A DNA stretch of 41,131 bases from a virus. Shown here in pieces: positions 1 to 41,131 of this stretch (the stretch's first letter is position 1; every line of letters starts with the position of its first letter). The stretch covers positions 1-41,131 of IMG/VR virus record IMGVR_UViG_3300048023_000092. One strand, 5' to 3'. The translations under genes were made by a program, and so were the position numbers. The notes below the pieces were generated by a model. That model made no database searches. It saw nothing but the letters and a program-made list of their open reading frames with translations, and was not told the origin of the DNA.

Positions 1-435
1 ACCGAGTTCGACGAACTCCAAGAACTTATCGAAAGAAAGAAAAAGAATTTGCTATGGCAAAAGAAACTCCGTGAGGAATCTAAAGAGTTAGACATTGCAA
101 TAGCAAGACACCCAAGAGTAAACGATCAAGTAATTCAGCTTAGTAATACCGGGGGATCTCATCGAGTAACCCTTGATGATTTAGATTCTGATATTAAAGT
201 TGAGTACCGTTTGAAGAAATCTTGGGATCAAGACTATGTTGCAAAGATACATGCCGAAGGCAAGGTGCCAGCTAATCTTTGGCCATTTCAAATAGAGTAT
301 AAAGAAGACAAAAGAAAAACTTCTACTCTAGCTGAACAACATCCATCCCATTACTATAAATTAGCTGAAGGTTTGACTACTGAAATATCAGATCGTCCAT
401 ACGTCAGCTTTGTTGAAAAGAGGAAAACCAAATGA
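1..435 (+). CDS. Conserved phage protein, 5' end outside window (DUF7173-like?)
   Basis: The frame is open from base 1, so this is the 3' part (144 codons plus stop) of a gene that begins upstream. A TTG at 49 exists, but the frame runs through it without a stop, so I treat the gene as partial. The visible part starts with a charged helix rich in Glu and Lys. A compact segment follows (YRLKKSWDQDY), then a C-terminal run ending in PYVSFVEKRKTK. The layout of a charged helix followed by a small alpha/beta domain next to a Sak4-like ATPase resembles DUF7173-type proteins found beside phage recombination genes. That assignment is from memory and weak. The stop overlaps the next start as ATGA, so the two are probably translationally coupled. 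Confidence 0.7.
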   Translation, partial: TEFDELQELIERKKKNLLWQKKLREESKELDIAIARHPRVNDQVIQLSNTGGSHRVTLDDLDSDIKVEYRLKKSWDQDYVAKIHAEGKVPANLWPFQIEYKEDKRKTSTLAEQHPSHYYKLAEGLTTEISDRPYVSFVEKRKTK

Positions 436-764
436 GTAAAAAAATAGAGATGACTTCCGCACAAAGCGAGTCTAAGGAAAAGTTGTTTGCCGATGCTTAC
501 GACTATTATGCAAAACATTATTTCAATATTAATGACTTTGTAAAAGCAGTAGATTATTTAAGAGCAGATGGTTTGAGTTTTGCTCATATTGCAAAGATCT
601 CAGGCATGACTCACAAAAGTCTCATGCAATTTTATTATCGAGATCAAATCGAACCACATGCTAGAACCAAAGGCAAAGCTAATTTCTTAATAGACTTTGT
701 TGCTACCATGAAAAAATTAGGTACAGAAGTAGTTCCAGGGAGGTACAACAATGCCAAGTCTTGA
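432..764 (+). CDS. Small protein with helix-turn-helix-like segment
   Basis: A 110-residue protein of unknown function. Residues about 48-67 (LSFAHIAKISGMTHKSLMQF) read like a helix-turn-helix: a helix, a glycine turn and a second helix with polar and basic positions. DNA binding is therefore possible. The N-terminal part is rich in Tyr and Asp, and the tail is basic. It overlaps the gene before by ATGA and the AAA ATPase gene after by 14 bases, so it is part of one translationally coupled block. It could be a replication accessory or a regulator; nothing in the sequence decides between them. Confidence 0.75.
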   Translation: MSKKIEMTSAQSESKEKLFADAYDYYAKHYFNINDFVKAVDYLRADGLSFAHIAKISGMTHKSLMQFYYRDQIEPHARTKGKANFLIDFVATMKKLGTEVVPGRYNNAKS

Positions 765-1512
765 AGATGAATTATTATCTGGCTTAGAGCCCGGTCCAGT
801 GAGAATGAATATCGGTGGTGTAGATGGCATAGGTAAAAGTACCTTCGGCTCTCAAGCACCTAATCCAGTTTTTATTTGTACCGAGAAAGGTACAGCATTT
901 TTAAATGTTAAGAAGTTTCCATTGTGTGAAAAGTATCAAGACATTATTGATTGCATAAAGAAACTTGCCACTATGGATCATGACCGTAAAACAGTTGTCC
1001 TAGATACTACAGACTGGGCAGAGATTCTTACTCATGAAGCTGTGTGTGAAGAAAAAAATGTATCTGGTATCGAAGAGATTACTTATGGTAAAGGCTACAC
1101 CGCGGCTAGAGAAAAGTTTAGAAAGATTTTAAGAGGTTTGGATATCTTGCATGACCAAAAGAAGATGAATGTCATCTTGCTTTCGCATGTAGATATTAGA
1201 ACTTTTAACGACCCAGAGAGAGAACCTTATGATAGGTATCAATTGAAGTTGCACAACAAGACAGCTTCTATTATTAGAGAATGGGTCGATTTCAATTTCT
1301 TTGCGAACCATCAAGTTCGTACTGTGAAAGAAGGGAAGGGCTTCAACGAGCAGACAAGGGCACTTGCCATGGGTGATCCTATGTTGTTTACGAAGTTCTC
1401 TCCCGCCTTTGACGCGAAGAGACGAGTTCCTCTTCCAGATAAGATAGAACTCAAATGGGATTCGTTTTACGACGAATATAAAAAATCAATTAAAAATCTG
1501 TCGGAGGCATAA
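751..1512 (+). CDS. AAA_24 / Sak4-like RecA-fold ATPase
   Basis: A RecA-fold ATPase of the AAA_24 type. The Walker A is GVDGIGKS (residues 23-30) and the Walker B-like strand is KTVVLDTTDW (80-89, Asp85). A third strand, NVILLSHVD (140-148), fits the sensor position. Phage Sak4 proteins of this family promote single-strand annealing and typically sit next to an ssDNA-binding protein gene, as here with the DUF669 gene. Expected length is about 220-260 residues, and this one has 253. The start is chosen because a strong Shine-Dalgarno (GGGAGG) precedes ATG 751. The likely role is recombination-dependent replication in the cytoplasm, working with the helicase and nuclease downstream. The domain call is confident; the annealing activity is inferred from the family. 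Confidence 0.88.
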   Translation: MPSLEDELLSGLEPGPVRMNIGGVDGIGKSTFGSQAPNPVFICTEKGTAFLNVKKFPLCEKYQDIIDCIKKLATMDHDRKTVVLDTTDWAEILTHEAVCEEKNVSGIEEITYGKGYTAAREKFRKILRGLDILHDQKKMNVILLSHVDIRTFNDPEREPYDRYQLKLHNKTASIIREWVDFNFFANHQVRTVKEGKGFNEQTRALAMGDPMLFTKFSPAFDAKRRVPLPDKIELKWDSFYDEYKKSIKNLSEA

Positions 1513-1513
1513 A

Positions 1514-1630
1514 GTGTCAGAGGAGATTTTGTGTGACCACTGTGGAGAAGAAATTTTAGACGGTGGGTATAAATACAAAGGCCTTCTTTGTTGTACTTTA
1601 TGTCTTCGCGAGGAGTTAAATTTATCATGA
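1514..1630 (+). CDS. 38-residue zinc-knuckle miniprotein
   Basis: A short gene with GTG start, preceded by GGAGG at 1503-1507 with six bases of spacing. It encodes 38 residues with four cysteines in two pairs: CDHC (residues 7-10) and CTLC (27-30), with an additional Cys at 26. This is the pattern of a minimal zinc ribbon. Its stop overlaps the start of the next gene as ATGA (1627-1630), and it begins two bases after the ATPase stop. The exact fit between neighbours, the good ribosome site and the Cys pairs make it a real gene rather than a spacer. Function is unknown; it may bind nucleic acid or modulate the ATPase or ssDNA-binding protein. Confidence 0.75.
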   Translation: MSEEILCDHCGEEILDGGYKYKGLLCCTLCLREELNLS

Positions 1631-2106
1631 GTGATGACTTTGAAATAATGTTAGGCGAAGTGCCTGATCAAGAAGATGACTTTAAACCTATGCCTGCTGG
1701 CGACTATGAATTAGTTGCTAACAAATGGGAAAAGAGAACATCTAAAGCTGGAAATGCAATGGTTGAAATCGAGTTTCAAGTACTCGGTCCAAGCCATTCT
1801 AATAGAAAACTTTGGGAGTATTTTACTCTTGAAGGTAATGCTGTAACCGTAACCGCTAGGAAAATTAAAGCTTGGCGTAAAGCGTTAGGGTTAAGCACCG
1901 ATGTCAGTTTCAATGCTAGTGCCTTGGACGAAATGATTAACAATCCTTTCCAAGCCAAGATCAAAATTGAACCTGGAACAAATGGGTACGAGGACAGTAA
2001 TAAGATACAAGATTATTTAGCCAAAGGTACATCATCTACATCTGAGGAAGCGCCTGCGGCGAAACCTTTACAAGAAGAAGATGATGCTATGCCTTGGGAT
2101 AAATAA
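1627..2106 (+). CDS. DUF669-type ssDNA-binding protein
   Basis: A 159-residue protein starting MSDDFEIMLGEV. The start at 1627 is chosen because it forms an ATGA overlap with the zinc miniprotein and has AGGAG at 1611-1615; an in-frame TTG at 1588 would add 13 residues overlapping that gene. The N-terminal half has the DUF669 pattern: PMPAGDYELVANKWEKRTSK, then a beta-rich stretch with VEIEFQVLG and RKLWEYFTLEG, ending in an acidic tail DDAMPWDK. The acidic tip with aromatic and hydrophobic residues is typical of SSB-like proteins that recruit partners through their C terminus. DUF669 genes usually lie beside AAA_24 ATPases, as here. Likely role: coat ssDNA for annealing and replication. Confidence 0.85.
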   Translation: MSDDFEIMLGEVPDQEDDFKPMPAGDYELVANKWEKRTSKAGNAMVEIEFQVLGPSHSNRKLWEYFTLEGNAVTVTARKIKAWRKALGLSTDVSFNASALDEMINNPFQAKIKIEPGTNGYEDSNKIQDYLAKGTSSTSEEAPAAKPLQEEDDAMPWDK

Positions 2107-2128
2107 CTGGGTCATCTCCCAAAAAAGT

Positions 2129-2176
2129 CCTACCGAGCAAGTTAATTAATACGAGCGGCGTTACGAGCTCGGTAGG
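2129..2176 (+). repeat. 10-bp perfect inverted repeat between genes (stem-loop)
   Basis: CCTACCGAGC at 2129-2138 is matched by its exact reverse complement GCTCGGTAGG at 2167-2176, around a 28-base loop. Inside the loop and right arm, ACGAGC occurs twice (2151-2156 and 2163-2168). It lies in the 89-base gap between the DUF669 gene and the next start at 2196 and ends 20 bases before that start. No T-run follows, so it is not a standard intrinsic terminator. It could be an RNA control element of the downstream gene, a processing site or a protein-binding site. Confidence 0.6.
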
Positions 2177-2195
2177 CACACATTAGGAAACAAAT

Positions 2196-2462
2196 ATGAT
2201 TGATGATAAAAAATTAGTCGCTAACTCTGAGAAGTTGTTAGCAAAAATATATAAGTTAAACAATCACATACTGCCAGTTGAATTATTTGACGAAGTTGCG
2301 GCTTGTGTTGTTTCGATAAACAGATTAAAGAGAGCGAAGGTGTTATATGAAAGAAGACAAAATAGATTTGGAAGTGATCTCCAAGAAGGAATTGTTAGAA
2401 GAATTACGAATGCACATGATGTCATTCAACAAAAGAATGGGAGAAATCAAAAGTCCACATAA
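2196..2462 (+). CDS. Small helical protein, overlaps next gene by 116 bases
   Basis: An 88-residue ORF with a fair ribosome site (AGGA upstream of ATG 2196). The first 50 residues look natural: an amphipathic helical stretch (KLLAKIYKLN), then LPVELFDEVAACVVSINRLKRAK. The last third lies over the start of the next gene in another frame and is rich in Arg, Gln and Asn, which reads less like a selected protein. Either the two genes truly overlap by 116 bases, or the two frames belong together through a frameshift or a sequencing error. Function unknown. Confidence 0.5.
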   Translation: MIDDKKLVANSEKLLAKIYKLNNHILPVELFDEVAACVVSINRLKRAKVLYERRQNRFGSDLQEGIVRRITNAHDVIQQKNGRNQKST

Positions 2463-2775
2463 ATTATTAGAAGTATTATTAACCTATGTTTGTTGCGTCA
2501 CTTACGACGTATTGGAACACAGTACCAATGAAGCAACGATGTTGATCGGTGCATCCTGGGGCAGAGTCATTAACGATATTGCTAAAGAAAAAGGCATGAC
2601 TAGAAAAGAAGTTTTCTTTCAAGCAGATATGCTAGGCAATTTAGCTGGAGGAGCTAACACCGATTGGAACTCTATGAATGAAGATTATGTAATAGATCCA
2701 GAGGAGCTTGATGAAGAAGAAGTACTCGACGCTGTTAAACTTCAAATGGAAAGTAAAGATAAAACGAGGCACTGA
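2347..2775 (+). CDS. Conserved helical phage protein, unknown function
   Basis: A 142-residue, mostly helical protein. It opens with a charged segment (IDLEVISKKELLEELR), continues with a hydrophobic helix containing TYVCCVTYDVLEHS, and ends in an acidic stretch (DPEELDEEEVLDAVK). The frame has a stop at 2326-2328, so the start must lie just after it; ATG 2347 is the sensible choice, with AAGG seven bases upstream. The protein reads well throughout, which makes it the better supported of the two overlapping frames here. Its stop overlaps the next start as TGATG. The location inside the recombination block suggests an accessory role there. Confidence 0.65.
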   Translation: MKEDKIDLEVISKKELLEELRMHMMSFNKRMGEIKSPHKLLEVLLTYVCCVTYDVLEHSTNEATMLIGASWGRVINDIAKEKGMTRKEVFFQADMLGNLAGGANTDWNSMNEDYVIDPEELDEEEVLDAVKLQMESKDKTRH

Positions 2776-2918
2776 TGGCCATAAGAAGAGAAGTAAAAAT
2801 ACACATATCTAGGGCTAAGTATAAAAAGACTAGCCAAGGTTCGCGCAATGTAAAGTTCAGTAGTATGAACAAGAATAAAAGAAAGTCCTTCAAAGCATAT
2901 AGAGGGCAAGGAAGATGA
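2775..2918 (+). CDS. 47-residue basic protein ahead of helicase
   Basis: A short gene starting at ATG 2775, overlapping the previous stop by one base (TGATG), and ending four bases before the helicase start. The product is strongly basic (MAIRREVKIHISRAKYKK...). It ends with the segment SSMNKNKRKSFKAYRGQGR. From memory, small proteins with an SxMNKxKRxSxKxYRGQGR tail are common just upstream of helicase genes in marine phages; I cannot check this here. With so many Lys and Arg and no acidic core, nucleic-acid binding is likely. It may be a helicase loader or accessory, by position only. Confidence 0.7.
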   Translation: MAIRREVKIHISRAKYKKTSQGSRNVKFSSMNKNKRKSFKAYRGQGR

Positions 2919-2921
2919 TTA

Positions 2922-4592
2922 ATGAAACTAAGACCGTATCAAGAAGACGCTATCACTGCACTAGAAAGCTGGTTTGCAACTGAGTCAATAGAGAAACACC
3001 CTCTACTCAGTTTGCCTACTGCGTCTGGCAAGACAGTTATCTTTTCTAACTTTATTAAAAGAACCATAAACAAATATTCTGATGCTAGGTTTTTAGTCTT
3101 AGCACATAGGCAAGAGCTTATTGAACAAGCAGAAGAGAAAATAAAATCTGTATGGCCAGAGGCACCAGTTGGTGTGTTATCAGCTGGGCTGAAAAGATCT
3201 GAGTTGGATTCTCAAATACTTGTAGCTTCAAGAGATACTTTAGCCTCTGGATCTAGATTAAAAAAAGTTGGGCACTTTGATTACACTATCATTGATGAGG
3301 CCCATAACATATCCCCGGACGAACAAACTAGATACCAAAAGATAATCAATGAGTTGTCTGCTGAACGAGCTATGCGTGTTTTAGGTTGTACTGCTACGCC
3401 TTATCGTATGGGTCAAGGTTATATCTATGGCAAAAGAAAAGATCATTTCTTTCATGACATTGCTTATCAAGCAAAGATACCAGAACTAATAGATCAAGGT
3501 TATCTAGCTAGGATTACTTCTTATAAAGTAGATGACAATACTATTATTGACGCCAGTAAAGCCAAGCTTAAATTTAAAGGTGGCGATTACAAAGAATCCG
3601 ATCTAGAAAAATTAGCTATGGATGAGAAGACCATCGTCGCAATCATTAACGATTGGTTAGACAAAGCATATACCAAAGGCAGAACAGCTTCCGTATTTTT
3701 TTGTGTATCGGTATTGCATGCTATGAAAATGAACATGCATTTGCAGAAGCATGGGATTGAATCAAGATTACTAACTGGCGAAACCCCTGGAGAAGAAAGA
3801 AAACAAATACTAGAAGATTTTGAATCTGGAAAAGTACATGCTGTTTGTAATGTCGGCGTCTTAACAGAAGGTTGGGATGCACCAAGAACAGATTGTATTG
3901 CTATGTTAAGACCAACTAAAAGTCTAGGGCTTTACGTTCAGATGTGCGGCCGAGGTATGCGACTGTACCCAGGCAAAGAAAATTGTTTGCTTTTAGATTA
4001 TGGCGAGAACATTGCTAGACATGGTTGTATTGATACAGCCAAGCCAGATCAAGAAGTAAAAATAAGAAGACCTAAAATCTGTGGCAGTTGTTTGGCTGTC
4101 AATCCACCTCATGCAAAGAAATGTGTCGAATGCAATGAAGAGTTCCCAGTAGCAGAGTTCTTAACTTTCTTAGTGCCTATGGAAGAAAGAAAGGTAGCTA
4201 AGAAAACCAAGGCAGATTCTGGAGCAGTTATCTCTGACGAGAAACAAAAGAACAAGAGTTCTTTAGAAGTTGTAACCAGTGTTAGTGCTGCTGTTGCTGA
4301 CTCTAAAAATGGCAACAAATATTGTAAGGTATTCTTTTATGTTGATAATCAATTCTTACCTAGAATGATGCCACTTATGTTTGGTCATTCAAGAATGCAC
4401 GGACTAGCAATCAACCATTGGTGCCGTTTAGTAGATCCAAAAATTTGGGGTGTGCCTAGAACTTCTGAACAAGCAGCGGCCAAGATAAATCAAGGAGCTC
4501 TTAAAGGAGTTAAGTCTGTTGGCATAAAAAGAGAAGGTAAATATTTTAATGTAAAGAAAATAATTTTTAATGATAAGGAGATATTTCTATGA
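2922..4592 (+). CDS. DEAD/DEAH superfamily-2 helicase with zinc knuckle
   Basis: A 556-residue SF2 helicase with nearly all motifs visible. Motif Q/0 region: LRPYQEDAI (3-11). Motif I: PTASGKT (32-38). Motif II: DEAH (125-128). Motif III: TATP (157-160). Motif V: GVLTEGWDAP (312-321). Motif VI: QMCGRGMR (340-347). After the second RecA lobe there is a four-cysteine knuckle (C387, C390, C401, C404) and a C-terminal domain of about 140 residues that I do not recognise. The organisation is like UvsW/RecQ-neighbour or RadD-type helicases: ATP-driven unwinding or branch migration of DNA. ATG 2922 follows AAGGA. The stop overlaps the nuclease start as ATGA, which suggests the two act together in DNA processing, as helicase/RecB-like nuclease pairs often do in phages. 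Confidence 0.92.
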   Translation: MKLRPYQEDAITALESWFATESIEKHPLLSLPTASGKTVIFSNFIKRTINKYSDARFLVLAHRQELIEQAEEKIKSVWPEAPVGVLSAGLKRSELDSQILVASRDTLASGSRLKKVGHFDYTIIDEAHNISPDEQTRYQKIINELSAERAMRVLGCTATPYRMGQGYIYGKRKDHFFHDIAYQAKIPELIDQGYLARITSYKVDDNTIIDASKAKLKFKGGDYKESDLEKLAMDEKTIVAIINDWLDKAYTKGRTASVFFCVSVLHAMKMNMHLQKHGIESRLLTGETPGEERKQILEDFESGKVHAVCNVGVLTEGWDAPRTDCIAMLRPTKSLGLYVQMCGRGMRLYPGKENCLLLDYGENIARHGCIDTAKPDQEVKIRRPKICGSCLAVNPPHAKKCVECNEEFPVAEFLTFLVPMEERKVAKKTKADSGAVISDEKQKNKSSLEVVTSVSAAVADSKNGNKYCKVFFYVDNQFLPRMMPLMFGHSRMHGLAINHWCRLVDPKIWGVPRTSEQAAAKINQGALKGVKSVGIKREGKYFNVKKIIFNDKEIFL

Positions 4593-5449
4593 GCAAAATA
4601 AATAAAATGATAGATCATGTAATGTTATCTGAACCACCAAAGTATCGACCATATTTAGGTATGAGTCAGATTGGTAATCCAGACGAAAGAATGTTGTGGT
4701 TAAATTTTAGATGGTGTTTACCACCAAATAAGTTTGAGCCAAGAGTATCTAGGATCTTAGAACTAGGTAATGTTATTGAAGATGTAGTCATTGAGTATCT
4801 TAAAAAAGCAGATGGCGTAGAAGTATTTACTGAAGATAAAAAGGGCGATCAGTTCAAAGCTTCTTTACTTGGCGATCACTTCTCTGGGCACATAGATGGC
4901 GTAGTTAAAAACTTGCCAGAACATAATGATGATTCTATGGTCCTAGAAGTTAAGAGTTCCAATGACAGAAGATTTAATAATCTAGTTAGTGAAAGTAGTT
5001 ACGAGCGTTGGTCGCTAGAATATGAAGCGCAAGTGCATTGTTATATGGGTGCTTTTAAATTACCTAAGTCTTTAGCTTTGGTTTACAACAAAAACAATTC
5101 TGATATTTATACTGAAGTAATTAAATATAATGATGAGCTCTTTCAATCTTTGATAGAGAAGGCGAAAAGAATTATTACTTCGCCAGAGCCACCAGATTTA
5201 TTCTTGAGTGAAAACGATTGGAAGGTTAAGAACTTACCAAAAGAATCTAAAGAAGTTTATCTAGGTAGGGCAGAACCAGAGTTTAAAAACTGTAGAAACT
5301 GCAAACATTCAAAGCCAATGATAGAAGTTTCCGGGGCTACTTGGCGTTGTGGTAAGAAAGGTGTTTTATTAAATCCAAAACAACAAATGGATAAGAAAAA
5401 TTGTCCTGATCACGAACTTATATTTGGTTTGATACCTACACCTTTTTAA
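4589..5449 (+). CDS. PD-(D/E)XK exonuclease, RecB/Cas4-like
   Basis: A 286-residue nuclease. The catalytic set is visible: Asp103 in GHIDGVV, then Glu120-x-Lys122 in VLEVKSS, and Gln148...Tyr152 in QVHCY, the QxxxY motif of the RecB/AddB/Cas4 branch. Four cysteines (C235, C238, C254, C272) near the C terminus could bind zinc or an iron-sulphur cluster, as in Cas4 and AddB. The gene overlaps the helicase by ATGA. Together they probably resect or process DNA ends to make ssDNA for the DUF669 and Sak4-like proteins. The nuclease fold is confident. The metal cluster is an inference, since the spacing differs from classical Cas4, where one Cys precedes the nuclease core. Confidence 0.87.
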   Translation: MSKINKMIDHVMLSEPPKYRPYLGMSQIGNPDERMLWLNFRWCLPPNKFEPRVSRILELGNVIEDVVIEYLKKADGVEVFTEDKKGDQFKASLLGDHFSGHIDGVVKNLPEHNDDSMVLEVKSSNDRRFNNLVSESSYERWSLEYEAQVHCYMGAFKLPKSLALVYNKNNSDIYTEVIKYNDELFQSLIEKAKRIITSPEPPDLFLSENDWKVKNLPKESKEVYLGRAEPEFKNCRNCKHSKPMIEVSGATWRCGKKGVLLNPKQQMDKKNCPDHELIFGLIPTPF

Positions 5450-5457
5450 CAAAAAGT

Positions 5458-5488
5458 TTGCAATAATATATAAAAATCGTTATATAAT
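5458..5488 (+). promoter_or_regulatory. Putative sigma70-type promoter
   Basis: TTGCAA (5458-5463, 4 of 6 matches to the -35 consensus) and a perfect TATAAT (5483-5488) are separated by 19 bases, slightly longer than ideal. Transcription would start near 5495, giving a leader of about 20 bases with AGAGG at 5505-5509 ahead of ATG 5516. It lies directly after the nuclease stop in a very AT-rich gap, so some matches are expected by chance. The perfect -10 and the correct position support it. Confidence 0.55.
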
Positions 5489-5515
5489 ACGCATATCTCT
5501 ATAAAGAGGTGCGTA

Positions 5516-5773
5516 ATGGCTAAAATATTTAAATTAAATACATTTAAAAACATAGCTAGTCTTAGAGGCGAAACTACTAGTCTCGCTGATTATCCTTGCA
5601 TCAACGCCTGCCACTGGCCTACCAGTATGGAAAACGGTCGTTGTTCTGTTTGTGGTTTATATGATTACCAACACTCTCCAGTGTTCTGGCAATCATTACC
5701 AAAATTAGAACGCAAGATGATAAACCTTAACAACTCTGAGAAAGGCTATAAAATAAAACAGATCTATAAGTAA
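5516..5773 (+). CDS. DUF1289-like small zinc-binding protein
   Basis: An 85-residue protein with four cysteines: C28, C32, C43 and C46. The context YPCINACHW...GRCSVCGLYD, followed by a Trp and a KLERK segment, matches the DUF1289 pattern: PCxxxC, then about ten residues, then CxxC, then an aromatic and an ER-like helix. DUF1289 proteins are small Cys-rich proteins found in proteobacteria; their function is not established. The gene has its own promoter candidate and a good ribosome site (AGAGG, six bases before ATG). It ends the rightward block. A separate promoter and last position suggest it may be made at a different time from the recombination genes. Confidence 0.72.
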   Translation: MAKIFKLNTFKNIASLRGETTSLADYPCINACHWPTSMENGRCSVCGLYDYQHSPVFWQSLPKLERKMINLNNSEKGYKIKQIYK

Positions 5774-5888
5774 GCACTGGTTTAAGTGTAGATCGCTAAA
5801 TATATGTTCATCATATATATAGAGAAGCTGACACTAATGATATACCCAGCACTCCCGGTGAGTATATTCTTCAAATTCATGCGCGGAT

Positions 5889-5926
5889 TATATACAAAAT
5901 ATTTTTGTATATAAAAAAAATTTTTT
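5889..5926. terminator. AT-rich hairpin between convergent transcripts
   Basis: TATATACAAAA (5889-5899) and TTTTGTATATA (5903-5913) form a perfect 11-bp stem with a three-base loop. It is followed by eight A and then a T-run (5921-5926). It sits in the 151-base gap between the last + strand gene and the - strand HNH gene, where both transcripts must stop. A-run/T-run flanks allow it to work in both directions. The stem has only one GC pair per arm, so its strength is uncertain. The rest of the gap (5774-5888) holds nothing I can name. Confidence 0.6.
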
Positions 5927-6416
5927 ATTTCTTTTTATTTCTTATGATATTTTCACACCACCAGAGCAACATGTCCTCGCTCAGAGTGTGTTTAATGATG
6001 TTGGCACGCTGACAAACCAATTGAATGTTATATCTGACATACCATTCCTCTGGATCTATTCTGTCGATAGTTACATTTAAATCTTTCTTACCACTGCCAT
6101 CTCGATAGTGAGTCATCAATACGCCAGACAAAGCACAAAGACCATCTTGAGTTTCCCATATTTCTATTAAATCTTCTGGCGTTATCTCCCATTCTCTTTC
6201 TGGATTCTTACTAACTCTAGTATGTCTTAGTTGATTGTGAAGTAAATTTAAAAAACTTTTGTAACTCGATGATCGCTTTCTGTTTCTGTCTATGACATGA
6301 CAATCTTTACAAAGACCACGATAGGTTATGCCACCACCAACTTGTTCTCTAGCTTCAAAAAATTTAATCTTCCGCCTTTTCTTGCAAAGCGTACAAGTCC
6401 TGGTTTTTTGAGTCAT
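5925..6416 (-). CDS. HNH-type endonuclease with N-terminal zinc knuckle
   Basis: A 163-residue protein. The N terminus has two cysteine pairs (C8/C11 and C36/C39), likely a structural zinc site. Residues 91-145 carry the HNH-like core: GLCALSGVLMT, TIDRIDPE (118-123) and YNIQLVCQRANIIK (129-142). In this phage subgroup the first His of the classical motif is replaced by an Asp-Arg-Ile-Asp segment, with Asn130 and Asn139 following. It should cut DNA with a divalent metal. It could be a homing-type enzyme or a packaging or recombination nuclease. Its start overlaps the stop of the DUF1064 nuclease (TAATG), so the two nucleases are made together. Confidence 0.82.
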   Translation of the reverse strand: MTQKTRTCTLCKKRRKIKFFEAREQVGGGITYRGLCKDCHVIDRNRKRSSSYKSFLNLLHNQLRHTRVSKNPEREWEITPEDLIEIWETQDGLCALSGVLMTHYRDGSGKKDLNVTIDRIDPEEWYVRYNIQLVCQRANIIKHTLSEDMLLWWCENIIRNKKK

Positions 6417-6754
6417 TAGGCCCTAGGCGAGTGAATTACTTCTATGGTTACGTCCGGGTATATTGCTTCTACTAATTTCTTTTTTAATTTAAAGACATCA
6501 GTCAATACTCCCTTAGTATCTTCTATGACTTCTTCTCCTTTGATGTTTTTATATTTAAAGTCTGCTATGTAAGTGCAGATCTTTTTACCTTCAACAAAAC
6601 ATGGAAACTGCGGGTGAACTTCTATGTCTGATACTGCGCCAGCAGATTCTAATTCTTTTAAGAATTTATATCTGGCGGCCTCTAATTTGCTATCAAATGT
6701 GATACCATCTAGTTTCACTTTTATAGCTCCGTATTTGTTCTTGTTATAGCCCAT
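6416..6754 (-). CDS. DUF1064 nuclease (PD-(D/E)XK-like, possible Holliday resolvase)
   Basis: A 112-residue protein with the full DUF1064 pattern. It opens YNKNKYGAIK, followed by TFDSKLEAARYKFLKEL (Glu25), then YIADFKY (Asp65) and VIEDTKGVLTDVFKLKKKL (Glu78, Asp79, Lys81). Glu/Asp/Glu-x-Lys is the nuclease triad of the PD-(D/E)XK fold. DUF1064 proteins are found in many phages next to recombination genes and are thought to cleave branched DNA, but substrates are poorly defined. It is followed by the HNH gene with a TAATG overlap. I see no Shine-Dalgarno before its ATG, and a -10-like TATAAT lies only a few bases upstream. Confidence 0.85.
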   Translation of the reverse strand: MGYNKNKYGAIKVKLDGITFDSKLEAARYKFLKELESAGAVSDIEVHPQFPCFVEGKKICTYIADFKYKNIKGEEVIEDTKGVLTDVFKLKKKLVEAIYPDVTIEVIHSPRA

Positions 6755-6759
6755 AATTT

Positions 6760-6765
6760 ATTATA
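6760..6765 (-). promoter_or_regulatory. -10-like TATAAT just upstream of the DUF1064 start
   Basis: Read on the - strand, a perfect TATAAT sits at 6765-6760, only five bases before the ATG at 6754. Transcription starting six to eight bases downstream would begin at or next to the ATG, giving a leaderless or near-leaderless message. That fits the absence of a Shine-Dalgarno. The gap 6755-6814 is very AT-rich, so chance is a real alternative. The same gap must also hold the start signals of the divergent regulator gene at 6815. Confidence 0.35.
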
Positions 6766-6814
6766 CAATTTTTTATATATTTTAAGAAAGAATTAACATA
6801 CCAGGAGAAGCTAA

Positions 6815-6994
6815 ATGGCAACCCATGTAACCATCGGAGTAAACAAAGAGACTCACAAAAAATTAGGCAAGCTTGCATCATTAACTCACAGGACCCGTGC
6901 TAACACGGTTGAATGGTTGGTAGAAAAAGCTATTAAAGAAATAGAAATAGCTGAGAAAAATGGTAGCGCCGATCATATTAAGTTTGGTATTTAA
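6815..6994 (+). CDS. Ribbon-helix-helix DNA-binding regulator
   Basis: A 59-residue protein with strong ribosome site (AGGAG before ATG 6815). The beta strand THVTIGVNKETHKKL is followed by helices SLTHRTRANTVEWLVEKAIKE, the ribbon-helix-helix (CopG/Arc) layout. Such proteins bind operators as dimers, with the strand in the major groove. It is divergent from the DUF1064/HNH nuclease pair across a 60-base gap, so it may control that gap and its own expression. It is the only + strand gene in this part. Its stop TAA (6992-6994) shares the palindrome TTAA with the stop of the convergent virion gene. A role in early/late or lysogeny-like control is possible but not shown. Confidence 0.8.
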   Translation: MATHVTIGVNKETHKKLGKLASLTHRTRANTVEWLVEKAIKEIEIAEKNGSADHIKFGI

Positions 6995-9900
6995 TCTATT
7001 CCCAGAAGTTTATTAAATTCTTGTTGTCTTAAGGCACTTGGCTGAGGAGCCACTGTTGGAGTTCTTGTTGGTACGTTGGGCCTATTATAAATTTCTTGAG
7101 GAGATCTAAATCCTCCTGTTAATTGTTGTCCTTCTAAAGCTAATTCAGTAGCGCCAATTTCAACTATTGGTAAGAAGTTTCTAGCTTTATTATATTCTTC
7201 TCTATAAGCCTCAGAGATAACTTCTTCACTAAGTTGTGAAGGTTTGAACAAGCCAGCCATAACGTAATCAGCGTTAGCAACTTTAGCTGTTTTAAGTTCT
7301 TTTAATATTTCTTGGTCTCCAAGACCTAATCTTCTAGCGTCTTCTATTGCTAAGTAAAGATCTCTCATACCTCTAAACCTATCTTCGTTAGATTGTATGT
7401 ATGATTTAATAAAAGTTTCTGCATCTCTAACATTAGTAGACCTAGCAACTCTATTAAATTCATTTGCTGCAGCTCTAGTAATTTCATTTGTTTCAAAACC
7501 TCTGTACCTAAGTGTTCTAGCTACTTGCGGTTTGATAACTTTTAAACCACTAAAACCTTGAACCAAAGCCTCTGCTGGATCTATTTTAGTTCCTCTGCTA
7601 GTTTTTAATCTTTGATCGCCTGCCAAGCCAGTGCTATGGAACACTGCTGTTGGAAAGTCTTTAACTTGTAAGCCAACTCCTAATACACCACCGCCTGGAT
7701 CTGATACTACATCAAAAGGCACAACTGGAGGAGCCATACCTTGAATAGTGTGAACAAATCCTTTAGTTGCTCTGTCGCCAAAAGTGTCGTTAGCAGCGTA
7801 TAGTTTTCTACCAGTTTCGGTTTTTCCTTTTACAATGTCAACGAGTAGTTGTGTAGACATTGACGGAGTTCCAAAAGGTTTTCCTACCTCTCCCACAGCA
7901 TACATAAATCCTTGAGTATATCTATTTACTATGCCTTCCCCTTTATCTTCTCCTTCTTCGGCTTCGGCTATCAATCTAGCGAAAGGTCTAGATAAGTAAT
8001 CATAAGGATTTGTATAACTTAGATTTATCATCTCTTTTATTTTGCCATCATCATCTGTAGCGACAGGAACTAATGTAGCTGTCTTGTCCCAGGGCGCTGC
8101 AAAAGATCTTTTATAAGCATCTAATTGTTCTCTGTCTGAACCAGTTAATTGCAATCCTAATTCAGTGACTGCTGCAGGGAATGCTGTAGTAACGGTCAAT
8201 GCACTAACTGCTCTTTTCATACCTTTTCTTCGGAGCTCTGGATTATTACTGGCTAATTCTTGAGCAGCACGATAACCAATATTACCCATAGTTCTGATAA
8301 CTTCTGAGGGAAATGCAGCAAAAGTACCAATAGGTAATTTAGCTAAGTCGCCTATTATTGATCCTGTTCTGTTGTAATTTTGATAGTGATTTTTTGCTAA
8401 CTGTGCAGCTTCCTCATCTATTAAATCCATAAATGCTTTTGCTTTTGTTTTAGGAACAGCATCTATTCCTTCTAATTTTCCTTTAACTGCAGCATCTAAA
8501 AATTCTTCTATGCGACCCTGTGTAATTGGATTTTTTTTATAATATTCTCTAATTTGCTTAACTGTGGTTTCGCCTAATATTTCGTTACCATTAACCGCTT
8601 GAGTTTTAAGATTTAAATTCTCTAGCGCAAACTTATTCTTTACAGAAGTAATTGGTATATCAGCGTCGCCATGTTTTATTAAAGCTTTAAATAAATCATC
8701 TCTTTCTTTAATAAAATTAAAGGAACGAAAAACATTATCAGTTCCAGTGTAAAAGAATTGAGCTGCTTTATTGGCTTCACTTTCTCTAAGAGCTCTGACA
8801 GGACCGCTTTCAGTAAATTTGCCTATTTGATTAGAGGTTGATGCAAACTTAGCTGCTTCCTCTATTTCTCTAGCTTGTGCTGTTGCAGACTGATCATTTA
8901 CTCCTAACCTTTTAAATTTAATAGTCTGGCTTTTTATAAAGTCAGAATCTACTTCTTGAATTTGGTTCTCCCTAGTTACTCCTGCAGATCTATCTACAAT
9001 TTTTCCTTCTTCAAATTTTTGTTTGTTAGGATCTTTATTAAACCTATTAAAAACTTTACTTATTGCGTTTACAAATCCTCCACCGCTTCCTAAATTACCA
9101 GCGGCAAAAGTCATGATGCCTCCACCTGTTGGGTTTCTAATTTGGGCACTTGGACTAAGAACAGTTACAGCATATTGTGCTGTACTTTTACCAAGCACAA
9201 GCGCTTTGTAAGGAGCCCCTATAATTTCTGGCAAGTTATCAGTCCAGTTTGTAGTCGCATCTAGTAGAGCGTCATGAAATCTTTTTGAAGCAACCTTACC
9301 AGCTAGTGGCCCAGCTTTGTCGTCAAACTTTTTAAATTTAACTCCTGCACTATTTACAAATTCTTCTCCAGGCTTAAACTGATTTGTTGTTCCTGTGACA
9401 TCTACTTCATCAAAGATAAAAGGTTTAACATTAAATGTTTCAGCGCCATCATTTAATTTTTTAATGTCTTGTAACATTTTAGATTTACCAACTAAATTGG
9501 CTTGTTTTTTTATTGTTTGAAATGCTTGGAGTCTTGTGTTGTTTAAAGAGTCTTTCCAATTTGTTTCTAAATATCCAGCTATCTCTCCTAAAGCTTCTCT
9601 AACTTCTGGCAAGCTATCTAAAGTTCTGCCTTTCAAAATATCTTTTCTTATCGCCCCAGAAAAAACATCTATCGCTGGGTTTACATTTTCAAATTGGTAT
9701 GCGTCAAATTTTTTATACTTTAAAAAATTATTAAAAGCCGTCTCTGCTTCCGTTCTTATTTGTTGTTGAGTAACAACTTTTAAATCTGAAGCTCCTGCTA
9801 TTGATTTTTCCAAAGCTTTTATTGCGGCTTCTTTTTTTGTTTCATCTACGATAAAGTTAGGATTAAGCATAGCTTTGTAACTTCTGTTGGTATAAAGACC

Positions 9901-11160
9901 GAAGTTAGCATCTAAAATATTACCCAACTCTTCTGGTATAAATTCTTGTTTGAGAGTATTAATTTGATTGGTATTTATATCTACCATATCTCTTTGTTGT
10001 TCTAACAAAGTAGATAGTTTTCCTCCTTCGGGTATTCCTAACTCTTCATAATTTATTCTGTCACCTTCAAAACTTTTTATTTTTGCTAAAGCTTCTTTTT
10101 GAATTTCTTTTGCTTTTGCATTTCTTAAAACTGGGTCTGAATATAGTTTTTTATTTCCATAACTAATTCTAGTTAATGGCGAATAATAATCTCCAATAGC
10201 TTTGGCTATAGTTTCTTGATCAGATCTACTTAAATTACCACTTGTTCCAGCTCTTTCAAGAACACTCATGATAGATTCAAAATCATTACTGGTTTGTGTT
10301 AGTTGTCTTCTTGTCTCTTGTGTTGATGCTTCTTTAAGCTGTGCTACATCATCATTTTTTAAAGCTCCTTGGAAGGTAAATCTTTCTATTACTCGATCCA
10401 TTAAGTTATTAGATGTGCCATCTACAGCTTCTTGTATAGGTACATAGTTTTCAGCGGTAGAAGGAAGAAGTCTATTAACAATAGCGGTAGTTGTTGGACT
10501 AGAAGCAACTGCCTTAGTTAAAGGAGATGCTGCCATCCCAGCAACTTCTGCCGTTGCTCTACCAGTCTTAGCTAATCCTTTCAATGCTATTGGTAATCCG
10601 CCAACAAGTGCTGCTGTTTCGCCAAACACTGCCGCTCTATCTAACAATCTACTTGCTGCTGCTTCCGAACCTTCTATTGCAGACAATCTTTCTTCGTCAC
10701 TAACATCGTCAAAAATTAAATCAGATAAAGTTTCTACATCATCAGTTGCCACTGCCGCATCTACTGCGCCAGCAGCTAACATTTGTTCGCTTCTTAACAT
10801 TGCTGCGCTTTTGCCAGCTTTAGATACAGCGCTAGCTACTCCTAAACCAGGTAGTCCAAACTGCACCATGTACTGAGCAACATGCCCAGCTGTGCTATTT
10901 GTTTCTGGTTTAAATTTTTCAAAGTAGTTATTGAGTTTTCTAGTTAGATTAGTATCAAAGATACCATCAACTATAGTTGAGCCTAAAGTAGTTATCCCTT
11001 GAGGTATGCCAACTAAACCAGCTCCTATGCCTCTACCAATATCTCCTAAAAAACTTTCTCCGCCAGCTAATTTTTTTAATTTTCTCCTAGCTGCTGCCTC
11101 TGGATTAGGTGTGCCTTCTTCAATAAAAACATTTTTTCCGTCTACATTTACAATAGGCAT
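6991..11160 (-). CDS. Giant putative internal virion / DNA-ejection protein
   Basis: A 1389-residue protein, the largest in the window. The first 70 residues contain a Gly-rich hydrophobic stretch (GRGIGAGLVGIPQGITTLGS). Several Ala/Gly-rich segments follow (about 100-215), then long charged helical regions with many Lys, Glu, Asn and Gln. There is no lysozyme or protease motif I can see. Size, helical content, amphipathic glycine-rich segments and last position in the late block fit an internal core or ejection protein like those of podoviruses, which leave the head with the DNA and cross the cell envelope. AGAGGT precedes the ATG at 11160. The next gene upstream, 11176, is probably of the same class. 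The family is not recognised with certainty. Confidence 0.7.
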   Translation of the reverse strand: MPIVNVDGKNVFIEEGTPNPEAAARRKLKKLAGGESFLGDIGRGIGAGLVGIPQGITTLGSTIVDGIFDTNLTRKLNNYFEKFKPETNSTAGHVAQYMVQFGLPGLGVASAVSKAGKSAAMLRSEQMLAAGAVDAAVATDDVETLSDLIFDDVSDEERLSAIEGSEAAASRLLDRAAVFGETAALVGGLPIALKGLAKTGRATAEVAGMAASPLTKAVASSPTTTAIVNRLLPSTAENYVPIQEAVDGTSNNLMDRVIERFTFQGALKNDDVAQLKEASTQETRRQLTQTSNDFESIMSVLERAGTSGNLSRSDQETIAKAIGDYYSPLTRISYGNKKLYSDPVLRNAKAKEIQKEALAKIKSFEGDRINYEELGIPEGGKLSTLLEQQRDMVDINTNQINTLKQEFIPEELGNILDANFGLYTNRSYKAMLNPNFIVDETKKEAAIKALEKSIAGASDLKVVTQQQIRTEAETAFNNFLKYKKFDAYQFENVNPAIDVFSGAIRKDILKGRTLDSLPEVREALGEIAGYLETNWKDSLNNTRLQAFQTIKKQANLVGKSKMLQDIKKLNDGAETFNVKPFIFDEVDVTGTTNQFKPGEEFVNSAGVKFKKFDDKAGPLAGKVASKRFHDALLDATTNWTDNLPEIIGAPYKALVLGKSTAQYAVTVLSPSAQIRNPTGGGIMTFAAGNLGSGGGFVNAISKVFNRFNKDPNKQKFEEGKIVDRSAGVTRENQIQEVDSDFIKSQTIKFKRLGVNDQSATAQAREIEEAAKFASTSNQIGKFTESGPVRALRESEANKAAQFFYTGTDNVFRSFNFIKERDDLFKALIKHGDADIPITSVKNKFALENLNLKTQAVNGNEILGETTVKQIREYYKKNPITQGRIEEFLDAAVKGKLEGIDAVPKTKAKAFMDLIDEEAAQLAKNHYQNYNRTGSIIGDLAKLPIGTFAAFPSEVIRTMGNIGYRAAQELASNNPELRRKGMKRAVSALTVTTAFPAAVTELGLQLTGSDREQLDAYKRSFAAPWDKTATLVPVATDDDGKIKEMINLSYTNPYDYLSRPFARLIAEAEEGEDKGEGIVNRYTQGFMYAVGEVGKPFGTPSMSTQLLVDIVKGKTETGRKLYAANDTFGDRATKGFVHTIQGMAPPVVPFDVVSDPGGGVLGVGLQVKDFPTAVFHSTGLAGDQRLKTSRGTKIDPAEALVQGFSGLKVIKPQVARTLRYRGFETNEITRAAANEFNRVARSTNVRDAETFIKSYIQSNEDRFRGMRDLYLAIEDARRLGLGDQEILKELKTAKVANADYVMAGLFKPSQLSEEVISEAYREEYNKARNFLPIVEIGATELALEGQQLTGGFRSPQEIYNRPNVPTRTPTVAPQPSALRQQEFNKLLGID

Positions 11161-11175
11161 TCATACCTCTTTTGA

Positions 11176-12393
11176 TTAAGGAGCAGCTTGATTTAATATT
11201 GCATTTCTTACAGATATTAAATCTGCTTGACTTGCTTTAGCTAATAAAGCATCTGCTGTTTCAATTATCTCGTTATCTTCAGAATCTTTACCTGTAATAA
11301 TTTTTACATCTGACAACGAAAGATCGTCATCTTTATATCTTTTCTTCAAGATATCTAATAGTTCAGATTTAATTGCTGTTCTTTCATCTCTTCCTAAGTC
11401 AATTGCAGAAGCAAATTCTAATGGACCTAATACTTCTTTACCTTCTTGTTCTGCTTTTCTAACATAAGCTTCATAAAGTTGAGTAGTGTCACTTTTAGCT
11501 GCGTCAGATTTAGCCAAAGATTCTGAAAATCCTTCGCCAAATTCGCCAAGCCCTAAGAAACTTCTTACTGGCCCTTCGGTTGGTTGTAACATTTTTGCAC
11601 CACCCGCAATCAAAGCTCTAGCTAAAGCTGGGTCCATAGCCTGTAGTTTTTCTATGAATGTTTCTGGCTCTGGTTCGGCTGCTGCAGAATCATTTAAAGC
11701 AGTTTGTAAATCAACTTTAACTTCGTCATCATCAGTAAAATAATCATAAAGAGCAGAAGCTGCATAAGCTGGAATACCTACACCAACGGCAGTCCTAGTA
11801 AGTCCAGATGGTAGCGGGCCTACTAAATCTTTTACAGTTTTGTATGTTCCTTTTACATACCCAGGCATAAACGCGCCAAACTTATCAGTTGCAAAAGATG
11901 GAGCATCTGTTTTAGGGTTTTTAACTGCGCTTTTACCTTTAAATATATTTTTAGCGCCTTGGGTAAGCGCTTTTAAAAGAGCTATTCCTCCAAAATTTAA
12001 TTGTTGCACTGGCAAATCAGCCAAGCCACCTTTGGCCATTCCTTCAACTCCTTCTATTACTAAATTTGCTCCATCTACTGCTGATTCTCCAAGAATACCT
12101 CCTTTGATAGCATTACCACCTTTTCTCAGTACATCTTCGTTTGGTTTCTTACTAGCTTTGATTGGCATAGTCATGTTTTTTAAAAAATTGTATGCTTTTC
12201 TTCCAGTGTTTAATGTTTTAATTCCAGCAGCAGGAACCACACCAGCTCCAGTTATGGCCATTGCCGTTGCTGCTTGATCGATTGGATCTTCTGGGTCAAG
12301 AAATATATCTGTAATATCTCTAAGATTAGTCTTTGTATCGTCATTATCTTTTAGAAGATGTGCCGCTAAAAGTTCTCTTAAACCTTCGCTCAC
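11176..12393 (-). CDS. Putative internal virion protein
   Basis: A 405-residue protein with no recognised domain. It has an Ala/Gly-rich hydrophobic stretch near residues 40-60 (AMAITGAGVVPAAGIKTL) and Gly-rich segments later on (GGNAIKGGILGESA; AVGVGIPAYAASALYDYF). An acidic linker rich in Asp, Glu and Pro follows, then a helical C terminus. Such alternating membrane-active and charged parts are common in podovirus ejection proteins. It overlaps the S74-tailed protein gene by ATGA and lies 15 bases ahead of the giant gene, so the three are probably made and packed together. Function is inferred from place and composition only. Confidence 0.65.
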   Translation of the reverse strand: MSEGLRELLAAHLLKDNDDTKTNLRDITDIFLDPEDPIDQAATAMAITGAGVVPAAGIKTLNTGRKAYNFLKNMTMPIKASKKPNEDVLRKGGNAIKGGILGESAVDGANLVIEGVEGMAKGGLADLPVQQLNFGGIALLKALTQGAKNIFKGKSAVKNPKTDAPSFATDKFGAFMPGYVKGTYKTVKDLVGPLPSGLTRTAVGVGIPAYAASALYDYFTDDDEVKVDLQTALNDSAAAEPEPETFIEKLQAMDPALARALIAGGAKMLQPTEGPVRSFLGLGEFGEGFSESLAKSDAAKSDTTQLYEAYVRKAEQEGKEVLGPLEFASAIDLGRDERTAIKSELLDILKKRYKDDDLSLSDVKIITGKDSEDNEIIETADALLAKASQADLISVRNAILNQAAP

Positions 12394-13523
12394 TTCATTA
12401 ACCTCGCGTAATCAACTGCGTAGTAACCATTTTTAACAGTTACTGCCTCTGGTTCTACTTCAAGAACTTCTTGAGCCAAAAATCCAGCAGTAGGTTCTGC
12501 TTCAATTCCTATTTCTTTAGCTTTATTATTCCAATCCCATTCGTACCAGCCAATGTTGTTGTCATAATCTCCTACTCTTCTAATGTTTTCTTTTAGCTCA
12601 ACATCACTCATGGCTGCTGCACCAGCAGCAGCAGAAGCTAATCCAGCTGCTTGAGATAACGGGGAAGGTTGAGTAAATACTTGTGGTTGATATATTTGAG
12701 CTCCTGTGCCCCCAGAAACACCTCCAGCAGGCATTCCAGCTAGTAGTTGCTGACCTCTTTGTAGTCTGTTGAATGGTTCATCAGCTAGTTTATCAGCCGC
12801 TCTAAACCTTCTACTCATGTCTGCTTGTTCTATTCCTCTTCCAGCAGCACCTTGAGTAGCCATTGCACCTATTCTGCCGATCGCTTGTTGTTGTCCAGCA
12901 CCAGCGAGATTAGATATGCCACTACCAATATTAGATAGTTGACCTATATTTTGACCAACTTGAGCTTGAGCATCTTGAAATCCTTGTCTTCTAATACCGC
13001 TAACAGCGTCTAGCAAACCTCTACCTAAAGCAGTTTGATTTTCTGCTTGTGCTAGTCTTCCTCTAGAACCGCCATAAGCCCCGGCTCTGTAAGCATCATC
13101 TCTAATACCAATATCTTTTTGTTGATAAGCTTTAGTAATATCATCTATTGATTGTTGTACTACCGCATCTTCATAAGGATTAAATCTAGCTTGAGCTGCT
13201 GCCATAGGATCTCTCGCTAAAGCGCCAGCGTCTCTTAAATAATTAATTCCTTCTGGGGTATAGCCTGCAAATCTTTCTAGATCTCCAGCACCAGTCGCCG
13301 CTTGTCTTTCTAAGTCAGATAGTTGCGCTGTGCCTTCAATAGGTATAGGTCTTTCTTGAGATATTAAGCCTTCGTATCGCCCAGGCTCTCCAAAATAAGA
13401 TCCTAATATTCTTCTACTATAATCCTCTATATAAGGAGATATAAAAGAATAACCAGTAGTAGGCAACTCAACTGCTTTAGCTGGTGGCCCTTCTTGTTGT
13501 TTTTGTTCGCAAGTACAACCCAT
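12390..13523 (-). CDS. Virion protein with C-terminal S74 self-cleaving chaperone domain
   Basis: A 377-residue protein in two parts. Residues 1-300 are rich in Gln, Ala, Arg and Gly. They include RFNPYEDAVVQQSIDDI and AYGGSRGRLAQAENQ, a pattern I associate with ejection or tail-needle-like proteins of marine podoviruses. The last 72 residues are an intramolecular chaperone of the S74 peptidase family: SDVELKENI with Ser306 and Lys311 five residues apart, then AGFLAQEVLEVEPEAV and YYAVDYARL. In S74 proteins this domain guides trimer folding and then cuts itself off at the Ser. Having one on an apparent ejection-type protein instead of a fibre is unusual. It overlaps the following gene by ATGA. 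Confidence 0.8.
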   Translation of the reverse strand: MGCTCEQKQQEGPPAKAVELPTTGYSFISPYIEDYSRRILGSYFGEPGRYEGLISQERPIPIEGTAQLSDLERQAATGAGDLERFAGYTPEGINYLRDAGALARDPMAAAQARFNPYEDAVVQQSIDDITKAYQQKDIGIRDDAYRAGAYGGSRGRLAQAENQTALGRGLLDAVSGIRRQGFQDAQAQVGQNIGQLSNIGSGISNLAGAGQQQAIGRIGAMATQGAAGRGIEQADMSRRFRAADKLADEPFNRLQRGQQLLAGMPAGGVSGGTGAQIYQPQVFTQPSPLSQAAGLASAAAGAAAMSDVELKENIRRVGDYDNNIGWYEWDWNNKAKEIGIEAEPTAGFLAQEVLEVEPEAVTVKNGYYAVDYARLMK

Positions 13524-13527
13524 AATA

Positions 13528-14013
13528 TTACCTATTTATGCCATTATAATAAGTTCCACCTATTTGGTGAAACCCTTTATTTAATAATAATTTTTCTGCT
13601 TTATCCAGACTGCCGACATTATATATGCCCATGATCAGTGGTAAATTTTGTTCTTCAGCATATTTCATGCCAGCTTCCAATAACATATTAGAAGGCTTTA
13701 CATCATCTTTAACATTTCTAAATTCTGGTCTAACAAAGAACCAAGTATCACCTATAAAAGCGTCATCTGACCACCAGTGTGAGCATTCTTTTAAACCTAA
13801 AGTGCCAATGATGTTTTCGTTTTTTCTTACCACATAGACAATGCCTTTTAATAAGACATTGTTTATCTGCCAAGATGTTTTCCCCCAATGTATTTTAGGA
13901 GACTTGCCACCATCTAAAGAATGTTCGGCGTGAAAATATCTAGCTAAAAAATCAGCTATATCTTTGCCATCTTGTTCGTTAAAAGAAAGTTTATCTAAAG
14001 TAAATTTACTCAT
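13528..14013 (-). CDS. GNAT-family N-acetyltransferase
   Basis: A 161-residue protein with the GNAT outline. An N-terminal helix-rich part is followed by strands GIVYVVRKNENIIGTLGLKE (residues about 57-76) and TWFFVRPEFRN (90-100). A helix, MLLEAGMKYAEEQNLP, then leads to a closing segment, LLLNKGFHQIGGTYYNG. The usual acetyl-CoA loop after the WFFVRPEFRN strand is degenerate (no clear RxxGxG/A), so cofactor binding is not certain. GNAT-like genes are often found among structural genes of marine phages; their targets are unknown. It could modify a virion protein, a host protein or a small molecule. It overlaps the preceding gene by ATGA. Confidence 0.7.
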   Translation of the reverse strand: MSKFTLDKLSFNEQDGKDIADFLARYFHAEHSLDGGKSPKIHWGKTSWQINNVLLKGIVYVVRKNENIIGTLGLKECSHWWSDDAFIGDTWFFVRPEFRNVKDDVKPSNMLLEAGMKYAEEQNLPLIMGIYNVGSLDKAEKLLLNKGFHQIGGTYYNGINR

Positions 14014-15554
14014 GCCATGCTTCTTACTAAGGCGCCTAATCCCTCTTCGCCTATTTTCTCAGCCATTTCACCATTAGGTCCTAAAGTATCTTGTAAATAT
14101 TCAAGCACCATAGCGCCTATATCTTTTTGTTCTTCTAAATCCATTGGGTCTGCGCCCATTTGCATGCCTAAACCTCTTACAGTTCTAGCATTAACAACAA
14201 ATTCACCATCGCTTAACATTGCTGGAATTTTATCTTCACGCTCTCCTCCAGGGCCAGATACTAATTCATCTGTTTCTGGAAAAAATTTGCCTTCAATTAA
14301 CATTCCATCGTTTGCATATTCTACGCCAGCAACTTTTCTTGGCGCTGCCATTCTGCCATCTGGTTGCATACCTAAATTAAAATCTACTCTTTCTTTAGGA
14401 GGGGCTGCCATAGCACTAAAAGGTCCAGGGTTAGCAGCGTTATAAGCCTTTGTTACTTCAGAAAAATATGGTCTGTAAAGCGCTTTGTATGGTGCATCAG
14501 AAGCTACATACTGAGGACTCAAAGGTAATGTTTGCTGTCCTATTTGTAAATTTATTAATTGTTTTTGTACAGCTTTGTCGGCCGCTGATAAAGGAGATGC
14601 GTCTATTAAAGATAACATCTGTCTTTGACTTGCTGCTTGTTCGTCTCCCATTCGAGATCCAGACATATTCATATTGGCAGAAACAGGATTGTTAAAACCT
14701 GTACTACTTTGTTGACGATTTGTAATATCTTCTAGCAATCCACCTAATCCTCCTGCCTCACCACTGTATGCATTAGCTAATGGAGCAAAACTAAATGTAG
14801 CTTCTCCTCCCATATACATGTTTCTAATACCGCCTTCAGCCATTCCGCCTTCAGCCATGCCGACTCTTGTAAAAGGAACTTGGCTAGCTCCAATAGGTTG
14901 TCCTACAAATCCTTCAGACATTTGGCCTCCGCCCATGCCGCCCATACCTTCTGCTATAGCAGCTAAACCATCTGCTACTTTTCCAGCTTTTTCTTTTTTG
15001 TCTATATCTTGGTTAGCTAATATTTCTGTTTTTTCTTCTTCTGTAAGATCTTCAACATCTTTACCTGTAGCATCTTCTACAATTTCTTCTATGCCTTTTT
15101 CTGCCCCTTCAGTTAGTTCTACACCTGAAGATGATGGAGAAAAATATTCTTTAACTGCGCCGACTCTGTCTTTAGCATAATCCATGATGCCGCCCATAAA
15201 CATTTCAGCTATCTCTTCATCTTCTTTTTGGTCTTCTATTTCTTCTATCGCTTGTCTTTTTTTGTATTCTTCAATAGCATCATCTGGACCCATAGAACCG
15301 CCAACTCTTGTTACGCCTGCTTTAGCTGCAGGTATAGCATCTCCCATGACGGCATTGAAAGCTGTAGTTTCTTCGTCAGCCATGCCTCCAAAAAGATCTG
15401 ATAATCCAGCAAGATCAACTCCTCCACCATCTGCCAACATAGCTAAACCACCAGCGTAAAAACTTTCTGGATCATAGCCCATTTTTCTAACTACATCTGG
15501 CCTTTCAGATGCTAATGATTTTAAACCTTGTTGATTTTTATTTATATTTTTCAT
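14010..15554 (-). CDS. Virion-associated protein with conserved IPAMLSDGEFV motif
   Basis: A 514-residue protein with low-complexity Gly, Met, Ala and Glu-rich stretches (GMAEGGMAEGGIRNMYMGGE at about 232-251). Near the C terminus is the segment GPGGEREDKIPAMLSDGEFV followed by VNARTVRGLG. The IPAMLSDGEFVVNA motif is widely shared by large phage virion proteins (internal, tape-measure-like or tail-associated). I know the motif but not an activity for it. The N terminus (NQQGLKSLASERPDVVRKMGY) is also typical of this class. It overlaps the holin gene upstream and the GNAT gene downstream, both by ATGA. Likely part of the ejection or tail machinery. Confidence 0.72.
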   Translation of the reverse strand: MKNINKNQQGLKSLASERPDVVRKMGYDPESFYAGGLAMLADGGGVDLAGLSDLFGGMADEETTAFNAVMGDAIPAAKAGVTRVGGSMGPDDAIEEYKKRQAIEEIEDQKEDEEIAEMFMGGIMDYAKDRVGAVKEYFSPSSSGVELTEGAEKGIEEIVEDATGKDVEDLTEEEKTEILANQDIDKKEKAGKVADGLAAIAEGMGGMGGGQMSEGFVGQPIGASQVPFTRVGMAEGGMAEGGIRNMYMGGEATFSFAPLANAYSGEAGGLGGLLEDITNRQQSSTGFNNPVSANMNMSGSRMGDEQAASQRQMLSLIDASPLSAADKAVQKQLINLQIGQQTLPLSPQYVASDAPYKALYRPYFSEVTKAYNAANPGPFSAMAAPPKERVDFNLGMQPDGRMAAPRKVAGVEYANDGMLIEGKFFPETDELVSGPGGEREDKIPAMLSDGEFVVNARTVRGLGMQMGADPMDLEEQKDIGAMVLEYLQDTLGPNGEMAEKIGEEGLGALVRSMA

Positions 15555-15934
15555 TTTTTAGTGTCAGTTTTTTTCATTTTATCGTATGACCTAAGCCCAG
15601 ACATTCCTAGGAGTGCCATGAGAATCGCAGATAACTGCGAAAAATCAAACTCTGGCATATCTATTTGTAAGCCAGAAACTTTTATTATAACCTCAATTAT
15701 AGGAGATAGTATAAAATGATAACCTAATGCAAAGCTGCATATCCAGCCAACAGAAGGTCGCCAGTTTCTTTGAAAGGGCTTACCTTGAGCTTCTATCTTA
15801 TTTACTTCTATCTGAGCTAGATTAGCTTTATGAAATAAAGTCGATAGCTCATGGTCTAATTGAGCTTGTAAATCTTTATCTTTAACAAATTTACCAATTA
15901 AATTGCTTACTGGCTTTACTAGTGATTCAATCAT
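15551..15934 (-). CDS. Holin, 3-TM (Holin_3TMs) family
   Basis: A 127-residue protein. Residues 51-60 are GKPFQRNWRP, the hallmark of the Holin_3TMs family. Hydrophobic segments are at about 62-86 and 98-113, followed by GLRSYDKMKK, also a hallmark. The first half is a charged helix. Holins make pores in the inner membrane at a set time and let the endolysin out. It is directly next to the M15 endolysin gene (five-base gap), a normal lysis pair. The start overlap with the next gene is ATGA. Confidence 0.85.
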   Translation of the reverse strand: MIESLVKPVSNLIGKFVKDKDLQAQLDHELSTLFHKANLAQIEVNKIEAQGKPFQRNWRPSVGWICSFALGYHFILSPIIEVIIKVSGLQIDMPEFDFSQLSAILMALLGMSGLRSYDKMKKTDTKK

Positions 15935-15939
15935 AATAC

Positions 15940-16416
15940 TTAATCCTCTACTATTCTATAATGGCTACCATCGAAAGTCATGGCTCTGTTCCTATTATCT
16001 TTGTCTGATACATAAGATATATGGACCCAGCCACTGCTTGGATTTACACCATCATAGTATTCTAAAATTACTTGGTCGAAATTTAATTGATTTTTTACAT
16101 AATCAAAAAGATCTTGATTGTTTACCCTAGGTATTTCTAAATCTACCGCCTGACCTAATACATGCTGACTAGTATCAGAAGAGCCAATGTATCTGTTAAG
16201 AGTGATACTGCGATAAGCACTATTAGGGCTAAAAGGAATTTTGAAATGATTCCTAATTGGTTGAACGATGTTTTTACATAGTCGTTCAAGGTTTTTAAAA
16301 GTTTCTTCATCATGAACACAATTATCTATATTTTTTCTCTTTGCTACAAAACTTTTTTCAAACTCTTTTAGTTTAAAATTTTTACTTAATTTAGTATCGC
16401 TATCCCATTTACTCAT
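15940..16416 (-). CDS. M15-family peptidase, endolysin
   Basis: A 158-residue protein of the peptidase M15_3 type. Visible active-site elements: SAYRS (67-70), SQHVLGQAVDLEI (83-95) with the SxHxxGxAxD motif (His85, Asp92), and WVHISY (His132). These His/Asp/His positions bind the zinc ion. The enzyme should cut D-Ala or L-Ala-D-Glu peptide bonds in peptidoglycan stems. There is no signal peptide, so it needs the neighbouring holin to reach the wall. Length is normal for a single-domain Gram-negative phage endolysin. Confidence 0.9.
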   Translation of the reverse strand: MSKWDSDTKLSKNFKLKEFEKSFVAKRKNIDNCVHDEETFKNLERLCKNIVQPIRNHFKIPFSPNSAYRSITLNRYIGSSDTSQHVLGQAVDLEIPRVNNQDLFDYVKNQLNFDQVILEYYDGVNPSSGWVHISYVSDKDNRNRAMTFDGSHYRIVED

Positions 16417-16417
16417 T

Positions 16418-16747
16418 TTATATACTCACCTTTATTGATATTGATCCTTCTTCATTAACAGTTACTTCTCCTAAAGAAGCATTTGCTTGTAAAGAAGTTT
16501 TTGATGTACTTGTAATATCTTTAAAACCTGAACCATCAAAAAATTCTAAAAGATTAGTATCAGTATTAAATACTAAATCTCCTGGATTAAAATTATCTAT
16601 TAATTTTCTTTGTTCGTTTGTTATAGGCGTAGCATTTAAGTCTACCTTTTGCAGATTTATTTCTAATATTCTGACTAATCTATTAAATACTTCTGGCGTT
16701 ATTTCTAACCCAGCTAAAGGCAATCTAGTTTCTAGTATCTTGGCCAT
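16418..16747 (-). CDS. Small structural protein, tail/neck appendage-like
   Basis: A 109-residue protein with no certain family. Residues 73-98 include NPGDLVFNTDTNLLEFFDG, which resembles the short beta segments (GDLVYNTDTNxLEFYDG) common in phage fibre and appendage proteins. The first half is helical (FNRLVRILEINLQKVDL). The stop lies one base before the endolysin gene; the start forms TAATG with the gp10-like gene. Probably a virion part of the tail tip or neck. Confidence 0.6.
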   Translation of the reverse strand: MAKILETRLPLAGLEITPEVFNRLVRILEINLQKVDLNATPITNEQRKLIDNFNPGDLVFNTDTNLLEFFDGSGFKDITSTSKTSLQANASLGEVTVNEEGSISIKVSI

Positions 16748-18636
16748 TATCTTCTTCCGTCTTCTCTAAAATTAAATCTAGTTGCTCCTAATCTAAACTC
16801 CATACCGTTTCTTACCGACACATCGTTGTCATCGTCAGACTCTATTCTATAAATCGCTTGTCGAGCTCTTGCTCTAGTATCTATTTTTTTTGTTGTGTTA
16901 GTGATTGATGAGGTAACTTTTGTTGTCGGTGTATCATTTGGGAAGTCTCTGGTTTTTAAAACAACATTTAATGCTGCGTTACCATTGCTCCCGGTAAATC
17001 TTATATCTGGAATTATTTCTCTAACTGAAATAAATTTATCGCCATCTTCTAAATCAAAATCTCCTGACTCTATAAAAACATTATCCATTGGCGAGCCATC
17101 AGCATCATTACCATTTTCGTGATCGTATAAGTAAAAAGAATTACTATCTTTTCCAATTGCCATAGGGTATTGAAATATACCTCTATCAATCCAAGAGGAT
17201 CTTGCTAATTCTCCTATGCTCCATACCTGTTCTAAGTAATTAAAGACTACATATTTATCTGGTTCAGTAGATGAACTAGAACAATAAAACCAGCCTACTT
17301 CATTAAATTCTCTATTAGTAAAAGCAAAGTTTTTGTAAACTTCATTTAAGTTCATATCATCATAAACATGATTTAAAACAGAACAAGGCAATCTTTGAAC
17401 AGAACCGTTGTAGAAATAAAATCCATCTGCTGCCATCCAATAAGCTCCGTTGTCTGCATTTATTGCTGCTTTTGGCCCAATCAAACCAACACTCTCACTA
17501 ATTAAATTAACTCCAAAAGTAAACGGAGCGCCAATAAATTGTAGCGAGTGCATTGAAACATCAGTCCAGATTAAAGTTTCTTGCCTAGCTTTTAATGCCC
17601 CTACTATTAAAGATCCAGAGGATATTCTTATTGAACCAGCTGTATTAGTAGCTTTAGATTCAAACTCCAATAAATTTTCTTGATCAGAAAAAGATATTAA
17701 TAATGGATCTATTACGCCAGTTCTTGCGGTACCATTTGCATTTAAAGTATCAGAACCTAAAACAATTAAATGCCTATCAATATCAGAAGTTAGTACTTGC
17801 AAACAACGAGTCGGAACTAAATTAGCTCCAGATATATTTTGTAATTCTACTGCTCTAGTTGTTAATCCATTGGTAGCGTCCCATCTAAATAAAGAACCTG
17901 CTCTAGGATTTATTATTAAGTCTTCGCCAAAATTATCATGAGTCCATATTCTTAATGTATTGTTGGCTGCTAAAGGAGTAGAAGAACCCCAACCACTAGA
18001 ACTCCAAGTTCCAGCACCCCAACCAGTAGAAGCTACAAAAGAATCTAATCCAACATTTAATTGATAAGCTGCTACTGTGCTACCACCACCATTTCCGCTA
18101 TCAGAAGAATTGGCTAAAACAGAGTTGCCGCTAGTATCTTTTGCTTCAATGGTATAACTATTACCATCAACAATACTAGCAATTTGATATTCTTGATTTA
18201 ATACAGTTGCTGTTATATTACCCCCTAAACTTGCAGCTCCACTAAAGGTTACAAAATCATTAATTGAAGCTCCATGTCCATTTTCAGTAACTGTTATCGT
18301 AGCGTCGCTATTTCCAACTTTAGCAAATGTTGCATCGCCAGCAGAGGTTGTTTCCCTAAGAGGAGTAATATCGTTAAAATTAGATCCCTCTTTTATGTAA
18401 TATTTAAAAGTAGTACCAAGGCCTAAAAGATCTGTACCATCTAATTTTATCCAATCGTGTAAGGCTCTAGGAGTTCCTAATAAAGTAGAACTAGAATTTT
18501 TTGCCCAACCTCCTATTTTTTCTGGAAGTCCTTTTCTAAACCTAACTAGATTGCCATCGAACCAACCATTCTCTGCGGTAAGACTGGTCCCTTCTTTATC
18601 TATTCCGGGTTTAAATAAAATCTTATTGTAAGGCAT
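16747..18636 (-). CDS. P22 gp10-like tail hub / DNA stabilisation protein
   Basis: A 629-residue, mostly beta-strand protein. It starts YNKILFKPGIDKEGTSLTAE and goes on to GWFDGNLVRFRKGLPEKIGG, a pattern found in marine phage proteins related to P22 gp10, the hub that plugs the portal after packaging. Beta-rich repeated stretches (TTGWGAGTW-like; GSLFRWDATNGL; VGALKARQETLIWTD; SIGELARSSWID) suggest a propeller-like body. The middle (about 100-190) looks like an inserted Ig-like beta domain. It lies downstream of the fibre modules and small membrane proteins, upstream of the lysis genes. The family is assigned by pattern memory, so moderate confidence. Confidence 0.68.
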   Translation of the reverse strand: MPYNKILFKPGIDKEGTSLTAENGWFDGNLVRFRKGLPEKIGGWAKNSSSTLLGTPRALHDWIKLDGTDLLGLGTTFKYYIKEGSNFNDITPLRETTSAGDATFAKVGNSDATITVTENGHGASINDFVTFSGAASLGGNITATVLNQEYQIASIVDGNSYTIEAKDTSGNSVLANSSDSGNGGGSTVAAYQLNVGLDSFVASTGWGAGTWSSSGWGSSTPLAANNTLRIWTHDNFGEDLIINPRAGSLFRWDATNGLTTRAVELQNISGANLVPTRCLQVLTSDIDRHLIVLGSDTLNANGTARTGVIDPLLISFSDQENLLEFESKATNTAGSIRISSGSLIVGALKARQETLIWTDVSMHSLQFIGAPFTFGVNLISESVGLIGPKAAINADNGAYWMAADGFYFYNGSVQRLPCSVLNHVYDDMNLNEVYKNFAFTNREFNEVGWFYCSSSSTEPDKYVVFNYLEQVWSIGELARSSWIDRGIFQYPMAIGKDSNSFYLYDHENGNDADGSPMDNVFIESGDFDLEDGDKFISVREIIPDIRFTGSNGNAALNVVLKTRDFPNDTPTTKVTSSITNTTKKIDTRARARQAIYRIESDDDNDVSVRNGMEFRLGATRFNFREDGRR

Positions 18637-18653
18637 ACTAAATACCTACCTTG

Positions 18654-18863
18654 TTAAAAAAGAGTTTGTTGCGCTAAGTAAGCTGTAACACTTAAAAATA
18701 CCGTTACGGTAAAAATTAAACTGTTCCTTATACTTTTGTTTATTGAAGTAATGCCTTGTTCAATAGCATCTAAACGTCTGTAATTTTCTCTCCATCTTTG
18801 TTCACAAGCTGCTTCATGTGAGCTAAGTCTTTTATCTATTTCTGTTACTGTAGTTCTTGCCAT
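18654..18863 (-). CDS. XhlA-like coiled-coil + C-terminal TM protein
   Basis: A 69-residue protein: an N-terminal charged helix (EIDKRLSSHEAACEQRWREN) with heptad-like spacing, then one hydrophobic segment at about 48-66 ending at the C terminus. This is the layout of XhlA-type hemolysin/holin accessory proteins. It may help in lysis or anchor a structural protein to the membrane. Its leader is CGAAATATAAAAAAAC with no Shine-Dalgarno; the A-run followed by C before ATGGC recurs in this phage. Confidence 0.65.
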   Translation of the reverse strand: MARTTVTEIDKRLSSHEAACEQRWRENYRRLDAIEQGITSINKSIRNSLIFTVTVFLSVTAYLAQQTLF

Positions 18864-18891
18864 GTTTTTTTATATTTCGTTACATTTTATA

Positions 18892-19242
18892 TCAATCTTT
18901 ACGTTTGTCATCTCTTTCGGATTTAGATAATTTATCAGGCTCTATAAGCTCTGGCGCATTTAACAAAGTTTTTAACAAAACATCTTGTCGTATTATTTCA
19001 TTATCTACAGATCTAACTCTGTCTATTAGCTGAATTAATATACCCGTTTGCGAGTCTAATTTAGAATCTAGTCTTTTTTCCATAGCTGCCATGCTTTCAT
19101 TTATCTTGTCATCAACTACATCTATTTTTTGTTCCATGCCATTAATGATTTTGTTTAAAAGTTTCCAAAGAAAAAATCCTAAACCTAAAGTTGCTGCTAT
19201 TGGAAATCCTACTTCGTTAATTATTTTAACTAGATCGTCCAC
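18892..19242 (-). CDS. BhlA/UviB-like membrane protein with coiled coil
   Basis: A 116-residue protein: one N-terminal transmembrane segment (about 12-30, VGFPIAATLGLGFFLWKLL), then a long charged helix (40-90) with coiled-coil character, then a Lys/Asp-rich tail. This matches the order seen in BhlA/UviB-type holin-like proteins. It is the mirror arrangement of the next gene (18654), whose TM is at the C terminus. The two could interact through their coiled coils across the membrane face. A lysis or superinfection role is inferred from family likeness. Confidence 0.65.
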   Translation of the reverse strand: MDDLVKIINEVGFPIAATLGLGFFLWKLLNKIINGMEQKIDVVDDKINESMAAMEKRLDSKLDSQTGILIQLIDRVRSVDNEIIRQDVLLKTLLNAPELIEPDKLSKSERDDKRKD

Positions 19243-19253
19243 TGCAATCTAAA

Positions 19254-19388
19254 TTAAAAATAACTTTTTAAATCTTCCCAATACCCTTTTAACTTATCGT
19301 CTAAAGTTTTATTTGCATAAGGAGCTACAGCTTTTAATAAAGCTTTACCAACTACTAATACAAATATTATCCATAATAAAGTTTCCAT
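19254..19388 (-). CDS. 44-residue single-TM membrane peptide
   Basis: A short gene in the gap between the fibre tip and the BhlA-like gene. It begins METLLWIIFVLVVGKALLKA, a single membrane segment, and ends in an amphipathic helix (LDDKLKGYWEDLKSYF). AAGG lies just before the ATG. It ends 11 bases before the next gene. Composition and position among membrane lysis-type genes suggest a small lysis or antiholin-like peptide. Confidence 0.6.
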   Translation of the reverse strand: METLLWIIFVLVVGKALLKAVAPYANKTLDDKLKGYWEDLKSYF

Positions 19389-19400
19389 ATCCTTAATATA

Positions 19401-20132
19401 TCATGCAATTGTTAATGTTTGATAATCTGTACTTTGATACGAGTTAACTCTAGGAGAACCCAATATTAAATTTTCAGGACCAGCTGAGGCATTGTAAGGA
19501 GTGTACGTGTTTAAAGTCCAAGTCCAAATAGTCCTGCCTGTATAATAAGAATAATTTGCAGAAGCTCTTGTAAATACATAAGGATTACTATAATTACTGT
19601 AAGGATGATATAGAGAAATAGAAGTCCAACCAGAATTATAAACTGCATTATCTAAAGCAAAAGTATAGGTTACGGCAGTGGGAACACCGCCAAAAAATGC
19701 AGCACTTGAATAGCTAGAATAAAATCCTGCTACAGTTGCTCCCATCCAAGTAGAGTTATTTAGCCAAGCACCCATAGGTTGAACATTATTTCCTACACTA
19801 TCTGTTCCTAAATTTATATTTGAATTTACATAACCGTTATGTCTAGTGGTATATTGACTGTTAACAATATAAATTACAGAATATTTCTCTGCGACTGTTA
19901 GAGTACCAGTTAAACTTGGAGAGCCTGTTAAACTAGTTCTTGGATCATTAGTAGCCCCATAAAAATCTCCTATTTCAATAGCAGTGCCTGAACTAGAATT
20001 TATAGTTTGTCCAGCACCTGCTTGTAGGCCTCTAATATCAGTATCGTTTATTGTGCATGCTGAACCAGAGGAGCCTCCAGCTTCTATGTGTATTTGATTT
20101 AAAGTTAAGTTACCGCTAGTTGCTAGAGTCAT
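19401..20132 (-). CDS. Distal fibre / receptor-binding-like protein, copy 1
   Basis: A 243-residue beta-rich protein full of Ser, Tyr, Asn, Thr and Gly. It starts TLATSGNLTLNQIHIEAGGS, followed by NDTDIRGLQAGAG and IEIGDFYGA. This 'LxxIxxExGG...lnDxdiR' leader is common in small tail-tip proteins of marine phages. The rest is Tyr/Ser-rich, as in receptor-binding surfaces. It overlaps the S74 fibre gene by 17 bases, and its counterpart at 24171-24950 has the same place behind another S74 fibre. Likely a fibre-tip protein deciding host range. Confidence 0.7.
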   Translation of the reverse strand: MTLATSGNLTLNQIHIEAGGSSGSACTINDTDIRGLQAGAGQTINSSSGTAIEIGDFYGATNDPRTSLTGSPSLTGTLTVAEKYSVIYIVNSQYTTRHNGYVNSNINLGTDSVGNNVQPMGAWLNNSTWMGATVAGFYSSYSSAAFFGGVPTAVTYTFALDNAVYNSGWTSISLYHPYSNYSNPYVFTRASANYSYYTGRTIWTWTLNTYTPYNASAGPENLILGSPRVNSYQSTDYQTLTIA

Positions 20133-21282
20133 TTTTCAGTTCTTCTACTTGTTTACTTAAATCTTTAACTGCTTCTATAAGTAGTCCTACTGTATTAGCG
20201 TATTTCATAGTTTTTACTGTGCCTAACTCTTTGTCTTCATGTTCATCTACTAGCTCTGGCACCACTTTCTCTACTTCGTTAGCTACTACTCCTATTTCTT
20301 TTGAGCTGTTTGATTTACGAGTAAAGTGAACGCCTCTTAATTGATTTACTTTTTCTAAAGCGTTTTCTATTTGGTAAATGTCTTCTTTCAGCGCCATATC
20401 AGAATATGCACCTACGTTACCCGTAGCTGTAAAATTACCGCTAGTATCACAACTCAACATAGTAGAGCCAGAATTATTATCAACTCGCCATTGAGTATCA
20501 AACTTCATTACAGTATTAGCGTTTGAAGTAAAATAAAGTCTATTCCTGCCATCAGCGGAACTAATCCAAGCATCATTAGGTAAAGCTGAATTTAATTTTG
20601 CACTTATTTGGGTTTGTGCGTTAGATGAAAGTGTATTGATATATTGAAACTCTGTACTTGTTACTGAGCCATCAGCTATTTTAGTAGCATCTATTGCAGC
20701 ACCTGATTTAATATTGGCATCTTCTACATTAGTTAAACTATTACCTGTTGCGTCTGCATCAAAAGTTTTATTGGTAAAAGTTGTTGTTGAAGTTGCAGTA
20801 ACATCACTAAAACTGCCACCGTTTCTTGTTGCATTAGCACCTATATCTATTTTATCAAAACCGTCAACTACAGCAGCTCCAGACCCAACTCCATCTGTAT
20901 AAACTAATTTAGTTTTACCATTTGGTATAGTGATATTTGCACCAGATCCTTGAGATATAATAATGCTGTATGGTCCTGAACTACCTGAATCAGTAGTTGC
21001 ATTTTCAATAAACCATAATTTTGAAATCGTGTTAGGCGCTAAAGTTATCGTGCAATTTGCGCCTAAAGCGCCAGTGTATTTAAGATACATTGCTCTACCA
21101 GGGTCAGTAGATCCATTAGCTATTGTTGTTGTGTGCGTTGTACCACTAACTGCTTCAGTGCCATAACCGAAAGCCTCTCCAATCAGTTCAAGATTTTCAT
21201 TAGTACGAGTACCCCAAGTACCTGATTCATCACCAGTTCCCATTTCTCTAAGTCTGAGATTATTATCAAACGTACTTGCCAT
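20116..21282 (-). CDS. Tail fibre with S74 intramolecular chaperone, copy 1
   Basis: A 388-residue fibre protein. It starts with a compact beta domain (residues 10-150; GTGDESGTWGTRTNENLELI), goes through a low-complexity stalk rich in Thr, Ser, Ala and Asn, and ends with an S74 chaperone domain: YSDMALKEDI (Ser294, Lys299), EIGVVANEVEKVVPELV and a terminal helix ending VKDLSKQVEELK. The domain trimerises the fibre and then cleaves itself at the Ser. CGAGGTAAAAAC precedes ATGGC. Paired with the tip protein 19401-20132. Confidence 0.85.
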   Translation of the reverse strand: MASTFDNNLRLREMGTGDESGTWGTRTNENLELIGEAFGYGTEAVSGTTHTTTIANGSTDPGRAMYLKYTGALGANCTITLAPNTISKLWFIENATTDSGSSGPYSIIISQGSGANITIPNGKTKLVYTDGVGSGAAVVDGFDKIDIGANATRNGGSFSDVTATSTTTFTNKTFDADATGNSLTNVEDANIKSGAAIDATKIADGSVTSTEFQYINTLSSNAQTQISAKLNSALPNDAWISSADGRNRLYFTSNANTVMKFDTQWRVDNNSGSTMLSCDTSGNFTATGNVGAYSDMALKEDIYQIENALEKVNQLRGVHFTRKSNSSKEIGVVANEVEKVVPELVDEHEDKELGTVKTMKYANTVGLLIEAVKDLSKQVEELKNDSSN

Positions 21283-21319
21283 GTTTTTACCTCGTTAAAT
21301 TATAATTAAATTATTAACA

Positions 21320-22039
21320 TTAAGCCACATCTTCCCAGTTAGGATCTTGAGTATCTGTTATTTCACTAAAACTTGATGTTTGTGATTCTGTTATTTCACT
21401 AAAGTTTGATGATTGAGAATCATCCAACATAGACCAAACTAATACTGTGGATAATCCACTTGTTATTTCAAATCCAACAATAGTTACATTTGCTTTAGCT
21501 ATTGATGTTATGGTTCCCAAACCACTAGTTGACCCAAATCCTGACAAAACAATAGTATTACTTGATCTTTGTGTAATCGTTCCTAAAGTAGAAGTACCTA
21601 ATTGCCCAGCTGGTGTAACATTTGCTACCCCGGTTACGGTTACTCCTACCGAACCAACACTTGTGCTTAAACTAGGTAAAGTTGCTACAGCTTGAGCATT
21701 TACACCTACACCACTTATTGCACCTGTTAGTGCTGATAAAGGTTCATCAGGATTATTTCCATAATCACTAACTATGGCATTTGCAGTAAGTGCTGGACTG
21801 CCTAAGCCAGATGTTATGGCAAGACCAGTAACACCTATATCTCCGCCAGCAGTAATGCCTACTCCTCCCACCGCAGAAGTTGCTCCTTGGCCTGTAGGAT
21901 TTATGTGAGCTACACAAACAAAAGTTGTCGTGCCTACTGATCCAGTCGCAGACTGTCCTATTAAAGATACATTTACATTACCTCCGATTCCAGCTAGGGA
22001 AGCGAAAGGTGATTCTGCAAATGCACTTATTCCAAACAT
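21320..22039 (-). CDS. Beta-repeat virion protein with FSEIT tail repeats
   Basis: A 239-residue protein starting MFGISAFAESPFASLAG, a leader shared by marine phage virion proteins. Residues 20-200 hold imperfect repeats of 20-25 residues, for example VTGLAITSGLG, LSGFGSTSGLG and IVGFEITSGLS, alternating with GQSATGSVGT, GQGATSAVGG and GQLGTSTLGT. These suggest stacked beta or Ig-like units. The end has two copies of SQ(x)S(x)FSEIT (209-228) followed by DPNWEDVA. Similar repeats are in the 28351-29172 protein. Probably a decoration or tail-spoke protein. Confidence 0.68.
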   Translation of the reverse strand: MFGISAFAESPFASLAGIGGNVNVSLIGQSATGSVGTTTFVCVAHINPTGQGATSAVGGVGITAGGDIGVTGLAITSGLGSPALTANAIVSDYGNNPDEPLSALTGAISGVGVNAQAVATLPSLSTSVGSVGVTVTGVANVTPAGQLGTSTLGTITQRSSNTIVLSGFGSTSGLGTITSIAKANVTIVGFEITSGLSTVLVWSMLDDSQSSNFSEITESQTSSFSEITDTQDPNWEDVA

Positions 22040-22300
22040 TTAATTACCAGATAAAAATTGATAGACAGGGCCATAAGCAATGTCTGTTCCTAAAAAAGTA
22101 TTTAAAAGAAAAATTGTTCCATTAATAAATACAATCTTAGTTCCTACTACAATAAAAACTATCCAACCAATAGTTAATAATAAACCGTGTTTTTGATAAA
22201 ATTCTTTTACTTTTTTAATTATAGGAAAATTCCATTTACCTTCTGTAAAAGCTGTATTTAATACAGGCATTAAGTAAAATAATTTTTCCTTTATTTTCAT
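22040..22300 (-). CDS. Small membrane protein, one or two TM segments
   Basis: An 86-residue protein. A basic, partly amphipathic N terminus (MKIKEKLFYLMPVL; FPIIKKVKEFYQKHG) leads to hydrophobic stretches at about 40-56 (LLLTIGWIVFIVVGTKI) and 57-71. It begins directly after the stop of the 41-residue TM peptide (zero gap). Both lie downstream of the COQ4-like gene. No family recognised; could be a membrane partner of that gene or a lysis accessory. Confidence 0.6.
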   Translation of the reverse strand: MKIKEKLFYLMPVLNTAFTEGKWNFPIIKKVKEFYQKHGLLLTIGWIVFIVVGTKIVFINGTIFLLNTFLGTDIAYGPVYQFLSGN

Positions 22301-22426
22301 TTATATAACTCCAAGGTGCATTGCAAACGGTAATAGCTCATAATAAATAAATCCTGCCGTTGCAGTAATGATGACTCCTGATAAAAAACCACCTATAAGC
22401 GTTATTAGTCTAACTTTTATTTCCAT
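22301..22426 (-). CDS. 41-residue single-TM membrane peptide
   Basis: A short gene with a strong ribosome site (GAGGAG, inside the 3' end of the COQ4-like gene). It starts two bases after that gene's stop and runs to a TAA directly touching the next ATG at 22300. The product is EIKVRLITLIGGFLSGVIIT followed by a short tail ending GVI, one membrane helix with small residues. The exact packing between two genes and the good ribosome site support a real gene. Function unknown. Confidence 0.62.
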   Translation of the reverse strand: MEIKVRLITLIGGFLSGVIITATAGFIYYELLPFAMHLGVI

Positions 22427-22428
22427 AA

Positions 22429-23202
22429 TTACTCCTCGTTTTGTTTAATCCATTTTAAATATCTAATAGGTTCTTCAAAACCAAATTCTTTTCTAATTTG
22501 GTCTACATCTTTTTCAAGAAAGTATAGCAAAGAGTGTTCTATTAGATTATGTTTGTTTACTTTTTCAGCTATCTTACAGGCTTCTCTATATATTAAAAAA
22601 GGTTTGAATGACTTTGATCGCCAAGCAATTCTGCAAGTAACTAAAAAACCTACATACCACATCCCTATATTGTCTACTTGTTTCCAAGTAGTGCCTTGTA
22701 TTAAAGCTTCGCCGAAAGGTGAAGTATCATATTTAAATAATATGTGGTGTAAATCGTGCGTTAGCATCATGTGTCTGCCAACATTATTTCTTAAAGTATT
22801 TATTCTATCGTCAGAAAGCATATCAGCTTCCGCAGTTTCTTTTTCAAATCTATTTTTATAAAGATCATTAAAGGTCCACTTGTTAAAAAATTTAGCAAGA
22901 TGTCCACCCGCAGTATTAGGAGGTAAACTTCTTAAATATTTCATACTAGATATTTTAGGTATTATATTTTTTTTACAATACTTAGGATCATTCCAATCTA
23001 ATCCTAAAGCAATATTTATTCTTGTAGGAGAGCTTGTAAAGTTTTTGCGCATTTTTTTTCTAGTAATAAACATCAGCTGTGCATACATAGCTTGTAGTTC
23101 TGAAAGTCTTGCTCTGGCCTCTGGATGTGATTCTCTTTGTTCGTAAGAATCTTTTAATAAAATTGATTTAGACAATTTTAAAAAAGTAAATAAATTAAAC
23201 AT
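22429..23202 (-). CDS. COQ4-family protein (ubiquinone biosynthesis-like)
   Basis: A 257-residue helical protein. It carries the family signature HDxxH-x11-E exactly: His149, Asp150, His153 and Glu165 in THDLHHILFKYDTSPFGEAL. Upstream are LRSLPPNTAGGHLAKFF (90-106), like the LPxxTxG segment of COQ4, and a conserved Arg (R143). COQ4 binds a metal through the motif and acts in coenzyme Q biosynthesis at the inner membrane, reported as C1 decarboxylation/hydroxylation of the ring. The length fits the family (about 220-270). It sits between two tail-fibre modules with two membrane peptides just downstream. It may be an auxiliary metabolic gene acting on host respiration, or the fold may be reused for another ligand. 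Family call good; reaction unproven. Confidence 0.78.
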   Translation of the reverse strand: MFNLFTFLKLSKSILLKDSYEQRESHPEARARLSELQAMYAQLMFITRKKMRKNFTSSPTRINIALGLDWNDPKYCKKNIIPKISSMKYLRSLPPNTAGGHLAKFFNKWTFNDLYKNRFEKETAEADMLSDDRINTLRNNVGRHMMLTHDLHHILFKYDTSPFGEALIQGTTWKQVDNIGMWYVGFLVTCRIAWRSKSFKPFLIYREACKIAEKVNKHNLIEHSLLYFLEKDVDQIRKEFGFEEPIRYLKWIKQNEE

Positions 23203-23203
23203 T

Positions 23204-23938
23204 TTACTTTGTGATAGAAACTATTCTGGCTACTTCCGAAGATTCGTTTGTTATGTCAATTGATGGGCTTGTTAATTTTTTTACATCATATTGATCTACG
23301 TAATTAGATTGTTGATTTAAAGAACAAGCTTGAGAAAAAAACACATGATTAATATTATTTTCTTTCAAAAGAGTTTTTGTTTTACCGGGCTCTATGTCTA
23401 AAAGCTTTAAATTATATCCCGGCTTTTCAGTCATAAAACAAAGAAACCTCGTATCATCTTCCATGGCTGTCTGACTGGCAAATCTTCCGTTTAAGTGCCA
23501 CATGGCTGATCGAGGATATGCTTCATCAAAGTCTGCTCCAAATTTATAGCTAGTTAAAAACTCTCTATTAGTTATGGCATCTTCAGTTGTGCTTTCTGTG
23601 TATTCTCCTTTTTTAATTTTATCATTTTTAGTAATTTCTTTGAGTCTTTCAATGTCCTTTGCTTCTATACCATCCTCTTCCGACCATCTTTGGCATGATT
23701 GGATTTTGCCTTGTATAAGAATAAAATGGTTTGGTCGATATACAATATGAGAGCTTTCTTCGTCAAGAATGTGTTCTTTTATTTCAGCAGTAGTCTCACT
23801 AAAGTAAAGCAATCCTTCTTCAAAAGTATCTCGACTTTGTATATCTCCTTTGTTTCCTACAGTAACAGTGACTTGAAACTCATCATCAATAATTTTATGG
23901 GTTTCTTCTATCCAATTAAAATCAAATCTTACAGTCAT
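23204..23938 (-). CDS. Unknown protein upstream of COQ4-like gene
   Basis: A 244-residue protein I do not recognise. The N terminus (MTVRFDFNWIEETHKIIDDE) and the middle, with charged loops (KNDKIKKGEYTESTTEDA), look globular and mixed alpha/beta. The C-terminal third (FLCFMTEKPGYNLKLLDIEPG ... NHVFFSQACSLN) has alternating strands that could form a small cupin-like barrel, but no metal-binding His pair is clear. The start forms TAATG with the gene before, with GGAGGAG upstream. It lies one base short of the COQ4-like gene, so the two are almost surely co-expressed. Confidence 0.55.
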   Translation of the reverse strand: MTVRFDFNWIEETHKIIDDEFQVTVTVGNKGDIQSRDTFEEGLLYFSETTAEIKEHILDEESSHIVYRPNHFILIQGKIQSCQRWSEEDGIEAKDIERLKEITKNDKIKKGEYTESTTEDAITNREFLTSYKFGADFDEAYPRSAMWHLNGRFASQTAMEDDTRFLCFMTEKPGYNLKLLDIEPGKTKTLLKENNINHVFFSQACSLNQQSNYVDQYDVKKLTSPSIDITNESSEVARIVSITK

Positions 23939-24171
23939 TAGATCTCCTCCGTTGTAACTTTTTTAGCGTTAGTGTCAACACTAAATATATCATATATATT
24001 TTCTTGTTTTATGTGTCTAAAAAATTCTTGTTTAATTTGTAAGTCTGTCTGTCCATCGAACATAGATTTTGGCTTACGAATAGCAATACCTCTATAATCG
24101 AAACGATACGATGTATTACCATCCCCCGCAGTTTCTTCGTAATAAATAATATCTTCTGCTTTTTTTACCAT
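23938..24171 (-). CDS. Small protein after fibre-tip gene, possible chaperone
   Basis: A 77-residue acidic protein starting MVKKAEDIIYYEETAGDGNT. ATG 24171 is chosen because it forms TAATG with the stop of the fibre-tip gene; an in-frame ATG eight codons earlier would overlap it more. It contains SYRFDYRGIAIRKPKS and a helical end (DLQIKQEFFRHIKQENIYD). Small acidic genes directly after a fibre gene are often fibre-assembly chaperones, which is a guess here. Confidence 0.6.
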   Translation of the reverse strand: MVKKAEDIIYYEETAGDGNTSYRFDYRGIAIRKPKSMFDGQTDLQIKQEFFRHIKQENIYDIFSVDTNAKKVTTEEI

Positions 24172-24950
24172 TAGAATTGCACCGTAATAGTCCAAGTTCC
24201 CGACATAGTCAACATTGTGCTTTGATTAGTTGTATAACTATATGCTGTAACAGCTCCTATACTTGGATAGGTATAATGAAAACAGTATTGTTTTGCTACA
24301 TTAATACTGTTGTTTACATGAGTATCTGAACCATACCACCTTGTTGCAGGTGCTCCGTTTTTAGCAGGTGTATCAAAATAACGAAAAGGCACATTAGACC
24401 AGTTATTTCCTAAAGTACCAGTAGTTCCATGATGACCTGATACCCAAAGATATGGAGAATAATTTCCAAAACCGCTCGAAGCACTTCCTCCTGAAAGAGT
24501 TGAAGTAGCATGATATAAAACAAATCCATACATCACCAGATTGGTTGATGTGCCAGAGCCAGTTGTTCCTCTAAAATGATTAAATTGTATAGCTCCCGAA
24601 GAAGGTATTTGTCCTGCCTCTCCTACTTGATCTATACCAGTTACTTTAGTAGTCGTTGCAGAAGCAGAGCCAAAACCACCTAAGGGTATGGTAGTTACAT
24701 TGCTATTTTTAAAACCGTACTGCCTATAGTATGAGGTATATGCAGCAGTTCCTGGAACACCTTTGCTTCCTGGTGTTGCTGGAAAATACTGACTTCCAGT
24801 TGAGGTAGCTACAGTGGGTGATGTACTAGAAACTAAGCTATTACTAGCCAAACTTCCTGAATAGTATTCACTCATGCTAATAGGATTACCACCGCCCCAT
24901 TCGCTTTGTATTGTACTTAATGACACTGAACCACTTGCAGGTATTGCCAT
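24171..24950 (-). CDS. Distal fibre / receptor-binding-like protein, copy 2
   Basis: A 259-residue beta-rich protein with start AIPASGSVSLSTIQSEWGGG, then NPISMSEYYSG. This is the same leader type as in 19401-20132 (LxxIxxExGG followed by a DFYG/EYYSG segment). The remainder is rich in Ser, Thr, Gly and Tyr with little similarity to the first copy by eye, as expected for a fast-changing receptor-binding part. Its start is joined to the S74 fibre by TAATG. Confidence 0.7.
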   Translation of the reverse strand: MAIPASGSVSLSTIQSEWGGGNPISMSEYYSGSLASNSLVSSTSPTVATSTGSQYFPATPGSKGVPGTAAYTSYYRQYGFKNSNVTTIPLGGFGSASATTTKVTGIDQVGEAGQIPSSGAIQFNHFRGTTGSGTSTNLVMYGFVLYHATSTLSGGSASSGFGNYSPYLWVSGHHGTTGTLGNNWSNVPFRYFDTPAKNGAPATRWYGSDTHVNNSINVAKQYCFHYTYPSIGAVTAYSYTTNQSTMLTMSGTWTITVQF

Positions 24951-26122
24951 TATTTATCCTCTAGTTCTTTTACTCTAGCTGATAAATCTTTTACAGCTTC
25001 AATCAATACTGCTGTTAATCTGCTGTAATCTACGGACTTAGTACCCATTTCGTCATCTGCTGTTAATACTATTTCTGGTAATATCTTTTCTACTTCTTGA
25101 GCTATAACACCTATGTTTTCTTTTTCGTCTCTGGTGTAAGTGACACCTCTAAGTTGTTCTACTTTATCTAAACCATCTTCAAGTGTTTCAATATTATCTT
25201 TAAGTCTTTCATCTGAGAAAGCTGTGACGTTATTATTAAAAGTTGCAGCTCCTGCCTCTGACGCATCTATAGTCAATGCTACTATTTCAGAGCCACCATC
25301 ATTGACTCTAAATATCATGTCTTTGTCTGATGTAGAAGCACGAAGTGTAAAGTTTGCTGAGCCTAAATCTATTTGACCTCTTTCAGTACCCCCATCTTTG
25401 AAGATTATATTTTCTCCATCTGCATCAAGAATAATATCTCCTGCAACATCTAAAGTTAAATCTCCTGAAGCGTTTGATATATTATTACCTGCAGCAAGTT
25501 GTAATCCTCCTCCGCCTAAAATTCTCATCCTTTCAGCATTATTTGTGCCGAAAAGGATTGGGTGGTTAGTTGTTCTTTTAAATTCTGCATAATTACTAGC
25601 ATCACTATAAATAAGGAAATTTCTAGTTCCACCTACTCCAAAGTCTATTCTTGAACCATTACCACTATCTATTTGAAAAAATGCAGTACCACTATCTTCA
25701 TTTAAAGCTAAACCTGTTCCTGTAAAAGTTAAAGATAATGGGTCTAAGCTTGAACCACCAACAGATACCCCTCCAGAAGGAATCGCTACATTATTAGAAG
25801 CATCCTCAAATACAGCTTTACTTGCAGGTAATGTACAAAATACATCTTTAGTTCCTGCGGAAAAATCTACAGCAGAGTCAGAATTAGAACTACTAATAAC
25901 TGTAGTTCTTGCTAATGTATCGGGAGTAGCGTCAGTAATTGTCCCTAAACCGACTTCAAATTCATTTGCCGATTGATGAGATATTGTGTAATAACAAGTA
26001 TTAGAATTTCCAATACCTGCTACAAAAGTTTCAAAACCAGTTTCAGCACCTGCTAAATTTATGGTGCCTGTGCCAGTAGAAGTGGTAGTTTCTTTTACCC
26101 TATCGTTTAGGACAAGAGCCAT
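24950..26122 (-). CDS. Tail fibre with S74 intramolecular chaperone, copy 2
   Basis: A 390-residue fibre. The N-terminal domain (ALVLNDRVKETTTSTGTGTI) is the type found in marine phage fibres. A long beta stalk follows with repeats such as GDLTLDVAGDIILDADGENI. The C-terminal S74 domain starts at FSDERLKDNI (Ser303, Lys308), with ENIGVIAQEVEKILPEIV and a final helix VKDLSARVKELEDK. Self-cleavage at Ser303 would release about 88 residues. The chaperone domains of both fibres are clearly alike; the stalks differ. Confidence 0.87.
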   Translation of the reverse strand: MALVLNDRVKETTTSTGTGTINLAGAETGFETFVAGIGNSNTCYYTISHQSANEFEVGLGTITDATPDTLARTTVISSSNSDSAVDFSAGTKDVFCTLPASKAVFEDASNNVAIPSGGVSVGGSSLDPLSLTFTGTGLALNEDSGTAFFQIDSGNGSRIDFGVGGTRNFLIYSDASNYAEFKRTTNHPILFGTNNAERMRILGGGGLQLAAGNNISNASGDLTLDVAGDIILDADGENIIFKDGGTERGQIDLGSANFTLRASTSDKDMIFRVNDGGSEIVALTIDASEAGAATFNNNVTAFSDERLKDNIETLEDGLDKVEQLRGVTYTRDEKENIGVIAQEVEKILPEIVLTADDEMGTKSVDYSRLTAVLIEAVKDLSARVKELEDK

Positions 26123-26131
26123 GCTCTCCTC

Positions 26132-26560
26132 CTAAGCTATTCTTATAATAGCCGTACTAGCTGCTGCCGCTGGGAAAACTATTGTGAAATCTCCAGCAGT
26201 AGAAGTTTTATCTCCACCAAAATCTATAGTAGCCACTGACTTATTAGAATCAGAACTGTTATAGATCATGCAACCTCTAGCAGTAACAGTAGCCGTACTA
26301 AAAGTAAGATCAGCAAAATCAGTTATCGCTGTAGTTCCGTCGTTAGTCGGAGTTACATTTGTTAGGTTGGCTCCTCCAGAAGTATAGTTAGTACCACTGG
26401 CTTCTTGTGAAGTTGAAAATGCAGTTGTAGTTGCGCCTAAAGTAGCAGAGCTTGTATATAAAGCTAGTTTAAAAGTATCACCAGAACTGTTAGTAAAATT
26501 GTGAACACCAGTTAATAGTTCTTTTTTAAAACTAGTAGTTAAAGTTGAAGTTATTGCCAT
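26132..26560 (-). CDS. Conserved beta-rich virion protein
   Basis: A 142-residue protein. It starts AITSTLTTSFKKELLTGVHN and continues GDTFKLALYTSSATLG, TNYTSGGANL, ARGCMIYNSS and ending FPAAAASTAIIRIA. This order of segments is that of a small structural protein present in many marine phages, often near fibre or neck genes. I know it only as a virion protein. Leader ATGAGGAAAAAAAC before ATGGC. Confidence 0.72.
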   Translation of the reverse strand: MAITSTLTTSFKKELLTGVHNFTNSSGDTFKLALYTSSATLGATTTAFSTSQEASGTNYTSGGANLTNVTPTNDGTTAITDFADLTFSTATVTARGCMIYNSSDSNKSVATIDFGGDKTSTAGDFTIVFPAAAASTAIIRIA

Positions 26561-26581
26561 GTTTTTTTCCTCATAAAATAG

Positions 26582-26881
26582 CTAAAGTTTTAAAACAATT
26601 TTAGCTAGTTCTTCTTCACCACCTTTACTCAATTCTTGAATCAAGGTAGCTTTGTAAGATTTTATAGCATTTTCTATATAAATTAAACAAACTTGTTTTA
26701 TTTGTTCTCTATAAGCTTTTGCTTGTTCTGTAACATGCGGTTCGTTATCTTCAGAGTAACCAACTATTTTTTCAGTTAATCTTTCTGCCCAAAATTCTGG
26801 AGGATGCCCACCAAAATTTGATGTCTTTGTTTCTACTACGCCTAACTGAGGCATTCCGTCTGGAGTTATTTTCATTACCAT
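26582..26881 (-). CDS. Small conserved phage protein, unknown
   Basis: A 99-residue protein. The N terminus has PQLGVVETKTS and GGHPPEFWAERLTEK, followed by helices (EQAKAYREQIKQVCLIYIEN) and a Glu/Lys-rich end. The GHPPEFWA segment is conserved in marine phages as far as I recall. There are two close ATGs: 26881 and 26875. The second makes a TAATG overlap with the upstream stop, a pattern used often in this genome, and may be the true start. Possibly a neck or assembly helper. Confidence 0.6.
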   Translation of the reverse strand: MVMKITPDGMPQLGVVETKTSNFGGHPPEFWAERLTEKIVGYSEDNEPHVTEQAKAYREQIKQVCLIYIENAIKSYKATLIQELSKGGEEELAKIVLKL

Positions 26882-27642
26882 TTTTTTGGTTCGTTGTGAC
26901 TTTCTTCTATGATTTCTTTTAATTGTATCTCTGCTTTATCATCTTCTCTACCAACAAAGGTTGGCTGAGGCGTGTATTGTTTTTCTTTTCTAGCACTTTT
27001 TTTTCTTACTTTTAATTGTTGTTTTTCAGAATCATAATCAACTATTAAAGGATCTTCCAGTCTATGATAGCCATAAAGTTTTTCTTCTGGCTCTACTGCT
27101 GTATCTAGTAAATAACTAGAGGCCGCTACTCCTACTTCTATACCAACATTCATACAATTAGTTAACCAATATTCACAACAAGCTCGACCAGCTTCGGCAA
27201 AATATAAATTACCTTTGTAACCAAAATCTATACCAAATAAATGCAAAGAACCAACTCTGTGCCAATAAGCAAAAGCTATTGCATAGGCAACTGTGTTGTT
27301 TAAATAAAAAGAATTATTTTCTGCCACTATTTTTTCGATTGGGTATTCAACTAATCCTGGGCAACGATCATCTAATTCACATGTGTAGATAGGGCCTTGA
27401 TGACTTAACAAAACTTCTTTCATGCCGTTGGTTTGTAACCCAGCATCATCGCTATCTAAAAACCTAGAAGCTGGGTCCATCATAAAAACTCTATCGTGTT
27501 TAATTACATTGGCTACAGCATTGATTACCCATATTTCATCAAACTGCTCACCGTTAGATCTAGCTAATGCAAAGTCAAACCAACTTTTACCTAAGCCAAC
27601 TAAAGCTATTTTTTTACCTTGAAGTTCTTGAATCTTCTCCAT
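26875..27642 (-). CDS. Rossmann-like protein, function unknown
   Basis: A 255-residue protein starting KIALVGLGKSWFDFALA, a strand-Gly-loop-helix typical of a Rossmann fold. Then come DEIWVINAVANVIKHDRVFMMD, NNTVAYAIAFAYWHRV and LHLFGIDFGYKG, which resemble the DUF115/MptE-like or sialyltransferase-like pattern (NTxAxAIALA...lfGiDf). The last 70 residues are charged and probably disordered. It lies between adaptor and fibre genes, so it may modify virion or cell-surface glycans. No catalytic residues can be named with confidence. Confidence 0.58.
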   Translation of the reverse strand: MEKIQELQGKKIALVGLGKSWFDFALARSNGEQFDEIWVINAVANVIKHDRVFMMDPASRFLDSDDAGLQTNGMKEVLLSHQGPIYTCELDDRCPGLVEYPIEKIVAENNSFYLNNTVAYAIAFAYWHRVGSLHLFGIDFGYKGNLYFAEAGRACCEYWLTNCMNVGIEVGVAASSYLLDTAVEPEEKLYGYHRLEDPLIVDYDSEKQQLKVRKKSARKEKQYTPQPTFVGREDDKAEIQLKEIIEESHNEPKKW

Positions 27643-27652
27643 TTTTTTCTCT

Positions 27653-28333
27653 TTAAGTTACATTTGTTCTTAGTGCGTCAGCCCTATATTCATCTCTTCT
27701 ACTTCTGCCCTCTGCTCTATTTTTAAGTCTTGCTATTTCTTCCATAAATCTTTTTTCGTATTGAGCTAATATGTCTGGTTCTCCTTTTAAAAAAGTATAA
27801 GCCTCAACTAAAGAACCGTATAGCAAAGCGCTTCTTGCATTTGTTGATAGCCAAGTAGTACCGCTACCAGAACCAGAAGTTAAAGAAGCTGGTTTGTAAA
27901 GATAATGAAGTTCTGCATTGTAGTTTGCATCTGGTGCTGGACTTACTGTTATGGTAGATCCATTGTTAGATGCTGTAGAAAGTTCTTTATCAAAATCAGC
28001 GTAGTACAAAGGCAATCCTCTCAAGTTAGTATCAGCTGGATCTTCTGAATATTCTTGCATAAATGTAGGATGTTTTTTTAAAAGGTAATGATAATCCCCG
28101 CCAGAATCCAATACTGCTAGAGAAAAACTGGCTATATAATCTGAAGGTGTTGTTAAAAATCTATTTCCAGCAGTAAATACTCCAGTTACATTCTTTCTAA
28201 AAAAATCAAATTCTACTAGTTGAAATATTCTTTCTTCTGAATTTTTAATAAAGTCTGCAATAGTATTAACAAAAGTAGTTTCTGTGCTATCACAAAAGTT
28301 TTTAATTAAATCTTGTAGCTGTGTATAAGTCAT
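27653..28333 (-). CDS. Head-tail adaptor-like protein (SU10 adaptor type)
   Basis: A 226-residue protein. The first 50 residues are helical (TYTQLQDLIKNFC; TIADFIKNSEERIFQLVEF), then a beta part with ITVSPAPDANYNAELHYLY, then a helical end (LLYGSLVEAYTFLKGEPDI; YEKRFMEEIARLKN). This order (helices, beta insertion with SPAPD, helices with LL..gsL.eAy.fl) is that of podovirus adaptor or tail-tubular-A proteins, which form a ring beneath the portal. A second adaptor-like protein is encoded at 29175-29840. Confidence 0.7.
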   Translation of the reverse strand: MTYTQLQDLIKNFCDSTETTFVNTIADFIKNSEERIFQLVEFDFFRKNVTGVFTAGNRFLTTPSDYIASFSLAVLDSGGDYHYLLKKHPTFMQEYSEDPADTNLRGLPLYYADFDKELSTASNNGSTITVSPAPDANYNAELHYLYKPASLTSGSGSGTTWLSTNARSALLYGSLVEAYTFLKGEPDILAQYEKRFMEEIARLKNRAEGRSRRDEYRADALRTNVT

Positions 28334-28350
28334 AATTAAATTATATCAAA

Positions 28351-29172
28351 CTAAGGAGTGTTTGCTTGACCTCCCATGCCAGAATGATTAGTACAGTAAT
28401 AATAAAGTGTTGGAGCTCCTACTGCTACAGTTATTTGTGTATAAGCACCCGAACTTCCAGGTGTTCCGTTAGTGGTAACTCCTGTTGTATATTCTGTGCC
28501 TCCGCCATGTGTACCATTGGCAGTAGTAGAAAATCTTAATGGGTGCCCAGAATTAGATGAATCAGATTGATCAAATCTATAAGTACTGCCCTCAGATAAA
28601 TTTAATGTAGGATAGACAACACTATCTATAAAGTATCTATTACCGCCTCCAAAAGAAGCTACCCTAACTTCGTATTCTGTAAAGTTTGAAGTAACAGTTA
28701 TTGATCCAGTTAATCCAAGTAATTGTGAACTAGTTACGTCAACAGTTGTGCTTATGTTACCCGTAACGGTTGTTGTTCCTAAAGAACTAGTTGCAGATAC
28801 TCCAGACAAGTCTACAGATATTGGCGGCCTACTATTTTCAAGGACACTAATATCCCCTAGGTTGCCAGATAATTTAGCTAATTCAAATTTGCTAGGAATA
28901 GTACTAGACAACATAGAAAAGTTTTTTGTTATGCTTGGCGAAGTCACAACAACAAAACCAGTGCCACCATCTTCTGCTTTATCTGGTCTAGGATTGAATA
29001 AAGCTTCTGGGTCAGCTGCATGAGTTCTTGGTTCTAATTGTGGGTGTTTTGCATCCCATTGATCAGGACCTACTAACAAACCGTCCCAAGTTCTTTTCAT
29101 ATCTTTTAGCTTATATCTAAACCCAGATATGTCGCATATTCCGTATGCTTGTTTGCCTTTTGCGTAAGCCAT
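28351..29172 (-). CDS. Virion protein with cupredoxin-like C-terminal domain
   Basis: A 273-residue protein in three parts. Residues 7-60 (CDISGFRYKLKDMKRTWDGL; DAKHPQLEPR) are a conserved phage leader. Residues 115-165 contain beta repeats (SGVSATSSLGTTTVTGNI; LLGLTGSITVTSNF) like those in 21320-22039. Residues 175-273 look like a cupredoxin fold: SEGSTYRFDQSD, GHPLRFS (His210), then LYYYCTNHSGMGG with Cys260, His263 and Met266. A His, then C-x2-H-x2-M, is the ligand set of type-1 copper sites. It could bind copper or keep only the fold. Located between the two adaptor-like genes. Confidence 0.72.
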   Translation of the reverse strand: MAYAKGKQAYGICDISGFRYKLKDMKRTWDGLLVGPDQWDAKHPQLEPRTHAADPEALFNPRPDKAEDGGTGFVVVTSPSITKNFSMLSSTIPSKFELAKLSGNLGDISVLENSRPPISVDLSGVSATSSLGTTTVTGNISTTVDVTSSQLLGLTGSITVTSNFTEYEVRVASFGGGNRYFIDSVVYPTLNLSEGSTYRFDQSDSSNSGHPLRFSTTANGTHGGGTEYTTGVTTNGTPGSSGAYTQITVAVGAPTLYYYCTNHSGMGGQANTP

Positions 29173-29174
29173 TA

Positions 29175-29840
29175 CTAACTTTGTGAAGGATTGATTCTAA
29201 AAGAAGCTCGATCTCCATCTTCATCAGCAGCTCTTCTAAATTCTTCTTCGTATATTATTTTTAATTGTTCTGTTAATTGTGGATTTCTTTTCATAGATAA
29301 GTAATACGCCAAGCCAGCAACAAAACAAGGATAAAATCTAAATGGTAAATCTACAGTATTGGTTGCTTTATCAGCATCATCCATTCTTACCATTTTATTA
29401 AATACTAAAATGTCTGTAGAGTTTTCCGGGGCTGGCCATATTTTTAAAACTGGCGTGTTTTGTTTATCTAAAAAATATTGATTAGGTCTAGCTTTGGTTC
29501 CTTTGGTTGGAATGTTTATGTATTCACTTCTACTTACTCTAGACATTTGTGTATCAGTAGTAGTTGAACCTTCAGTTCTTCTTAACACCACATCTAAAAT
29601 ATCTATGACATTAGAATCTAAAGTATATTCTCTAGTTCCTTCAGTAACTGTTTGTGTAGCCTCAGATATTGTCCATTGATTCAATCCTCTGTTGGCCCAC
29701 TCAGCTAACATAAGATTAATAGATCTTCTTGCTGATTTTAAATCATATCCAGTTCTTAACTCTAACCCACATCTTTCATAAGCTTCTTCAATAAACTCTG
29801 CGACATTTGGTTCAAAGTCTGTACTGTTTGATGTTGCCAT
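29175..29840 (-). CDS. Second head-tail adaptor / gp4-like protein
   Basis: A 221-residue protein. N-terminal helices contain FEPNVAEFIEEAYERCGLEL and SARRSINLMLAEWANRGLN. A beta middle has YTLDSNVIDILDVVLRRTEG and LKIWPAPENSTDILVF, and the end is helical (FVAGLAYYLSMKRNP; LKIIYEEEFRRAADED). The overall order is like 27653-28333 and like the adaptor proteins of P22-like and marine podoviruses. Two adaptors in one phage could form successive rings under the portal. Leader GAGGATTAAAC before ATGGC. Confidence 0.72.
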   Translation of the reverse strand: MATSNSTDFEPNVAEFIEEAYERCGLELRTGYDLKSARRSINLMLAEWANRGLNQWTISEATQTVTEGTREYTLDSNVIDILDVVLRRTEGSTTTDTQMSRVSRSEYINIPTKGTKARPNQYFLDKQNTPVLKIWPAPENSTDILVFNKMVRMDDADKATNTVDLPFRFYPCFVAGLAYYLSMKRNPQLTEQLKIIYEEEFRRAADEDGDRASFRINPSQS

Positions 29841-29842
29841 GT

Positions 29843-30523
29843 TTAATCCTCATCACTATATAAATTATTAAAAGTTATCCTAGGATCTAAATAACTTTCA
29901 TGACCTTCAGCAGAATGTAGATGCTGTGAAGGAGTAAAATCAGGTGCTCCTTCGCCAGTTCTCCACAAAGCTGGGCTAGTTGCTCTAACTCTATTGTTAG
30001 GAAGCGCAACTATATTACCAGTCCACTTTCCAGCGTCTGTTAAATATATCACATGTGATTGCTTATGTTGAGCAGGATCATCTGCTATCTCATGGTCTGT
30101 ATAATCTACAGTGAATAAATATTTACCTTGATAAAATTTATTATCGATCTTACACATCCACGGCGAAGAACTTACTCTATCCATAGCTATGATTGAATGA
30201 TGTCTAGACTCACAATCCCATGGTTGACACAAATGATCTTCCATAGGTTCTGGCCATTCATCTAAAGGTATATCAGCGACTAATGCTTGAATAGGCATTC
30301 TTGCCCACATAGCACCACCATGAATATTACCTTCTTTCCAATCCTCGTCATCTATCTCGCACCCGGTAAAGACAACTTGAAAGCTTAACGATCTATCAGG
30401 GATTGTATTTACAGCTATTGCTAGCGCATGTAAATACTCTCCATGATAGCGTAAATGATTACATGTGAACTCTCTTCTAACCCAACATTTAAAGTATGGG
30501 ACATTGCTCATCAAATATGGCAT
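29843..30523 (-). CDS. Conserved marine-phage protein, unknown function
   Basis: A 226-residue protein with no recognised motif. It is rich in Trp, His, Asp and Cys: CWVRREFTCNHLRYHGEYLH, PMEDHLCQPWDCESRHHSI, SSPWMCKIDNKFYQGKYLFT. An IHGGAMWARMPIQALVADI segment stands out. GAGGT precedes ATG 30523, making it a better start than the ATG four codons later. Conserved, by memory, next to neck and decoration genes in marine phages. Probably virion-associated. Confidence 0.6.
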   Translation of the reverse strand: MPYLMSNVPYFKCWVRREFTCNHLRYHGEYLHALAIAVNTIPDRSLSFQVVFTGCEIDDEDWKEGNIHGGAMWARMPIQALVADIPLDEWPEPMEDHLCQPWDCESRHHSIIAMDRVSSSPWMCKIDNKFYQGKYLFTVDYTDHEIADDPAQHKQSHVIYLTDAGKWTGNIVALPNNRVRATSPALWRTGEGAPDFTPSQHLHSAEGHESYLDPRITFNNLYSDED

Positions 30524-30546
30524 TTATACCTCAATCTTCTTTTTAT

Positions 30547-30702
30547 TTATTTTTTAGCAGCGCCGCCTCTACTGTAACCTTTAGTTGCTTTACCACCAGC
30601 TCTGTAGCCTTTGGTCTTTTTCATCATACCGCCGCTACGATAGCCTTTAGTTTTTTTAGCCATGCCACCTTTGCCATAGCCTTTAGTTTTTTTATAAACC
30701 AT
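30547..30702 (-). CDS. KGY-repeat microprotein (four repeats)
   Basis: A 51-residue gene with AAGGAG before the ATG at 30702. The product consists almost only of four copies of a 11-12 residue unit: KKTKGYGKGGMA, KKTKGYRSGGMM, KKTKGYRAGGK and ATKGYSRGGAA, ending in KK. It has no acidic residue. The regular Lys/Gly/Tyr pattern suggests an extended, DNA- or RNA-binding or phase-separating peptide, or a virion glue. Similar Lys/Gly-rich microproteins occur in marine phages, by memory. It sits between a decoration gene and the 29843 gene. Confidence 0.7.
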   Translation of the reverse strand: MVYKKTKGYGKGGMAKKTKGYRSGGMMKKTKGYRAGGKATKGYSRGGAAKK

Positions 30703-30715
30703 TTAATGCTCCTTA

Positions 30716-30991
30716 TTAACCTGTAAAGAATATAGTTACTCTATCTATGTTAGATAAAGTTGCATGTATGCCACTAGAAAACAATACACCATTATCTGGA
30801 ATATTTAGTGTTTCTGTAGTATCAGCATTTACAGGCAACACCAATAGTGTTGCCCCTGAACTAGTATTTTTAAAAGTAACTGTGCCATCTGAAGATCCAC
30901 CTGAAACTACAAAACCGCGAAGTCTTGAACGATTAGTGGTCATGTCGCCAGTTGAAGTTACAGAAGCTGTTATAACATCAGAAGTTGCCAT
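30716..30991 (-). CDS. Small beta-sandwich decoration-like protein
   Basis: A 91-residue, mostly beta protein with many Thr and Ser: MATSDVITASVTSTGDMT, LRGFVVSGGSSDGTVTF, LLVLPVNADTTETLNIPDNG. No Cys. Size, composition and position behind the 31004 protein fit a capsid decoration or head-fibre protein. Start context is AGGAGCTAACT before ATGGC. The exact family is not recognised. Confidence 0.65.
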   Translation of the reverse strand: MATSDVITASVTSTGDMTTNRSRLRGFVVSGGSSDGTVTFKNTSSGATLLVLPVNADTTETLNIPDNGVLFSSGIHATLSNIDRVTIFFTG

Positions 30992-31003
30992 AGTTAGCTC
31001 CTA

Positions 31004-31486
31004 TTATGCAGTTGGTGAGTCAGACGCGATTCCAAAGAATTTTAATGCGATTACTCCACCAGCACCTGCTGTTCCAGAAATAACTACTTCTACTTCATCA
31101 GCTGTTTCAGTAGCTGCAGTTGTAGTACCACCAGACATACCTAAAACTCCGTTGCAAGGGAAGAATCCTTTGAAACCAGTTGCGTTAATAGCTATGGAGA
31201 TACCATCTACAAAACCATCAGTATCTGCATCAGTACCAATATCTACTAAGTTTACGTTGTTAGCAGCGGCACTAGTTACAGTAATTGCTACACCCATTGG
31301 AATAAAGTTTGATGGTATTCCAATAGAACTTTCTTTGTGGTCAGTTCCAGAAGCAGCAATAGTAATAGAAGTGCTGTAAGTTGAAAGGGTCATTTCATTA
31401 GTTAATCCACCAGTTGTGCCATCTTTAATAATAGTTTTAAAACCATTCTCAGATCTAACTGGACCGTTAAAAGTTGTGTTTGCCAT
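31004..31486 (-). CDS. Capsid decoration-like structural protein
   Basis: A 160-residue beta-rich protein: TFNGPVRSENGFKTIIKDGT, IPSNFIPMGVAITVTSAAAN, VDIGTDADTDGFVDGISIAI, ending in VIALKFFGIASDSPTA. CGGAGGTAAAAA precedes ATGGC. First gene after the intrinsic terminator behind the capsid gene, so it relies on read-through or its own start. Probably a head decoration protein; family known to me only as a virion protein of marine phages. Confidence 0.68.
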   Translation of the reverse strand: MANTTFNGPVRSENGFKTIIKDGTTGGLTNEMTLSTYSTSITIAASGTDHKESSIGIPSNFIPMGVAITVTSAAANNVNLVDIGTDADTDGFVDGISIAINATGFKGFFPCNGVLGMSGGTTTAATETADEVEVVISGTAGAGGVIALKFFGIASDSPTA

Positions 31487-31583
31487 TTTTTACCTCCGTA
31501 GTGTTACTGTCTTGGCGAGTCTGCTAGGTCAGTCAGTAACGGAAAATTAATCCTAGTTGTCATAGGATAGCAATTTTTCTCTC

Positions 31584-31611
31584 AAAAAAAAAGGCATCCG
31601 TCGATGCCTTT
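31584..31611 (-). terminator. Intrinsic terminator behind the capsid gene
   Basis: On the - strand: AAAGGCATC, loop GACG, GATGCCTTT, then T-run (plus-strand A-run 31584-31592). Nine-bp stem with five GC pairs, four-base loop: a textbook rho-independent terminator. It lies about 55 bases after the major capsid stop, in the 180-base gap 31487-31666, the longest in the window. Genes downstream (31486 leftwards) would need read-through or a promoter in the remaining gap. I see no convincing promoter; a short inverted repeat TCCTA...TAGGA is near 31552-31568. Confidence 0.85.
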
Positions 31612-31666
31612 CTTTTATCCCTTGAGTTAAAAAGTGGGATTTACTTCTTATAAATCAGTACTAAGA

Positions 31667-32575
31667 TTAAGCTCCTTTAGATCCGTAAACTGCTCTTGGG
31701 TTAGAGAAACCAAATGAATATCTTTCTCTAGCCTTGAAACGCATATTACCAGTATCAAAATCACCTTCCATTGCAGTTGACAAAGGAGTTCTTTCAAAAT
31801 GTTTAAACCCATCTGGGCAATCAGTTTTGAGGAAGAACGCATCTGTATCTGTCAAGAAGTGATTTACAACATAGCCATCAGGTAACATTCCCATGTTTCT
31901 AATAGCATTAATATCGTTATCAGCAGTACTTACTCTACCAGGTGTTTGTAACAGTCTATCAGCAACGAACTGTAGATTTGTAGGAACGATTAATTTCATA
32001 CCTTGAAGAGCCAAGATCATGTCTCGGTCATCTTTAAAGTTAGCAATATCGATCAACGCCGCTTCTAATGAAGTTTCGTTCAAATCAGCATCAGTGCTAG
32101 GTTCGTTTGCAAAAGTTCCGCCGCTTGCTAATGGGTGATCAGTAGCACAAAGCTCCTTCCCATCACCACCAGTAAAGCTTGAGTTAAAAGCGTTGTTTAA
32201 TACAGAAGCAGCTTTAACTTGCTTAGTGTGAGCCATACTTCTAGCTAATGCTTTAGTATATCTCGCGCCAAGTTTGTCATACAAATTATCTTCGATAGCT
32301 TCTTCAGTCAAAGCAAATGCTAATGCAATTGTTTCGTGAGAGTATCGAGCAGTGTATGACTCCATTGCTGTATCAAAATTTACGCCTTGCCCTTCAGCTT
32401 TAGTTGGAGCATTTCCGAAACCTACTAGTAATACTTCTTCTTCAAACGCTCTGTCAGAAGATTCAGTATCAAAGATTTCAGCGTGCTCGTTTTCGTACCT
32501 GTTGTACTCTAAACCGAAAAGGGCGTTTAATCCTGGTTCTAATTCTTTCGCTAATTGTGCTCTAGAAATTGCCAT
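31667..32575 (-). CDS. Major capsid protein, Mu gpT-like (HK97 fold)
   Basis: A 302-residue protein with the Mu gpT-like head pattern: KELEPGLNALFGLEYNRY (10-27), SDRAFEEEVLLVGFGNAPTK, YSHETIALAFALTEEAIEDN, LARSMAHTKQVKAASVLNNA, GDGKELCATDHPLASGG, a P-domain-like MKLIVPTNLQFVADRLLQTP, NDINAIRN, and an end FSNPRAVYGSKGA. These proteins form the capsomers. AGAGG precedes the ATG. It follows a putative decoration gene and is followed by the terminator, which would keep the message end close to this most abundant product. No propeptide is evident; assembly probably uses the separate scaffold protein. Confidence 0.9.
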   Translation of the reverse strand: MAISRAQLAKELEPGLNALFGLEYNRYENEHAEIFDTESSDRAFEEEVLLVGFGNAPTKAEGQGVNFDTAMESYTARYSHETIALAFALTEEAIEDNLYDKLGARYTKALARSMAHTKQVKAASVLNNAFNSSFTGGDGKELCATDHPLASGGTFANEPSTDADLNETSLEAALIDIANFKDDRDMILALQGMKLIVPTNLQFVADRLLQTPGRVSTADNDINAIRNMGMLPDGYVVNHFLTDTDAFFLKTDCPDGFKHFERTPLSTAMEGDFDTGNMRFKARERYSFGFSNPRAVYGSKGA

Positions 32576-32585
32576 TATTAAACCT

Positions 32586-33173
32586 CTACGCTAATCCAGC
32601 GCTTTTAGCACCCATAATGTGGTTTTGAATAACCACTACTACGTTTGTGCCTGCGCTAGCTACGTCGGAATTTTCTGGATCTTGTGAAATGTCAATAGCC
32701 TTCAAAGGTAAAGTTGCTGTAGTAGCACCAGTTGAAGTATCTAATTGCATATTAGAAGTTCCAGTTTTTGTGTCGCCGACAGGAGATGAATCAACGATAT
32801 CAAAGTTACCAAACAAATCAGTTACGGGGAAAGCCTCGTCTGATTGAATAGAAAATTGAACCATTGGGTCATCGATAACATTAGCAACAATATCACTAGC
32901 AGCAATGCTGCCGGGGTAACTGTTACTAAATACTGTTTCACCACTAGTAGGGTCAGTGTATGAACAGCCATTGAAGACTCCAACAATTGGTACAGTACCA
33001 GAGGCAGCATGCCTACCAATAGTTCCCGCAGTAAGTTGAGTTACCAAATCACCTTGGAAAATAGCAGTAGTCGCGCCACTCGCGATTCTGTATTTTTGTT
33101 GGCCGCCAGTCCATGATTGTCCACCGACTTTTCTAACAGGGATTAATCCCATTTTAGTAGTTTCGTTTGCCAT
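32586..33173 (-). CDS. Capsid-associated structural protein
   Basis: A 195-residue beta-rich protein next to the capsid gene. It starts ANETTKMGLIPVRKVGGQSW, with YRIASGATTAIFQGDLVTQL and IVGVFNGCSYTDPTSGETVF following. Such 'GLIPvrk...G' proteins lie directly upstream of gpT-like capsid genes in many marine phages and are regarded as decoration or minor head proteins. The leader is GTCGAAAAAAC before ATGGC, without a clear Shine-Dalgarno. Confidence 0.72.
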   Translation of the reverse strand: MANETTKMGLIPVRKVGGQSWTGGQQKYRIASGATTAIFQGDLVTQLTAGTIGRHAASGTVPIVGVFNGCSYTDPTSGETVFSNSYPGSIAASDIVANVIDDPMVQFSIQSDEAFPVTDLFGNFDIVDSSPVGDTKTGTSNMQLDTSTGATTATLPLKAIDISQDPENSDVASAGTNVVVVIQNHIMGAKSAGLA

Positions 33174-33218
33174 GTTTTTTCGACTTTAAATTCCAAACTA
33201 TTAATAAATCAGAGGAAG

Positions 33219-33689
33219 TTATTTACCCCCTCCACCAAATGTAACCTTGCTTTTCCTTTCCCTAGAGATAGGCATTGCAGGGTTTTCTTCACGCATAAGG
33301 TCATTGTCCACTGCCGTCATTTGATTTTGTGTGGCTTGACTAAAATACTCAGATCTTTGTTCGACAATTTCTTTGTCTATTTTGCAGAGTATCAAACCAC
33401 CCACTCCAATGACGCCCGCGTGACGACCATCATCGACGGTTGGATAATCGTAACCAGGAACTTCTTCTGGTTTCACTGGCTCCCAGCCCTCTCGGAATCT
33501 TTTGGAAACATTAGTTCGGTCTTCTTGACCTAACGTCTCGGCTCTTATCCATCGGTAGACCGTACCAGCTGGAGGATCACTAGGAACCTCTAACATGGAA
33601 GGCGGCTTCCAAGGAGTCTTAGCCTTTTTTGTTTCCCTAGATTCTTCAGCTCTAGGTGCCCTTTTTTCAGTTTTAGTTTCTTTATTCAC
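33219..33689 (-). CDS. Conserved head-region protein, unknown
   Basis: A 156-residue protein. The N terminus is Lys/Glu/Arg-rich and probably disordered. The centre has WKPPSMLEVPSDPPAGTVYR, then RWIRAETLGQEDRTNVSKRF and REGWEPVKPEEVPGYD, and GVGGLILCKIDKEIVEQRSE. This is a conserved phage pattern between scaffold and capsid genes. It overlaps the scaffold gene by ATGA. Probably a head-assembly factor or minor head protein; role unknown. Confidence 0.68.
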   Translation of the reverse strand: MNKETKTEKRAPRAEESRETKKAKTPWKPPSMLEVPSDPPAGTVYRWIRAETLGQEDRTNVSKRFREGWEPVKPEEVPGYDYPTVDDGRHAGVIGVGGLILCKIDKEIVEQRSEYFSQATQNQMTAVDNDLMREENPAMPISRERKSKVTFGGGGK

Positions 33690-34684
33690 GATTTCTGTAA
33701 CCTCGCTTTTTGTATTGCGTAATCTTTAAATGAAACGCCTAAGCGTTTCGCTAGTCTTTGCTCGCTTGGAGAAAGCTCCACTCGATTACTTGGTTTGCGT
33801 CCAGTCGATGTAGTGCGTGATGGTGAAGCAACGGTTTGGACGGGTTTTGTAGCTTCCACGTTGTTATCAAACTTATTAGGTATTTCCGACCTAAGTCTGT
33901 TATCTAATTCATTGTAATACTCATCTGAGTTTAAATCAAAACCTTCATTAGCTAATTGCTCATGAATAGTAAGAGCCACAGTAGTGGCTACTCGGTCTTG
34001 ACCGAACCAAGAGTTTTTATTTGCCCATGACTGTGCCTTCGGAGAAGGCTCTGCATATTCTTGAACCTGTTGTGGTTCTGGAAGTGGGCTTTGAGTTTCT
34101 TGATTTACAGTTTGATCATATTCTGCTTCAAACTGGCTTCTTTGCTCAGACGCTTCAATATATTTTTTTTCAGCGATTGCAGTACTTAAAGCTTCAGTAG
34201 CTCTAGCGATTGATTCAGCATCATTCGCTTCAACAGCTTGTTTATGAGCTTGTTTAGCTAAATCAATAGCAGCATCTGTTTCGTTTTTACGACTATCAAA
34301 CATAGTCTTTTCAAAAGATTGTTTGGTCGCTTTTAATTTATTGTTTTCTTCTTCTAGCTGTTTAGCATATTGCACAGCCATAAGTTCGCGTCTTTGAAAA
34401 TCTTTTGCTTGAGCAACAGCTTTGTTAATTCTGTTTTGTGCATAAGCAGCTTTCTTTTCAACTTCGCCTTTGTCTTTGTTTTCTTCTACTACCTTGTCAC
34501 TGGTTTCAAAGTTTTCTTGAATAGTGTCTTCTTCAATAGATTTAAGTTCATCTTTGTTTTCTTCAAGATCAATGAACTTAGTTTCATCAGAAGCTTCTTG
34601 ATCAGCTCTTTTACCAACTGGTAAAGCAGCTTTCTCTACTTGCTCTTCTGAAATATCTGGTAAAGCATATTCTTGTTCAGCCAT
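33686..34684 (-). CDS. Putative scaffolding protein
   Basis: A 332-residue, very charged, helical protein. It has an acidic N-terminal third, a long coiled-coil region (KDFQRRELMAVQYAKQLEEE to about residue 200), a Pro/Gln-rich hinge and a basic C-terminal helix-turn-helix-like end (SPSEQRLAKRLGVSFKDYAI). No Cys. Size, charge, coiled coil, basic C-terminal tip and place upstream of the capsid gene are those of scaffold proteins, which bind the inner face of the procapsid and are expelled before DNA entry. Confidence 0.78.
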   Translation of the reverse strand: MAEQEYALPDISEEQVEKAALPVGKRADQEASDETKFIDLEENKDELKSIEEDTIQENFETSDKVVEENKDKGEVEKKAAYAQNRINKAVAQAKDFQRRELMAVQYAKQLEEENNKLKATKQSFEKTMFDSRKNETDAAIDLAKQAHKQAVEANDAESIARATEALSTAIAEKKYIEASEQRSQFEAEYDQTVNQETQSPLPEPQQVQEYAEPSPKAQSWANKNSWFGQDRVATTVALTIHEQLANEGFDLNSDEYYNELDNRLRSEIPNKFDNNVEATKPVQTVASPSRTTSTGRKPSNRVELSPSEQRLAKRLGVSFKDYAIQKARLQKS

Positions 34685-34691
34685 AAATCAC

Positions 34692-35168
34692 CTATAAAGT
34701 TTTAATATCATCGGGATCATTAATGGTACCGATTACCTCGTCATCATTAATAATTCTTACTTCGTGATTGTCTTCTAAACGAAAGCGAGCTCCCGCATAT
34801 CTGCCAATCAATACCCAATCTTTTTCTTTACACCAAGCCTCGCCTTCAAATTTATCGTCTTCTTTATATGCAGTAGGACCTACTTTTAAAACATAGGCAA
34901 CTACTGTAGCTAAAGATTCTCGATCTAAAGTAGATGTGGTTAAGTGTATGCCACCTTCGGTTACGCCTTTACCTTTGTAAGGTAAAACCAATATACGCCA
35001 GCCAGTGGGATTAGGCATTCTTTCAAGTAATGATTTATCTAGCAATGTAGGATCTAAAACTCTGTCTTCAGTTTTGACATAAGCTTTATCTACATCTGAT
35101 CTTGCTGCTTCTTCTCTTTCCTTTTTTCTTTCTTCTGCGATGTGGTTAGGAACTGCTAGTTCGGTCAT
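34692..35168 (-). CDS. GroES-like co-chaperonin (Cpn10)
   Basis: A 158-residue protein with a Cpn10 domain at about 55-149: GWRILVLPYKGKGVTEGGIH, LATVVAYVLKVGPTAYKED, WVLIGRYAGARFRL, HEVRIINDDEVIGTI. The GGIHL segment (72-76) stands where GroES has the GGIVL mobile-loop tripeptide that docks to GroEL. An N-terminal charged extension of about 50 residues is not found in bacterial GroES. Phage co-chaperonins (for example T4 gp31) enlarge the GroEL cage to fold the capsid protein; here the gene lies just before scaffold and capsid. No GroEL gene is seen, so host GroEL would be used. Confidence 0.88.
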   Translation of the reverse strand: MTELAVPNHIAEERKKEREEAARSDVDKAYVKTEDRVLDPTLLDKSLLERMPNPTGWRILVLPYKGKGVTEGGIHLTTSTLDRESLATVVAYVLKVGPTAYKEDDKFEGEAWCKEKDWVLIGRYAGARFRLEDNHEVRIINDDEVIGTINDPDDIKTL

Positions 35169-35170
35169 CG

Positions 35171-35359
35171 TTAATCCTCTTCTTGCAGCACTTCTCTTAT
35201 TTCAGATTCCATGGTGCGAAGTGCTGTTAACTCACCAATGTGAAATCTGTAATCTTCAACGGATTTTATATTACCTGCACCCAATGTTTCAAGTATATCT
35301 TCTTGTCTTTGTCTAATTTTTTTTAATAGCCATTCGGCTAAATTGAGATCTTCTGCCAT
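35171..35359 (-). CDS. Small helical protein
   Basis: A 62-residue helical protein: LNLAEWLLKKIRQRQEDILE, then HIGELTALRTMESEIREVLQ. Acidic, no Cys. It lies two bases ahead of the GroES-like start, so probably co-translated. Such small helical genes are seen in the head region of marine phages. Function unknown; might be a chaperone cofactor or head-completion helper. Confidence 0.62.
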   Translation of the reverse strand: MAEDLNLAEWLLKKIRQRQEDILETLGAGNIKSVEDYRFHIGELTALRTMESEIREVLQEED

Positions 35360-35365
35360 TAATTT

Positions 35366-35713
35366 TTATGAATATCTAGTTTTCTTCCTTCTGTTTGACA
35401 TCACTTTACCACAACCTTTGTGGTGTTTTCGTATTAGTTTGCCATCTTTAGCGAAAGTTTTTACGTTGGTAGGTTTGCCTCCCGGATTACCAGCTGCACG
35501 TTTTCTTTTAACTGCGCTGCTTCTTTGTGCAGCTGTCATGCTTTTAGCTTTTGATCTGGGTACGCATTTAGGATATTTTCTTTTAGAACCTTTTACTTTA
35601 GCTCGACCACACTTTTGAAACTTACCTTTTTTCTTTGGTGCGCCAATATCAACCCAATCGCCTTTGGGTCCTTTACCAAACCATTCTGTTAATCCGCCGC
35701 TAGGCTTTGCCAT
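35366..35713 (-). CDS. Basic virion-region protein with WVDIGAPKK motif
   Basis: A 115-residue, strongly basic protein: LTEWFGKGPKGDWVDIGAPK, CGRAKVKGSKRKYPKCVPRS, KSMTAAQRSSAVKRKRAAGN, ending KTRYS. The combination WVDIGAPKKxGK...CGR...KYPKCVP...KRKRAAGNPGGKPTNV is a well-conserved phage family, known by sequence but with no activity. Positively charged residues suggest DNA contact inside the head. Leader AATAAGGAAAAAAC before ATGGC. Confidence 0.7.
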   Translation of the reverse strand: MAKPSGGLTEWFGKGPKGDWVDIGAPKKKGKFQKCGRAKVKGSKRKYPKCVPRSKAKSMTAAQRSSAVKRKRAAGNPGGKPTNVKTFAKDGKLIRKHHKGCGKVMSNRRKKTRYS

Positions 35714-35788
35714 GTTTTTTCCTTATTATTTTTTTCCTTGTGCAAATATTTTAACTTGTTGAATTTTTCCTGCAACTTTCTACCATGA

Positions 35789-36373
35789 TTATCTCCAAGC
35801 TGGTCCTTCTATCCAAGTCACTAGGCTTTTTCTAATTCCTTTAGTAACTGGATTTACCTTGTGCGGTATAAAAGAAGGAAAAATTAAAACTCTACCTTTC
35901 TCTCTTAAAGTATTTCTATCAGGAGGATTTTTTAAAATATCATTATCGAATTCAAAATCACCTCCTTCATATTCATCTGAATCAGATAACTGTATGGTCA
36001 TACTAAGTTTTCTATCATACATTTCTCCTCTGCCTGCAAAACTATCTATATGTCTATAATAAAAACCTTTGTTAGCTGCTAAGTATTCTGTGTATTGAAT
36101 ATTAAATATTCTTTCAATATCTAGCCCAAAAATTTCTCTATTAACATCACAAAATAAATTAGTACAAAGATTAGTTAATTTAGCTGTATCGTCTGTACGT
36201 GGGTCTATCCAACGAATTTGAGACCTTCTAAGATCTTTATCTTGCGTAGCATTTTTACCTATTTCTCCGCCAATCACTCCCATTTCCTCTGGGAACTGTA
36301 ACGCCATATTTTTTATATCTTCAATAATATTATTTGGTAATGCTTCAGGAAGCAGAAAATGAAGGCTTCTCAT
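35789..36373 (-). CDS. 2OG-Fe(II) oxygenase (prolyl-4-hydroxylase-like)
   Basis: A 194-residue dioxygenase. The iron-binding set is visible: His108 and Asp110 in RHIDS, and His171 in FPSFIPHKVNPV. Arg181 (KGIRKSL) fits the 2-oxoglutarate-binding position. LSMTIQLSDSDEYEGGDFEF and the end TWIEGPAWR complete the pattern. Such enzymes hydroxylate a protein side chain or small molecule with O2 and 2-oxoglutarate. They are frequent in marine phages, where targets are unknown. Lying among head genes, it could modify a virion protein. Confidence 0.88.
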   Translation of the reverse strand: MRSLHFLLPEALPNNIIEDIKNMALQFPEEMGVIGGEIGKNATQDKDLRRSQIRWIDPRTDDTAKLTNLCTNLFCDVNREIFGLDIERIFNIQYTEYLAANKGFYYRHIDSFAGRGEMYDRKLSMTIQLSDSDEYEGGDFEFDNDILKNPPDRNTLREKGRVLIFPSFIPHKVNPVTKGIRKSLVTWIEGPAWR

Positions 36374-36378
36374 ATTAG

Positions 36379-36663
36379 TTACGAACTTCTGTAACCGCCA
36401 CCACGTTTTTTATAAGTTCTAACTAACCAAGCGTTAGCATAAGCTGAAGGGTAAACCTTAAATTTACGTTTAGCTTCTGCTTTTACTCTAGCGTATAAAG
36501 CTGGATTGGTTGGTTTAGAACCGCCTTTCTTTTTAGCTTTACCGCCTTTTTTTAATTTTAAAGCACTTAAAGATTTAGCTTGTCTAGCATGAGTTTTGCT
36601 AGCTTTGTTTAAAGCTTTAACAACTTTTTTTACAGTTTTTTTATTTCTAGTATTTGTAGCCAT
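36379..36663 (-). CDS. Basic DUF5872-like phage protein
   Basis: A 94-residue, very basic protein. The first half is Lys-rich (KKTVKKVVKALNKASKTHAR). The second half, KPTNPALYARVKAEAKRKF followed by VYPSAYANAWLVRTYKKRGG and a final YRSS, is a conserved phage module (DUF5872-like, from memory). The module has a predicted helix-turn-helix feel and could bind DNA. Together with the neighbouring 36664 gene it makes a basic-protein pair between portal and oxygenase genes. Confidence 0.7.
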   Translation of the reverse strand: MATNTRNKKTVKKVVKALNKASKTHARQAKSLSALKLKKGGKAKKKGGSKPTNPALYARVKAEAKRKFKVYPSAYANAWLVRTYKKRGGGYRSS

Positions 36664-36984
36664 TTAACACTTCCACCTTTTTCTTGCTTGTCTTAATCTT
36701 GAATTAGGATTCTTAGCTGCTTTAGGAAACTTCTTCATTTGTCCAGCTGATCTAGCACAAAATGATTTACGTCTCTTAGCTGCTTTACTACCCTTCTTCA
36801 CCTTGCCAGTTACGGCAGTTTTTAATTTAGAACCGGGGTTCAGCTTCCTATATTTTCTGACTCCTGCTGCAGTCATACCTGCACCTTTTTTAGTAGGTCT
36901 AAAATTCTTTTTATTTTTGGAGGGCATTTTGCCCTTTGGACTTTTTCTAGTGGTCTTTTTAAGTTGTGACCTAGTAATTGCCAT
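36664..36984 (-). CDS. Basic DUF6321-like phage protein
   Basis: A 106-residue, Lys/Arg-rich protein: GAGMTAAGVRKYRKLNPGSK, LKTAVTGKVKKGSKAAKRRK, SFCARSAGQMKK, ending RLRQARKRWKC. The line of motifs GAGMTxxGVxxYRxxNPGSKLKTAVT and KRRKSFCARxxG is that of DUF6321, common in marine phages and near portal genes. No enzyme motif. Probably DNA-binding in the virion or during packaging. Confidence 0.75.
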   Translation of the reverse strand: MAITRSQLKKTTRKSPKGKMPSKNKKNFRPTKKGAGMTAAGVRKYRKLNPGSKLKTAVTGKVKKGSKAAKRRKSFCARSAGQMKKFPKAAKNPNSRLRQARKRWKC

Positions 36985-36997
36985 AGCCTTTTAAGGT

Positions 36998-37037
36998 GCT
37001 AGGGCCAAGGGGAGAAGATTGAAAACTAGGCCCTAGC
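36998..37037. repeat. 9-bp perfect inverted repeat between portal and DUF6321 genes
   Basis: GCTAGGGCC (36998-37006) and GGCCCTAGC (37029-37037) flank a 22-base loop. The pair is GC-rich in an AT-rich genome and lies in the 75-base gap behind the portal gene. Read on the + strand a short T-run (GTTTTTAAT) follows; on the - strand, the coding direction here, there is none. It may be an mRNA stability or processing element, or a weak terminator for unwanted + strand transcription. Confidence 0.6.
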
Positions 37038-37059
37038 GTTTTTAATCTTATCACATTCA

Positions 37060-39534
37060 TTAATTTCCTCTATTCTTTATCAGCAATTCTGCTTTTTTTA
37101 TTCTAGCGCTAGAATCTAATCTATCACGACCTAAATCATCTTTCATCTCGGCAATCGTTCTAGCAACATTTAATTTTTCTCTAGCTAATTCCATTTGCTT
37201 CATGGCTTGCATAGCATCAAATTGTTGTCTAGCTGCAAATTCTTGGCTCTTACGTTCTACATCTTGAGCCTTAATATCTAATTCTTTATCACGCAAAGCT
37301 ACCAATGGGTCTGCTGGTGGCGCTGGTGGCACAAATGCCATATTGATTTGCGACATCAGTCCAGCTTGAATTTGTGACACATCTTTCGCAATCGCTTCAT
37401 CTATTTTTTGCTGTTGTTGCATAGCCATTTCTGGTGGCATTTCCATAAGCATTTGTTGTATTTGCATAAACTCTGGGTCTTGCATATTTTGCATGTCGAC
37501 AATCTCAGCGGCACGTAAAGCTACATGTTGATAAACGTGTGCTTGAATGTTAGTCATGATAATAGGCTCAATCATTACTGAACTTGTTTGTGCTAATGAG
37601 ATATGCACATTGATGTGCGCATCATGATCTTGTCCAGGGAAGGCTTGACAAGGTTGCCCTTTAATCAACAAAGCGTTTTCACTTGCTGGATCAGTTGGCA
37701 TCGGTTGTGGCGGTGGTGGCAATAACTGTTCTATGTTCTGCACACCCATCGAAGCATACATTCTGCGATACGCTTCATAGATACCTTGTATGCCATGAAT
37801 CTCTGGGTTTGAATTTACGACTTGTAATATTTCATTAGCCAACATAACACGCTGACTCATGGAGAAAATATTTGGATCTGAAACTGGTAGTACATCTACG
37901 CGTTCATCAAAGTCCATTTGTTTAATCATGCCGTCACCAGCAGAACTCATGTAAGGATATTCTGGTGGTAAGTAATCAGCGAATACTTTGGCTAATAAAA
38001 TAAATTCAAATCTTTGTGAAGAATGCAATCTTTTATGGATTGCTGACATGACTTTGGTACCACGCTCTAGTAAAGCTACGGTAGTACCAACTGGCATGTT
38101 TTGGTTAGCGTCACCTATTTGCATTTCAGCTAAGGCTGCAAATTTTCTGCCACTATCTACTAAGGTACCTAGCAGATTAAGTAAAGTGCCAGATGGCTCT
38201 TTAAATGGCAGTGGGACAAAAGCATCTCGTAAGCTCCCGCCTGGAGCATCCATGTCTCTGAACTCGCCCGGCTGTAGCGGTTGGTCATCGTTTCTGATAC
38301 GAATACCTCTTGCTTTAAAACCAGCTGGTAAGTTAGACAATGTACCAGCATCTATCAATTGTCTTAGAATAGATGTTGACGCTTTTGATAACCCACCAAT
38401 CATGTGAGTTAACCCAAATCCATAGAAACCTAAACCCGGTAAAAACTTATAATGCACAAAATAATTTATGCGTTTTTTCAATGGGTCGTTTTGTCTGTAG
38501 TTTCTTCTAATCGATAATACTTCGTTAGTAGTAGTTGAAAGCGTAATCACATAAGGTAATTTAATTCCTGTAGGTTCACCTTCAGCATCTACATCTTCAT
38601 ACCCTGGAATATCTAAGTCAGTATGCACTTCATAAAGTTCACATTGATCGCTTTCGCCATAGCTAGGTTCGACACCTTGCAATTCATCTATTTCTTCTTG
38701 GATAGAATCTGTATCGGTATCGACTATCATTGATTCAGATATATCGACATCTCGGTAAAATCCAGCTTGTTGTAATTTTTTAATATCGTTCATAGACATA
38801 TCAACGATATGCGTAATTCTGCCAGCACTATAAATATCAGTTGTGGCATAAGGCACAACTAAATCTTCTGCTGGAATAAATCTAGAAACAGCACGGCCTA
38901 AATTTTGATCGTAGTAAACTTTTCTGAATGCCGAACCAGATAATGGTAAATAAAATAACATTTGATCTGTTTCAGTATCGTATTCTTCCATGACATTCAT
39001 CAATTGATAGTTCATGAATTCACTAACACGACCAGCTTGTGCTTCACTGTCTGGATTTTTAGCACCAACTACTTGAGTTCTTACTGGACCATTCGATGGT
39101 AGTATTTCTTTGTAAGCTTGTGCTTGAAACTGAGTTACCGATTCTGCTAACAATGGATGCATAACGCCAGAGGCACCCTCGAAAGGTTGTGACCTTTCTT
39201 CATAATTCATTCCTAAAGTTTCTAAACCTTCCTTGTAAGTATCTTCCCAACCTTGTCGTGAGGATTTGTCGGCTTCTACGGCGTCAACTAAATCACTGTA
39301 AATATCATCGAGCTCATCTTGCTCTAAATATTCAGCTAAGTTGTCATTGAATTGTTCTGATAAATCTGGCGTTAACACCGAACCAAAGGTTAGGGTTCCA
39401 TCTTCCCCGCGCTCGAAGACAGATAAATCTATCTCGATGTCTTCTGGTACTTCGACGTTAATTGTTTTGTCTTGATTATCTACTTCTAAATCTATTAGAT
39501 CATCAGAACCTATTGCTTTATCTATATCTGCCAT
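37060..39534 (-). CDS. Portal protein, P22/T7-like podovirus type
   Basis: An 824-residue protein. Recognisable parts: acidic N terminus; DDIYSDLVDAVEADKSSRQG and PFEGASGVMHPLLAESVTQF; DQMLFYLPLSGSAFRKVYYD; FYGFGLTHMIGGLSKASTSI; LRQLIDAGTLSNLPAGFKAR; GTTVALLERGTKVMSAIHKR. The C-terminal 200 residues are rich in Gln, Met, Pro and Ala, ending in a long helix (about 735-820), like the barrel helix of P22 portal. It forms the dodecameric vertex for DNA entry. It lies upstream of scaffold and capsid, as normal; terminase would be expected further right, beyond the window. Confidence 0.88.
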   Translation of the reverse strand: MADIDKAIGSDDLIDLEVDNQDKTINVEVPEDIEIDLSVFERGEDGTLTFGSVLTPDLSEQFNDNLAEYLEQDELDDIYSDLVDAVEADKSSRQGWEDTYKEGLETLGMNYEERSQPFEGASGVMHPLLAESVTQFQAQAYKEILPSNGPVRTQVVGAKNPDSEAQAGRVSEFMNYQLMNVMEEYDTETDQMLFYLPLSGSAFRKVYYDQNLGRAVSRFIPAEDLVVPYATTDIYSAGRITHIVDMSMNDIKKLQQAGFYRDVDISESMIVDTDTDSIQEEIDELQGVEPSYGESDQCELYEVHTDLDIPGYEDVDAEGEPTGIKLPYVITLSTTTNEVLSIRRNYRQNDPLKKRINYFVHYKFLPGLGFYGFGLTHMIGGLSKASTSILRQLIDAGTLSNLPAGFKARGIRIRNDDQPLQPGEFRDMDAPGGSLRDAFVPLPFKEPSGTLLNLLGTLVDSGRKFAALAEMQIGDANQNMPVGTTVALLERGTKVMSAIHKRLHSSQRFEFILLAKVFADYLPPEYPYMSSAGDGMIKQMDFDERVDVLPVSDPNIFSMSQRVMLANEILQVVNSNPEIHGIQGIYEAYRRMYASMGVQNIEQLLPPPPQPMPTDPASENALLIKGQPCQAFPGQDHDAHINVHISLAQTSSVMIEPIIMTNIQAHVYQHVALRAAEIVDMQNMQDPEFMQIQQMLMEMPPEMAMQQQQKIDEAIAKDVSQIQAGLMSQINMAFVPPAPPADPLVALRDKELDIKAQDVERKSQEFAARQQFDAMQAMKQMELAREKLNVARTIAEMKDDLGRDRLDSSARIKKAELLIKNRGN

Positions 39535-39758
39535 TAGTGTAATACTCTTTCATCTTTATCAAATATTTCGTACAAGTCATCGTAAAGAGAAATTATATCT
39601 TGTAATTCCCCAACTACAGTAACTCCCATCTGTTCCGCTATATTTTCTGCTATTTCTGAGCTACTAGCAAATATATTAGGTCCTTCGTAAATTGTGTTTT
39701 CACCTTGTACCCTAAACTCAGTCAAATATATTTTTACTTTCGAGTTTTTTTGAGTCAT
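39534..39758 (-). CDS. Small conserved protein next to portal
   Basis: A 74-residue protein: KVKIYLTEFRVQGENTIYEG, then NIFASSSEIAENIAEQMGVT and VVGELQDIISLYDDLYEIFD. An alpha/beta layout. AGGAG lies seven bases before ATG 39758, inside the XseB gene, so the 41-base overlap with that gene is real. The end overlaps the portal start by one base (TAATG). Function unknown. Confidence 0.68.
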   Translation of the reverse strand: MTQKNSKVKIYLTEFRVQGENTIYEGPNIFASSSEIAENIAEQMGVTVVGELQDIISLYDDLYEIFDKDERVLH

Positions 39759-39963
39759 CTACGTGCTCCTTGTCTAAGACTTTTTTCATTTTATCTTCAG
39801 CAGAGTTTAACAATTTTTTAGCATGGTTGCTAAGTTTTACCCCATAGGCAAATGCTTCGATAGATTCATCAAGACTGAGATTATCTTTCTCTAAATAATT
39901 TGTGATATTGGTAATCTTCTCCATCGTCTCTTCGTAAGAGAGATCCTCAATCTTCTTTGACAT
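39718..39963 (-). CDS. xseB: Exonuclease VII small-subunit-like protein (XseB)
   Basis: An 81-residue protein with the full XseB pattern: LSYEETMEKITNITNYLEKD (8-27), NLSLDESIEAFAYGVKLSNH (28-47), AKKLLNSAEDKMKKVL (48-63). The two-helix hairpin and the lsLdEsixxfxxGxkLxxxxxxxLxxAExKmxxxl series are diagnostic. In bacteria several XseB copies wrap the helical stalk of XseA to make exonuclease VII, which degrades ssDNA. No XseA is in the window. The phage copy could join or poison the host enzyme, or serve as a helical oligomer in the virion. No Shine-Dalgarno is visible; it probably depends on translation from the upstream gene, six bases away. Confidence 0.82.
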   Translation of the reverse strand: MSKKIEDLSYEETMEKITNITNYLEKDNLSLDESIEAFAYGVKLSNHAKKLLNSAEDKMKKVLDKEHVDDSKKLESKNIFD

Positions 39964-39969
39964 AAAAAA

Positions 39970-40533
39970 TTATTTTTTATCTTTTACGTTGCTCGCTACT
40001 ACAGTTGCAGCTGTTACTCCGCCGACGGTGCCTGCTACTTTTCTGTTTCTTTGTATTCTTTTTTTAGTTTTTTCTGCTTCTTTAATTACGCCAGAATAGT
40101 CTTGTTTGCTGTAAAGACCATAATCTTCTTTTTGATTTTTTATTTTTGGTTTGTATTTGTTTATTAAACTTGAAGCTACTTTTTTAACTACACCACCTGC
40201 GCCAAATTTTAAAGGCATTTCATCTTTAGGTTTTTTTAAACCTAAAGGACCCGCTCTTTCCATACGTTTTATTCTAGCGTCTCTTCTTTTCTTTTTTGTA
40301 CCTTCTGTTAAAGCGCCAAGTTTTTTATTTTTTGACATGGGTTTTTTTGGTTGACCCGGCATAGTAGCAGGTGCTGGCTTTTTTCCTTTAGAAATATCTT
40401 TTACTATATTTTTCTTTATTTTTTTATCGTAAGACTTTCCTTCTTTTCTAACTTTTTTTGCCGCTTCTTCAGCTTTTTTTAATCTTGCTTGTCTTATTTT
40501 TGCAGCAGCTTTTGCTAATTTTGTTACTGACAT
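39970..40533 (-). CDS. Lys-rich basic protein with hydrophobic C-terminal segment
   Basis: A 187-residue protein rich in Lys and Ala. The first 50 residues make a basic helix (TKLAKAAAKIRQARLKKAEE), then Pro/Lys linker, FGAGGVVKKVASSLINKYKP, and near the end a small hydrophobic segment (RKVAGTVGGVTAATVVASNV). The FGAGGVVKKV segment looks like the tails of phage virion proteins. DNA-binding or internal virion role likely. It is six bases from the XseB start. Confidence 0.6.
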   Translation of the reverse strand: MSVTKLAKAAAKIRQARLKKAEEAAKKVRKEGKSYDKKIKKNIVKDISKGKKPAPATMPGQPKKPMSKNKKLGALTEGTKKKRRDARIKRMERAGPLGLKKPKDEMPLKFGAGGVVKKVASSLINKYKPKIKNQKEDYGLYSKQDYSGVIKEAEKTKKRIQRNRKVAGTVGGVTAATVVASNVKDKK

Positions 40534-40535
40534 AA

Positions 40536-41131
40536 TTATCTCCTACGTCTTAAAGGTGGTCCGCCAGTTTTTCTTCTTTTAGTTGTTAAACCAGTTTTTT
40601 TCTTTTTACCGCCAGCATTTAGATAAGATCTTAAAGTGCTGTGTCCAGCTTTTTCAACTTGGTCTTTAGTAACCGTGCTGTATTTTTTACCTTTGTAATT
40701 AAAAGTTGAGTTAGGTCCTTTTTCTTTTCTAGCTTTTTTGAAAGCTTCGCCGAAAGTAGGATCTTTTTTACGCATTAAAGCTAGAGCTCCAGCGCCTAAA
40801 GCTGTACCAACAGCAGCTATCTTACCCAGTCTTCCAGGTAATTTTTTAGGAGTTGGTTTTTGAGTTGGGAGGTTTGTTTTGTTGGTTGATTTGTTAACTG
40901 GCTTTCTTTGAGATCCTCTGCTATTCAAAGATTTTGTTAAAGGTTTTGTTAAAGGTTTTTTTAAAGGCTTCTTTAACCTGTCGGCTGCAGTTTGTCTTCT
41001 TTGTTGAACTCTTTTTACTGAACCTGGTTTAGGATTTCTTTTCCTAGCGGCTGGACTGTTAACAGTTTTCTTTACTTTATTTGTTGCTTTTGTTACAGAC
41101 TTTGTTGTAATTTTTTTTGCAGGTTTTTTTG
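40536..41131 (-). CDS. Lys/Arg-rich basic protein, 5' end outside window
   Basis: The frame stays open to the right edge, so the gene starts beyond the window; a TTG at 40928 is only an internal codon. The visible part is about 197 residues. The upstream part contains repeats such as KKPLKKPLTKPLTKSL and many Arg/Lys (RVQQRRQTAADR). Then comes a Gly/Ala-rich hydrophobic patch (GKIAAVGTALGAGALALMR), a compact segment (PTFGEAFKKARKEKGPNSTF; FNYKGKKYSTVT), and a basic end (RKTGGPPLRRRR). Eukaryotic H1-like composition suggests binding to packaged DNA. It is the first gene seen at this end; terminase may lie just beyond. Confidence 0.65.
   Translation of the reverse strand, partial: KKPAKKITTKSVTKATNKVKKTVNSPAARKRNPKPGSVKRVQQRRQTAADRLKKPLKKPLTKPLTKSLNSRGSQRKPVNKSTNKTNLPTQKPTPKKLPGRLGKIAAVGTALGAGALALMRKKDPTFGEAFKKARKEKGPNSTFNYKGKKYSTVTKDQVEKAGHSTLRSYLNAGGKKKKTGLTTKRRKTGGPPLRRRR

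Follow-up and report, generated by a model that had tools for sequence, protein, structure and literature searches.

We identified a COQ4-like gene with an intact metal motif in a phage genome, and found that this gene is a member of a broad phage family, not a single oddity. The gene lies in the window, by which we mean the whole analysed stretch of 41,131 nucleotides (IMG/VR record IMGVR_UViG_3300048023_000092). The family, the fold, an intact and selected motif, a partner gene and two genomic settings were established directly. We weighed together the selected metal motif, the lipid-binding fold, the membrane-type partner in one phage group (group A) and the redox/Fe-S setting that some phages have. 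The best supported reading, to which we give a probability of about one half, is that the gene encodes a COQ4-family metalloprotein which would be made late in infection and would act at the host membrane on a quinone or a similar lipid.

The gene and its neighbours in the window are as follows.

20116..21282, minus strand: second tail-fibre protein with a Peptidase_S74 domain (PF13884, 50.9 bits; tail PHROGs)
21320..22039, minus strand: 239-aa protein, repeat-like by eye (neighbour family 9, the second downstream gene in 26 loci; no Pfam or PHROG match)
22040..22300, minus strand: 86-aa protein with one strongly hydrophobic stretch (family f3), directly downstream of the COQ4-like gene; no Pfam or PHROG match
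22429..23202, minus strand: COQ4-like protein of 257 aa, characterised by its PF05019 score, fold, motif positions and dN/dS
23204..23938, minus strand: 244-aa protein with a predicted bicupin-like fold (family f0), directly upstream of the COQ4-like gene
23938..24195, minus strand: 85-aa protein from this cassette; in near relatives its gene is syntenic with the COQ4-like one; one weak match (E 0.004) to a PHROG of unknown function
24171..24950, minus strand: 259-aa tail-fibre cassette protein (neighbour family 2, 66 loci; no Pfam or PHROG match)
24950..26122, minus strand: tail fibre with a Peptidase_S74 chaperone domain (PF13884, 63 bits; tail PHROGs)

The two Peptidase_S74 proteins at 20116-21282 and 24950-26122 place the gene between tail-fibre modules, as the initial annotation of this DNA had described. 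The ORF at 22429-23202 on the minus strand starts with ATG and its 257-aa product carries H149, D150, H153 and E165 in HDLHHILFKYDTSPFGE, which matches HDxxH-x11-E exactly, while LPPNTAG at residue 93 matches the COQ4-like LPxxTxG upstream of the motif; both had been claimed from the letters alone, and the existence of a COQ4-like phage ORF with an intact motif is thereby confirmed. The HDxxH-x11-E pattern arose in 10 of 20,000 shufflings of the window protein, and of the window's 317 frames with 40 aa or more one carries it, the 22429-23202 frame. Besides this gene, the window encodes a portal, a major head protein, a virion protein, tail fibres with the S74 chaperone, a helicase, a Cas4-type exonuclease and Sak4. 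A homologue of a cellular metabolic protein thus sits inside a phage genome, among portal, major head, tail-fibre and helicase genes, as is expected of an auxiliary metabolic gene. The window also carries a 2OG-Fe(II) oxygenase gene (35789-36373, minus strand; PF13640, phrog_61), relatives of which were found by tblastn in several loci with a COQ4-like gene.

The initial annotation had made COQ4 homology depend on an HMM match and on the predicted fold, and the claim held on both. Pfam Coq4 (PF05019) matched residues 79-245 of the window protein at 25.8 bits (E 7.7e-6), above the curated cut-off of 22.9 bits, and the search of the whole record was concordant (23.5 bits); among 14 control genomes, PF05019 matched in Synechococcus elongatus only. 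An AlphaFold2 model, computed with an alignment of 25 group A sequences, was all helical (pLDDT 85.9, pTM 0.84). Foldseek against the PDB returned three chains at E ≤ 0.001, every one of which was a COQ4 homologue, and a second structural alignment overlaid the model on 6e12 with Z 18.9 (2.5 Å, 198 residues aligned) and on 3msq with Z 17.1, the next-ranked entry reaching Z 4.5. In the model, H149, D150 and H153 are predicted to lie on the helix 132-156, and E165 on the helix 162-176. The closest solved structures are thus those of Alr8543 (6e12) and Npun02000094 (3msq), two cyanobacterial COQ4 homologues from Nostoc, to which the phage protein is 13-17% identical. The phage profile against PDB sequences ranked 3msq first with a gap-free motif, THDIYH...DTNVFGE of 3msq aligning with THDLYH...DTSPFGE of the profile, at an E value (0.15) that alone is not significant. 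The window protein as a single sequence did not find COQ4 among the PDB sequences, and its model had no match in BFVD at E ≤ 0.001. Taken together, these results make COQ4 family membership of the window protein near certain.

A search for the gene in other phages, which had also been proposed, showed how broad the family is. Protein scans of IMG/VR yielded 8 and later 11 close loci with identities of 71-100%, and Pfam Coq4 scored over its cut-off in all 11 close records. A search with a DNA pattern of the motif, which presupposes the motif, matched at least 119 viral stretches and at least 117 new loci. Among the matches listed, all 117 new ORFs formed one connected component by blastp at E ≤ 1e-3; at 40% identity they fell into group A (45, including the relatives of the window), group B (34), group C (27), the smaller groups D (6) and E (3), and two singles. 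Pfam Coq4 scored over cut-off in 44 of the 49 non-redundant distant records among the matches listed, and at E ≤ 0.001 in 47 of them; two further rows, which complete the 51 non-redundant ones, belong to the close-record set. The count of the motif in 52 of 52 non-redundant phage rows is true by construction for the rows found by pattern and was not used as evidence. We therefore rely on a retrieval independent of the motif, in which the N-terminal half of group A alone served as the query. It retrieved 41 loci, of which 15 lie on contigs that the set did not yet include. HDxxH-x11-E was kept in all 41 of these relatives, an unbiased count that covers group A. Moreover, pairwise dN/dS against the window was 0.12 for L008, 0.13 for L007 and 0.20 for L010, and between relatives it was 0.29 (L008-L010) and 0.05 (L007-L008). 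These results bear on whether the protein is a catalytically idle remnant or resembles COQ4 by chance. The low identity to the solved homologues and the failure of the single sequence to find COQ4 in the PDB would fit such a view; however, the Pfam score over cut-off, the fold at Z 18.9, the dN/dS of 0.12 and the motif in 41 of 41 relatives speak against it, and we regard it as very improbable. Chance resemblance in particular is ruled out by the Pfam score, the fold, the invariant motif and the rarity of the pattern among the shuffled sequences.

We examined the genes next to the COQ4-like gene on 136 distinct contigs, the window included, all of which are fragments. The 86-aa protein downstream in the window likely has one membrane helix, as judged from its hydrophobic stretch. 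The f3 profile, which was built from the same loci in which it was counted, lay directly downstream in 49 of the 62 group A contigs whose downstream sequence reaches 250 bp or more. We then took as a partner every ORF of 30-100 aa that begins just past the gene and contains a hydrophobic stretch of 19 residues. Among contigs with at least 400 bp downstream, 58 of 60 in group A had one, versus 21 of 265 control genes from group A loci; the 58 of 60 is not to be read as a probability because the counted sequences are related. The two exceptions, L026 and L172, have a different gene next. The partner is usually present in both of the group A settings described below, and is rare in the other groups (B 1/32, C 4/25, D 0/6, E 0/3), so that we regard it as characteristic of group A. 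The partner of the window type was present on 12 contigs, on 11 of them beside a COQ4-like gene, and on the twelfth it ends at the contig end.

Two settings were distinguished in group A, from counts that involve related sequences. In 44 of 64 contigs the f0 family adjoins the COQ4-like gene upstream (the tail-fibre setting); by the f0 profile, which was likewise built from the loci counted, it was directly upstream in 40 of the 58 contigs with at least 300 bp of upstream sequence. Another 19 of the 64 carry peroxiredoxin, IscU or glutaredoxin in the locus instead of f0, one has neither and none has both. Within 2.5 kb on the expected side, these redox-setting contigs encode peroxiredoxin in 16 cases, IscU in 15 and glutaredoxin in 19. 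The gene order on L169 (contig 3300021958_000044) is peroxiredoxin, phosphoribosyltransferase, small hydrophobic protein, COQ4-like protein, small hydrophobic protein, IscU, A-type Fe-S carrier and glutaredoxin, and Pfam identified redoxin, phosphoribosyltransferase, NifU_N, Fe-S_biosyn and glutaredoxin in this cluster. The clusters of L125 and L171 resemble it, that of L083 has no A-type carrier, and that of L091 has neither IscU nor the carrier. The viral nature of the redox-setting contigs is indicated by their inclusion in IMG/VR, by a phage exonuclease PHROG (L125, L083), and by GroES and further phage families (L125). Terminase PF03237 was found in none of 15 redox-setting contigs, and a T4-like label was not applied to them; Gp23 was also found in none of the 15, a search that is uninformative since it matched in no control either. 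COQ7 was absent from the 36 contigs with a COQ4-like gene that were searched, out of about 135, a result that counts against the quinone reading. Side genes were observed at some loci: on the viral-classed contig L083, a CHASE2 and adenylate/guanylate cyclase protein (4666-6468; PF05226, PF00211) encoded upstream of the COQ4-like gene, with an ORF similar by eye on L125 (1444-3246), and, near the COQ4-like gene of L083, a weak curlin-repeat match below cut-off (1869-2600), a FecR-domain protein (2557-3708) and an acyl carrier protein (3730-3942).

In the other groups the gene has structural neighbours. In group C, 23 of 25 contigs have the f0 gene immediately upstream, as do 6 of 6 in group D, and the f0 setting occurs mostly with S74-type fibre genes (neighbour family 1, 60 loci, all groups). 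In group B, neighbour family 4 directly follows the COQ4-like gene in 32 loci and is a tail sheath by PHROG in L027; in four loci inspected by eye, the COQ4-like ORF overlaps the end of the large terminase ORF as called, and the terminase of L027 is T4-type by Pfam. The four loci in which the group B ORF was observed between the large terminase and tail sheath genes are L027 (2812-3594), L029, L039 and L112. About 6 kb upstream of this block, L039 encodes a fatty acid desaturase family protein (155-865; PF00487, 34 bits).

The predicted bicupin-like fold of the f0 protein was studied in the same way. Its model (pLDDT 91.3) had its best Foldseek matches in oxalate decarboxylases (E 5e-5) and other cupins, and in the second alignment it matched PA5104 (1yll, Z 9.4) and pirin-family proteins (Z 8.2-8.9), both over about 152-163 residues, HutD (Z 7.6-7.7) and double-stranded beta-helix proteins (up to Z 10.1, about 70 residues); with Z values up to 10.1, we consider these predicted fold matches middling. 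Among 28 rows the invariant residues were G77, C167 and N231, and no His was conserved, so that a cupin metal enzyme or metal oxygenase is unsupported. Window-type f0 genes had the COQ4-like gene downstream in 11 of 12 loci, the remaining locus being cut.

These locations raise the question whether the fold has been turned to a new use in the tail-fibre module, as a lipid-binding factor for structure or assembly, that is, as a virion component, a fibre chaperone or a membrane-contact protein, in which the metal merely stabilises the protein. In most contigs of groups A, C and D the gene sits in a tail-fibre cassette directly after that of the bicupin-like protein, and in group B between terminase and tail sheath genes, which also fits a virion or assembly role. 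However, the 19 group A contigs with a redox/Fe-S setting and no bicupin-like gene indicate that the COQ4-like gene is not bound to the tail cassette, and the metal motif is invariant in the 41 group A relatives. The invariance of the metal residues and the purifying selection favour a metal-dependent function over virion reuse of the fold, and we consider the structural role unlikely.

We further compared the phage proteins with cellular COQ4 homologues, for which seven plasmid records were the only sequences. By hhalign, the group A profile aligned with these seven at E 9e-21; the alignment spans residues 5-246 and keeps the motif in register. In trees with the seven records, phage groups A, B and C were separate (C being broken by long-branch rows in one tree). 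In AU tests, run after dropping five long-branch rows, one of them cellular, a single phage clade stayed acceptable (p 0.394), as did the pairs of groups (0.463, 0.571 and 0.188). For each phage group profile, the cellular set gave a better alignment than the other phage groups did, a pattern which only hints at several captures of COQ4 from cells. A scan of cellular genome contigs for the nearest donor found no relative, and a second scan gave zero matches, a result that is uninformative since the solved Nostoc protein apparently fits its pattern. A Comamonas plasmid match (E 0.1) was rejected, being antisense to transporter genes.

The distribution of the cellular members also bears on the substrate. 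COQ4 homologues are present in cyanobacteria (the Synechococcus elongatus control and plasmid records), which to our knowledge have no ubiquinone, and the COQ4 family is therefore not tied to ubiquinone; for the cyanobacterial homologues we know of no reason to expect a ubiquinone role. PF05019 had no match in the alphaproteobacterial control Caulobacter vibrioides despite its COQ7, indicating that COQ4 is not general in alphaproteobacterial-type hosts. On two sphingomonad plasmids (L188, L190), the COQ4 homologues lie between a nitronate monooxygenase gene and transporter/OB-fold genes, a context suggesting that some members of the family may have non-quinone roles. With these three observations, a role in lysis, superinfection exclusion or envelope change through a different membrane lipid or isoprenoid, for example undecaprenyl phosphate, becomes a real alternative, if in our judgement an improbable one. 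The sphingomonad neighbours, which are not ubiquinone genes, fit this view, and the small hydrophobic partner could be holin-like. Alr8543, too, was first modelled with geranylgeranyl monophosphate (entry 3KB4, now obsolete), and the entry 6e12 that replaces it has oleic acid, with two Mg2+ at the motif, as stated in the available part of PMC9774615. However, a link to lysis would be conjecture, and the redox setting suggests a part in respiration or redox more than one in the envelope.

Human and yeast COQ4 (PF05019), C1 decarboxylases of coenzyme Q synthesis, share with the window protein HDxxH-x11-E at identical spacing, LPxxTxG and the helical fold. They have P before the T of the DT/PT pair, where the phage protein has D. 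Unlike them, the window protein is phage-encoded, its function is predicted, and it is accompanied by a small hydrophobic partner and not by the COQ metabolon. For a reconstructed ancestral animal COQ4, Zn-dependent C1 decarboxylation was described in vitro, and no product was formed by double mutants of the four motif residues (PMC7615680, available sections); in human cells, COQ4 was reported as an oxidative decarboxylase (PMC11495197, in the part at hand).

On the preferred reading, that of a metalloprotein acting on a quinone or a similar lipid, the COQ4-like protein would be made along with the late genes and would act on the face of the host inner membrane, where the small hydrophobic protein encoded downstream may dock it. 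A prenylated ring or some other membrane lipid would sit in the helical lipid pocket of the COQ4-like protein, the likeliest candidate being an intermediate of the host quinone pool, and the HDxxH-x11-E site may bind a divalent metal for ring chemistry, either C1 decarboxylation or a related step. The phage could benefit if respiration were continued or adjusted during virion assembly. The proposal of the initial annotation that the gene touches host respiration is thus plausible, and the redox/Fe-S setting in other phages lends it some support, while the reaction, substrate and host, like the timing, docking, metal and benefit above, are what we infer. As for the host, tblastn with the portal matched 18 phage records, the best being 023Pt_psg01 (host unknown; 51.6% over 83%), with the Pelagibacter phages HTVC023P (49.3% over 89%) and HTVC027P (45.9% over 95%) and DSL-LC04 of Gammaproteobacteria (43.9%) also matching and Roseobacter phages ranking after these. 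These portal relatives suggest, as a guess, a marine alphaproteobacterial host. The f0, f3 and COQ4-like proteins were absent from the 45.9-kb and 47.6-kb stretches of these two Pelagibacter phages.

To place the family among known phage genes, we searched records and literature. In tblastn against 50,697 phage records, the window protein had no match at E ≤ 0.01, and L026 and L065 (group A), L027 (B), L045 (C) and L034 (D) had none at E ≤ 1. L010 gave ten weak phage matches (E 4-6), of which the two examined, both Certrevirus, had no Coq4 match. In PHROGs at E ≤ 0.01, neither the window protein nor ten representatives matched, although absence from this library excludes nothing. Judged by titles and the opening lines of abstracts, we found no phage COQ4 in the literature searched. 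UbiG is a methyltransferase unrelated to COQ4. As a ubiquinone-pathway gene in phages it is a close comparison, at another step of the pathway: ubiG was named a viral auxiliary gene in the Baltic Sea, with a proposed effect on electron transport (PMC9301287, as far as its available text goes), and a Lake Baikal survey also belongs to this literature on ubiquinone and auxiliary genes. The phage Fe-S/redox proteins (IscU, A-type carrier, glutaredoxin and peroxiredoxin), which share a cluster with COQ4-like genes in part of group A, are known kinds of protein, but in the papers searched we found no description of their clustering with a COQ4-like gene and its small partner. Since the searches of phage records, PHROGs, BFVD and the literature gave no phage COQ4, we rate this as a putatively undescribed family of auxiliary genes in phages, one group of which has a recurrent membrane-type partner.

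A wider proposal, which we put forward tentatively and hold to be possible but doubtful, is that a COQ4-family enzyme and a small membrane anchor form a mobile two-gene unit, found in tail-fibre and redox/Fe-S clusters and captured from cells more than once, which edits the host quinone pool late in infection and would be the first viral system at the quinone-ring step of COQ4. Since the chemistry of COQ4 was assigned only recently, according to the accessible parts of PMC7615680 and PMC11495197, the viral set, which is compact and diverse and has a recurrent membrane-type partner, may serve as a simple comparative system for residues of substrate binding and membrane docking. If the enzyme reading is true, phages would adjust the respiratory quinone pool of their hosts at a step that is undescribed for viruses in the sources searched.
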